Source of the DNA: Sipunculus nudus
Lineage: Eukaryota > Annelida > Sipuncula > Golfingiida > Sipunculidae
NCBI GenBank assembly: GCA_026874595.1
Contig: CM049306.1
Span: forward strand, 28,759,519-28,823,518
Direction of reading: 5' to 3'
DNA: 64,000 nucleotides
Made by a program: the position numbers and the translations under genes. This document shows, one piece after another, positions 1-64,000 of this stretch (position 1 is the stretch's first letter; the number at the start of each line of letters is the position of its first letter). The notes under the pieces are model-generated. The model made no database searches, was not told where the DNA came from, and saw only the letters and a program-made list of their open reading frames with translations.

Positions 1-1137
1 TGCTGCACTTTGGTCGCTGGCTCCCACGTTGCTACAATGGGTTAATCTCCACATCCATTCCAGATTCAACTAATGACGTAATCTGACGGGCCCGCCACTT
101 TGCTATCGCTGGTCTTTTCGCGCAGCCATCGTCCAGTCGGTTGATGACGTCATGTGTTATGACAGACTGGCCTGTGCGACGTTGACTGATAGCAACAAGG
201 AACTGTCCGTGTAACAAGGAACCCGCACACAAAGGAACCGTTCCCGCCGCTGGAGGCATGCAGCCCGAGCTTCCTGACAGCTGGCAGCTAGCTTGTAATG
301 ACCTCTTGTTTGATGCAAACACCCCTTTGATTGTTAAGTAAATACAGCAAACTAAACTGGCCGATTAATACGGAAGGCCCGGGCAAGGCTCAAGGAGAAC
401 CAAGTGTTCGCTTCATTAAGGAAAGTCAATTTTACTAATGCTCCAGTTGACAAATTCTCCGCAATGGACACAGTGACCTTATATTTAAAGTAACAGGCGG
501 CGTCCACGCCCCAGGACGCCAAGCTAGGTACCCTATTGTGAATTATTGACCTCAAACTTTCAATTTACGGTGACCTGACTGTCCTTGTCACCTCGGAGCT
601 GGCCTGATGGCCCTGGCCTTCAACGAAGATATTTTATTATATAATATAATGTGCCTCGAAATAAGTTTATTATGTAGCTATGCATGGTATCTGCTTCTTT
701 TCTATTTAGTCCCAAGTCAGCAATCCCTAACGAAAACCTTATTACCTGAAACCTTGTTATCTCCATAGAGAGGTGCACTTTGAATTTTTCTTTAAATACT
801 GCGTGATTGTTATACAATGCATCGTTACTTGCTCTTGTTATACTTGCGAATATATTTAATTGATTTGCATTCTTAATATGTGGAATATATTATATTTTTT
901 TGCCGCTTCGTTTACGAGAACTCAAGACAACATGAGATGATAAGATATGTAAATTAGAAAGCCTGTTATTCAGAATAGTTAATAAAAACTTTTAATTCTT
1001 TTTCGTCAATGATTTCTCCCATATATATATATGCTCTGACGAAGGCTACAGGGACAGCAGAAAATCAAGCAAAAGTCTGTATGTTATCTACATAATGTGA
1101 TTGATTGAAATGTTGGCGTTGATGTCTAAATTTAAAG
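1..1137. other. Left flank, no gene recognised
   Basis: AT-rich non-coding sequence. The short open frames here show no family motif, no paired splice signals and no coding bias that I can see. A short (TA)n tract lies near 1020. I see nothing else to annotate. Confidence 0.5.
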
Positions 1138-1218
1138 GTGAGAGAAGTAGTCCCGGCCGTCCAACAGTGCCCAAACAGAAGACATTCGTTTCGAGTTTAA
1201 ACGACCTCTGGCGTAAGG
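1138..1218 (+). CDS. Candidate 81-bp internal exon, copy A of a duplicated pair
   Basis: This 81-bp segment is closely similar to 3280-3360. The similarity starts directly after an AG (AAAG) and ends directly before a GT, and the flanks are unrelated, which is what duplicated exons look like. The length is a multiple of three. Only one frame is open in both copies (two leading bases, 26 codons, one trailing base). It reads a basic, Ser/Pro-rich peptide ending in NDLWRK. Between the copies about four codons differ silently and six or seven change the residue; the end of the peptide is conserved. The polypyrimidine tract upstream is weak. I do not recognise the protein, and no further exons of the gene are identified in the window. 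A dispersed repeat fragment is the main alternative. Confidence 0.4.
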
Positions 1219-3279
1219 GTGCAAATGGAAGTAACAAATTGAACCGGCTTTTATACTCATGGCGGTTAGAACACCTGTTGTTAACTTATGACCAGAAAAC
1301 TACCCTTTTAAGTGTTTTAATGAGCTTAATCTGATGCAGACAATGACACTAGATATAATAAAAACAGTAAAAGCTCTAAGACACAACACCGTGATTCGTT
1401 GAGCTGTAAAAGCGGTCACGCCAAGAACCGCACTATAGGATTTACAGATGAAAAACATCCGAGTGTGACTCATTCACTGTGACACTATTTATTCTTTATT
1501 ACTCACACATTGGTTGGGTTATTCAGTACAGCCAGGCATTTTCAATAACCTTTTATACGCTCGTCTGTGACGGGACGTATTATGGTATACCCGTGGTCCG
1601 TCATACCGTCCGTCAGTCTGTTGTCCGTCCGTTCTATTCGTTACTTTTTTAGTGTCGCCGCGATACCTTATTAGGAATTTAATGGATATTTACAAATTCA
1701 CCATATAATATCTCGCCCGAGTTCGATTAAAGGCAAAATGCATGCATTCTCGTGAAGTCTGAGGTTAACAAACTTCCTTGTGGTGTTGCCGTGATACCTT
1801 AGCAGTAATATAATGGATTTTGATGAAGCGCAAAAGAAATATTAACCAATAATATATCTAGCCTAGGTTTGCTATCTGGCAAAATCCATGCATAATTAAT
1901 GAGTTCAGAGCTCTACATACTTTGCTGGTATTTTGATTGTTCAGCAAAAACCTGACGGATTTTCATAAAACTCATTATAAATATTAACCAATAGTTTCTA
2001 CCCTTAATTAAGTTGTCGGCAACATTCAAGCATATCTAATGAGGTCATATTTACAAGACACCCGCCGGGCGTATTATGCCCCCTTGCGGTGCTCTTGTTC
2101 CAAAATCATCAAATGAAGGTTCTGTTGATAAGTTTTCCGAAGTATCCACGGGAGCATTAGGAGGGAAGTGAGAGGAGCATAAGTTTAAACTTGCTTGTGT
2201 TGTTGTTTTTTTTTTTTTCATTTGAGAAATCGCAGGTAGAGATTTTGTCTCTGTGTGTGAGTGGTGCCGAGTTTACAATAAATACATCATGGTTTTTCAA
2301 ATGAATAGATTAACTAAATGTGACTGAACCTCCTGAGCTCCGAGTTATACATTTCCCGCTGTGCTGGAACCCCCGGGCGCCGTCAGAATGACAAAGGTAC
2401 CGCTACCCACCAAACTGGAGCCTTAATTACATACCGTCTGTGGATGACGGGCGACCTGGCCATGTGTACAGCAGCCTTGGAGAACGAATACCAGCAACAA
2501 AACGTATAACCTCTAACTTAAGACCACACCGGGCCAGAAACTGTCTAGTTGTGAAGCGTAAAAAATAAGGTACAAAAGGTTAACCCCGGTGCCTCAAAAG
2601 GCAAAATAGTGACATCGGTAGTAGCAGATTTTATGTTTGGACGATTTAAAGGTTATGATTGGTAGATTATCATTAACCCATGCATATAAAACGTGAAATC
2701 GATAATGCTTACCAATAACATACCATTCTAAAGCCATAAAACCGTGTCCTTTAGTACAGATGCGACGAGAGAGTGTGTGTGGTGCGAGTAACTAATGGAT
2801 GCTGACTCTGTTTCTGTGTTTTTAAATATATTTTAATAGACATAATTTTATCAATGTCGCTTTCAGGTCTTTCAGTTCTTAACAATGGAATCTGTATTGG
2901 GTTCCTTACCTTCCGCTTTATGGTCTGATTGGTTAAAAAAAGTAACTACGGCCCTACGCAGCAGCCACTCCCCTTACTGCGCAGACACAGACTCACAAGA
3001 GTACAACCCTGCTGTTTAGGGATTGTTGGAGTCGAACTCTGACCCCCACAATGCATTGGGGCTGCTAAATACACCAGCGGCGTAGGTATAAATGTAGTGA
3101 AATGGACAACATCAAGTGTGCTGGATAACAATTTTTTCAAGGCCAATCAGTTGAAATAACATAAACATGGGTGTTTTCGTGGTACAGAATAAATAATATT
3201 TTGTATGCATGCGCATGTGGGATGTAAACAGAAGGTGTTTACTTTAAATGTAACAAATTTTAATTTTTAAGATTGACAG
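1219..3279. other. Interval between the two candidate exons
   Basis: No gene recognised. On the minus strand near 3020-3080 there is a tRNA-B-box-like string (AGTTCGACTCC) without a credible cloverleaf, possibly a remnant of a tRNA-derived repeat. Otherwise AT-rich unique-looking DNA; if the 81-bp segments are exons this is intron. Confidence 0.4.
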
Positions 3280-3360
3280 TTGAGATAAGTAGTCCCGGAC
3301 CACCCAAAGTGGCCAAACAGAAGGGATTTGTTTCGAGTATAAACGACCTCTGGCGGAAGG
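3280..3360 (+). CDS. Candidate 81-bp internal exon, copy B of a duplicated pair
   Basis: Second copy of the 81-bp segment at 1138-1218, about 2.1 kb downstream on the same strand. It is preceded by TTGACAG (a better acceptor than copy A, with T-rich sequence upstream) and followed at once by GTACCG. It has the same length, phase and single open frame as copy A. Two same-phase, same-length copies in tandem is the arrangement of mutually exclusive alternative exons; whether they are spliced that way cannot be seen here. No known domain is recognised in the 26 codons. Confidence 0.4.
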
Positions 3361-3705
3361 GTACCGTCCGCATCGTACTTCTGATGTCTTTGTGATGGTA
3401 TATTAGCCTATAGCGTTGCCTTCAAATCCATCTCTGCAATGGTTTTTTTTTCAGCCACTGGTGGAAATTATATCGAATGATTATCCAAAGCAGTGGCGTC
3501 AATTTATTTTCAAGGGTTAGGGACGACTTTTGTGGAAGGGTAATTGTGTGGAAGTGGGATTTTAACGACCACCTCAAAATACGGTCTCACATCTTTTTTG
3601 TTTCTTAAGATCAGACCACGCTAGTGTGACCACCTAAAAATGCGACCACTTTTACAAGGTCCCGTTAGTGGTCGTAATTTCGAGGTTTCATTATATGTAT
3701 GTATG

Positions 3706-3752
<47 letters not shown>

Positions 3753-4140
3753 TATTGTCTGTGTGACACATTTCAAATATATAACAATTAAGTATTAGCT
3801 TAAAAAATAAGGTTATATGATCAGTATAGGTTAATTCTCAACCAGGTTTAGATACGTAATATTTCAAAAGTCTGTAATTCTAATTATTTATATATTATAT
3901 TTCCAATATATAACTCTTATTCTCACAATAGCTGAGGGGATGATAATATTTGCCGTCCTCATTTGCTAAAAAGTGGCTGGATATATACCCCTAAACCCCC
4001 TGAGCCGCCCGTTTTCGCATTTGACTAAACGTCGGCGTTATAAACTTAAGAGGAAGACAAACGACTATACTACTAGATGAATCATGTGGCCATATTATAT
4101 GGCATCACCAATGTATTGTTAATCCCACTTTGACTTTCGT
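3361..4140. other. Non-coding interval with a (TA)n microsatellite
   Basis: No gene is visible. A TATG/TA microsatellite occupies about 3696-3749. The rest is AT-rich sequence without recognisable structure. Confidence 0.5.
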
Positions 4141-6102
4141 TTTTAGCTCAGCTGACTGTAAGTCAACTGAGGTATAGGAATGGCGCTTTGTCCGTCGTCC
4201 GTCCGGCCGTCCGTTAGCACGGCACAAATCGTAACTGCTGGACCTAGAAACTTCTAAGTGAATATCCAGGGAGGTAAATAAAAAATCTCCTTGGAAACCT
4301 GAAATTAGGTCACTGCGACCTATATCCTCCGAGCTATGGGGCTTGAAAGTACCCCCAAGAATAATCAAAAATATAATACAAAACCTCCAATATCTTGATA
4401 ATTAATGCATGGATTGTCATGAATCTTGCCTTGAATATTGACCATGACTAGATTTGTCAGTTCCCGAAAAGTCGTGGCGCCACCTGTATTTTTTGTTATT
4501 TTAAAGAATATTTTTTTTTTACCATGAAATGACAACAATCATGTCAGTTTCTCAGCTGTAATTACATCTAGTGTCCCAAAACCTGGTGTGTTTATTGATC
4601 ACAAGTGGATGCCATATAGTAATCACCCTGTCTGGCTGTCTGTTTGTCTGTCTTTCTGTCCATCCACACAAATTTGTTTCCAAATGATAACTCCAGGTTG
4701 TATTGACACAGATTTTAAACTTGACTAACATATGGCCCACCACTCAAGCAAAACCTATATGATCTTGGGGTCATGAGGTCAAAGGTCAAGGTCACAGGAC
4801 TCACTGTTTTAAAAAGATTATGGCTACATTTTAAGCCAAGCTTTTCATCCCAAACTTTCCATTTTGCACATTTAGCCGACTTGCCATTATGGGGAGAGCA
4901 TAAATGAATTTCGGGTCACATGGTCAAAGGTCAAGGTCACAGGGGCCATCTGTTCACAAATTAGTTTCCAGATGATAACTCCAGTTTAGTTTGACATATT
5001 GGTTTCAAACCTAACTTATATATGACTCACCACTAAAGTAAGAACTGTGTGGATTTTTGGGTCCAACGGGCAAAGGGCATGGTCACAGGACTCATTTCTT
5101 TAAAAAGAATGCATATGTATTTGAAGCCAAACTTCTCATCCCAAACCTTCCATCTTCAAGATATTGCTAACCTGCCAATAGGGGAAGATTCTGTTCAATT
5201 TCGGGGTCATGAGGTCAAAGGTCAAGGTCACAGTACCCACTTATTTTTGAAAGATTGTGGATGCGTTAAGCCAAACTTTTCATCCAAAACCTTCCATCTT
5301 GCACATATAGCTGAGCTGCCAATAGGGGAAAAACTGATTGATTTGGGGGTCACAAGGTCAAAGGTCATCGTCACAGGGACCCATCTGTCCACATATTTGT
5401 TCCTGGATGATAACTCCAGTTTGATTGACATATTGGTTTCAATTTTGACGTATGTATGAACCACCAATAATAGAAGAACCTTTTTGATTTTGGGGTCATA
5501 AGGCCAAAGGTCAAGGTCACAGGACCCACTTCTTTAAAAAGATTATTGATGTATTTTTAGCAAACTTTCTGTCCCAAACATTCTATCTTTCAGATGTTGC
5601 TCACCTGACAATAGTGGAAGTAACTGATGGATTTTGGGGTCACAAGGTCAAGGTCATGGGGGCCATCTATCCACATATTAGTTTTTAGATGATAATAACA
5701 GTTTAGTTTGAAATATTAGTTTCAAACTTGACTTATATATGTCCACCACTAAAGTAAGAACTGTTGATTCTGGGGTCATGAGATCAAAGGTCAAGGTCAC
5801 AGGACCCACTACTTTAGAAAGATTGTGGATGCAATTTAAGCCAGACTTTTCATCTAAATCCTTCCATCATTAACATGTGGTGCACCTGCCAATAGGGTAG
5901 TTTCCTTTCGATTTTGGGGTCGTAAGGTCAAAGGTTAAGGTCACAGGGCCCATCCATTCACAAATTAGTTTAAGGATGATAACTCCAGTTTGTGTAGACA
6001 GGTTGGCTTCAAACTGATCACAGGACCAATATTTTAGAAAACCTCATAAACATATATCCTTATAGACAAATGCAGCTGAGCGTCGAGACCCATGGGTCCC
6101 TA
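4141..6102 (-). mobile_element. Non-autonomous tandem-core repeat element, minus orientation (Helentron/pearl-like?)
   Basis: Read on the minus strand, the element begins near 6102 with GACCCATGGGTC and a GACGCTCAGCTG motif. It then runs through several degenerate tandem units (4740-6060) built around 'aggtcaaaggtcaaggtcac', 'ttttggggtcat' and 'ccaaaccttccatctt'. It ends with a GAC-rich microsatellite, a stem-loop (4145-4173) and AGCTAAAA. Its last part (4145-4480) is a reverse-complement relative of the unit that ends the element at 46.6 kb. The 5' motif GCTCAGCTG is complementary to the arm of the 3' hairpin. No coding capacity. The Helentron/HINE-like or bivalve 'pearl'-like assignment is inferred from this layout only. 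Confidence 0.55.
4145..4173 (-). other. Terminal stem-loop of the 4141-6102 element
   Basis: AGCTCAGCTGAC, a five-base loop and GTCAACTGAGGT form a stem of about 12 bp with mismatches. On the minus strand the hairpin is followed immediately by TAAAA, as at the ends near 34.8 and 46.7 kb. Confidence 0.55.
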
Positions 6103-6715
6103 GTTATGAATATTCTCAAGAACAACATGTCATCTGTATCTGTCAAATGTAACGGGTTGACAATGTTAAGTGATATACGCTTTTTTCTTTGTGGCTGCGT
6201 TCAAAGTAAAGTACATGAAATTATGAAGGACACTACATGAGGTGAATTATCCGATTTTCATATACTATCACATCCGTAAGAGCTGTACAGAACTGCGCGT
6301 TGTTAGTACCTTGCTTAATGTACATTAAACATACCGTCAAAAGTCGATTTTCTCCGACATTGAATTAATTGCCTTACACTTACTGATATACAGCGAGTTC
6401 GTTGTTAATAATTAAACCAATTTGTGCTATTTATGAATAATACACTACTTATTACATTGTCCAATTTATCTCTATAAACCGGAGACAGATAGCAGTCCCA
6501 TGTCAAATAATGCCGTCCATCTGTACTTCAGTTAGAAGCTCATATATTTCACTCGTTATCACTCTCATGACGGTAGCCATGTTCAGGTTCTTTACGTATA
6601 GCTTTAACTGTCCATATTCTTGTATACTATTTGCGTTTATATTAATAGTATCCTTCACTGTCAGCAATAAAATTAGTTTGAATATAATGTCTCTATTCCA
6701 TCTGTGTGTATATGC
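6103..6715. other. Non-coding interval
   Basis: No gene, RNA or repeat recognised. The open frame that starts here only becomes long by running into the (TA)n tract and is not credible. Confidence 0.5.
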
Positions 6716-6741
6716 CTCTCTTTTTCCTCTCTCTCTGTATT

Positions 6742-6796
<55 letters not shown>

Positions 6797-6943
6797 ACTA
6801 TATACATTGAACGTAATTACAACATTGTTTCTTTTAATGTGAAGATAAAACTATAATTTATAAAGTATGATTTGTTCGACAACAGATATGAAACATTTGT
6901 GGGTAATGTCACTTTCCGGGTTTCATCGGGACCCGGTTTGTAC
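6716..6943 (+). repeat. Direct repeat copy 1: CT-rich tract, (TA)n, then a conserved ~150-bp tail
   Basis: CT-rich run, then (TA)n (about 6747-6794), then about 150 bp nearly the same as 8195-8322, ending 'gggtttcatcgggaccc'. The two copies are about 1.4 kb apart in the same orientation, and similarity ends sharply after the GGGACCC string. This is a dispersed element carrying its own microsatellite, or a local duplication. Confidence 0.7.
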
Positions 6944-8103
6944 TTGATATATTGGGTTTGCGCCCAGAGATTGGAACTAGGACTCGTTTACAAGATTTGA
7001 TAGCTTATTCACAACCGACTCAATGACAAGGAGGCACACGATTTATGTGTTCCATCGGGGACCCACGGAATTAAATTCTTCGTAAAGCCGCCAGTGGGCG
7101 TGGTTAGTGTCCCTGGCTGCCATAGGATTATGACCCGTATAAAATCAAATCTTTCTCATTAACTAAACCGGAGTGCATAACAATACCCCACTGAGAACCA
7201 GCTGAGAGTGAAATAAACATCAGCGGCCCCGCGGAGAACATCATAATCCAAGTTCTTCTTCTGGATACAGTTTAGGGCATATGGGTCACGTGGGTGACCA
7301 AATGGTACCGGGGAATCATGGGATTGTTTATGAAGCGGAACGACACCTGTATTTAGATGAATGAATTATAGCTGATATTACTATTGGATATAACCCACCT
7401 AAGGTGACACCATAGCTCACGCGCTTAATAGCGACCATGGGTCTCTGCCTTGAATATTGCGTTGGATAAATCAACACAACGTAGCCTGCGTTGTCTCGAT
7501 TAGAGCAATAATCATGGCTAATAAGCAAGGAGCGTGTCATTTTCGTAACCCATTATTGTCTAAATCATGCTGTCTTTATACTTGTTCCTCTACCCAAAAT
7601 ATAAACATCAAAATATAACAAGTTTTTTACAGGCAATAATTCTGATTGAAATAATCAGTTTTGTAGCTGTTATCTAACAACGAACGTTCTTTAAACACCG
7701 ACTGGTATTGGTTTTATGTGGGTTACTGGACGAAAGATAAACGAAAACCTGCTACAGTACACGAAGTTATGAGTCTAGAACAGGATATGATTATATTTCA
7801 TTTAGAATAAAATTCGGAGTAAAGACATCAGGTCTCTCACATAAATGATGACTTTGGCAGCAAGCTGTTTATAGGCGTAAATTACCTTTCTAAATATAAG
7901 GTAGCCAAACTAAAGTAGGATAAAACCTGATATCGTCTTGGATCGGGTTATCATAACCGTATCATACGAGTTTGTAAGCCGATACAGGTAATTTTGGTTC
8001 TGTTGTGCTAATGTAAATCAATGAATACAGCTGCAGATAACTTTTATGGTGAATTTAAAAGGTACGCTTCCACAGACCTTGATTAAGCCAGCCGCTCTTG
8101 GGT
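6944..8103. other. Non-coding interval between the direct repeat copies
   Basis: No gene or structured element recognised. Confidence 0.5.
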
Positions 8104-8104
8104 C

Positions 8105-8198
<94 letters not shown>

Positions 8199-8322
8199 CT
8201 ATATACATTGAAGGTAATAACAACATTGTTTCTTTTAATGTGAAGATAAAACTATAATTTATAAAGTATGAAATGTTCAGCATTTTGTTGGGTAATGTCA
8301 CTTTCCGGGTTTCATCGGGACC
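8104..8322 (+). repeat. Direct repeat copy 2: (CT)n, (TA)n and conserved tail
   Basis: (CT)n at about 8109-8147, (TA)n at about 8151-8196, and then the same tail as 6790-6943, including 'cattgtttcttttaatgtga' and the final GGGACCC. Differences from copy 1 are mostly small substitutions and microsatellite length. Confidence 0.7.
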
Positions 8323-10349
8323 CTGTTAAACGCGGAAGTCTTGTGTGATGTTTCGACCAAACGTTTAGTATTGCCGGGAAGGCATCGATAATCAAACGAA
8401 TCATATACAGCCACATTTGATTCTCATACATGTGCTCCTGTTCAACCGGGATGTAGATAGAGAGTGTATTGTTTACACTTTGTTTGTTGCATTTGATAAG
8501 CAGTTATGCTTTAGGCACTAATACTAGCAGGCTTATTCGTCGTTCATGAAGTAGACGTCAGAGCGGCTCGTAAATCAAGGTCTGTGAAAGACACCTTGTA
8601 GTATGAAGATATACCGAATAGACAGCAAAGAAGATACTCTGAAGTCAAAATTGTCCTTATAATTCTATTCTATACGTATCAGTTTGCAATCTTTAAACAC
8701 ACGTTCTTATTCTTCTTGTTAAACCAAGTGTTATTAAATTTATTCGAAGGTGTTGCTTGGTGGATTTGACGCACTGCGCTCTTTCGACTGGATTGAGTTT
8801 GACAATAATCTGATATCAGGTTATTTGATGATGTCCAACTGTTAATTTAACAAAGAGGCGAAATAGTGAAATAAGATTACAGGCAGCTTAAAACAATCCT
8901 ATCTCATATTTCTATGACAATGAAATGAGGTACTACAATTTATAATTTAAGAGAAAGTGGAAATCTTAAACGGCAACCTATAAGTCCCCATACATTTTTT
9001 TTTTGCACAGGCTGGATGACATTTTAGTGGTCCATGCATTAAAATTGTGAAACGCGAGGCGATGTCATATATACTTAAGTAATTTAGAGTCAAAACTATA
9101 CAACTGCCCTATTATAAATCATGTATCTTTCTTTATTGTTTAGTCTTCTACGCTACTGCTTCTTCAATTAATTTTGTTCCGATTTTTCCCTATACCTGAC
9201 TTATTTAAATGATCTTATCTTAATGCCGTTACCGACTAGTTTTAAGTAATAACATGTCACGGTATTCTCTAGAGATGTTTGTATTTTGAAAAAAAAAAGT
9301 TGCAGAAACAAACTATCCCCCGCCTACAACTGCAAGAAAGAAGAAACTTTCGGACAGGCATCGCGTGCGGCCTCCATGCAGAGTTTATATTGGACACTTA
9401 ACTATGGCATGCCTGAGTACAATCAACTAAGAAGAACGCGGGCACAGGTGGCAGATGACCACAAAGTAATCCGGGCCCAGATGCCGCGGTGGATCTTCGA
9501 CATGCAAATCACTGTACACCTACGGACGGATCCTGGGTTTTGAAAAAGGAATACAACGATTAAGTAAAAAAAAGACCGGCTTGTATATGGGTCATGTATA
9601 CAGTGGATGTGGACTTGTTGGTGTGATTTGTAGATGTGTCTTCCTAAATTCACAGTGGGAGCCTGAAAACCTTAAAACCTTTAATCACCTTCAGGGGGAA
9701 AAAGCACTGGGAGACGGTCAGTAATAACCCCCCCCCCCTTGTAAGTGTGTATATATATGTATGCTGTCCAGTTTATATTTAGACTCTTGTGAACACGAGA
9801 GCACCTTAAGGCAACATGGGAATTGTTTTTCGGCGTGATAACTGGTCATACCAGCTTACAACGCAATTGTTTTGGAGCTTTATGAGGAAATTACAAGCGT
9901 TATTGTATGTATAATATGTTGAATATTCCAAGAAAATGAGCCATTTCATTCCTCCGGAAAAAGTATAAGCCAATTAAATATTGAGATGAACTCATTTGAG
10001 TCTATAAACTTCAATTCCATTTGAGATTCAAGCGATGTAATTATTAGTACTACTTAATTTGAGTTGATATTCAATTCAAAATTATACAAATTTCAGTTTA
10101 ATGCAGAAGTCACCTTAGATCAGATTCATTTACTTCCTCAGTCTGCCTGGCTGCGTAATGTTTAGTTGTCACCAGTTTTCGACTTCGCAGGCCAAAGTTT
10201 TACAACACCTGCTCATATCTTTTCTTCTCAAACGATCACAAACCCCAAAGAATATATTAAAAACTAGAATCTACATTCTAATAAAAAAAAACCCCCGCCA
10301 TTCATTTATTGGGCCCATATTCCTAGGTTTATCCATGCATAAGTGACTG
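8323..10349. other. Non-coding interval with one GC-richer island
   Basis: Mostly AT-rich and featureless. The stretch 9296-9543 is GC-richer than its surroundings and open on the plus strand for about 80 codons, ending in a stop after TDPGF. It matches no family I know and has no convincing donor, so it is not called as a gene. Confidence 0.4.
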
Positions 10350-10570
10350 AATATTTGTGAATATTCCTTGATGACATTCCTGGATCTGGATCATGTGCAG
10401 GATCCACACCAAATTCGAATCAGTTCTTTGTTAGGACATTCCCGAAATGCTCTGTAAATTTTATAAGATTCCGCTCATGATTGTGTGAGTTATATGCTGT
10501 AAACAAAGACAAACAGACACACAAAAGGAAAGAAACGCATACCCTCCTGGCGGAGGCAATTAACTCGTAG
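10350..10570 (+). repeat. Dispersed repeat ending in CCTCCTGGCGGAGG
   Basis: Contains 'tccttgatgacattcc', a GGATC-rich middle, an 'acaaacagacacac' run and a terminal CTCCTGGCGGAGG. The order of these pieces matches the repeat at 16897-17141 (CTTGATG near the start, CAGACAAAAC, then TTGGCGGA at the end), so the two appear to be diverged members of one family. The left boundary is uncertain. Confidence 0.5.
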
Positions 10571-13500
10571 CTGAGCCAGGCATTTACTTGGCGCGTACAA
10601 CAAGTCACCAATAAAATATCTAACACACGGTACAATTGTACCACTAAATTAAATATCTTGCTTGCCGCAAATATAAGAATCAAAACAAGTTTTCAACCAT
10701 TCCGTAAACTTCCAAAATGTTGAAATAATAGTTTCTTCCACATCTTCTGGATCAAATTTGATAACATCTTTGTTGAATCACATAGATAAGGTGGGGCCCT
10801 CGAAAGTATGTATTTGTGTGTGGTGGGGTGGCAGACGCTACTGCTGTAACTACATCAACCCCCCACTGCTTATGACACGATTTACTATATGAGTAAAGTT
10901 ACAGTCCACTTTTCTTTATCTCCTTAACTCATTTGATTTTTTAGTTATATTGGTTAATCCACGAGAATTTTCTTGCAAATAAAAGTAACATGATAATTAT
11001 ATGTACCCGAGTAAATTTATGGATGTTTCTCAGTGAATAAATTTCTGGATGTTTAAGGAACAAGTGAAACTGATGATTTTTTTACGTTGATATCAAACTA
11101 TGAATAGGTTATTAGTACTTTTTGCTTTTGGAATGAGATACATCTGTTATTGCTACTACTATTTCAAAGAGGAGCAACAGATGGTTTTTACTGAAGGTTG
11201 TTTTTTTATTGATTGGCCACTTAATACAACTGTTACAGGCAGGTTGGCATGTGCTCTGGGGATCTTACAAACAGATAATTACAAATAATCCTGGTCTGAT
11301 CGTTAAATACTCAAAGCAATCGGTCATGAGTCTGTTGTGTCCACATCAGTGGTAAGCGTTAGTTACATGCCTGAAACATGAGGCCGGTTATTGCTAATCA
11401 ATAGCAATATCGCAGGTATTGTATTGTGGAAAACAAAGGAATTGGCATGCAAAAGCGTGGGCTGAAATATTCTCCTATTACAGTCAATCTCACTTAAGCG
11501 AGCCCATGTTTTTTTACTCAATAATGAAATTCTATTATTTCCGTTTAGTGTGATACAATGACAGAATTTTAGCAATGAAAATTCATTCCGGTAATGAAAA
11601 ATGGAGGATTTGATTCTAGCTTATTAATTGTATACTTTCGTAATGGACATGAACTCGTGGGGTTACAGTGCAAGAAGGCGTCGTTTAAACCAAGAAGTAA
11701 TTTTTCGTACTTATACACTGATATATTTATTTGTATCAAGTTACGATTTTATTCAAAATCTTGATATAATGAAAAAAAAATTTCTATTTACGAATTGTTT
11801 TTTAAGGCATAAAAAAAATATAAATTTAAATAATTCATTAACAAAAACTAAGGCAAAAAAATAAGGTTTGGTTCAGAGGCACTTTTTTCATAAATCAATG
11901 CGGGCGGATGTTTTTTTTTTTTATTTTTATTTTTTTGTATGTTTCGATAAAAATGTCAGGGGAATATCATGATAATAACAAATTTATTTTGCTTAAAAAA
12001 AGTAAAAGCACTACGTAACAAAGGACATTTGATCAAAATCGTGATATTTTATCTTCTTGAAAGAAATGTCCAAGCGGCTGAAGCTCGAAATTGGTAAGTT
12101 TCTATTGAAAATAAAAATTAAAATTTTTTATGCGGGGGTTTAAAATTGACGCGGGCGGTGCCTGAGAACTACACCTTTAATTTTTTTTCTGGCCTTAGAT
12201 TAATTTTTATATCAGGAATATGTCCATAAATGTGATTTGATATTCTGATTCGTGTGTATGTCGTCTTCCATCCGGTAATTTATGAAACGAACGTTGCATT
12301 AAAGTAACAACACTATATTGATTCCATGTATACTGTGGCGTTTATGCTTAATAAGATGCAGGTTCAGTGTATGATATCAGTTTGTAGGAACTGATTATGT
12401 CCTGTTTTGGACGGTTGTTTAGTTTCTAAGGGTATACTTATTATGTGATACTAAGTTTACATGATTTACCGAAGTCTTTATATCCCCGGGATGGCGAGCT
12501 GAAACGTTGATTGGCGACATGCAGATGTGCTTGTTTGTTCATTCACGTTTACGCCTAAGGAAATTAAGGTAATTAAGTTAAATAAGTAACATCATTTTAT
12601 CATTACACGCTGAACGGGGCAGTATAGTTATAGACACCCACAGACTATGGTGACAATGCATGGCATAGCATACCTGCTTTTTATCTTCATGTAGGTCATA
12701 GCAGTATAAATAAATGTCCATTGAGACTATTAAATACAATCAGTCATTTAGTTCTTATAATGAGCCATGAGGCCTCAGCTATACCTGTTGCCTTCAGTTT
12801 GAATGTCTATTGGGAAGGTCAACATTCTTTAACGTATGATCTTGCTGAGAGAATCTTTGACGTCACTGTGGCGTTTTCGGAAGCTCTTTAACAGCAAGAG
12901 CAGTCCAAAGTGCGTGAGTCACGCGTGTTTGAAAACACAGAGTTAATTGAGGGTGCTATTTTTCAATAATACTCTCTACTTCTAAAGTCTTTTAAAGACA
13001 CAATTAGTACGGGTCAAACACTTTTTCTACAGTATGTTCCACCAAAAAGGGGACTCATTGAAATTTAGTTATTATTCTTTTAATCTTGAGATAATCATTA
13101 AGGATGACACTAGAGCTGATACGTCACTAAGGTCTATTATGAAATGAAAACACTTATGACAAATGCAACAGTTATTTATAACAACCTTCTGCTTCTTCGG
13201 AATCTTGTGGCAAACTGATGTGGCATCTGTTTGAAGTGCCAGCCTTACTTTTATTATTTTACAGAAACTATATTTTTCCTAACTTTTTGGCACTAAACAA
13301 CCATTTTAATGTAGTAACGCACGTGACATCGGACCCTGGCCGTCATCAGTGGGATTGACGTTGAGATGTGAGAGGAAATATAACTGTTTTCTCATATATT
13401 GATTTTTATTGCGCATTATTAAAATATTTTGCAAGATATGGTTTTCGTTCAATTCTGGTTAATAAGGCCTATGACGTATTCCTTCATTCCAGCTTATTTT

Positions 13501-14509
13501 TGATCTGATCTGCCAATATTTGATATTTCTGCCAAATTTCAATGGGCCAGTTATTGGAACACACTATAAGCCAGAACTCTTGCTATGAGCTTAAACCCAG
13601 ATCGATGACCCCGGCTGACCGGGTGGTAACAAGTGCCAGTGCTAAATTGGATTTCCGTGACCAATATAGAAACCACGCATACCAGGTAACGACACACCCC
13701 GGTACTGAGAAGTGACCAGGTTAGGTATACACAGCCGACATCTGGAGCCCGCCCATTTTAGGCTTACCCAGACTTGTCATCAGCAGACGATACACAGCGC
13801 CCCCGCTTTGAGTGGCTTGGTCGTCTGCTGGAATGACGTTACAGCTACTACTTCCTGTGTGAAGGAATGAGAGCATTGACGTGTATTCTCATATTAATAA
13901 TTAAACTTTATATAAAGCACAATCTCTTTCCCAAGGTCACTACCAAATTGAACTAATAATATTTTCCCCCTTTTTTTAGAAATTCAAAAATATTACCTGG
14001 CAAGGTGCAAATTAACGGATATCCTTGCATCTATTAATGACAAAAGAGAATAAAATCATAAGCGCTTGCAATTATACAAGCATAATGTTTATAGGCTGAA
14101 ACACTTTTATTAAACTGACATGCAGATGCAACACTATACCTATCACTAAACCAGTATTGCTTGCTTATGTACATGATAGGACACAAGGCTGGAATAATCC
14201 TCGTTAACTTCCGTGGATGGGATTAACATTTGTTGAACAATACGTAGCCAATAACCGGTTGTAAAAAAATTATGTGCACAACATTTTATAAGGCGAAAAG
14301 GGTGTCAGTTGGCCTGACTGGCCCAAGAACGGTGTTACTTATGGGTGTCCATGGGTGTAGGCCAATCCTGTCTTCTGCAATGGTAACCACACGCAAAAAA
14401 AAAAAGAAAAAAAGAAAATAGAATCCATATAACAATACATTAATATAACTACTCATCATGTTCAGAGCCATCTTAACGCATTGGCAGTGTGGACATCTTG
14501 CCCCATCCA
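10571..14509. other. Long AT-rich interval without a recognised gene
   Basis: About 4 kb of AT-rich sequence with homopolymer runs (poly-T near 11910 and 11930, poly-A near 11770-11870). No open frame shows a domain or paired splice sites. I see nothing to annotate. Confidence 0.5.
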
Positions 14510-14700
14510 CAGAAGCAGATCCGGGGGTGGGGGGTCCTGAGCCCCCCGCCCCCCCCTTTTTTTCTGTCGCCGCAACCTTTTTTTTTTAGGGTTTAAGACA
14601 AATCTTACGGCCTGGACGCCTCCCCCCTTTTTTTTCCAAGACCTGGGACCTTTTTAAGGGATTTATAGTTCCTCCTGGGTTGGACCCCCCCCCCCCCTTT
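14510..14700 (+). repeat. hAT-like MITE fragment, same family as 42648-42815
   Basis: Starts CAGAAGCAGATCCGGGGG, resembling the CAGNGGCNGATCC ends common to hAT elements. Internally it shares the order 'ggacctttttaaggg ... ttta ... cctgggttggaccc' with the better preserved copy at 42.7 kb. It has expanded G, C and T homopolymers, and its right end is eroded. Confidence 0.5.
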
Positions 14701-16896
14701 CCTCAATCCCAGCATATTGCTTCGTTGAGGTACCCTTCATACTGATTTTCATACATGTTACCACCACCCGTGGTCACGTGGTCCGCCTTAGCCTTCGGAT
14801 ACATCGTTCCTTACGCAGCGGTTATGCACTGCAATCGTCCAAGAGATTCTTCGTGTAACCGCTGCTTTGTATGGCAAGTTTCACTGGGTTTGAACACCAG
14901 GGTGGGCACAGGGCAAAGAATTGTAATCAGACCACTGAGAGAGTGGTATTGCATTGTGCATCCAAATTTTTAACATGCGACACCCGCGTTCGTTGGTCAG
15001 ATAACACCCGTTCTGGCATGGGGCCAAGAATCAGACCAACGAGAGCTTATGTCTAGGTGTGATCAAATTTTCTCACCCAGAGCAAGATGAAGAGTAACAG
15101 ATAGTTACGCATTTTGGTATCGGGATAACCAATCCTCACGGGGGTCATTGGTGGTTACGTCACCAGCTGACTGTATAATGACAAGCTATAAGATTAGCAC
15201 GGCTGGTCTTTGTAAGAAGTACCGGTGACGTTCGTTGTCTCAGCCAGTGGTTTCACCTTGGATGTCTGTAACTTCTACATCTGATGGAGGGTAACAGCCC
15301 GGAAGGATGCCTGCATATTATACAAGTAATACAGAGTAGATCAGCTGCATTACAAAAATCGCCACAAAAAACTTCCTTCCAAAGAGTTTGCTAATTATTA
15401 ATAAGCTGACGCTCGAGCTGCTTTCAAACTTCCTAAGAAGTTCTACATACCATCGAATATGAGTTGACGCGGCTCTGTGACACACGATGATTGGTCAGAA
15501 GTTAAATTCTGGTTTCCATCGTGTAATTTGTATGCATGACCGATGTTTATTTAACAGAAAACTTGATTAGAACTGACAGGAGTTAATTTATATTCTGATT
15601 TGCAGGTAAATTTCTTCAATAATCACGAAGAAATCATGACCAATTCAAAGCCGCGTACGAACATTCCACCGTTTGATTTAATTCCTCTTTTAAACATGCT
15701 GTGTGGCCTGCCTGTGACGTCATTCTGTTGATCTCATTATTACCGTATTTGACATGCTTCTTGTAGACTGGCCCAGTTGGCATGTTTTAGTGTCGCTATA
15801 TGAAAGCACCTTAGACCATGTGACACAATCTTAGGTTCTGCTATCTGCCAGCAAACATATCGTCCACACTGGCCCTACGCAGTTTGGTCTCATGAGGCAG
15901 GAATAACGTTTTGTTTTATCAACTGTACCTCTGCCAGGCAAAATAATGGTTTTTTTCCCCTTGATTTTACCTTTGATTCGTTTTGAATGGATTTTGATGA
16001 TATATGATGAAAATTAGGGTAACAGCCAAGGAATTATCCATAAAAGTTTGGAGGTAATCTTGATCGCCTCAATATAGTTTATAATTCATAGAGTTATATA
16101 TCATTGTGACACAGCACGATTTCTTCATCCCGGCGGAAATGGGCCATTCATTGGTTCTGAGGACCGCACTTGTTCTGCACCTCACCGGTGAACCCACGTT
16201 AATAAAGCATGGCAAAGTACAGACACAGGAAAGGATTATTTGGATCCATATGGAGGTGTTCATGTAGACCTTACTTTACAACTGGTTCGTTTAGTTCTAC
16301 ATTTTTAATTAGGAAATATAACTAGATGAATGCGCCCCCCCCCGTAACTGAGCGATAATTAGGGGTCGGCTGTGCAAATTTGGCAGCTAGGACAAATATA
16401 GTGCCTATATTTCAGCATTTGAAAATCAACCATAATAGAGATCTGGCGCATACAGAACATGGCGGAAGAAAGAGAAGAAGAAAATGATATCGATGTTTTG
16501 GCCCCGGGGGGAGGGGGGAGAACCTGAGTGGACACAACCAATTTTTTTTCTTCTCAAATATGAATACAGAAATAAACTGATCAACCCCTATAAGCCTCTC
16601 TTTCCTATCTGGGGAGGCTTTATTACTGATGGCCTGTTAGGACTACGTTTCTCGCAGTTCTTTGTGTGCCTTATGCAGCATGTTCATCTGCTATGCCTCT
16701 AATTGTATACAATCTTTATACTTTCATAAGTAAATGTTATCATAACTGTAGGAATCATCTACGTAGTTACTAGTGAGGAGGGTTCTAGTGAAAATAGTGT
16801 GTTTGCGAGCGTGTCTTGCACTAAATTAAAGAGTTAATATATTTCGTAATATGTACCTGCTTCAGTATTAAAAAGATTTGCACTCAGAGAGCACAG
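14701..16896. other. Non-coding interval
   Basis: No gene recognised. Between 14898 and 15070 there is a loose internal similarity (two blocks around 'aatcagacca.ngagag'), possibly an old small tandem duplication. A C-run lies near 16336. Confidence 0.4.
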
Positions 16897-17141
16897 ACCT
16901 CCGCCAAGGCAGCTCATTATCGCATATGGCATTGTCAGAAATGCAGCATTTTTCTTTAAAAAAATTCCTTGATGTAGATGGTGATTAGGATCACCCCACG
17001 ATTTAATCAATTTTTCCTTGTATCATTGCCTAACTCTCCTGAAAATTTCATCAAAATCCGGTAAGAAAGTTTAGAGTAATGTTAATGTTGTCAACAGACA
17101 AAACAACGCCGGCAAAAACATAATCCTCGCTTGGCGGATGT
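16897..17141. repeat. MITE-like repeat with ACCTCCGCCAAGG inverted ends
   Basis: Starts ACCTCCGCCAAGG and ends CTTGGCGGATGT, imperfect inverted termini about 245 bp apart. The interior has 'gtgattaggatcacccc', 'gaaaatttcatcaaaatccg' and a CAGACAAAAC run. I know this general pattern as a very widespread dispersed repeat of marine invertebrates. No open frame and no clear target duplication. Confidence 0.6.
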
Positions 17142-17531
17142 TATTATCCAGATATTACAGAAAGTTGAGCATGTCGGCGATTAAATGAGGACAATTCTGC
17201 CGAAAGTGATTACAGAAATACAAATATGTCGGGAGATTAAATGAGGAGAATTCTGCCGGAATATATTAACTGTCAGATACAGTAAAAAAACATGTTCTAC
17301 ATAATCGTGAATATAAATATCCCCGAAAACAGTCCATAATTATGTATTCCATATGTTGTTACTGCACCTTTTTTAAACACCTTTCTAAATATTCCAACTA
17401 ACCACCTGACGAAGAAGCCTGTGCGCTTCGTAGGCTCGTGTGCTAATGAATGAATAAGTTAGTCTATCAAAAAGGTGTCACTCTCTCTCTTTATATTAAC
17501 TTCGACTTACGACTATCACCGCGCTATACCA

Positions 17532-17605
<74 letters not shown>

Positions 17606-17720
17606 ATTTGAGAACATTTCTAACTTTTGTTATTGATGTTTTATCTGAATCTTTTGTTTCGTGATAAGGTATCCTTCATACATGGTACATGCTATAACGA
17701 TGTGTATTTTATTTTTACAG
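17142..17720. other. Intronic or upstream sequence with (TA)n before the receptor exon
   Basis: Contains a long (TA)n at about 17534-17602. A T-rich tract ending 'ttttatttttacag' (AG at 17719-17720) gives a strong 3' splice acceptor for the receptor exon. Confidence 0.6.
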
Positions 17721-19307
17721 GTGAGCAATATGTTTATCGTGAGCCTGGCCATCGCCGACCTTATTGTGGGTTTGATCGTGATGCCAATCAGCGCGGTTTA
17801 CATCTTCACGGAGGACTGGCTGTTCGGGGTGGCCGTATGTCAGACGTGGATAGGCACGGATTATATTGCCTCAACAGCTTCCATCCTAAACCTTTTCATC
17901 CTCAGTCTGGATCGATATTGGTCCGTCACCATGCCGCTCAAATATTTGCGTAAACGTACAAAGCGCCGGGCGTTGATCATGATTTCATTAGTATGGGGTA
18001 TTTCATCACTTTGGCTTGTTCCTATCGTTGGGTGGCATTACTTTGAGAACGGGGGCGTGCGCACCGTGCCCAGTGACGCATGTGAGCCGGAATACGCGAC
18101 CAGCATGGCTCTTAAGGTGATCACAGGGATACTGAATTTCTATCTTCCGCTGGCTATTATGTATGCTTTGTACGCCAAGATATTTATGGAGATAAGGAAG
18201 CGCTCAGAATTTGAACTGGGTCAGCGGACATCCGGTGGATGTAAAACAGAAATACCTCGGGGCTATTCATCGGATACTGATGAAACCGTCCCACGCGGGG
18301 AAGGAGATTCAGACACTTTCTCTGAAGGAAATAATACTTCCAACCTCAACCGCCTGGCCGAGCAGCAACGGTTCATCTTACGTAGCAGACACGGAAAACA
18401 AGACACTGATACGGAAGAGGAAATATATACCGAGAAATCAAGTGTCCTCGAAAAGGGAGGTTACACTGCAGTTAATTTACACGCTCAAGACTTCGCGAGC
18501 TCTACGACTGATCAGTACGTCAGTTCCGACGCAGAGACCAAGCTGGAATATATGTATGATGAATCAGTGCTCGATCATACAACTGAAAAGGTGCAGCCCT
18601 TTCTGAGTGGAGGAGTCAGGGACACTCAAATAAGGCCCAGTGCAAGTCCTAAACCAAAACACGTGACTTACGTTGAGACCAGTTTGAGTAAACCGTTATC
18701 GACCAGTACAGATCGCCGCCAGAGGGAGCTGATGCTAGACAATAGTCACCGCATAGGCAAAAATAACACTTTTATGGTTAACAGACTTAAATGTAGAAGT
18801 GAGTTGTCACCCAGGCAAAATAAAGAAGACTTGAATACAGATAAATCCGCTTACGTCATTTTCCCTTTTCGTCTTCGCCGACCAAAAGCCAAACGAAAAC
18901 GAGGCGTGGAATCCGCATTGATGAAACACGCCATGCAATGGCGCGAAAAAATATTACGTCAGAAAAATAAGCCGAGCGCCCAGTTACGTAAAGAGATAAA
19001 AGCTGCCCGACAGCTGGGGGTGATAATGGGGGCTTTCACGCTATGTTTTCTGCCATATTTTGTAATGTTTATGGTTGTAGCTTTCTGCGATGGTTGCATT
19101 GACGGAGGACTGCTTACAGCGTTCACATGGGTGGGATATTTGAATTCGACATTGAATCCTTTATTGTATCCTCTTTGTAATGCCAATTTCCGGAGGAAAT
19201 TTCGGCAAATGTTAAAACTGAGTAACCGTGCTGATACTCGAAGTTCAAGGTTGATGACCCCGCGTGCTAGTATGGTGCCAGGAAATGACCATACTTTGAA
19301 CCACTGA
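17721..19307 (+). CDS. HRH1-like: Histamine H1-like amine GPCR, 3'-terminal coding exon (TM2 to stop)
   Basis: Rhodopsin-class (family A) receptor at the plasma membrane that should bind a biogenic amine and signal through a G protein. The exon encodes 528 residues; numbering starts at its first codon. Visible parts: TM2 with D13; TM3 with C40, D47-Y48 (amine-binding Asp) and DRY 64-66; the ECL2 cysteine C121; TM5 with K132, T135, N139 and P143; a very long third intracellular loop (about 160-425, Ser/Thr- and Arg/Lys-rich); TM6 with CFLPYF 442-447; TM7 with Y473 and NPLLY 479-483. The Lys/Thr/Asn set in TM5 and the AARQLG-TM6 and LNPLxYPLCNxNF stretches match vertebrate H1 receptors best. 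TM1 and the N-terminus must lie in an upstream exon not found here; the exon joins just before VSNM. Oddity: the TM6 toggle Trp is Phe (F443). A muscarinic-like or other amine ligand is not excluded. Confidence 0.9.
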   Translation: MSNMFIVSLAIADLIVGLIVMPISAVYIFTEDWLFGVAVCQTWIGTDYIASTASILNLFILSLDRYWSVTMPLKYLRKRTKRRALIMISLVWGISSLWLVPIVGWHYFENGGVRTVPSDACEPEYATSMALKVITGILNFYLPLAIMYALYAKIFMEIRKRSEFELGQRTSGGCKTEIPRGYSSDTDETVPRGEGDSDTFSEGNNTSNLNRLAEQQRFILRSRHGKQDTDTEEEIYTEKSSVLEKGGYTAVNLHAQDFASSTTDQYVSSDAETKLEYMYDESVLDHTTEKVQPFLSGGVRDTQIRPSASPKPKHVTYVETSLSKPLSTSTDRRQRELMLDNSHRIGKNNTFMVNRLKCRSELSPRQNKEDLNTDKSAYVIFPFRLRRPKAKRKRGVESALMKHAMQWREKILRQKNKPSAQLRKEIKAARQLGVIMGAFTLCFLPYFVMFMVVAFCDGCIDGGLLTAFTWVGYLNSTLNPLLYPLCNANFRRKFRQMLKLSNRADTRSSRLMTPRASMVPGNDHTLNH

Positions 19308-19364
19308 CCATCCATCGTTTTTTTACCAACACCGAGCCCACTGATATTGTGGGGCAGAAATGTT

Positions 19365-19370
19365 AATAAA
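19365..19370 (+). terminator. Possible poly(A) signal of the receptor gene
   Basis: AATAAA 58 bases after the TGA stop of the receptor exon. It could give a very short 3' UTR; further signals downstream cannot be excluded. Confidence 0.35.
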
Positions 19371-22300
19371 ATTCGGAGCAAATCTCAGTTCTGGTTTTTC
19401 GCAGTTCGCAATTGACATTTTCCATGAGCATGCACATTGCGCGTTGAGGTCGTCTGCTGTTTTCCGGTTCTTTGAGCCAGCATTGCGGGATCTGTTTGGT
19501 GAACCTAGACACGTGCCAGTGGCCTCAATAGACACTCGCCTTTAAGATATGTATTTTAAAGATTTGTTTTACTTTAATTGGTTCAGAAATAACAATTATT
19601 ATATCTTTTTTTTCAATATATAACGGACCTGAATCTTATTGACAGTCAGAGTCGACGGATATTGCTAGCGTGGTAAAGATCTCGTAACAATTGAAACTGG
19701 TCGTGATAGTTAACTATTATAATTTATAATTACTTTCTGTACAGCTGTTCAGTTGTTTTTTTTAAGATAAGGCCATCTGAAGTTACAATCCATTCTTTTT
19801 ATTCAATTAGTGGTCAGTGACTGCATGTGCACATTTTATGTGTCAAAAGCCGGTATTTACTACCTTTCTTCAAGAAATTAATAACGTAACTCAAGCGATT
19901 GGTTATTTGTGGCTGCTATAGTTGGCTAGAGTATGTTTATTTTTTATAATTCGATTCGAGTCATAAATTGTGAATATTTATGTGAATATTGTTTCCTATT
20001 TTGTTCGTGCAACAATACATACATATCTTTGTAAGAACTACCTTCTATAACATGATTTTATATTTCTGTATTTTATTTAATTACATCCTATCACAGGTTA
20101 TGCGATTATTCTTGACTGGGAGCACGACGAACTTATGACGTCAGTAGATGCCATTGCCAATTCCCAAAGAATTACAAATGTGCATATTTGCCATTGTTTA
20201 GAGGTAAATCGCTTAATGGCCTTAAGTTTTTCAGTGGTGCTATATTAACGGTGAGGGTCCAGCCTAACTTGTATAATGATGCCCACCGCCGCTAGGTGTC
20301 AGCACATGACAGCGGAATGTATAAGGGCAAACGTGGCCTGCAAAGGGCAAAGTCCCGGATCACGTTTATTTGATTAACAATAAGAAATTAATAAATCGTC
20401 ATGGAAACATACTGCGGAACCAAAACACTGCTTGTCCTTTCGCTCTCACACCACACTTGGTGTTATCGCCTGATTCACATGTGAACCAAACACAAATACT
20501 ATGATATTCATTTTCTTGTAGGCGCATATCTTCTGTTTATCACATTCTGACCTAGCTGGCAGATAAATGAGTTTCTCAGTTAAACAGCCTTTGTCTTTAT
20601 CGTACTTACCGGAGTAAACGAATCTCAGTTTCATACATCAATAAATCTAACAAGTCAACACAAAATATATACATAGAATTACAAAGAACTTGTTTCCAAT
20701 TTGATTAAACAGGGTCTCCGGTCAACCCTATCTTTTCGAAGTTACTTTTCAAATACCTAATCTATTCCATGTTTCACATTATGCTAATTCATGAGCTTTT
20801 AACCCAAGAAATATGTTAAGCAGGTACAGATCGTCATTAGTCTGGAGAATTTTTTTTTCGTACAGGTTGGACGAAAGAGAGTTTAAGTAACGCAGCATAA
20901 ATTCAGAGCATTTTGCCTGCTAGCTGTCGCGGGTTAATTTCCCAAGAGTTAACCATTGGCGTTCGTGGGATAAACCGGAAGTGATGAAAGGTTGGGAGTT
21001 TTTCTCATCAACGCTTCCTGCATATATGCACTGTACATATACATTAACCAACAAAAACGTGACACAGATATTGCTACATGGTACCATATCGTTTACTCTG
21101 AGATACACCGAGCGTGACGTCGATCAATGGTGTACCGTTTAACCTATAGTATTTGCCACCCTCTCCTCCGCCAACCTCGCCTTTCGCCAAAAACATGACG
21201 GGAGTCCCAACGTACTTTCTTTCAGTTTACCGTGTCCTCTTTTTATTTTAAGTGTTGTTTAGGTCCGATGGTCCTCTCCTCGATCGGATGCCATTGTCCC
21301 TGCGTGGACACGTTATTAGTAATCAAGATATCGAGCCACCTACAGAGATTAGGACGCAGAAATGTCTTTCCGTCATGGAACTATCATGGAAACATCTTTC
21401 GGTCGCTCGTTTCTCAGTTTCCGATCCGACGCACAATTTTCGGGCTGTACAAGGTCGAGTGGATCAAATCTGGCTCTTATAGCAGTTACTAATGATTGCC
21501 GAATACCCAGAACAAACTAGGCAAAAATTGCCCATACTGCTGATAACTGGCCTTTACAGTCTGCTATAATTAGATAATCCTAATCTGCATGATGATGTAA
21601 AATACCAACATAATACTGGACTTCACATAACATTTCAAAATTGACACAGAGCCCCTCGCCTTCGGATGATCTAAACCCTATATATTTGACTCTCCAAAAT
21701 TGTTGCTGCTCCCCAATATCTCTAGTTTTTCATCTTGTTGAAAGCCTTACTACCTGTCATGTGTCCGTGTAAGTTTTTATATTCCATGTTCCTTGTTATT
21801 CTGATTACGCAGTTAAGAAAACCTTTATCCTTCAATAGCCCCGCCTACAGCTTTAATAATATTCCAATAAATGCCAAAACAATAAACTACCGGATCATGC
21901 TATTTTTTTACAGATTCCCCGCGCCTGATTTTCGTGGATTTTTTTTTCATAAGAAGAACAGGTCCTTAGTAATGTTGCTAATGTGTGCTACAAATTCCCT
22001 TAAAGTATGCTCAAAGGTATTGCAAATGGACTAGATTTCGTGTTGTTCACTTACACCATTTCAAGAACTGGGACAATTTTTTTTGTATATTCTAAGCAAG
22101 CTGGTAAATTCCGCCCCTATTCGCAATATATATATATATTTTTTGTGTGTGTGACCTAACCAATTAGTCTTTTCCACACATCTTTCCCTGTTCCTGCTTC
22201 AATTAGATGTCGATAAAACAAGTTTTTAAGTTGTGAGACTCGAACGCCTGCACGTGGCTAAATCCCTTGCACTTGATATAATGGAGCAAAACATTGGGTT

Positions 22301-22675
22301 GAACTTGTTTTCAAAAGTATTTTTTTAACAGAGATATATAAATACAGATTAAATATACGCCAAAATATTTCTTACGAATTTTTTTTCAAGGTATTTTTCT
22401 TATGAGGAAATAGGAAAACAGAGATATAAAATGTACAAATTCTTAGAAGAAAATTGGTGTATTTTCCTACACCGTCCCGTCAATATGAAATATTACGTCA
22501 CGAAATTTCTTATTTTTCTGTAATGGAACATACGAACATAGGAACATGTATCCAAATTACTTTTTACCGAAAATATGAAAAAAGAGATATCATGTTAACC
22601 TAAATATTCTGCCAATTGTCAAAAATAAATATCTCAAAATACCCTTTTTTAAATAAAGATTTGAACATTCAATAA
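19371..22675. other. Non-coding interval downstream of the receptor
   Basis: Likely 3' UTR and/or intergenic DNA. No gene recognised. Around 22310-22660 the string 'agagatat' and T-runs recur loosely. Overlapping short frames at 21.2-21.5 kb show no domain. Confidence 0.45.
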
Positions 22676-23239
22676 TGTCACACCACACAAGCAGCGGACA
22701 TAAATTGCCCGGGAACTTTCACCAAAGTCCAGAAGAGGCACTCAACGTCTAGGGTATAACAAAACAGGTTTATCCTAATTACGTCCCAGACTGGCCTTCA
22801 CCGCCGTTGGTGGCTCCAATCTCAAAATACAATTCTTCAAAAGTTCTTTGGCTTTCACCCGCCGACAACTCGCTCTAACTTCACAAAATACAAAGTCCAC
22901 GACAATTATAACGCCCTCCTCGGCTAATAAACACTATCTCCAGGACCAATAAACTTGACACCTACTTCTTCTGGTGCGAATCTACATCTCACAACACGTC
23001 TTGGTGCAAAGACATTTCAGACTGACTTCTTCCCGGTGGCTTTGGAGCCGGCTTTTATATAAGAACGTTCTCGAATTAACCTACATGGAAATTACCAGCT
23101 AATTTAAGCCTCCCGATAGCTTCTAGACCTCCAGAATCTTCTGTCAGCTATTCATACCACACTGTAGCCTAAAGTGCCATTACTGGATACATGAACAAAC
23201 CGATCTGCTGATCAACACAACTTATGATACACAACATTA
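22676..23239. repeat. Possible solo LTR or promoter-like repeat
   Basis: A locally GC-richer block bounded by TGTCACACC and ATACACAACA, short TG...CA inverted ends as in LTRs. It contains a TATA-like string readable on both strands (near 23053-23062). On the minus strand TATATAAAAG is followed about 30 bases on by TCAGTCT, an initiator-like sequence. No matching second copy and no clear target duplication are visible (flanks AATAA and TTATT), so this is weak. Confidence 0.25.
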
Positions 23240-24843
23240 TTAAATATCTTTAACTACGTTTCCCCGACTATATCTTATTATCCTATGAGGCTCTCATTTA
23301 ACATAACTTGACCTGGCAAATACATTTTTTGTCAAACAAACGTTAATTCAATAAACAATTATAAAAAAAGACGTTTTGATTTTTTTTTAAATAACCATTC
23401 ATTAGATGGGACATTAGAATTTAGGTGAATTGTGAACGGAGGGAAGAAAAAGTTGATTATATTTATGTATTCTGTATTCAAATAATAAGTACATGTGTGC
23501 AGCATAATTAATGGCATGTCCTTTATATGCGCTCACTACGATATAAGGTATAATATAAAAAAGGTTCTATAAAATAAATGTAATTAAACCTGCATCAAAA
23601 AGGAAAGAACGTTTATATTTATGACATTACCGTTCAAAGCGAAACAAATTACCTGCTGGTTGAAGATATACTCACAGAGATAACTGCAAACTTTCAGTTT
23701 ACATAATCACATTTACACTTTAATAAACTATTCATTTTCCGCAGCAGCAGTGAACTGTCATCCCGCTCAGCTGGTTAATCTACCGCCACCAAAGGAAACT
23801 GCCCTGTATAATTAAGACAAATGAGTTGGTGTGTGATTGTATATGATAATGGAGAAATATAAGAAATCTTTTAATCAGGGTCAGTAAAGTATAATGACAT
23901 AAAAAAAACCCAGAAGAATTGCAGATGTTACTTTGAATACTGGAGTCCTTCACTTGAATCGTATACAATGATGGTGTTACAAATGTTTCATGAACTGTAC
24001 ACACATGACAAATAAATGCAACGGCGCTTCATTACTCACGTTGGCTGTGGATCTGATTAAAATCCTTCTCCTACGCAAATTTGTCAACCGATTTATCAGA
24101 ATATCTGATCATGTGAGGACCATACGTTACGCGTACGTTTATTCACACACACCCCCAAACATAATAAACAATGGTGAGATAATCATCCCTATATTTGAAA
24201 AGAAATATAATTTTTTTTTATGTTCTCATTTTTCAAGTTTGAGTTAAAGTGTGTACCGTGTACCGACCTTCCCATTTAATGTACATGTCCATGGTTTTCA
24301 TATGACAAGTTTTGTCCGACAAACCACAGGATGTCTTAAGGAACTGTCCTTGTGAAAAGGTTTTAAAATATCAAAGCAATTAAATAACTGATGACTAGCA
24401 AATGAATTAAGTAATTGTTTCATTTATCTTCTTTGGAATGACACATGAGAACAACGAATTGTCCGGAAAGTCGTCAAAAAAATATTTCTCTCCCGGTGTC
24501 TCTTTGAAGAAAGCTACTCTTCTCATTTTGTATGTTTGAATACAAGTACTACATCCTTCAAGTCGGAGAACAAGAGATCCAGCCTCTGACTGTGAACGTA
24601 CACAGCCGTGTGATTGCTTTGACCTGAACCCTGTTCAGATTATCCAGACAAAGAGTCTGTCAGCGCCGCCAATCCGTCAATGTCAAGAAGAGATGGAGAG
24701 AAAACGTAGAAAGTGCAACCTGGCATGGACATTTCAGCGATTACTTTGGGGGAAGAATATGTATTTTGAAAGAGAGTTCACAAGAGGTATGATTGTGGAG
24801 AATGAAAGAAACGCAGTTTTCTCATTTGTTTACAACGAGGTTT

Positions 24844-24845
<2 letters not shown>
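23240..24845. other. Non-coding interval
   Basis: AT-rich; no gene, RNA or repeat recognised. Confidence 0.5.

Positions 24846-24906
<61 letters not shown>
24846..24906. repeat. (TA)n microsatellite
   Basis: About 60 bp of alternating T and A. It creates artificial YIYIYI open frames on both strands. Confidence 0.9.
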
Positions 24907-24907
<1 letters not shown>

Positions 24908-26699
24908 CACATTCAGTTGTGTTTTGCAAGATGATAAACAACGCCTTAGCTCTTGATTTCATGAAAAATACATTCTAATAAACTAAAATAATATGAAATT
25001 AATGCAATATTGCTTAACTCTTGTTTACATGTTTATGTATATAATATTTTCTTGACATTGTATCTGGAGTTATTTGAGAAGGTACAGCTCATCAGTCCTC
25101 ATTTAAGTTGACTTTTGTTGCTTTTCTGTGAGATCGTCATAACGGAAAAACAATCGATGAAATGGACATAACCCTTTTTTGGGGAAACAAATACTGAACA
25201 GTTCCCTCAAATTAAATAAGTTCCAACAAATTTGTGTGAACAGTCTAAAACCATCCCCTTGAAGTTGGAGAAGAAAAGGTTAAAAAGTATGAAAAAGGAA
25301 TAAAAAGAAGTTCTAAATAAGCACAAAGTGGCAGAAGTTCATGTATAATACAAGGCTCCACGATTTCCCTTCAGCGGAGGGAAAGCCACTTTGTTCTTTC
25401 AAAGAGTAACTGGTCTTTGCACGCATAGAATTGTTAACGACATACTTTGAATACGACAACTTGAAAAAGTAAAATAACTGATGAATTTTTTTTAGTCCAA
25501 CATAGTATTCTCCCTGTAATACAGAGAGGTTATCCAGTAAAGTGTTTGGCCTCTCCTGTATTTTAAACAAATTTATTCCGCCGACCTGAGCAAATGTTGT
25601 ACTCAAAGGCATTTTGGTAATAAACTGTAAACTGCCTTCGTGAAACCGACGTGTCCAAGGAACAAAGAACAAAACAATGTTTGAAACTGGAACATTGTGT
25701 CTAATGGCAACAATTTGTACTCTTCATGACATTATTAAAACTACAAAAAATACAAAAGAATGGAAATACTGGAGTTGGTATCAATAGTCTTCTCCAGTTG
25801 TTAAAATTTGTCAAACCAAAGTAGTAAACCAAATATCATGACAATTAGTCTAGAAGTTTCTGACTCCTGATCAATAAGCGTTCTGGATATGACCTTTAAA
25901 ACTTTATTTATTCAATATTTACAAATAAGATAGGTTTTGTTGTCTCAGGAGGAAAAGGAAACTGGGGGACCCGGAGAAAACCAACCCAACGGGTGACTAC
26001 TACCCAATTTTATAGCAACGCCGGGAATGGAATCCGGGTCGCCCATCCCTTTTTTAGGGGGAAATGGGAAGAACCCGCGCATATTACGCCTCTATAGTGA
26101 TACATGCTATCTCCATACGAAGTACGGAAGGCACTACTATTTCAACAAATAAAGTGCAGTTGCGTCCATTTCTCGATAAAAAACACAACCACAAATAGGG
26201 ATTCGAGCGACTGTGCCAATTGAGACAGTCACTTGACTGCCTAGGCCCAAGCTTTCTGAATTTCATCAGAATCCATCCACTTTTTCCTGATGAACCTGGC
26301 CTCTCGTGTGACATTTTACTGACAGGAGTATGAATTACCCTTAGATGTGCTCAAACATGTTTCGTTCCTTAACCCTAAGAACATGGGTCTTAATGAATGA
26401 AATGATAAAGATTTTCACAGGAGACCTATCAGGACCCATCATCATGTGAAATATGAAAATCATGAGTGTTATGGTAACGTTTTGTCAGCCATGACATCAT
26501 GACACAAAGGCTTCTGAAATAAATCGACGTTTCGGGTGGCAGGCTGTCGCTAACGTTTTGTGTCCTGTTAATGGGGAGCAGACTGGCAGACAGACGACAG
26601 AAACGGAACCATCTTTATGGTTTATACCCCACCGATGTAAAGAACAATGTTTATAATCTGTCATTCTCAAAAATACAGGCACAAAATGGATAAAAATAG
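24907..26699. other. Non-coding interval with a short dispersed repeat at 25940-26080
   Basis: No gene recognised. The segment 25940-26080 has 'gggggacccggagaaaacc' and 'gaatccgggtcgccc'. A related string, 'gacccagagaaaaccac', occurs near 40517, so this is probably a dispersed repeat. A minus-strand frame of 119 codons at 25313-25672 has no recognisable domain. Confidence 0.4.
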
Positions 26700-27025
26700 A
26701 AAACTGCATGTGGCGTCACCAGTCTTCTGCAGCAGCTAAAATGCTCCATGATCAAGATTTTAAACTTTCATGATAATCCACCCAGCCGTTCTTGGGAAAT
26801 CTTACCGTATGTATGAATTTTTACTGATATGGGTACATGTCTATTATCTTAAGATGTAACAAAAGACGTTTCCCCCATAATAACTCCCACAAAACAGGTC
26901 ACCGTGACCTACTTAATGTTTTCAGAAGGGGAGGTCTGTGAGGTCTAAAATTTCTTGATATTATTGACAGATAGACGTTCTGACAGACGATAACAGCTGA
27001 GGTGACTTACTGTCACCTGAGCTAA
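26700..27025 (+). mobile_element. Single-unit repeat element with terminal hairpin
   Basis: Starts with a degenerate form of the palindrome unit (GTGGCGTCACC, 'agtcttctgcag'), carries 'aggtcaccgtgacct' and 'gacagacgataac', and ends in a nearly perfect 12-bp stem-loop (26995-27023) followed by AA. Same architecture as the ends near 34.8 and 46.7 kb. Non-coding. Confidence 0.5.
26995..27023 (+). other. Terminal stem-loop
   Basis: AGCTGAGGTGAC, TTACT loop, GTCACCTGAGCT: 12-bp stem with one mismatch, followed by AA. Confidence 0.6.
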
Positions 27026-28410
27026 CAAGTGGCCCATGTCCCATGACTCTAAGCTTAATTTGACTGGATGTTATATATCGTCTATGAGAATAGCCTATGG
27101 CTAATGTTACTATGTTATAAAACAGATTGAAAGTTTTTTTTTGTATTTTGACATGTGATATTAGACTTAAGTCACCTAATTTTAGGATTCAAAGAAGACT
27201 TGCCAAGGACCACCCTGAATTTTAGAGATGAAGGTTCCAAAGAAAATTTATACAATTTATATCCTGTTAGGTTGCTCAAAATCACGTTTATGTCCCGAAG
27301 CTCTCAGAATATAGGTCACCATGACCTAATTTCAGGTTTCTCGGAAGATTTGCAAAGGACCTCCCTGGATGTTATTTAAGATAAGTCTAGGGCTAGTGGA
27401 TACAATTAGTACCTTGTCTGACTGTTTCAAAGGAAATTTGCCCAGGACCTAGGCCTAATGCATACAATTTGTACCCATCTGACGTTCTAGGTGCTCAAAT
27501 CATTTTTTTTGGCCTGTAACTTGCAGGTTTCGAATGGGATATGCCAAGATCGCCCTGGATGTTGTGTTAGAAGATATTAGGGCTTAAGGATACAATATGT
27601 GTCCTATCTAACTGTATTTAACACGCATTATAAGAATTAAGTGACTTATCTCAGAATTCATAAGAAGACTTGCCAAGGACCTCCCTAGATTTGACAAAAG
27701 AAGTTTCCAAGGAAAATAGATACAATTTGTTTCCAAAGAGATTTGCCTAGAACTTCCGATGATGTTGCGTTAGAGGGTTCTAGGCCTAATTTAAACAATT
27801 TGTTCTCATCTGACATTCAGGGTGCTCAAATAACATATTTTTTCCTATAGGTCGCAGAATATAGGTCAATGTTACCTAATTTCATTATTCCAAGGACATT
27901 TGCCTAGGACCTGCCTGAATATTATGTTGGATAATTCTAGGCCTCATGGATACAATGTTTGCCCCGTCTGACTGTCTGGGTGCTCAAAATCATGTTTTCG
28001 GCCCGTAGGTCGCAAAATATAGGTCACAATGACCAAATTACAAGTTTCGAAGGAAGTGTGCCTAGAACCTCCCTAGATATTGTACTAGAAGATTCTAGGC
28101 CTAACAGATACGATTTGTGCTCATCTGACATTCAGCTCACATGAAATCTTTTTCCTATAGGTTGTAGAATATCGGTCACGGTGAACTAATTTAATGTTTC
28201 CAAGAACATTTGCCGAAGGGCTCCCAGAATGTTACGTTAGACAATTATGGGCCTAATGGATACAATTTGGGTCCCGACTGACTGTATAGGCGCTCAAAAT
28301 CATGTTTTCGCTCTTACAGGTTTTCGCAATATATAGGTTACCATGACCCTATTTCAGGTTTCCAAGAAAAAGGGTCTTCCTTTAGTGATTGGTAACATAT
28401 GTGAAGCTTA
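27026..28410 (+). repeat. Degenerate tandem array, ~155-165-bp unit
   Basis: The string 'atataggtcac.atgacctaattt' recurs near 27315, 27857, 28017, 28169 and 28333, with 'aggacctccctgga', 'gattctaggcctaa' and 'tacaatttgt' between. The last intervals are about 150-165 bp, and earlier units are more diverged. The unit shares its wording with parts of the 44.6-46.6 kb units. No coding potential. Confidence 0.6.
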
Positions 28411-29490
28411 ACAGGGTCCACAGGTAAAAACTACGTGAAGACTGAATCCAAGTATGGCTGGTCTATACAAGTTGTACAAGAGAAGAATAAGATCACGGTC
28501 ATCATTTTTCGATCTCATTCAAGAACTTGCTTGAAACATCGCGTCTATGTGTGTATGGGTGGGGGGGGGGGGGGAGACAGCGGAGTTAAAACTTTTATTG
28601 AGTGTATCAAGGTGCGTCAATACAGATATATATTTGAAAAGTAGAACCTAATATTAGATCTGAAAAAGGAAACATATCAAATTTGAATCCAGAACCTAAT
28701 AAAAAGAAATCATTCAGTGCTGAACCTGAAAGACGAACATTTTTATATAATCTCTATATACAAAATCTCTATATACATGTATATTCACCATGGACGAAGT
28801 AACTGAAGTAAACACTGAAATAAAACATCGAGTCTCCTGACACAAGACCTCGTATTTGACTATAACGATAAATGAATATTTGAATATTTTAATGTTTAAA
28901 CATTCACCTGTCCTTAATTTTATATTCTTTCTACTCAGGACGGACGACCTAACAAGTGAAAATTTAATTAACGACCTACTTTTTTTTCAAACTCAAGCGC
29001 CATCTGGCGGTAAACAGGCATTCTAATCTAAATTAACCACATCCAAAATCTCGATGCACCTAAGGCATTATATATTTGTATTGCTGACGAACGGACGAAC
29101 ACGACATTTAATAGTCCAAATATATGAGACAAAATTCCGTCAAACTGATTCGGAACCGTTAATTAACTTAACATATAATGTGTATATGTATTTAAATACA
29201 GTGTATCCGATACATCCATGTACGGACCAATCATCAAATGAAAATTAAAGATCTACTTAAAGTATTAAATTTTAGCGTCATCTAGCCTTAACCAAGTATA
29301 CTAATCTATTTCAATCAAAACTTAGAATCTCAATATGACTGAAACGTTATATGTATACTTATAATACTGTGAACGGCCGGCCGAACAAACCAGAGCTTTG
29401 TTAAATGATCATATTGGAAATGGAACGGGCGGATAATAGTCAATTCACAAAATGTCTGGTTGTAAACAGGTTTATTTGCCTATCTCATCC
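28411..29490. repeat. Degenerate repeat array around 'gcgccatctggc'
   Basis: A string like 'ctacttnnaa ... agcgccatctrgc' appears near 28975, 29250 and 30930, in the first two copies preceded by 'gacggacgaac'-like runs. It is a loosely repeated unit of about 270 bp. A G-run sits at 28561-28572. No gene visible. Confidence 0.35.
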
Positions 29491-29491
29491 T

Positions 29492-29580
<89 letters not shown>
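29491..29580. repeat. (CT)n(TA)n compound microsatellite
   Basis: About 47 bp of CT followed by about 43 bp of TA, the same order as at 8.1 kb. Confidence 0.9.
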
Positions 29581-29583
<3 letters not shown>

Positions 29584-31010
29584 CCGGTACGAATGGTAAA
29601 ATGTCATATTGATATCGAAAATCACGGCTATCCGTACGGTGTTATCTATATATTAACTAACAGATCCATTCTATGTAGGGTGTTATGCGTAAAAATCTTA
29701 CTGAAGCCAAGATATTAGCCGGAGAATTTTACGGAGATGTTTATATGATAAATGAAATAAGTTTTATATAAAAATATATTATGTTGAACATCGCTCTTCA
29801 AAGTTGTCCTCCGAGCCCGTAAATACGCCAGCAAAGAAACCCGTTATCTTGCATGGTATAGTACAGTAGCACTGAGACGTTTTCTCGATAATTGCATTCC
29901 CTTTAATACGCACAAAACCTGAGCACTCACATGGTCGGGCAATCCTGCTGCGCAAAAGTTCGCGGAAGCATTGTAGTATGAAGTATATTTAATGGTTGTA
30001 TATTTTTTTTAATATCACGCATTCCCAAAGACCCCTCCTGAACCCATGTTTCCAGCGAGACAATCAATGCATTCTCTACATGAGCGTAGTCAAGGAGTGA
30101 CTGGAGTGATGTAGTGCTATCAAATGATATCAACTTGGTTGCAGACATCATTAGTAAACGTTTGGAAGGCTGATATAACGCTCTCAGATGACGTGAATTT
30201 GATTAGTAAAATACCGCTGTTTTTATGACGGGAAATTTGTCGCAGTGGTGATACATATTGCCGGTGGCGACAATAAAGGGGTATGGGGATATATATCAAT
30301 CCCCTCCCCCACGTTTTAGCAAAAGGGGGGGGATCAATGTAGCCCTATTTATCAACTCCACCTCCCACCACCCCCAACCCGAACTCCCCCCCCCCCCCCC
30401 CCCCTTCCCGATTTTCTGGATCCCCATCTGATTACAGCCCTCTCCCCTCCCTGTAACCTTTCTCCGCCCCTGAAATATCATTCGGGTAATTATGATTCTT
30501 TCAAAGTTCCCCCTGTTGAACATTCTCCTCATGAGATCTCCTTGTTCACAATAGACCCTGTCCCCGCGCGGCGGTTTTCTTTTGAGAAGGGATCACCAAG
30601 GGGGATTATTTCGGGCCGGTGGCCTCGAATGTACGAAAACCCCGGATAGGGCCCCCGGAGTTAAAACTCTGTCCCGCCATCACACACTCTTTGGCCATAG
30701 TGTTACCGGGCCCAAAGACACAAAGAAAAGAGGCACCCGCGGGGGAGCAAATATTAAAATTATTAATTTTAAACGTAATACGCAAATATTGCAAATAAAA
30801 ATGGATGGAATCTCTTCGAACAAACTCGGACCATATGCATGTCGAAAATCAGGGCAATCCGTACGGTGGTATCGATGGAGATACGGAAAATCACAAAAAT
30901 CGCCTTACGCTATTAATATATAGATTATCTACTTGAAGTACTAAACCCAAGCGCCATCTAACTAAAAATAAGCACACTGTTTTAAGTTGACCTCATTACG
31001 AAACTTTCTG
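29581..31010. other. Non-coding interval with homopolymers
   Basis: No gene recognised. It has C-runs near 30386-30404 and G/C-rich patches at 30290-30760. A ~25-bp string ('cgaaaatca.gg..atccgtacgg') occurs at both 29618 and 30841, marking an older duplication. Confidence 0.4.
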
Positions 31011-31167
31011 GGTAATTCAAGCGTTTTACCTTATATATTTATACATACATAGACATATACATATACAGATACATATGCATATACTCATACATAAGTTAAA
31101 CGTCTTATACTGATGGTACTATATGAAGAAAAACAAATAAATTAAAAAGGATCAAATAACATCTTAC

Positions 31168-31206
<39 letters not shown>

Positions 31207-31450
31207 GTACACAAGTGTGTGCAAATATTTACCTATTAGAAGTAATACATACCTCAAATTAATATTAATTATTAATTACTTGAATTAAGTAATTCAAGCG
31301 TTTTACCCTTATATATTTATACATACATAGACATATACATAGACAGATACATATGCATATACTCATACATATGTTAAACGTCTTATACTGATGGTACTAT
31401 ATGAAGAAAAACAAGTAAATTAAAAAGGATCAAAATAACATCTTACATTA

Positions 31451-31505
<55 letters not shown>

Positions 31506-31700
31506 CCTGTACACAAAAGTGTGTGCAAATATTTACCTATTATAAGTAATACATACCTCAAATTAATATTAATTATTAATTACTTGAATTAAGTAATTCA
31601 AGCGTTTTACCCTTATATATATATATATATATATATATACCTCTACACAAAAGTGTGTGCAAATATTTACCTTTTAGAAGTAATACATACCTCAAATTAA
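31011..31700 (+). repeat. Local tandem duplication, 2.3 copies of a ~280-300-bp unit
   Basis: The unit starts 'aattcaagcgtttta' at 31014, 31291 and 31595. It contains 'acatacatagacatatac', 'gatggtactatatgaag', a (TA)n tract and 'gtgtgtgcaaatatttacct'. The copies are nearly identical outside the TA tract, so the duplication is recent. The third copy is shortened. Confidence 0.85.
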
Positions 31701-31818
31701 TATTTCATATTAAAACTTCATAAAGCTAGAACTGACGAACAAATGCATCAGTAAATTACTGTTAACCTAAACCAAAAAAGACCATTTAAAATTTTCATCA
31801 ACGCTACTTAATGCTCCA

Positions 31819-33080
31819 TTATAACACCATATACTTTTGAACATATCTTTTTCTTTTTTGACTTCTTATGCTATATGAAAAATGCTCTTCTTTTAAACGA
31901 CTGATTATGAGATTCGTAAAGAAGGAATTTGGATCCAACGGACGAGACGAGATGCTATTATTTCTATTATTCCATAGAACATATTTAGCTATATTTAAAA
32001 CAAAACCAAGTAATCGTATACCCATATCGGACAAGGCTTTCCATTTATTGCTTAAACCGCAGCAAATCGTGTAAAGTTTTACTTTAATGCTTTTCCCTGC
32101 AATTTTTAAAAACACATGATCTACCACTCTCCTAAACTTAAATGCCACAGTACAGTCAGAAAAAACATGCAAATTAGTTTCTTTTTGACCGCAAATATGA
32201 CACTCATCTGAAATGGTAAATTAGCATTTAAACAGAAAATCATTTGTAGGCAATACTAAGTGTAAAAATCTCCAATTTACATCGATTTGATATTTATCGT
32301 TTAATTTCTGATAGCAATTTCTAAAAATGTGTTTGACCTGTAGATCTTCTTTAAAAATGTTTCTACACGAAGTCATACAACTCGGTTCACATATCTATAT
32401 CAATAGATTATAAATGGCTCTAGTGGAAAGTTTATCAGATCCTAGTGTTTTGCCATGCCCAATATCAATAATATAGTTCAATTTATACTCAGATTTTAAC
32501 CCTTTCCGTAAAAGCGATATCCATTCAAATGGGAAACATGCAATAAGATTCTTTATATCTAGTTTTTAACCAATCTGTTTTTGGAATTTGTATTTGGAGG
32601 CAATCTCCTCAAACCTGTTAAAATAACCTATCCTTCGGTTCCACACGTCTCTAACCAAAACACAACCATTGATAATAAATTCCTTCAACATAAAAGGTCT
32701 CCCTTTTTCATCAATTATATGACTATTAAAAAACAAAACTTCGTTTAATATGACGCTCTTCTTAATAACATCTTATTTTGGGACAATATTTAATTTCTGA
32801 CACACTTTTAGAGTTTCAATATAGATTAGAGGTTGTTGTATACAATTTTTCCTATTAACCTCGTAATTGCATTTCGAAATATTTTTTTTCAAAATGCAAC
32901 ACCTTTATAGAACCCGATAAAAAATTCTGACAAAACTCGACATTTGTGATTCATTTTAAAAACGTAAAAACAACCAGTTAATTCTCAGTGCATCGACCTT
33001 TGATGCTATTCTCACCAAACCGTCTCGACCTTGATATTCGATAGAAAAATTACATCTTTTTTAACTAAATGTTTTCTAAA
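31819..33080 (-). pseudogene. LINE reverse-transcriptase ORF, distal part only (degenerate)
   Basis: Minus-strand remnant of the C-terminal region of a non-LTR retrotransposon ORF2 (L1/Tx1-like). Reading down from about 33050 one sees a GRDGLVRIASKVDALRINWL-type stretch, then 'KGRPFMLKEFIINGCVLV..VW', and near 32200 a CHICG...H...C zinc-binding pattern followed by about 110 open codons ending at 31819. The catalytic RT core and the endonuclease are absent. Several stops interrupt it between 32880 and 33000. It lies immediately downstream of an ORF1 remnant on the same strand. Confidence 0.65.
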
Positions 33081-33099
33081 ATCCTGTTTACTACGAAGT

Positions 33100-34141
33100 T
33101 TAGTTTAATCGTTGTCCAGGGATAGGCGTGGAGTCATCAGAGGGTGGGTCGTCCAGTTCCATCGTCCGGGGGCTAATCGTACTAGTCGTCATCGCGGTTC
33201 CAAGTAAGGTGAAGGTGACGTCACTGGGCGGCGTTTCCGACGGTTTCTGCGAATGCATCGGCGTTGACGATAATACCGGTTGAAGCGGCAGCAACGGCGA
33301 CTGCCCCAGAGTTACAGGTAGGTCCATTACCGAAGGTTTTGACGGGTTTTTTTTACACGGTAAGTATGACTGATTGATCGGTCGGCGGCGCCGGTAAGAC
33401 ACGTTTTTGACGGTGTTTCTGTACAATTTCTTCTTTTTCAGTTGTTTCCACAATCGTCGGCGGCAGGAAGTGGTCGTAGTCGATATCAGCGGCAGCATAA
33501 GCGTCGGTAGGTATTCCAACATCTGTAACAGTAGTCTCGGTCTCTAACGGCGAAACAACGGTATCGCCAGTGGAAGCGCGAACCTCGCCAATTTCCTTGG
33601 AAATGTTGCTTACTTCCGATCGACCTTGTGTTATGTCTCTCACCTGGCTATATTGGACCTGTTCCGGACATTCCAGCTGCAAATGCCCCTGTTGTTTCCA
33701 CCTGAAGCAGGTTTTAACCTTACCGCAATTCCGAACATATGTAACATACCGAATACCTCCATGGTAAAACTGTAGGCGGTCTAGTAGCTTGGTAGTGATA
33801 AACATCAGAGTCTCGCGATCTAGCATGGGTAGAGTTGTTTCGGGACACATCTTCATTTGGTACATTTAGGGGCAACCCTCGTAGGGAGACCCACACAGGC
33901 TTTTTTTGCGTTTGCTAGCGATGTTTCCAACGAGGTTCCCAGACACTAAGCACCGTCCATAGCCACTACTTCTGTCACCTGGTGGCTGTGAAACACAAGC
34001 TGAAGTGTCGTTGCCGGTAAACTGTGAGCGGCTCTCAGGGACTCCCCATAAAAGTCCACCAGTTATTTTATCGCAGCGTTTACTTGCGATTGCAGATGGC
34101 AACACCAGTCTTGAGTATAAGATGGAGGTATCAAAGATCAA
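33100..34141 (-). pseudogene. LINE ORF1-like protein with damaged CCHC zinc knuckle
   Basis: ORF1 normally binds the retrotransposon RNA. On the minus strand a VWVSLRGLPLNVPNEDV-like stretch (about 33830-33890) is followed by GIRYV and a zinc-knuckle CX2-W-X4-H-X4-C, in which the second Cys is Trp. An acidic, Pro/Thr/Ser-rich C-terminal region follows and ends at 33100. The frame changes at least twice: near 33.86 kb, and near 33.34-33.35 kb beside an A-homopolymer. This is a decayed copy. It is collinear with the RT remnant at 31819-33080 but separated from it by only about 20 bp, so ORF2 is largely deleted. ORF1 of a related LINE clade or a gag-like protein is an alternative. Confidence 0.6.
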
Positions 34142-34149
34142 TGGACATG

Positions 34150-34800
34150 CACAATTTCAGCCCAATCTGTCGATTAGTTTTAGAGTTAAAATGGTCACAG
34201 TACTATCAAATGTCAATGATGGGTCATAAAAATGGGGAAAAACAAGAAAAAGACAGGTGGCGCCACCTGTCTTCCGCAGAAGACAAAGCTATCCAAGATC
34301 TTCAGTTAATTTGAATTTTTGACTTATCCATGCATCCCTTATTGCGATATTTGTGTGGTTTTCACCATATATGGTAATATTCAAGGTCAAGGCCACTCTC
34401 ATAGGAAAGGTCTTGACCCCAATTTAAAAAAAGTCATCCCATAACCCATGTCTATGTATATGCATAATATGCAATCCATGCAAGTTATCTTGAGATATTT
34501 ATGAAACTGTGTGATTTTCCCCAAAAATGGACCTATTCAAGGTCAAGGTCACTCTCCTTGTAAAGGTCATGACCCCACTTTAATTGGCTTCCTCCACTCA
34601 CCCATAGCATATTGGTCACAGAGATCTTATTTAAAATTTCTTAAATTATTAGATTTTTTAAGGACCTCCCTGGATGTCAAGTTAGAAGATTCTAGGTGCA
34701 ATGGTTACGATTTGTGCCTGGTTAAGGGACAGACGGACCGACAATGGACAAAAAGTGATAGCTATAGCTCTGATGAATATCAGTCAGCTGAGCTAAAAAG
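34150..34800 (+). mobile_element. Short tandem-core repeat element with terminal hairpin
   Basis: Holds GGTGGCGCCACC (34256-34267), 'ttcaaggtcaaggtcac', then 'ttctaggtgcaatggttacg' and an 'agacggaccgac' run. It ends with a hairpin (34766-34794) and TAAAA. The last 150 bp match the final unit of the 43.3-46.7 kb element and, inverted, the 4.1-4.4 kb end. Confidence 0.55.
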
Positions 34801-35599
34801 TATATAAATAGATATATATTTAATAATAATTCATATATATATATATATATATATATACCTTTAAAAAAAGTCCCAACTATGATTACCCTCCCACACCGAG
34901 TCATCCCCCCACCTTATAGATAAATTGACGCCACCCAGTGTATCACCTATTATATACATATCCATTTTAACTGTTATTTTGAAGTCTTACTGAAGTTATC
35001 ATGCCCAAACTATGTACTATCTAGACATTTTCATTGGACAGGAAAGAGAGATCCATACCAAAGACAAATATGGTTTATCTAATGATTTATTTCTTATAAA
35101 TTTGATATAACTTTGACATCACACACTTACGGTCAACAAAGAACAAACTTACAGTCAAGCAGCACGCCTTTGTTTACATGTAATGAGTTTATGTCATGAA
35201 AAACCGTTTCTGACATGATAAATTTACAGCTACATTTGCATATACATAAACATATACACCATAGTCTTCAATTGATACACCTGTATAATATATACATGAC
35301 TGATATATATGATTAAAGAACATATAAATTAAACAGAAAATTTTATCTTACAGATTTTCTATCAATACATGCTGATATCCAACAGTTCCCCCTGAAACGA
35401 TTTGCTAGAATGTAACTATGTGGTTATATCACTGTTGACTTCATGTTTTCATGCAGTCCATGTTTTTTTGTCAATGGTGATATAGAAATTTATCTGGATT
35501 TATCTTTGGATCATACAAGTCAAATCAAAAACACCAATAGTAGACAAAATGTTGAGTTTTGTTAATCATGAGCAGTATACAATTGAGCACATTTTTTTT
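34801..35599. other. Non-coding interval with (TA)n
   Basis: (TA)n at about 34835-34857; otherwise AT-rich sequence with no gene. Confidence 0.5.
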
Positions 35600-36941
35600 G
35601 TAATGGTGTAGTTTAGGTTTTTTTTATAAAAGGCCTATATATTACCATTTGTTAATGCATTATTTCCAAATTTGTGTAGTTCTATAATTAGAAGAAATGT
35701 AAACTTGTATAAGAATAAGGCATATATAGCCACTATAATTTATATATAACTAGAATACAGGTAGTCGAAAAGAAACTATGCGTATCCGCCAAAATCAGAG
35801 TTGGACGGGTGAAGTGAGGCATGGATTGAGTAGCAAGGGTAAATAGTTAGATGTGTTACATATTAGAATGGATGTCTGCCACGTAAACATGATTGTAGAT
35901 GGCACCACCTGTTAACTGGAAGAGAAACTATCCAAGATGTATACACATGCAACATTTCAAGTGAATAAGTCGAACCGTTGCTGGATATGAGTGATTTTGA
36001 CCCAAGTCCAACAAACTGATGGCATTGTGCAAAAATGGTTGCGGGGGGGGGGGGGGGGGGGGTGCCACCAGTTCCTTGTATGATGAAGAGCTATGTGAGA
36101 TCTAAACACATGCAAAATTTCAGGAAGATGTGTCAAACCAGTCTGGAGAAATTAACATGGATGTCTGCAGCGCGAACGTGAATGTAGGTGGCGCCACCTG
36201 TCATTAAATCAAGAAAACTATCCAGGATGTATAAGCATGCCGAATTTTAGGTGAATTACCAGTAGTCAAACCACTGCAGAAATATAAGTGATTTTAACCC
36301 GAGGCAGACAAACAGATGGACGCTGTGCAAAAATGGCTGCAGGTGGCTCCACCATTTTTGTTTATGTTATAAAGCTATCAAAGGGCTACATTTGTGTAAA
36401 ATATTTTTCCTGATTGGTCAAACAAGTCCGAAGATATGTGGGTTAATGTGTTAATACAGATACACAGATGGATGCACTGAAGAAAGGAAAGGTCAGAGGT
36501 TGACGCCGAATGGTTAGGCACCAGTTCACATGTGACCCAATAGTTGGTGTAAGTTTTAAAAAAAAATCAGTCGAGTAGTCTCAGAGGAGTTCTCCGGAAT
36601 AAGGCAGCGGCCGCTTTGGCAGAACCCGGTCAAAAACATAGCATCCGCAAAACTTTGTTTTGGTGGATACAATGACATAAATTGCTAATATACAGCTTGA
36701 TTTCCTTGTCATGAATGTCATGCATAACTTCATGGCAGAAGATCAAAATTTGAGCCAATCAAGTCGACTTTAAGCCACAATAACTCTCAAACAAGGCCAC
36801 TTTTCATTATATAACCTTATTTTTCTAAAACTTTACATCTCCTTTATATTACAGAATATTGCTTTTGTTTATAATCTGTGTTAAATATTGTAATGTAGGC
36901 CTTTTATATAAAACCCCCTAAACTACACCATTACCTTTTTT
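35600..36941. repeat. Segment flanked by ~45-bp inverted repeats
   Basis: 35600-35645 (AATGGTGTAGTTTAGG ... AAAGGCCTA) is repeated inverted at about 36893-36941 (TAGGCCTTT ... CCTAAACTACACCATT). The enclosed 1.25 kb includes the palindrome-unit array at 35745-36680. It could be a non-autonomous DNA element into which, or around which, the array moved. No target duplication was identified. Confidence 0.5.
35745..36680 (+). repeat. Palindrome-unit tandem array, ~275-300-bp unit
   Basis: Same family as 43490-44640 and 63285-64000. It has the head 'gaatacaggtagtcgaaaag', units with GGTGGCGCCACC (exact at 36187-36198), 'cagacaaacagatgg' and 'tgtgcaaaaatgg', and the tail 'gcaccagttcacatgtgacc' to 'aaaactttgttttggtggat'. 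A long G-run lies near 36042-36062. Non-coding. Confidence 0.75.
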
Positions 36942-37129
36942 CTTATAATACATCTAACCGACAATAACTTCAACTTCAGGACAACCATGGGATTTCTAGA
37001 ATTTCTGCTGCCTATAGTTAGAATGTAAAACTGTGAAAAAAAATTCTTAATTCAAATTGCCGGTATAAATTACTGGTAAACCAGTCTGCACTAAAGAATA
37101 AGTAAGTAGTAAAACCTCAAAACAATAAC
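36942..37129. other. Short non-coding interval
   Basis: No recognisable feature. Confidence 0.5.
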
Positions 37130-38465
37130 AAACAAGGGCACCGCAAAGCGGAGCATCCCCTCACATGGGAGCATAATGATATGGGGTGTATTATGCAAGT
37201 GTTAAAATGAGGTGGGGAGGTGTGTGAGCTTGAGCTTTGATGTCAAACTCAATAAGTTGTACGTGTATCGGTGTGTGAGGCATATGTGCGAGATGAAAGG
37301 TTTTGGTCAAATGGTTTGGCTTAAAATTGATCCATAAGCATTTTCAAGAAGTGGGTGCTGTGGCCGTGACCTTTGACCCCGTGACCTCAAAATCGATAGG
37401 TTTCTTCATCCATGGGTGGGTAAGCCATATGTGCGAGATGAAAGATTAACGTCAAATGGTTTTGCTTAAAATGTGTCCACAAGCTTTTTCAAGAAGTGGG
37501 TGCTGTGGCGATGATCTTTGACCCCGTGACCTCAAACTCGATAGGTTTCTTCAACCATGGTTGGGTGAGCCATATGTGCATGATGAAAGGTTAAGGTCAA
37601 ACCGTTTTGCCTAAAATGGGTCCACAAGCTTTTCAAGAAGTGGGTGCTGTGGCCGTGACCTTTGACCCTGTGACCGCAAAATCGAGAGGTTTCTTCATCC
37701 ATGGGTTGGTGAGCCATATGTCCAAGATGACAGGTTTAGGTCACTTGGTTTTGCTTGAAATGGGTCCTAAAGCTTTTTCAAGAAGTGGGTGCTGTGGCTG
37801 TGACCTTTGACCTCAAAAACAACAGGTTTCTTTATCAATGGGTGGGTAAGCCATATGTGCGAGATGAAAGGTTTTGGGCAAATGGTTTTGCTTAAAATGT
37901 GTCCACAAGCTTTTTCAAGAAGTGGGTGCTGTGGCCGTGACCTTACAACCCATGACCTCAAAATCGATAGGTTTCTTCATCAATGGGTGGGTAAGCCATA
38001 TGTGCCAGATGAAAGGTTTAGATCAAACGGTCTGGCTTTAAATCGATCCACAACCTTTTACAAGAAGTGGGTGCTGTGGCCGTGACCTCAGACCCCGTGA
38101 CCTCAAAATCGACAGTCTGCCTTATCAATGTGTGGGTAAGCCATATGTGCAAGTTGAAAGTTTTTGGGCAAACAGTTTGGCTTAAAATGGGTCCACAAGC
38201 TTTTTCAAGAAGTGGGTGCTGTGGCCGTGACCTTCGACCCCGTGACCTCAAAATCGATAAGTTTCTTCATCAATGGGTGGGTAAGCCATATGTGCGAAAT
38301 GAAAGGTTTTGGGCAAACCGTTTGGCTTGAAATTGATCCACAAAGCAATTTCGGACAGACAGACGGAAGGATGGACAGACAGACAGACAGAGAGACGCAC
38401 GAACGGAGGCGTTACTATATCCGTTTTGCAACTTCCTTGCGAGGGGATAATAAGGAAGAAAACAC
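37130..38465 (+). mobile_element. Tandem array of ~145-bp units with GACAGACG tail
   Basis: The string 'gtgggtgctgtggc' recurs at 37351, 37496, 37640, 37785, 37922, 38067 and 38212, spaced 145, 144, 145, 137, 145 and 145 bp. Each unit also has 'gtgacctttgaccccgtgac', 'ataggtttcttcatc' and 'gtgggtaagccatatgtgc'. The array begins after 'gcggagcatcccctcaca' and ends in (GACA)n, then 'ttgcgaggggataataagg'. The two ends share an inverted ATCCCCTC(A/G)CA motif. It resembles the other tandem-core elements but with its own unit. Non-coding despite chance open frames on both strands. Confidence 0.8.
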
Positions 38466-38576
38466 TCTCATATGATATCTCATGCCTCATTCATATAATA
38501 TGTCATGACTGATCCTGGACGAAGTGTTATCTAATTTTACAAACGGTATCCAAAATATTAATTTCAGATGCAACTT

Positions 38577-38832
38577 ATTCCTGAGTTTTTGAATTTTGCA
38601 TTTGAAGCTAGTGTAATCACTCACCAATTCTACTTCAAATCTTTTTTGCAGAACTACAATATGCACATTTCATGACTACAAAATTTGGATTCTTGGTGTG
38701 AATAATTCCTGAGAGTTATTAAATTTTGCATTTGAAGCTAGTGTAATCACTCACAAATTGCACCTGAAATTAGTATTGCAAAATTAAAATATGCAAATTC
38801 ATGACTATAAAATTTGGTTTCTTGGCATGAAT
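38577..38832 (+). repeat. Two-copy tandem duplication, 127-bp unit
   Basis: 'attcctgag ... tttgcatttgaagctagtgt' starts at 38577 and again at 38704. Both copies run to 'aaatttgg.ttcttgg'. They lie in the 3' flank of the acyltransferase gene. Confidence 0.75.
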
Positions 38833-39917
38833 AACGAACTAGTGTGTCTCTTGTGCATGGATCTGTACATATTCTGACATTAAATTAAGAATGTGAAATG
38901 AGATGTCTATGTGCCAAGATGTTGTATGAACTTACAGTTGTGCATTCTTCATCGTGCTCTCATCATGATATAAATAAATGGAAAGTCATTTTTACAACAA
39001 TGTAAAAGAACTGATGATACAACAATACCAACATATACAACAATGAGAGATAAACATGACTGGAATTTTACAACAAAATATTCATAGGAATTATGTACTA
39101 ACATGGCACTTAAAATAAATGGTACACCATAGGTTTTATCTTGATAAGGCACAATGGTAGGTACTCTCCAATCATATATGAGGTTAATAATTAACCCTCT
39201 TACACAAATACATGGTGGCACTCCAATAACAACACATCCCTTATTGGATGCCATTTATAAGGACGTCAGTGTTGGGTTCAAATGTGACTTAGCAGATTTA
39301 AATGCTAATGTTAATGTTTCAAATCACATGCAATTCCAATTCAAATGTGCTTCAATCCTACCTAAAACATATATGATAAAATGACCAACTGCCAAAAAGC
39401 AATCATGAAGGCAACTGCATTTTAGTTGATTACATAATATAAGTGTCTACCTAAACTCTGTTCATACATTCTATAACATGATGAATATTCACATGACACA
39501 CCAAGTTAATAAAATACTGCAGAGATAATATATGAAACACTTAATAATTAAATGGACTTTCAGAATTGCATTTGCATTTGAAATAATAATTTCATCCAAG
39601 AAATGCAACATTTTCAAATGCATTTGAACTTCTCTAAATCACAATAAATATAATGAATGCAGTGCTTAAAAAGGATGTATCAACTTTTACGAATGTTTGG
39701 GGCCCCAGTTACTCCAAAAAGCCATCTCAAACTTCCATGGCCCAGATATGGTTACATAAAAGGGTTTTTATAATTTTCATTTTATTATGGTGAATAAGCT
39801 GCTGTCATTTCTCTGCTGGATACTTGATAGAAGAGTGCCACCCAGTGTCTGACTGAGACACTATTATAAGTCCTTTTCTTCCTCCTGGACAAAAGATTTT
39901 ATTCTCCCAGCAGATCA
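38833..39917 (-). other. 3' flank / probable 3' UTR of the acyltransferase gene
   Basis: AT-rich sequence without coding potential. Candidate poly(A) signals for the minus-strand gene lie in it, including 39781-39786. Confidence 0.4.
39781..39786 (-). terminator. Possible poly(A) signal of the acyltransferase gene
   Basis: AATAAA on the minus strand, about 130 bases after the stop codon. Confidence 0.35.
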
Positions 39918-40005
39918 TCACTCTGTTTTCAACCGTCTGCTGTATTCTTCCTGCAGATGACTCTTCATGGTTGGCTTTGGTTTACTTCTTTTCAGACCAC
40001 CATCC
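39918..40005 (-). CDS. GPAT3/4-like: GPAT3/4-like last coding exon
   Basis: Completes the split Trp codon and encodes DGGLKRSKPKP to RLKTE, stop TGA at 39918-39920. Acceptor TTTACAG at its 5' side. The conserved W-DGGLKR joins the preceding exon as in vertebrate GPAT4; the tail is shorter and charged. Confidence 0.88.
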
Positions 40006-42815
40006 CTGTAAACATATAATCAAATCTAATCATTCCTTCAGTACACAGGTTCCCCTAGGGCTTGAACCTAGAGACAATGATAAACAAGCATTCCAATGAT
40101 GAGCTGATCCATATTACCTCCAAAATTTAATGGTTTGCTCCTTAGGTGTAACCCTAACCTTTCTGAAAAATTCAGCAAATTCTGTTAATTAGATTTTGCA
40201 TTACGTTGCAAACAAACAACTTTACCAAGAACCTAGGGGAAAAATTAATACTCCACCTCCCAGCGAGGGTATATTAGGTCAAATAAAATTAAAGAAGCAT
40301 CTAATAAAGGGATGCAAACCCTGCATGGAAGATAAGTGTTCAAAGCTGGTGCCATGAAATGTCAATTAAACCTGTGTTATTCCTGGAATCTTTTTAATAT
40401 AAACTTAATTTATTTTACATGGATTGTATAACTAGTTATAATAACTAATATGAGGCACTCTCCATGGGTTGGATGTTGGTGCCCAGTAGTCGTTAAGGGT
40501 GGAGCAAACCGAAGGACCCAGAGAAAACCACTGATCTTGGATGGGCCACAACAACCCTCTCTCATAACCACCTTTTAACTGAAAATATTTTGAAAACACC
40601 CTTGACATCGTGGCATTGTTGTCCTTGACTATAAAAATAAAGAACAACAACCATGCCACCACCCCCCCCCCCCACCCCCCGATGCACATTGGTTAATTAC
40701 TGACACCTTTCAAGGAAACAGCATGTGGAGTGACATCAATTGACCTGACGGCAAGTGCGTGATCAACAGGTTAGTCAATCAGCAAACATGATTGCCAGAG
40801 TGAAAATAAGGCCACGTTAACACACGTGGAGGTCAGACATTCCTGGCACGTGTTTAAACTTTCAACTATATGTTCGATGGACCTGTCATAATGAATATGT
40901 TTTAATACGGTCGAGGCATATGTTTATAATCTGTATAAAAATTACTCCAGGTATCATTCAAAGCAAGCGAAAGCTGTTGTCTTCCTTTTCTTTGTAATAA
41001 AATCACAAGATAAGGAGAAATGGAGCGGTGGGACAAGGCTGGCCTGATTTGGCCCTGTCATATATTGAGTCCATATTGGCACATATGAAAATCAAAAGAC
41101 GCAGCCTATATGATCCTATACACCATCTTTTGGTGAACATTGGTCCGTAACCAGTGCTAAAAAGTGTTAAATTTACCCCACACCAGCCAGTCACTCTTCA
41201 AAGTTAAATAAAATGTAACAATCTTGGCCCTGTCGAATCAGCGCGTCTCCCACTCCCAGTCAAAGTATTCACGAGTTTATGTGCATGCGACGACACCCTA
41301 TCTCCTGTCACCACAAATATACTAGTTGATATATCTCTGGTATAAGGTCAGTAACTGTTATTGACAAGGATTCAAGTTTAATAAAGCTCTCTTCTGTATT
41401 GCAGTCATGTCGAAAATAAACATTTCAGTTGGCATTCAATGGCACTCAAAAATGCAAGACTGCTGTTAGTGTTACTGGTGTAAGTTACAACTTACAGATC
41501 TGATCAGTATGACAAAGCGCTAGCTCAAATTTTGGTGATCGACCTAGAAATTTTTGATTATTCAAATGACAAAAAAAAAAAAATTCCAAAAATCATCAAG
41601 GCAATCAAAGGTGCAATCTTGAATGATTGAGCTTTTCTTTAATAAAAATTAATATGTGTAAATGTCGGCTATAAATAGTATAATGCCTAAATTTTTCACA
41701 GAAATTTTTTCTGTTCATTTTCACCTAAGCTGTCGGTTTGGATGTTGGCAACATTAACATATTAATTATCATATATATAACATTATATATATTGTCAAAA
41801 GTGACTGCAACTTAAGTTCAAAGAAGCTGTCATATAAAAAAACTATCAATCTTTATTTATTTAGTGATCACAGTTTGGTGATTAATGTTTATAAAAAAAA
41901 TTCAATAATATTGCATTCTATGGCCGCATATGTACCCTGCCGGGGGGGGGGCATGTTTGGAGAAAGAGAAGGGAAACATTCATGCTTTTTTTTTGACAAC
42001 TAGTAAAAAAAGAAAGGAAAAAATAATCATATTTGTTATTAATATTGCACTTGGAATCAAACATTACGACAGCCAGGAGTAATAAATAGAAAATAATCAT
42101 TAAAGAGTTTCTATTCAACGATAAACAAGATAAATAATATTTACTGACAATATGTGTTTTCACTTGTTATGTACAATTCACTGAAATTGTGTGAGAAATT
42201 GTTAAAAAATAAATCCATAATAAATTAAGGCTATAATGATGCATTGCCTCAGAATAAAATAAATACTTGTAAATTGTAATTATGATGTGTAACTGTGTTA
42301 ACTTTCAATGATAAAATTATAAAAAGTAAAATAAATACTTCATTAAACATTTAAGGTTATTATCTAACAGTGTCTTTTATACTTTAAACAAATATATCAT
42401 GTCACAAATAGAGCATAATTTGTTATTGACAGTTCTCATTGACATATATACAATAAGTCAATATACTTGTATTATTACATACATAATTCACTGACTCTCA
42501 GTGAAAATATTAAGACTAAATGTATTGCCACAGCATGCTTTAACTGACAGAACAGCACATTTTCTGTAAAAATGCACATGTATAAAGTAAATCAGTTAGT
42601 TTGCACACACACTCACCCTCACACACCCACACACAAATGTTAATTTACAGTGGCAGATCCAGAGGGGGGCGGGGTGTCGAGGGTTGGGAACGCAACAATC
42701 TTTTTTGCAGGATTTAAAACTATTTTTTCTGGGCTGGACCTTTTTATAGGCTTTAAATTCTTATTAGTCTTCCTGGGTTGGACCCTCTCCTTTACAAACC
42801 CCTGATCCACCCCTG

Positions 42816-42899
<84 letters not shown>

Positions 42900-45800
42900 T
42901 GGACCCACATCTTTTTACACAAAATACTAAAGATGCATTTAAATTTAATCTTATACACACATCTTTCTTCCTGTGTATAAACAGGGTACTTCCTATAACA
43001 AACATCAATGTACATGCAATATTTGGTAATGATTTTAACTTCAGTTTCAAATCTGTTTAATTAAATAATTTTCTTAGTATAATAAATTTGATTTAACATA
43101 CATGATATATGGTTAACCCTTTTGTGATGTTCATACTTTATCTGTGATTTTACTAGCCCTTCAATAATTTATTGTTTGAATACTAGTATTTACACTAGTT
43201 TGATTTATTTTTCATTTCAGTTAATTAGATGACTTGACAAAACCAACTTTCAAAAGTTATAAAATCTTTGCTTTAGCAATATATATTTAGCAAGACTTCC
43301 TTGAATGTTTATAAAACAAGTGACCCATGGGTCATGACGCTCAGCTGACAGGGAAGAGATTCGCAAAAGGAAATTTTATCACCAGAATGGTAGTATATAC
43401 CCATTCAACTGAAGCATCAAACAGATTAACCAACAGGCCAAGATTTAGTCTGTATTTATATATCTCAAAAATAGAGAAAAATGTGTAAACTTTTAAAACT
43501 AGAATACGGGTAACCGACAAGTGACTACATGTATCTGCCAAAATCGGATAGTGAGGCATGGAAATGAGTGGCAAGGGGAAATAGAGTGAGGTATGTTGCA
43601 TATCAGCATGGATGTCTGCAGCCTAAATGTGTATGTAGGTTGTGCCACCTACCACAAATCCAGAAAGCTGTCCAAGTTGTATACACCTGCAAAATTTTAG
43701 GCAGAAAAGTCAAACCACTACATGTATATGAGCGATTTTTGCCCATGGCAGACAAACAGACAAACACTGTGCAAAAATCTTTGCAGGTAACCCCTCCAGT
43801 TTTGTGTATGATAAAGACCTATGTGAGATCTAAACACATGCACAATTTTGGCCCAATCGGTCAAATGGTTCCTGAGATATGAGCTTGGATGTGTCCAGCG
43901 TTAACTAGAATGTAGGTGGCGCCACCTGTCATAAAATCAAGAAAGCTGTCCACGATGTATAAACCTGCAAAATTTTAGGCAGTTATGTCAAACCACTACA
44001 GAGAAATGAGTAATTTTAGGCCACGGCAGACTAACAGACAGACGCTGTGCAAGCATTGTTACAGGTGGCGCCACCATTTTTTGTGTATGTTACAGAGCTA
44101 TCAAAGGGCTACATTTGTATAAATTTTATTTCCTGATCGGTCAAACGGTTCCCGAGATATAAGCTTGGATGTCATCAGCGTGAACGTGAACGTAGGTGGC
44201 GCCACATGTCATAAAATCAAGAAAGCTATCCTGGATGTATACACATGACGAATTTCCGGTAAATTAGTCAATTCACTGCAGTGATATGAGTGATTTTAAC
44301 CCAAGGCAGATGAACAGATGGACACTGTGCAAACATGGTTACAGGTGGCGCCACCATTTTTTGTGTATGTTATAAAGCAATCCGAGGGCTACATTTGTAT
44401 CAATTTTATTTCCTGATCGGTCAAACGGTTCCTGAGATATGAGGGTTTATGAGTGGAAACAGACCCACAAATGGACACTGGATAGAGAGGAAAGGTCAGA
44501 GGTCAATGCAAATTGGTTAGGCACCAGTTCACATGTGACCCGATAATAGGTGTAAGTTTGGGAAAAATCGGTCCATTAGTCTCCGAGGAGCTCTCTGGAA
44601 ACGAACGCCGCAAAAACTTTGTTTTGGCGGATACAAAAATACAGGTGGCTCCACCAGTCTGCAGAAACTAATAAAAACACTTAATGGTCAATATCCATGC
44701 AAAAAATCATGGTGATCTCTGCATTAGTTGTTCAGATACTTCAGTTTTTGTATCAAATTGTCCATTATTCTGAGGGATACTTCGGAGTCCTATAGCTTGA
44801 AGGATATGGGTAACAGAGACCTAATTTCAAGTTTCCACAGGCACCTTTCATGGGCCTCCTTGCATGACAAGAATGAAGATTCTAGGTCCAGTTGTAGCGA
44901 TTTGTACCCTGTTGACAGATAACCACATCTTTAAAGGTCTCAAAAAAAAAAAAAAAAATTCGTAAAAATTTGAAAAAAAATAGAGGTGGCACACCCAGTC
45001 TGCAGAAACTGATGGAACAGCTCATGATCAATATGTATGCCGAAAATCAAGACGATCAGTGTTGTAGTTATTGAAATACTGCAGTTTTTGTATCAAATTT
45101 TCCATTATTCTGGGGGGGGGGGGGGGTATTTTGGACCCATTCAGCTTAAAGAATATGGGTAACAGAGACCTAATTTCAAGTTTCCATGGAGACTTTTCAT
45201 GGGTCTCCCTGTGTGTCAAGAATAAAGATTCTTGGTCCAGTTTTTATGATTTGTGCCCTGTTAACAGATGTTCATATCTTTAAAGGTCTCAAAAATACAG
45301 AAAAATTTCGTAAAAAAAACGAACAAATACAGGTGGTGCCACCAGTCTGCAGAAACTTATGAAACACTCCATGATCAATATCCATGCAAACAATTATGGT
45401 TATCTCTGCATTAGTTGTTCAGATACTTTAGCTTTTGTATCAAATTTTCCATTATTCTGATCTGTACTTTGGAGTGCCATAGCTCAAAGGATATGGGTAA
45501 CAGAGACCAAATTTCAGGTTTCCATGGAGACTTATCATGGGTCTCCCTGTGTGTCAAGAACGAAGATTCTAGGTCCAGTCGTTACGATTTGTACCCTGTT
45601 GACAGATAACTACATCCTTAAAGGTCTCAAAAATGGAGAAAACAATTCGTGAACATTGAAAAATACAGGTGGCGCCACCAGTCTGCACAAACTGATGAAA
45701 CATCTCATGATCAATATGTATGTCGAAAATCATGACCATCAGTGATGTAGTTAATGAGATATTGAAGTTTTTGTATGAAATTTTTGACTATTCTGGGGGG

Positions 45801-48800
45801 TAATTTTGGGCCCCATAGCTCGAAGGATATGGGTAACAGAGACCTAATTTCTGGTTTCCATGGAGACTTTTCATAGGTCTCTCAGTGTTTCGAAAATGAA
45901 GATTCTAGGTCCAGTCGTTACGATTTGTGCCACGCTAACAGATGACAGCATCCTCAAAGGTCTCAAAAATAGAGGAAAAAATCGTAAAAAATCAAACAGT
46001 ACAGGTGGCGCCACCAGTCTGCAGGAACTGATCGAACATCTCATGATCAATATATATGCCAAAAATGAAGACCATCAGTGATGTAGTTATTGAGATATTG
46101 AAGTTTTTGTATGAAATTTTTTACTATTCTGGGGGGTACTTTGGGGCCCCATAGCTCAAAGGATATGGGTAACAGAGACCTAATTTCTGGTTTCCAAGGA
46201 GATTTTTCATGGACCTCTCAGTGTGTCAAGAATTAAGATTCTAAGTCCAGTCTTTATGATTTGTGCCTTGTTAACAGATGTTCACATTTTTAAAGCTCTC
46301 AAAAATAGAGAAAAAAATACGTAAAAAATCGAAAAATACAGGTGGCGCCACCAGTCTGCAGGAAGTGATGTAACATCTCATGATCAATATGTATGCCAAA
46401 AATCATGACCATCAGTCAAGTAGTTAATGAGATATTGAAGTTTTTGTATGAATTTTTTTACTTTTCTGGGGGGTACTTTGGGGCCACATAGCTCGAAGGA
46501 TATGGGTAACAGAGACCTAATTTCTGGTTTCCAAGGAGATTTTTTATGGACCTCTCAGAATCCCAAGTTACAAGGTTCTAGGTCCAGCGGTTACGATTTG
46601 TGCCTGGTTAACGGACGGACAGACGGACAGACAGACAGACGGACGACGGACAAAGAGTGATCGCTATAGCTCAGATGACTTTCAGTCAGCTGAGCTAAAA
46701 ATGAGTTATATCTCCCCCCCCCCCCCCGACAGCATGTGTTGTTTTAACCTGAATGGAAGCAACACTTGGATTTACACCAAATTTGAACTTCTTTGGCATT
46801 TTCACAATACTACTGTATATGATAAATTTCAGTAACATCCATTATACCATCTCCAGATATGGCACAGACATGCACACACAAACAGAGAATCAGGTAAAAG
46901 CAACAACCTTCACTTCACCTAAGTTAATCAAGGAAACCAAGTTCCTAAAATTGTCCCATTGAGTAGCAGAAGTAGTTTTAGCTACCAATGAGAAGAGAAA
47001 ACATTTTGTAATTTGGCATAATGATGTGTTTAATGTGTGAGATAAACTATTTATATAATCATTTGCACTTAATGAAAGATTGTTACATTATTAAATCATT
47101 TCCAATCAAACATAAATAAGCACTGGAATGCAATGAGAAACAATATGATTCCACTGTTCTGACCTCATAAATGTATGAGCTTTATAGGGTCAAAGGGACC
47201 TGAATGACAGAATGAAGCAGATAACAGTCTCAGAAATCTTTCACAGGCAGTATATGAAATTGAGCATCCTGACTTTCCATCTCAGGTGCTTCAAAATGGA
47301 AACCTGAGATATTTGAGAGTTGTCATGAACTAGAGTGTCACTCACCACATCAAGTCTACCAGCCCTCCCTGGCTGGCAATGTCTGCTTTAATTCTGTTGG
47401 CAAAATGCACAGCATCCTCATCATCCTGTAATATATAAAAACTTCAATACACATCCAGTGCTGAACAAAGACTGAGCAAACATCAGCCTGTGTATGTTCT
47501 ACACACAGCTTACATCTTTATCATGATACCCTGACTGCCTCAAATGTTTCTGCGCCAACTGGCTGCATAGCATAAAATTTGTAACTTTTCAGAGTTGACC
47601 CCATAATTGTTATGGATTTCTACACAACAGCTAATTTTCAGAGTATGGGTATAAACAAGTAGGTGGTATACTGACAATAACATGCTTGGTCAGTCACTGG
47701 TAAGGTTGTCAAGTAGACTTGTGGCATCTGACCTTTTAATCTGAACTTGTCCACTTAAAAATTAATACCAACTGCTTCATTAATGATTAGGATTTATAAA
47801 CGTAATTCTTTAATTGCCAATTCATTGTTGTCTGGGATTTTACACTTACAGTGAAAACAAGCAGCTTACCATGAATAAGTATATAAATTGTGACTGAAAA
47901 TTTTAAAAATTTCCCACCAGTGTCTGAACCATTCATCTTCAATAATTATCAGTGTTGAGGGGTTCTGAGGCTGGTCTTGGCTTCAAGGCTGATCTTAAGT
48001 CTGGGTACTCCCAGCTTTGGTCTCAGTCTCAGCCTTGGGAGGCAAAGATTCGGCCTCTGCCTTGAGCCTTACAGCCTCACTGACTCAGAGGCCAGCTCCA
48101 GGGCATGAAAGTTTAACCAGATTTGTATACTCTGCTTCTGAAAAATTTGACATGTCACCAATGTGTTGAATCAGACCAGAATTCAGACATTGAATCCTAA
48201 GGTTACATGGACTCATGGTTACTAAGATTCAGTCTTGGCCTTGGAGGGCAGTGACTATGACCTGACTTGGATGGTAGTGACTCAGACTCAGTCCTTGCCT
48301 TGGAGGGCACTGACTTTGACTCTACTTGGATAGTGGTGACTCAGACTCAGTCTTAGCCTTGGAGGTTGATGACTTTTGACTCTGACTTGCATGGTGGTGA
48401 CTCACATTCAGTCTTGGACTTCGAGGGTGGTAACTCAGACTCAATCTTGGACTTGGTGGGTGGTGACTCTGACTTGGATGGTGGTAACTCAGACTCAGTC
48501 TTAGCCTTGGAGGTTGATAACTTTTGCCTCTGACTTGGATGGTGGTGACTCACATTCAGTCTTGGACTTCGAGGGTGGTAACTCAGACTCAATCTTGGAT
48601 TTGATGGGTGGTGACTCTGACTTGGATGGTGGTAACTCAGACTCAGTCTTTGCCTTGGAGGGTGTTGACTTTGACTCTGACTTGGATGGTGGTGACTCAC
48701 ATTCATTCTTGGCCTTGGAGGGTGGTAACTCAGACTCAATCTTGGACTTGGTGGGTGGTGACTCTGACTTGGATGGTGGTGACTCACATTCATTCTTGGT

Positions 48801-51800
48801 CTTTGAGGGTGGTAACTCAGACTCAGTCTTGGACTTGGTGGGTGGTGACTCTGACTTGGATGGTGGTAACTCAGACTCAGTCTTAGCCTTGGAGGTTGAT
48901 GATTTTGTCTCTGACTTGGATGGTGGTGACTCACATTCATTCTTGGTCTTGGAGGGTGGTAACTCAGACTCAGTCTTGGACTTGGTGGGTGGTGACTCTG
49001 ACTTGGATGGTGGTAACTCAGACCCAGTCTTTGCCTTGGAGGGTGGTGACTTTGACTTGGATGGTGGTGACTAAGACTTTGTCTTTGTTGGATTTGACTC
49101 AGAATAAGCCTTTGCCTCACATGGTGGTGACTCAACTGCAACACTAGGCCAATCAAGATGACCAACATCTATAGCTTGGAGTCCTATTTCATTTCATTTT
49201 GTGTAAATGACAACAGAATACACACACTACTTACCCCTTTTATCTGAGGAGGCAGGTACCAGACATCACAGACCAGGGCCCAGCTAGTCAGGATCATCAG
49301 CAGGTGCTGCACCAGGGACTGTTTACTGCTGTTCCAAAACGCATCTCCAAAACGAGGATCATACTGTCAGGTAAAAGACATAAATAATTTCTTTTGATCC
49401 TATGCTTCACAAAGCCAAATATTTTTCATTTTGATACAATTTTTCAAGCCAGCCATTTCCATAAAATATGGACTACAAACCATGCTAAAAATTATAACTA
49501 CATACATGAAATACAGATTTCTAGGTCAATGATCACTGAGGGCTATTTCTATGAAATATGGGGTACAAATACCAATTTATTAATTATACTGAATAACCAG
49601 ATTACTTCCAAGGAAAAAAGCAAAAATAAAAATAAACACACAATTTTAATATGCATGATTTTTTAAAATGAAATATGAAAAGGCAGTGATACTATCAAAC
49701 AAATAATATTTGTGTATGCATTTATGGAACAGGAAAATTAAGATATTTAGTTATTCTACTAAAGCCTATATATTACCAAAATCTTTACCCAATTTTTGAT
49801 AATTAGACGGGTCAATATAACGCCTCTGTACCCCTACACCAAAAAAATAGCAAAATGTTGTTTTTTGGTGGTTTTATGTTTGCTTGGGTCAAGTCTATAA
49901 CATACTAAAAGTTGGACAAAATTGGAGTATGGGAAAGTGTCAAATTTTGAAGATGACTTTTGTCGATTTTTAAGTCTTTTTCCAATTACATGTGGAACTC
50001 TAACTTGGTCAGTTTTCATGAGAAATCAATAAAACTTGCATTTTCCCCCAGGTTTTCAGGGTCAGTCTTTCATATGAAATTGTTACCAGCGATGTTGAGA
50101 CGCCCCTTATACCATATCTAGGGGTAATCCAACCCCACACTCTTTTCCCACAATCACTAACGTAAAATGAGCATGCATGTTCTATCATTTTAGGTTTGAC
50201 AAGGCCTACCAATGCTCAATATGATTTTGTCATTTTGATATGTTGCAGACCTGTCCCAACCTAACATAAAACCACCAATTAACAAAATTTAGCATTTGTT
50301 TTTTTTTTTTATTTTGGGGGGGGGGAGGAGGAGGGGATTAGGGGTACTTACATTGACAAGGCATTACATTGACCTGTATACTCACTCTCCCCCCCCCCCC
50401 CCCCCCTCCTCCCACTCACTCTCTCTCTCTCTCTCTCTCTCTCACATACACTCGCACACGCGTACTCACACGCACACTCTCACACGCACTCTCTCCTTCT
50501 CTCTCTCTCACACACACACTCGCACACACACACGTTGTGGTGTCACACACACTCTCTCTCTCACACACACACTCTCTCTCTCTCTAATAAAGTTTGTTAA
50601 TTGTTTGGATTTATGTTGATTTCAGTAAACTGTATACTAGTTTTTTTCAGGGTAAAATAGGAGTTCAGCAAGCAAAGAAACCTGTCCTTTATGTGAACAG
50701 GATTTGGATTGTGAGGAGACCGTGGTGGTTCGAAAGAAAGAAGCTGAAGGTATCAACCTTGCAAGCATCAAAAGAGGCGTCAACGTCAGGGTTGAAGCTG
50801 GAACTAGTGTTCACAAAACATGTCGGGTTAACCACATAAACAAAAGGGACATTGCTAATGCCTCTAACAAGGACGGTTCAGCTCGGCCATTAAAAAGAAA
50901 CCCGCGTGTTTCCCTGGGACCATATGACAGTAAAACGCATTGCTTTTTCTGTGGAACTGATGTTACGAAAATAGACCGTAAACTAAAAAGTGATGAAAGG
51001 ATTTGCTATGTGAAGATGGATACATTTGTTCAAACTATATTGGTTCATTGCAAAACAAGAGGGGATGAGTAAGCCATTGCTGATCAAGGCCGAATCGAAT
51101 ATTTTGGTGGTGATCTTCATGCGGCAGACTGTGTTTACCACCAGTCATGTAACGTCAACTTTCGTACAATGCGGGGCATTCCAAGACAGTTCACGTCATT
51201 TGAATCTGCCAAACGACAAAAAAGTGGAAGACCAAAGGACAGCGATCAGGATGAGCCATTTGAAAGGATTTGTGTATTCCTGGAAGAAAATGATGAGGAA
51301 CAGCTAACGATATCGGACCTTGTTGCTAAAATGGAAGAATACTTGCAAAACCGTTTATCAACGGCGTATGGAAATCAGTACCTCAAGGAAAAGCTGATAA
51401 ACGATATGGAAACTCTATTTTTGTGACCGAAGGCCGTAGTGGTGTCAAAAACATTGTGACCTTTAGGGAAAAAACCTGTGACATTCTTCGTGACTACTAC
51501 AATTCACCTCAGGAAGACGACGAGGAAGCTCAGAAACGAGCAATTCTTCAAACTGCAGCAAAACTCATCAAAGGTGACATCATGACGACAGTTGCGCCAA
51601 TGGAAGATACGTGTCCAACTCCAGCTGACCTGAAACTTGCCACAGCATTAGATTTTATCCCTGCCTGTTTGCGATTCTTCCTGCATCATCTGTTTGTTGG
51701 GAAGGATACGTCCAGAAAGGTTGCTGGCATTGGACAAGCTGTTGTTCAAGCAGTGCGTCCAAGAGCTGTAATTGCGCCTTTACAGCTTGGTCTCGCGGTG

Positions 51801-54800
51801 CAAATGCACCACTTGTATAGGTCACGATTCTTGATCAATTGTCTTTCAACCATGGGGTTTGCTTCATAATACCCTGAGATACAAAGATTTGAAGTAAATG
51901 CGGCATGTTCCCTTGCTCCGATGTGTTTGGCAGTGACATAGACATTCATGATCGGTCCCTGTTATTTGCCGGAGACAACGTGGACCATAACATTATAACG
52001 TTGGATGGAAAGGGTACCTTTCATGGGATTGGAATGATAGCGGCTATCACGCCAGGGAAGCAAGTCAGTCATGGCATACCAAGACAGAAAATGGCTGACT
52101 TGAAACTTGTCGATCTGGCGAAGATTAATATCTTAGATTACCGCAACATAAAGTATGTCAACCGTAACATTGAATTTCAGTCCCTACGATACGCATCTGA
52201 TGTCTGTGATCGCAAAGTGGACATTTGCTGGGAAATGTCCTTTTTATTCCACCAGAATACTCCCGGTTGGCAAGGCATGATGCACCTGCTACATAAGGAG
52301 TGTGAGTATCTGGGAAAATCCTCCGTGCAGTTTCTCCCAATGATTGACATGAACCCAGGAGACAAAACCTGTATCCTGTCCACCCTGGATTACCTATGCA
52401 GTCTTTAGTCCAAACACAACATGCCGACTATCATTACCTTCGATCAACCGCTATTTTGGAAGGCGTCTGAAATTGCGAACTCTGTTCCAGATGATAGTCC
52501 AATCAGGAATGTGATACTATTGCTTGGCAGCTTTCATACCTTCATGAATGTGTTGGGCGCTATTAGGACTTTGATGGATGGCAGTGGACTCAAGGAGATC
52601 ATGGAGACAGTGTATGGTGAAAATGCCATCGTACACATGATGAGTGGAAAGGCAGTGCAACGAGCGTTTCGTGGCCACCTGCTGGTGCATCAGTGTCTTA
52701 CACGTCAGATCGTTGCCAAAATTGTGGAGGATGACCCTGGTTTTAAAGACCAAGTAGAGGAACTTGAGCGACTGTACATGCTGACAGAGACTGGCAAATG
52801 TGACTTAGAGTCATTGTTGGAGTCAGATTCCGTTTGTAGGATTCACAACACTCTTACTCTGAAAAAGGATGAACTAGCAAGGACCTCCAAAACCAGCAAA
52901 CTGTGGAATAACTATCAGCACATGCTAGGTATTGCTAGGGCACTTGTTGCAGCTGATGGAATGGTGTCTTGGGAGATGCATCTCAGTGCCATCTCAGCTT
53001 GCCTGCCAATATTCGCAGCCGTTGGCCAACCAAATTATCTAAAGTCGGCACGTCTTTATCTCCAGAAAATGTGTGCGTTGAAGGATGACAGCCCTGAAGT
53101 ACATCAGAAGTTCCTGTCTGGGTTTCACGTAATCCGGCGCAGCAGCCAATACTGGGCTGGCCTTGGCTCCGATCCTGTGATCGAGCAAACACTAATGCGT
53201 TCACTAAAAAGCCAAGGGGGGCTGACGCGAGGAAGTGGGATGTCTGAGCACCAGAGAACAGTTTGGGCCATGTCTTCCACTGTGTCATCCGCTTACACCC
53301 TTGCCATGCAAGAACTTACCAAGAGAAGTTATACAACAGGTGAACAACATAGAGAGTTGACAGCCTCTCGGGTGAGCAGAGATGAGGAAGACTTTGGTAA
53401 AATCGCAGAAAAACTAGACAGTTTTACACCATTTACAGCTGATGAATCGTTACGCAACATTATCACAGGGATTTTTGCCAATGAGGACGTCAATGTTCAG
53501 GACCTTTTTGAAAATTGGAAAAGACATTGAACAGAAGATGGACGGAAAATCGGTTTTCTCCTACTCCTACAAAAGAAGTTTGAAGGTGAAGACTCTAGCA
53601 TCCAGCAAGAACGTGAAAGTTTCTGAAGATCGTAGCATTGACCCAGTGCTCCTATTTCAGAGGTTTCTAGTAGTCTCACAGACGGGTGATCTTCGGCTAG
53701 AGGATGTCATGTCCTATGAACTCTGTCTTTATCCCATGTCTTTGTTTAAAGGATAGAACATCTTGCGTCAAGCAGACAAACCGCAGCTGGCAGAAGCTCT
53801 CAGAAACTATGTTAAGACCAACTCAGAATATGCTGTGACACAAACGGTTCCTGTCACACAGCACAATGTACTAGATGGAGGATCTCTTCTTCACCGCTTG
53901 AAATGGACGGAGGGGAGCACCTACAGTTCGATTGCAGACAGTTACGCCTCATTCTGTGTCGAACACTGTGGCAGAACGACTGTCCTGTTTGATGGATATG
54001 AGAATGGACCAAGTATAAAAGACTGTACTCATCAGCGGCGAACTCGAAAGCTAAATACAAACAAGGTGAACATTACTGAGGTGACAAAATTTGTTGGGAA
54101 AAAGGAGGACTTCTTGTCGAATGAGTCAAACAAGCAAGCACTGATCCAGCTGATCATGGAACGAATGCGACAGAACGGCTGTGACGTTATCCAAGCAGAA
54201 GGAGATGCCGATGTTGAGATCGCAAAGGCAGCCATTGATATGTCTGCTTCCACACCGACCACCCATATTGGAGAAGACACAGATCTCCTTGTTCTCTTGC
54301 TCCACCATGCAGAGGTCTCCAAATGTAAAGCACTATTTTTTCGCTCGGACAAGGCAAAATCATACGTCTATAATATCAAGGTCATCAAGCAGGTGCTTGT
54401 TGAAGCAGTTTGTAATGACCAACTGTTTCTACATGCCTTTACTGGATGCGACTTGGGTGTCCAGGATATTTGGAATTGGAAAGAAGTTAGGATTCCAACA
54501 ACTCATCAAGAAAGACTAGAATATCAGCAGAAGCTGACAAAAGCCCTCATCCAAAACAACAGTGTTTAGAGGTGGTAACAGTAACAAGTACTAAATATCT
54601 GTTCTCACATGGATGTATATCTGTACATGTCTCAGTTATAAATTTAAAATGCAGAGGTATGTACCATGATTCATAACAATCCACCAAATGCTTCCTGAAG
54701 AATAAGCTTCTAAGTTTTATTCTATTATAAGCTCTGTGACCTTGAAAAGTAGGTCAAGGTCACCCATCTTCGAACTTGACCGAGATTTTGTAGATATACG

Positions 54801-57800
54801 TCTTCACCAAAGAAATAAAATTCCTCTTGTGAATCCTTTTAGAGATATCCCGCTCACAAGGCCAAAGTTGAAAAATCCAAGAAAAATTCATTAAAAATCA
54901 GAAATTGCAGGTGGCGCCCCCAAACTTGTGCAGCAGTTACAGACCATCAGTCCCTATGATCATAGTAAAAATTGTGAAAATCCACCCAATGGTTTCTGAG
55001 AAATAAGCTTCTAAATGTTTTTTCTATAATCAGCTCTAAAACGTAGAAAAATAGGTCAAGGTCACCCATCTTCGAACTTGACCGAGATTTTGTCAATATA
55101 AATCTTTACCGAAAAAATAAAATTCCTACGGTGAATCCTTTTAGAGATATCCCGCTCACAAGCCCAAAGTTAAAATTCGGTAAAAATTCATTAAAAATCA
55201 GATATTGTAGGTGGCACCACCAAACGTGTGAAGCAGGTACAGACCATCAGTCCTAATAATCATAGTAAGTTTTGTGAAAATCCACCAAATGGTTCCTGAG
55301 TAATAAGCATCTAAGTGTTTTTCTATAATCAGCTCTAATATGTAGAAAAATAGGTCAAGGTCACCCATCTTCGAACTTGACCGAGATTTTGTCGATATAC
55401 ATCTTTACCGAGGAAATAAAATTCTGACGGTGAATCCTTTTCAAGATATCCCGCTCACAAGGTAAAAGTTAACGGACGCCGGACGGACGGACAGACGGAC
55501 GGACGGACAGCTTGGGTGACGACAATAGCCCATCAGCCTAGGGGCTGAGGGCTAAAAAAGCCATGAAAGACTGTTCAAGAGCATTCTCTCTACCAAAGCA
55601 AAGTCAGGATGTTGTCAAAACCAATGGTTGTAAGGCAATGGTAGCATTGTTCAATGCATCTCAGAATGACTCCCTGGCATCTATCAGATACAATATGCTT
55701 TGCAAGAAGGTTGCGAGAGCTAAAATGTTTGTCACGCCTGAAAGACTCCCACCAACTGCCTCTGCCTGTAAATTTCATTCCCTATGGACTTACTACCAGG
55801 TTATGGAGTGGATGGGATGTAGTGATGAAATCGAGCCATCTGAGTGGGGATGGAAGGTGAAAGGGGAAAAACTTGTTCCAGTGATGACAGACAAAAGCCC
55901 TGCTCCAGATGCACTGATTCAGATGATTCACTGCAACTGTTGGGAAAGATGCAATACCCTTAGGTGTACCTGCAGAAAGCATGGACTAGAGTGTACCAGT
56001 GCATGCGGACATTGCCAAAATGGCAACTGTGACAATATGACAAATGATCCAGTGATAGAAGAAGATGATGACGATGTGTGAAAAAATTTGGATAAAGCAT
56101 TATGACGTATATACCCGATGTGATTCGGGGTGGGTTCAACAAGGAGCTTAGGGGTGAGGGTACCCCTAGATATGGTACAAGGGGTGACTCATCATCGCTG
56201 GTAACAGTTTCATTTGAAAGACTGACCCTCAAAACCTAGGGGAAAATGCATGTTTTATTGATTTATCATGAAAACTGACCGAGTTAGAGTTCCACATGTA
56301 AATGGAAAATGACCTAAAAATCAACAAAAGTCATCTTTGAATTTGAACACTTTCCCATACTCCAATTTTGTCCAACTTTTAGTATGTTGTACACTAGACC
56401 AAACCTAACATAAAACTACCATAAAACAAAATTTTGCAATTTTTTTAGGTCAGTCCGTATATTAACCCGTCTAAATGGAACAACACTCACTTTTATTGCA
56501 ACAGGATACACTGTCCCTCCAACTTCAAAACTTCCTTTCTTGAACATCATGATTGATGTATTGTTAATACAAGTACCTGGAAATATACAATATGCCCCTC
56601 ATTCATTAGAATATATTTTGTAAAGTGTTTCTGCAGCTGTCTACTTTATTCACCAACATATAGGAAATTTAAGGTTTGGGGCAGGACTCTGATTTGATAG
56701 GTCTGGAACTGTTATGGATATAGAAATCAATCATCCATGTGAATTTGCGAAAGATCGATTTAAAGCATCACTGAGGGACAGACAAGGAGATAACTATAGG
56801 ACACCATTAGGGAATCTAATGAAGATGTGATACATACATACATATATTTGTATAGCGCTAATTACATATTGCATTGATATGTACTTTGTATAGAAAGTAA
56901 GTGTCTGTAAACTAGACTGGCCCAGTCAATGAAATGGCTCTGTGTCGGTACTTAGTGACGGTACTGCTACCACGCGGCAACTTACATAACTTATTACTAC
57001 TCTCGGACCCTCTTTATTTCATCGACTGGTAAATTTGGGCCGTTCCCGACAGTTAGTGCCACACATCACCGCCTTGCTGAACTAAGGTCATTCCCAGTGA
57101 CGTAAGTGGTAATTATAGTGGTCTTTTCCAGAATCTTTTTTAAAAACAACATGGTTAATTCAGTAACCGCCTATTGTGGGCTTCCAGCGTGCTATATATA
57201 TATTCACATTTAACAAGTCTTAATATGTTTAGGTGCTCGGCTATTCGAGTACGGCAAGATTTTTAACACTATATATAACCCTCAGCCTCGGTGAGTCAGT
57301 GTGTCACCATTTATCAGACCATCTCTTATCGCAGCAGGCCAGTTTTAAAATGTGTCTCTAGCTCAGCCAATCAGCGTGAGATATTTAGGTCCACACGTGA
57401 CGAACGCAGTCAAACTGTTATTCATGTACCAGCTGACTGAAACGATCACAACGTTTAGCTTGTTCACACTTAACAGTGGCTAGACCTTCATGTGTAACTT
57501 GAACACTAACAAATATACAGTACAAAATTGATGTGACATTGTCCAACATGCACTTAAATTTGGCCCGTGGACCGTGATGTTCGAACTGCAGAGATATATC
57601 ATATGATTTCAGTGCAAATGATACCAAACGGGTTGAGCTGTCTGTTGCAAATGGGACTGCTGTTAGCGTCTTCATAGCAAAGATGCCATTCACAGGAGAC
57701 TTGACGGCCTGATATGCAAATGCGATGGAATCGTCAGGAGCCTTGTAATGCCCTAATATGCAAATATCAGGGATTCACCATACAGACTTTACAGGGCTTT

Positions 57801-60800
57801 AGTGATAAAAGCTCGAACCGAGTTTCATCACCTCTATCGGTACAAGGAATCACATTTCATTTGAAGCATTTTAGCAGTAAACATCAATACACTAATGCCC
57901 AGGCAGGGCTATCTGTAAACAGAAATTAGAAAATTCACTTATATCAAAATTTCATTCATTAACTGTTTTTTTTATTTTTCATATTTACACCTGCATTGGT
58001 ATATATAATATTTATATATAAGGAATATCAATATGAACTATAAAACATTATGGAGGTGCAATCACTTAAATGAAATGGAACAGCATATGCATATTTGTTT
58101 GCAACCTCGGGCAACTAAAAAATATATGGGTGTGCAATGTATTGATGTTCACTTTCTAAATTTTAATAAAACTGAATATCCTAAACTCACTTTCTACCAA
58201 ATATCAAGTATTGTGATGCCCAGGTCAGTCATTGATGTTGATCGATTGCCATTTTTCAGTATATGTCTAATGGCAACCATGTCTTATGTTAATTTAAACA
58301 TACCAGTATTATATTTCCTAAATCAACTTTTTTCCTATGTATGCCCTCTATCTGCCATCCTCACATGATGCCAGCAATCCTTATAATTTGGTGTTGGGAG
58401 TAAAACAAACTTTTATCACAATTTCAACCATACAATTTTCTATTTGGTGTATAATGAGAATATAAACCTCACCTTCTGGAAATATCAATATAGGTAGTTT
58501 CTTTTCATCTTCTACATGCTCTTTTAATCTGAAACATGAAAGATGACAATCAATTTAAACTTCCCTTTTATTCCCTGATTAAAATATTGATATAAGCATA
58601 GAAGTGGCAAGGGAAGGTTCTCCTGTCTAGCTAGGTAGACATTGTAGCAAAATAGGTAGACTAGTCTTTTAGTGGCAAAATCCAATAAACAAGTCATTGA
58701 CTGACCCTTCAGTAAGCTTTTCCTCAAATTTTTATATTTCAATGCCTGGGACCCTAGAGTCTGACCAAGTTTGAAGCCCACAATACTTGGGCCTCTGATT
58801 GGCCAGAATAATCTTAGCTACATGCCACCTCCCTTGTCATAATACTCAGCAAACCCTGATATGGAAAGCAGTGGTTAAGGAATTACAGAATAAAATTAGA
58901 GTGATCACTGTGTAAAGACTGTATACAGATTCTGAATATTTTCCTATTAATGTTTTGGAGATTTTACTGCATCAGGAAATGCCTTGAATAAGTAAGTTAT
59001 CCATCTTATAAATAATAGGCTTACACATTTGACCAGTCTCTCACAATAAGGGGCTTTAAAAAATTACACACTGTTTTTTATGAGATCATATATAACTCTT
59101 ACTTCCTGGCAACAGCAGTCCTGTCTTTGGCTTCAGACCTTTGGAACCAAATATGTGCTGTAGCTCTGGCCATGGCTCGCTGCATCAGTCCCATAAAGCC
59201 GCCCTGTGCCTGACCAACCTGGAAAATATACAGTAGGACTGTTTGTCTACATACTGCAGGGGAAACCTTATGGAAACCTAATCAACAGCTTGCAAGATTA
59301 AACAAACTGCCAGCCCTGCTGTGTGTCAATGTTATATTTAATGTTCACACATAGTGAAAGAGAGTCATCCTCTTAAAAAATTTTTTTTTTTGTTAACAAG
59401 AAGAAGTTTTAAACAATACCTCCATTTTGAATACTGATGTGTACAGAACAGTATATTATGTAATTAATGCTTGTCAACACACAGCTTGAGGCAACACAGA
59501 TGTGTTATTTATTTCTAATATTCTTAAGATATCAATGACCAGTGTATATAATACAGACTGGTACATGATGGCAAACTTACACAGAAAGTGACAAATTATG
59601 AGCCACCCTGACAAAAGTTAAGTCTATAATAATCTGAATTCTGTATTCTCTAAATATTATGTAATAATTATCTAAATACATTAAATACATAAAGCCTTAC
59701 CATGGCGTAACAATTGTCACAGCCCAAGATTATGATGTCGATGGGTGAGGTGTGGTTGGCAACACATATTCCTCCTCCTTTAGCTTTGTTTTCCCTGTGT
59801 ATGGTCAAAAATTCTATTAGATATTCTGTGCTGTCAGTTGATAAAAACACCACTATACAGAGATCATATCTTAACATTATCAATAAGTCACACACTATTC
59901 AAAAATTATCTTAAGCAGGGAAAATGTTCAAGTTTCTACAAGTCTCACAACATAACTATTTTAGGTTGTGCCAACTGATGAAAATCCAATGGTTCTTATG
60001 AGCTAAGGATCCAATGATTCTCAACTCAGAGGCTGGTAATAAATGGTAAAGCATATGAATTTCCATAACATAAAAGGGCAAACAAATTAGAAATACTGCA
60101 TATGATTTAATGAGTGATTTCAATGAAACCAATACAATACAATGTATTTATAAGGAGATGATACCACAAGATGATACCTTGTTTGAATCAAAACTGTAGT
60201 CCTTTCATGTTCTGGTTTTGTGACAAAACTAACAGTATAAAATTTGCAACAAAAGAACTTAAAACTAATTAGTAATAAGAAGATACTATCATAGATTATT
60301 TGACACAACCAATGCTTAAAAGTTAAACTCACGAATTATGAAAGGTGATAACAGCAGAGAAAGCTCTGGACATGATTCTGTAACATGTGACACTGACTCT
60401 GTAGTAAATCCACCTTTTCATTCTGAAATACAAGATTAAGAAATTAAATACCCTTCAAAATCAGCATCTGGACATTAAAATAAATATTTTTGAAAAAAAA
60501 AAGATTTTGTGCACATAATATTTGATGTGATTAATTCACATAATAATGGTTGAACTGGTATATAGGTCTTTTGTGAGATCCCAAAAATATAACCCTCAGA
60601 AACAACAAAAAGTTGAAAATTACGAAATTTTAACCCCACAAATATGAAGTCAACCACAGTATATAAAAGGAGGCAACCAGTACCATCCAGGGTCCCATGT
60701 AGTACCATCCAGGGGGGCTGCTTAGTACCACCCAGGGATTTTTTCATTTTAATCATGATATAAAAAGTTATAAGACCTGGAAAACTGAAAAAGCCTTAGT

Positions 60801-62423
60801 AAGACTTCAGCTATTCCATATAGATTATATTTGTTAGATTAATATCATGATTAATCATATCAATGAGAGCCACATAGATGAAGATGTCACTCACGTTCCT
60901 TCTGGTAGGTAGCCAACAGCTGCATTTCCAACAATATTCATCCCAATAGAAAATAGAGCCAGGACAGCCCTGTCAAGTAATAGAAAAACTTCAATAAAGA
61001 ATTCAGATATTATAAATGTGTCTGAGTGGCATGTTTAGTGTACTCCCAACACCTTACACAATACATCTGTCATGACATTTAACCAATTATCAATATATTT
61101 GAAAGTAAACCTTGAAATTAATGTACTAGATAAAGAAATACTAATTTGCAAAAGGTACAATCACCAATGAAATACCAAGTCAGTTCAAATTTTTTTTTTC
61201 TTATAAATAACAAATTTACACAGTATAGGCATATTATTCACAGTCTTTCAAGAGTTTTCACTTACAACCTCTGTATCATAGGTCTACTTAAGTATTAAAG
61301 ACACAGTTTGAACCTTACAAAGGGCTTTATTTATTACAACTGAGAACTCAATTCATTATTAATTCTAACATATCAGGGTTATAGTATTACACACTTTTCT
61401 TAAAGAATAAAATTAGTGGTGGGCCGATCATCGAGTTTTTCGAAAGTCAGTCGGTTTGCTGCCACTTTCAAGCGCTCGATTACCAAAGGCAACTATTGAT
61501 TACATCATACTCATGATTTTTTTTTCAGAATATCTTTATGTTATAGACAAAAATAATTCTTCCAGTTTTTTACAACATTCCACACTTTATATAATGAGTC
61601 TGTGTTCCCAAATAACTTCTGTATATCTAACTCAGTATGACACGGTAGATGAGAGAACAGAGGACTTTTTAAACCTCTGTAAACTTGCAGGGAGCTGCAG
61701 AATTAGCGGAGAGTATTCTAACGAGATGTTCTTTGTAAAATATGGGCAATATGGTGTTAAAATGCTCCATAATTCTCCAGGTCTATGCCAATTTTGTGAG
61801 ATTCTCTTAGAAATAATCTCTTCAACTGATGCCAGGTGCTGCTGCCGCATAAGTAATTATATATTTAGCTTTCAATTACTTTTTTTAAAATTTTTACCAA
61901 CAATTATATAAGTCTGTAATTTTCCTGGCGGGCCTGTGAAACCAGCATGCATGTCGGCAGTCGTCATAACTGTTATAAAATGAAAGTCCTTGCTTGTGGT
62001 GAAGTTAAAATGATAAGCAGGAGTGTTCATGAGGGTCAGCAAGTAGATGTCTTGGACTGTGGTTTAATTCTTGATTATTATAATTAATTAAAATGAAACT
62101 TTGAATAGCATAGCTTAGAAATAATAGGAAAATATAAAAAAAGGCAAAGACTTCTTTTCATAAGGTAGAATTACTATGACATAAGGGCTGGGTTAAGAGA
62201 GTACAGTTTCAAAGATAATTGCATATTTCTTTAAATTTGTCTGAACTGATTAATAATCGATTATCGATCGGTTTGCCCAAACCGATGATCGATTATGAAA
62301 AAGGAACTGACTCCCACCACTAAATAAAATAGCCAGATTTTTGCAAGTATTGCTTACCTGAATGGGAACATGATTATATATCTGAAGACGAAACCAGCAA
62401 ACCACAGTATCGTCAAACGGTAG
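39918..62423 (-). CDS. GPAT3/4-like: Glycerol-3-phosphate acyltransferase 3/4-like, ten C-terminal exons (5' end outside window)
   Basis: ER-membrane enzyme that transfers a fatty acyl group from acyl-CoA to glycerol-3-phosphate, the first step of glycerolipid and triacylglycerol synthesis. Exons in transcript order: 62423-62358, 60969-60895, 60422-60333, 59794-59701, 59218-59103, 58528-58473, 56576-56491, 49363-49235, 47425-47346, 40005-39918. All introns are GT-AG and all phases join, giving about 292 residues. Two hydrophobic segments (exons 1-2) precede acyltransferase motif I NHTSPID, the region of motif II (WFQRSEAKDR), motif III FPEGTCIN and motif IV VYPVAIKYDP. The last exon ends DGGLKR...RLKTE. 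Compared with the GPAT4/GPAT3 (AGPAT6/AGPAT9) family, roughly the first third is missing and must lie beyond 64000. All catalytic motifs are intact, so the gene is probably functional. The introns are loaded with mobile elements. Confidence 0.92.
40045..40115 (-). other. tRNA-like fragment in the last GPAT intron
   Basis: On the minus strand there is a perfect 5-bp T-arm (CTAGG, TTCAAGC loop, CCTAG; 40055-40071), preceded by an A-box-like CAGCTCATCATTGG at the right distance. The acceptor stem does not pair, and no SINE body follows before the exon at 40005. It is probably a decayed tRNA-derived SINE head rather than a working tRNA gene. Confidence 0.3.
40116..42647 (-). other. Intron of the GPAT-like gene, no further gene
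   Basis: AT-rich intronic DNA. C-run near 40663-40680 and G-run near 41942-41950. A dispersed-repeat string near 40517 matches 25967. Nothing else recognised. Confidence 0.5.
42648..42815 (+). mobile_element. hAT-like MITE with CAGTGGCAGATCC end
   Basis: Starts CAGTGGCAGATCCAGAGGGG and ends CCCCTGATCCACCCCTG; the reverse complement of the end aligns with the start, giving imperfect terminal inverted repeats typical of hAT elements. About 168 bp with no coding capacity. The interior matches 14510-14700. Flanking 8-mers (TTAATTTA and ATATAATA) do not match, probably because the right flank is a (TA)n tract. Confidence 0.6.
42816..42897. repeat. (TA)n microsatellite
   Basis: About 80 bp of alternating A/T directly after the hAT-like MITE. 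Confidence 0.9.
42898..43311 (-). other. Intronic DNA without features
   Basis: No gene or repeat recognised. Confidence 0.5.
43490..44640 (+). repeat. First tandem core: ~280-bp palindrome units
   Basis: About four units with GGTGGCGCCACC (exact at 43915, 44064 and 44344), 'tcataaaatcaagaaagct', 'gcaaaattttaggcag' and 'ggtcaaacggttcc.gagata'. The tail 'gcaccagttcacatgtgacc' to 'ttttggcggatac' is shared with 36515-36670. Confidence 0.75.
44641..46600 (+). repeat. Second tandem core: six ~340-bp units
   Basis: Units begin with an 'aggtggcgccaccagtctgc' string at about 44643, 44984, 45332, 45667, 46003 and 46340 (the first three variant). Each contains 'gatatgggtaacagagacct', 'ggtttcca.ggaga' and 'gattctaggtccag'. 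Period about 335-350 bp. A G-run interrupts the second unit (45112-45126). Confidence 0.85.
46668..46696 (+). other. Terminal stem-loop of the 43.3-46.7 kb element
   Basis: AGCTCAGATGAC, short loop, GTCAGCTGAGCT: a 12-bp stem with one mismatch, then AAAA. Confidence 0.65.
46701..47345 (-). other. Intronic DNA
   Basis: C-run at about 46713-46727; otherwise nothing recognised. Confidence 0.5.
47346..47425 (-). CDS. GPAT3/4-like: GPAT3/4-like exon encoding DDEDAVHFANRIK to LVDLMW
   Basis: 80-bp exon, acceptor TTACAG, donor GTGAGT. It encodes the family-typical stretch DEDAVxFANRxK...IAxQGGLVDLxW and ends after two bases of the Trp codon. Confidence 0.92.
47426..48229 (-). other. Intronic DNA
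   Basis: No gene. The right part (from about 47960) already shows 'cttgg' and 'ctcag' wording like the adjoining minisatellite, probably its degenerate edge. Confidence 0.45.
48230..49122. repeat. Intronic minisatellite, ~147-bp higher-order unit (87 + 60 bp)
   Basis: Repeats of 'cttggatggtggtgactcac', 'gagggtggtaactcagac' and 'ttggacttggtgggtggtga'. By its translation the higher-order period is about 49 codons (29 + 20). Because the unit length is a multiple of three, long open frames arise on both strands (DSDLDGG-type on plus, PPSKSES-type or HHHPSQ-type on minus). It lies inside a GPAT intron whose flanking exons join directly and correctly, so it is best read as a minisatellite, not an exon. 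Confidence 0.85.
49235..49363 (-). CDS. GPAT3/4-like: GPAT3/4-like exon YDPRFGDAFWNSS to WYLPPQIKG
   Basis: 129-bp, 43-codon exon with acceptor CTGACAG and donor GTAAGT. It carries the end of motif IV (YDP) and a hydrophobic HLLMILTSWALVCDVWYLPP stretch. Immediately 5' of it (higher coordinates) lies the intron that contains the Academ-like transposon. Confidence 0.93.
49364..49803 (-). other. Residual host intron left of the transposon
   Basis: About 440 bp of AT-rich intron. Together with 17 bp on the other side this would be the whole intron (about 457 bp) before the transposon inserted. Confidence 0.6.
49804..50137 (+). repeat. Left terminal inverted repeat of the Academ-like element
   Basis: Pairs with 56150-56473 inverted. 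A 40-bp stretch at 49901-49940 is an exact reverse complement of 56347-56386. Overall identity is roughly four-fifths by eye, with small indels near the outer end. Confidence 0.9.
50285..50586. repeat. Compound microsatellite: G-run, C-run, (CT)n, (CA)n
   Basis: Inside the transposon between the left TIR and the coding region. It yields artificial SLSLSHTHT open frames. Confidence 0.9.
50656..51426 (+). pseudogene. Transposon protein, N-terminal zinc-motif region
   Basis: One reading frame runs from after the TAA at 50651-50653 to 51426 with a single in-frame stop (TAA 51070-51072). It shows Cys/His clusters: CPLC near the start with VHKTC about 45-50 residues later, HCFFC further on, and DCVYHQSC after the stop. 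These are paired zinc-binding modules of a DNA-binding head. The frame is lost by a shift near 51410. Not intact, so inactive unless other copies supply the protein. Confidence 0.6.
51427..51904 (+). pseudogene. Transposon protein, linker region
   Basis: Continues the same protein after a frameshift at about 51410 (FVTEGRSGVKN...). Open for about 148 codons to an in-frame TAA at 51867-51869. Coding sense continues past it for about 15 codons before the next frameshift near 51915. Mostly helical and charged; no catalytic motif recognised. Confidence 0.55.
51905..53530 (+). pseudogene. Transposon protein, probable DDE/RNase-H-fold transposase region
   Basis: One frame through two open stretches separated by a single TAG (52406-52408), about 540 codons in total. 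It contains SLLFAGDNVDHN, whose Asp-rich strand is the kind that carries a catalytic Asp in RNase-H-fold transposases. A second candidate Asp is in ITFDQPLFWKA, followed by a long helical region with many acidic residues where the catalytic Glu would be. The metal-ligand assignment is inference. The frame is lost near 53515. Confidence 0.55.
53531..54570 (+). pseudogene. Transposon protein, FEN1/XPG-like (PIN-fold) nuclease domain
   Basis: After a shift near 53515 the protein continues, with an in-frame TAG at 53754-53756. From about 53880 it shows the FEN/XPG signature order. First comes VLFDGY with a following PSIKD and RRTRK (XPG-N-like). Then AEGDADVEIAKAA and GEDTDLLVLLL (the acidic XPG-I core). 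Then HAFTGCD and, one frame over after a shift near 54450, FGIGKKLGFQQL, matching the helix-hairpin-helix that follows the core in FEN1. The Asp/Glu metal ligands are present in what can be read. This is the most recognisable domain of the element. Confidence 0.75.
54571..55560 (+). mobile_element. Tandem-core repeat element inserted inside the transposon gene
   Basis: About three units of ~300 bp. The palindrome-like string starts near 54909 and 55209, each followed by 'aggtcaaggtcacccatctt' and 'cttgaccgagattttgt'. Then come a (GGAC)n/(GACA)n run (55480-55510), a hairpin (55527-55553) and TAAAAAA. It separates the nuclease part from the CXC part of one protein, so it inserted after the transposon. 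Exact left boundary not determined. Confidence 0.65.
55527..55553 (+). other. Terminal stem-loop of the inserted element
   Basis: AGCCCATCAGCC, TA, GGGGCTGAGGGCT: a ~12-bp stem with one mismatch, then AAAAAA. Different sequence from the AGCTCAGCTGAC hairpins but the same position and ending (GCTAAAA). Confidence 0.6.
55563..56081 (+). pseudogene. Transposon protein, C-terminal part with CXC zinc domain
   Basis: 172 open codons to a natural-looking stop after an acidic tail (EEDDDDV). The last 60 residues hold CNC-x3-C-x4-CTC-x6-C-x3-C-x2-C-x4-C, close to the tesmin/TSO1 CXC (CRC) domain, which binds DNA or zinc. Upstream, LPPTASACKFHSLW and WGWKVKGEKLVPVMTD are conserved-looking blocks. It lines up as the direct C-terminal continuation of the nuclease part, displaced by the 1-kb insertion. 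Confidence 0.7.
56150..56473 (-). repeat. Right terminal inverted repeat of the Academ-like element
   Basis: Inverted partner of 49804-50137, outer end ...CCCGTCTA at 56473. Only 17 bp separate it from the GPAT exon at 56491. Confidence 0.9.
56491..56576 (-). CDS. GPAT3/4-like: GPAT3/4-like exon with motif III end and motif IV
   Basis: 86-bp exon, acceptor TTTCCAG, donor GTGAGT. It encodes the end of FPEG-TCIN, then NTSIMMFKKGSFEVGG and TVYPVAIK. Its donor is about 12-17 bp from the transposon end, so the splice signal itself survived the insertion. Confidence 0.95.
56577..58472 (-). other. Intron of the GPAT-like gene
   Basis: No second gene recognised. The stretch 56940-57440 is GC-richer, with 'ccaatcagcg' (CCAAT) and 'cacgtgac' (E-box) near 57378 and 57393, and an unassigned minus-strand frame lies at 57418-57693. 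An internal promoter is possible but unsupported. Confidence 0.4.
58473..58528 (-). CDS. GPAT3/4-like: GPAT3/4-like 56-bp exon with motif III start
   Basis: Acceptor TTTCAG, donor GTGAGG. Encodes LKEHVEDEKKLPILIFPE; the Gly of FPEG is split across the junction. Confidence 0.94.
58529..59102 (-). other. Intron
   Basis: Nothing recognised. Confidence 0.5.
59103..59218 (-). CDS. GPAT3/4-like: GPAT3/4-like exon with motif II region
   Basis: 116-bp exon, acceptor TTTCCAG, donor GTAAGA. Encodes VGQAQGGFMGLMQRAM and WFQRSEAKDR, the glycerol-3-phosphate-binding motif II region of the acyltransferase fold. Confidence 0.95.
59219..59700 (-). other. Intron
   Basis: Nothing recognised. Confidence 0.5.
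59701..59794 (-). CDS. GPAT3/4-like: GPAT3/4-like exon with catalytic motif I
   Basis: 94-bp exon, acceptor TACACAG, donor GTAAGG. Encodes ENKAKGGGICVA followed by NHTSPID, the catalytic His-Asp motif (NHX4D), and IIILGCDNCYAM. Confidence 0.96.
59795..60332 (-). other. Intron
   Basis: Nothing recognised. Confidence 0.5.
60333..60422 (-). CDS. GPAT3/4-like: GPAT3/4-like exon TMKRWIYYR to ITFHNS
   Basis: 90-bp exon, acceptor TATTTCAG, donor GTGAGT. Encodes the RxxSRAFSAVITFHN segment just before motif I, matching the ALTAIITYH-like block of GPAT4. Confidence 0.9.
60423..60894 (-). other. Intron
   Basis: Nothing recognised. Confidence 0.5.
60895..60969 (-). CDS. GPAT3/4-like: GPAT3/4-like exon, second hydrophobic segment
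   Basis: 75-bp exon, acceptor CTTGACAG, donor GTGAGT. Encodes AVLALFSIGMNIVGNAAVG and YLPEG, matching the membrane segment ending GYLP in the GPAT3/4 family. Confidence 0.88.
61424..62322. mobile_element. hAT-like non-autonomous element, 899 bp, with perfect 8-bp target duplication
   Basis: Starts TAGTGGTGGG and ends CCCACCACTA. It is flanked on both sides by the identical octamer AATAAAAT (61416-61423 and 62323-62330). Eight-bp duplications and these ends are characteristic of hAT transposons. Near the right end a long imperfect palindrome (about 62253-62297) is built of ATCGATTATCGATCGGTTTG and its partner. One 151-codon plus-strand frame (61456-61911) has no transposase motif, so the element is presumably mobilised in trans. 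Confidence 0.88.
62253..62297. other. Subterminal palindrome in the hAT-like element
   Basis: Two ~20-base arms around CC form a nearly perfect hairpin (ATCGAT-rich). Subterminal motifs of this kind are usual transposase-binding sites in hAT elements; function is inferred. Confidence 0.7.
62358..62423 (-). CDS. GPAT3/4-like: GPAT3/4-like exon, first hydrophobic segment in window
   Basis: 66-bp exon, acceptor TTTCAG, donor GTAAGC. Encodes YRLTILWFAGFVFRYIIMFP and FR, the membrane segment that precedes the GYLP segment. The split codon at its start shows that at least one further 5' exon lies upstream, not found before 64000. Confidence 0.85.
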
Positions 62424-62679
62424 CTGAAACAAAACATCATGACATGAAAGTCTGCTATCTCCAGCACTCTGTGCATCATAAGATTTACTCATAAGACTGC
62501 ATTCTACCCTTATGGCTTGACATTTTTTTACCATATGATTATTACAATTATGAACAGAGCATTCATTGTAATCAGAATGCCACATGAACACTATACTGCA
62601 TTAATAAATAAATAAAACTAGATATTTCTTGGCACCCTCCCCCCTTCCCCCAGCCTCAAAGAATAGGATCCCATCTTGA
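62424..62679 (-). other. Intron
   Basis: No gene recognised; a short C-rich patch near 62638-62651. Confidence 0.5.
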
Positions 62680-63098
62680 ATTCAGATGCAGAGACTGACA
62701 CTAGGCAAGCCACCAAGTTTGACCTAGCCTTTGTTAAGATGCATCCAACTCGAGGGTTTGGTGACTGTACCTCAACCTTTTACAAAGTTATTTTGTTTAA
62801 ACATCATTTTAGCAAGAAAACAATATAAGGTGGCGCCACCTGTCTTCTGCAGAAAACAATGCTATCAAAGATCTTATGTCAATTTGATTTTTGGACCTCA
62901 GTAAGATATTAAAGTAAACATCATTTCAGTGTAATTGCCTGTGTGACCTTGAAAAATGCATCAAGGTCATCCATATTCAAACTTGGCCTAGCCCTTGATA
63001 AGATGAATCTAAACTGTAGGTTTTGTGACTGTACCACAAATTCTTTTTGAGTTATTGCCCTAATATCATTTTAGCATAATCTCTGCTGTGACCTTGAA
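62680..63098 (+). repeat. Tandem pair, ~273-bp unit, with GGTGGCGCCACC
   Basis: 'gtttgacctagcctttg ... gtgactgtacc' near 62719 recurs as 'cttggcctagcccttg ... gtgactgtacc' near 62981. GGTGGCGCCACC at 62829-62840 is followed by 'tgtcttctgcag', as at 34256. Confidence 0.6.
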
Positions 63099-64000
63099 AC
63101 AAGTGACCCATGGGTCATGACGCTCAGCTGACTGGGAAGAGATTCGCAAAAGGAAATTTTATCATCAGAATGGTAGTATATACCCATTCAACTGAAGCAT
63201 CAAACAGATTAACCAACAGGCCAAGATTTAGTCTGTATTTATATATCTCAAAAATAGAGAAAAAATGTGTAAACTTCAAAAACTAGAATACGGGTAGCCG
63301 ACAAGTGACTACGTGTATCCACCAAAATCAGAGTGGAACGGGTGAAGTGAGGCATGGATTGAGTGGCAAGGGGAAATAGAGTGAGGTATGTTGCATATAA
63401 GCATGGATGTCTGCAGCCTAAATGTATATGTAGGTTGTGCCATCTACCACAAATCCAGAAAGCTGTCCAAGTTGTATACATATGCAAAATTTTAGGCAGA
63501 AAAGTCAAACCACTACATGTATATGAGTGATTTTAGCCCACGGCAGACAAACAGACAGACGCTGTGCAAAAATGGTTGCAGGTGGCGCGTATGATAACCA
63601 GTTTTGCGTATGATAAAGAACTTTGTGAGATCTATACACATGCAAAATTTCGGCCCAATCGGTCAAACAGTTCCCGAAATATGAGCTTGGATGTCTGCAG
63701 CATAAACTAGAATGTAGGTGGCGCCACCTGTCATAAAATCAAGAAAGCTATCCAGGATGTATAAAACTGCAAAATTTTAGGCAGATATGTCAAACCACTG
63801 CCGAGATATGAGTGACATTATCCCATGGCAGACAAACAGATAGATGCTTTGCAAAATGGTTGCAGGTGGCTCCATCAGCTTTGTGTATGATAAAGAGCTG
63901 TGTGAGATCTATACACATGCAAAATCTTGGCTCAATCGGTCAAACGGTTCCCGAGATATGAGCTTGGATGTGATCAGCATAAACGTGAATGTAGGTGGCG
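63099..64000 (+). mobile_element. Tandem-core repeat element, 5' part, cut by the window end
   Basis: Begins AACAAGTGACCCATGGGTCA with GACGCTCAGCTGAC. It is nearly identical to 43312-43700 over the first several hundred bases, then palindrome units (exact GGTGGCGCCACC at 63717-63728). It runs off the right edge. Confidence 0.75.

Follow-up and report, generated by a model that had tools for sequence, protein, structure and literature searches.

Introduction

AcademX transposons carry an XPG-type nuclease and a zinc finger of the Cys8 type. The target site duplications (TSDs) of other superfamilies are 8 bp for hAT, TTAA for Kolobok, 8 bp for Zisupton and 6-7 bp for Dada. The Academ superfamily and its AcademX lineage reportedly go back to Kapitonov and Jurka 2010 and to Kojima 2020. 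In the portion of the literature used here, AcademX elements are described with TSDs of 3 or 4 bp and a nuclease, and AcademH elements with TSDs of 9 or 10 bp and a helicase, TSD length being linked there to the type of enzyme (PMC10045372); a RecQ helicase in Academ is also mentioned in an excerpt of another account (PMC3627910). According to the section consulted of a study with a curated bivalve library, Academ elements have a mean length of 5,565 bp and are, among molluscs, nearly restricted to bivalves (PMC10294476).

Here, a stretch of 64,000 nucleotides from Sipunculus nudus (the window) was analysed, in which a first-pass annotation made from the sequence alone had proposed an Academ-like transposon with a zinc-binding, DDE-like, FEN/XPG nuclease and CXC protein. 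The element is very probably an AcademX-like DNA transposon of the cut-and-paste type, here as a dead copy, and is likened to that lineage by the features described for it.

Results and discussion

Boundaries and coding content of the window element

The element at 49804-56473 is a DNA transposon with inverted ends of ~320 bp that are ~90% identical (Table 1). Local alignment of the left (49803-50126) and right (56161-56474) ends gave a score of 431, compared to a best score of 152 among 288 random pairs from the window, with 90.4% identity over 312 aligned bases and an exact block of ~41 bp visible in the alignment. Self-alignment thus reproduced the terminal inverted repeats (TIRs) of ~330 bp and the 40-bp exact block read by eye in the first-pass annotation, as well as its matching outer ends (TAGACGGGT, at 49804 and 56473) and the AAT on either side. 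It also revealed a third, inverted TIR-like segment inside the left end, and since six of seven sister loci share this segment, it belongs to the anatomy of the family. The outer-end 9-mer by itself is not significant within the window (7 matches with ≤1 mismatch, 6.4 expected by chance), and the significance is carried by the long TIR arms. An Rfam search of the window returned zero matches.

Table 1. Features of the transposon copy, in window coordinates
Feature	Position	Strand	Basis or remark
Left TSD copy AAT, 3 bp	49801..49803	.	flank reading
Left TIR, outer end TAGACGGGTCAATATAACGCC	49804..50126	+	self-alignment, sister-copy comparison
Subterminal inverted degenerate TIR-like segment within left end	50185..50380	-	shared with 6/7 sister loci
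Coding piece 1: two N-terminal Cys/His clusters and next region	50677..51396	+	L098 residues 3-246; one in-frame stop
Coding piece 2	51399..51911	+	L098 residues 248-417; one stop
Coding piece 3: putative DDE transposase core	51965..53500	+	L098 residues 433-958
Candidate catalytic D, D, E in piece 3	codon starts 51974, 52442, 52604	+	conserved motifs
Stop of piece 3: TAG	52406-52408	+	frame reading
Coding piece 4: linker and FEN/XPG/EXO1-like nuclease domain	53511..54452	+	L098 residues 962-1271; one stop
Nuclease domain	~53862-54516	+	includes GIGKK motif, past a frame change
Nested insertion, ~1.04 kb, three ~300 bp repeats	54513..55557	.	boundaries accurate to within a few bases
Coding piece 5: C-terminal region	55545..56063	+	L098 residues 1288-1457; zero stops
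CXC-like cysteine cluster inside piece 5	55932..56030	+	conserved across loci
Right TIR	56161..56473	-	self-alignment, sister-copy comparison
Right TSD copy AAT, 3 bp	56474..56476	.	flank reading

Between the ends, a single intronless gene had been annotated. Its lack of introns is upheld by comparison with an intact relative in the same genome (L098, described below), but the window copy is not one reading frame: it is broken into five pieces in shifting frames, the first four with one stop codon each, which align end to end with residues 3-1457 of the L098 protein. The nested insertion is missing from all seven sister copies fetched. Because the frame is broken and is interrupted by this second insertion, the window copy is unable to make the whole protein, and it is a dead transposon copy. 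Where piece 5 starts, it overlaps the nested insertion, the edge of which is uncertain.

Sister copies and empty sites

A search of the 1.43-Gb assembly containing the window with a 980-bp coding query gave at least eight places, namely the window, six near-full-length places and one partial, the sister places being 92-96% identical to the query. There are at least seven further copies of the window family, on four contigs, that share the ends or parts thereof, and seven were fetched with their flanks (L036-L042). All eight window-family copies carry stops. Both ends are readable in six of the eight, with element lengths of 6,670 bp (window), 5,201, 5,143, 5,718, 5,520 and 4,577 bp; the 4,577-bp copy has an internal deletion, and the other four of the five two-ended sister copies measure 5.1-5.7 kb. 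L037 is without both outer ends and L041 is without the left end.

The 3-bp flanks match in five of the six copies with readable ends, window included: AAT/AAT in the window, AAG/AAG in L036, TAT/TAT in both L038 and L042, and GTA/GTA in L039, where the left terminus is rearranged and the boundary was placed by eye after the sequence was seen. The flanks of L040 (GTA/TGG) are unmatched. From the 3-mer frequencies of the window, the chance of at least five matches in six is ~1.6e-8, a figure that leaves aside the by-eye boundary of L039.

To look for unoccupied sites, the joined flanks of four copies (window, L036, L038 and L042) were searched against the same genome. Those of L042 matched 18 further stretches crossing the junction and those of L038 matched 41 further stretches, some of them crossing it, and two stretches were fetched for each. 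Both L042 stretches (L102 and L103) continue through the site with a single TAT and are gapless at the junction, while the two for L038 (L100 and L101) match the site with 4-5 additional bases beside the junction. The empty-site comparison proposed in the first-pass annotation was therefore successful for these two sister insertions, in the form of paralogous sites in the same genome, but not for the window or L036, whose joined flanks found nothing in the genome beyond their own. Taken with the matched flanks, the paralogous unoccupied sites of L042 and L038 show that the elements inserted with a 3-bp duplication. The annotated transposon is borne out by the seven further dispersed copies, their flanks and these empty sites, and the window family has moved.

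Intact relatives

The genome holds a relative, L098, that is ~40% identical to the window family and intact, with a single intronless frame of 1,460 aa. The L098 element is 6,091 bp long, with ends TAGGCTAGTCAAAATAGCGC and flanks ATA/ATA; its TIRs align with a score of 62, compared to at most 35 for 100 mononucleotide-shuffled sequences, and its outer ends resemble the window outer ends TAGACGGGTCAATATAACGC. A third family is represented by L099, with an intact frame of 1,531 aa, the same domain order and 38% identity to L098. No TIRs were found within ~1 kb on either side of L099. Its tail retains RCKC and has lost the subsequent cysteines, perhaps by a frame change.

The nuclease domain

To compare the nuclease part with known enzymes, a profile (A1) was built from eight rows, a set that is not diverse, as three rows are of one family (L098, L083 and L091) and two of another (L075 and L080). 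The profile matched five distinct human exonuclease 1 (EXO1) sequences with E-values of 3.1e-5 to 4.6e-4 over ~190 residues, and GEN1 weakly (E 0.83). The EXO1 alignment pairs the VFDG Asp together with E150, D152, D171, D173 and D225, and takes in the GIGK region; the listed EXO1 acids are metal-binding residues. By itself, the window nuclease sequence matched no FEN/XPG entry of Pfam or the PDB, and the Pfam XPG models matched none of the eight A1 rows. The FEN/XPG label of the first-pass annotation is kept because the EXO1 profile match comes with these acids aligned, and this identity is well supported by the sequence comparison. Next to exonuclease 1 and FEN1, members of the XPG nuclease superfamily with which it has these features in common, the protein of the element differs in having Asp for one catalytic Glu and in that its nuclease is fused to a transposase-like core. 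In L098, the nuclease lies in the same frame as the other domains.

The conservation of the acids was counted over 25 distinct loci, omitting six overlapping or duplicate ones (L068, L076, L077, L081, L084 and L088, the window's own among them). D40, which the EXO1 alignment does not reach and which we take to be the first FEN/EXO1 Asp, is retained in 25/25, D79 in 20/25, D150 in 22/25, D152 in 18/25, D174 and D176 each in 24/25, and D232 in 22/24, where the loci include many decaying copies of the same families and are not an independent sample. This retention bears on the possibility that the nuclease is a passenger, dispensable for transposition. In the description of AcademH available here, a helicase stands in the place of the nuclease (PMC10045372), which suggests that the accessory enzyme is exchangeable and favours a passenger; the acids are nevertheless largely retained, even if the loci are not independent, and we consider a dispensable nuclease unlikely.

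The transposase-like core, cysteine clusters and tail

We infer a putative DDE transposase from D, D and E motifs that are retained in all three families, which are ~40% identical in the three-family alignment. Among the loci, D184 (TFDQPL) is D in 19/20 and E238 is E in 21/23; D28 (DNVDH), the candidate first Asp, is readable in just 3 of 25 loci and is D in all three. Position D152 of the DDE part, which reads D in 18/18 loci, is a rival for one catalytic position.

The DDE alignment (A2) has six rows, rows with stops being left out. The similarity of the DDE part to Pfam DUF6589 (PF20231) is weak, below threshold and confined to some members: L098 matched with E 0.0011, and three of the six A2 members matched, the best with E 4e-4. 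No such similarity was seen for P0002, the DDE part used to search the genome, or for L099. The genome has 26 places that match DUF6589 at E ≤0.001, none of which coincide with matches to the nuclease (P0001) or DDE part. Among solved structures, the sole match to the DDE profile was a lectin chain (E 0.0017), taken as spurious, and the L098 C-terminus likewise had a single match, at E 1.8. AlphaFold models of the nuclease and DDE domains, made without an alignment, were unusable (mean pLDDT 35 and 36). In the part used here of another paper, Academ is one of 20 superfamilies credited with a DDD/E transposase and is not among the five listed as sharing a C/DxxH motif (PMC9587614). The corresponding stretch here lacks that C or D, reading GxFHT.

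Two N-terminal Cys/His clusters are present in L098, L099 and the window, and they matched no named zinc finger. At the other end of the protein, a cysteine-rich tail, to which we presume the name CXC applies, could be aligned in 22 of the 25 loci. The nine cysteines in it are near-invariant there, with C in 22/22 loci for five columns, 21/22 for one and 21/21 for three. The tail of the first-pass annotation is thus recovered as a CXC-like cluster; Pfam CXC models left it unmatched.

For the eight pieces searched, L098 and L099, no Pfam family reached the cut-off. Below the cut-off, L098 matched OmpA_membrane (E 0.001) and L099 matched LacAB_rpiB (E 0.0075), and both matches were set aside as chance. 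NCBIfam and PHROGs (five of the eight pieces) gave nothing meaningful. Outside this genome, no relatives were found in viral contigs, where the queries were the nuclease and DDE pieces plus a degenerate motif, or in translated searches of plasmids and phages, where the nuclease piece was the sole query. With the motif alone, 26 stretches were retrieved from prokaryote genomes, none of them a relative, and translated alignment of 27 motif loci gave a best E-value of 0.058.

A possible division of labour

In its intact form, the element would encode an intronless protein of ~1,460 aa composed of Cys/His clusters, a DDE-type core, a nuclease of the FEN/XPG/EXO1 family and a CXC-like tail. The Cys clusters, the CXC tail or both may bind DNA. 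The DDE core would cut the transposon ends and join the 3′ ends to the target at positions staggered by 3 bp; the 3-bp duplication itself is evident from the flanks and empty sites. The fused nuclease might cleave or trim the opposite strand of the transposon ends, or act on excision flaps. By analogy with TnsB and TnsA of Tn7, a single polypeptide could combine a DDE activity cutting one strand at each end and a nuclease cutting the other, to which the CXC tail would add, in this branch, a third part that binds DNA, a scheme that we put forward tentatively and hold to be rather doubtful as a whole.

Relationship to AcademX

AcademX-like is the best name for the element, because the 3-4 bp duplications and the nuclease in the description used here match it (PMC10045372), and the Academ likeness proposed in the first-pass annotation can be retained on those grounds. 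The element is well explained as fitting this already known transposon group, to which it is likened by features and not by sequence. The 3-bp TSD (in five of six copies, with L040 mismatched, in L098 as ATA, and in the L042 and L038 empty sites) lies inside the described range. The nuclease is encoded by the element, as judged from the EXO1 profile match and the single frame of L098, and the size is near the 5.6 kb given in the available bivalve data. TIRs are present in the window family and L098, and were not found for L099 in the ~1 kb searched on each side. Two features of the element, its CXC-like tail and its inverted, subterminal TIR-like segment, are absent from the description of AcademX that we used. 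AcademH is placed in the same superfamily by the portion of the literature consulted, but has a helicase instead of a nuclease and a TSD of 9-10 bp; here the TSD is 3 bp, and the Pfam results list no helicase family.

Alternatively, the element could belong to a different, or unnamed, superfamily of DNA transposons in which a FEN/XPG nuclease is present independently of Academ. Its Academ likeness does rest on descriptions, and the DDE part is sub-threshold to DUF6589, but the 3-bp TSD, the encoded nuclease and the size fit the AcademX description as far as it was available, whereas the TSDs of hAT, Kolobok, Zisupton and Dada do not fit, which makes a separate superfamily improbable.

A host or domesticated gene with chance flanking repeats, which might be suggested by the resemblance of the nuclease part to a host repair enzyme and by several long open frames in the genome, C8:41882752 and C12:36157944 among them, is extremely improbable in view of the TIRs, the 3-bp duplications, the dispersed near-identical copies, the empty sites, the stops in 8/8 window-family copies and the at least 148 genomic stretches that match the nuclease part (P0001; best 150 of 275 candidates scored, where a single copy can yield several stretches). 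It is refuted for the window locus, a verdict that does not extend to intact single loci like L099, around which no TIRs were seen. The ends, duplications and empty sites tie proteins of this kind, long and intronless with a nuclease core and CXC-like tail, to transposons, and masking them as transposon products is preferable, in this genome, to annotating them as host genes. The intact relatives offer material for studying the role of a repair-type nuclease within a transposase. The DDE part (P0002) matches at least 106 stretches of the genome (best 80 of 388 candidates scored), several of which can again come from a single copy.

Structural variation among the copies

The window element, an AcademX-like transposon, was compared with seven sister copies fetched from the same genome. 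The window copy, L039 and L040 retain a ~309-bp segment (window 50656-50964) with which the N-terminal Cys region begins. This segment is missing from L036, L037, L038 and L042, probably through a deletion common to a subfamily. No match whatever to this region was found in L041.

The window copy itself carries a nested insertion, which comprises three ~300-bp repeats and a GGACGGACGG run, with CAGCCTAGGGGCTGAGGGCTAAAA near its end. Pieces akin to it also occur elsewhere in the window, at 45965-46652 and 62939-63010, and in one sister copy, L039 (7541-8194 of the oriented sequence). Self-comparison of the window additionally showed several tandem-like repeat arrays.

Repeat features within the window
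Feature	Position	Length	Source
Tandem-like repeat array	4667-6015		Window self-comparison
Tandem-like repeat array	37243-38343		Window self-comparison
Tandem-like repeat array	44635-46615		Window self-comparison
Tandem-like repeat array	48216-49134		Window self-comparison
Nested insertion	54513-55557	~1.04 kb	Within window copy

Related loci in the genome

Three copies of a related element (L075-L077) lie on contig C9 of the genome assembly (G000) at 36152454, 36162244 and 36172034, spaced by exactly 9,790 bases and differing by 1 and 0 bases over 3,756-base stretches. Either these copies arose by tandem duplication not long ago, or the pattern stems from the assembly. Among the matches listed for the nuclease-part and DDE-part genome searches, related copies also recur every ~5.5 kb on C9 (70957725, 70963211, 70968671 and 70974150) and at intervals of 24.8 and 49.6 kb on C12 (36157944, 36182747 and 36232351), and these regular spacings suggest tandem arrays or duplicated blocks of related elements.

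At L055 (C15:53820002-53820292), a single TIR match (89%, query 33-323) was found, with no coding match in the genome search using the 980-bp coding query; this locus is either a solitary end or a copy that has lost its interior.

The functionally uncharacterised Pfam family DUF6589 matched at 26 places in the genome, at loci other than those of the element's nuclease and DDE matches. Since it is weakly similar to the DDE part of the element, DUF6589 may be transposase-related too.
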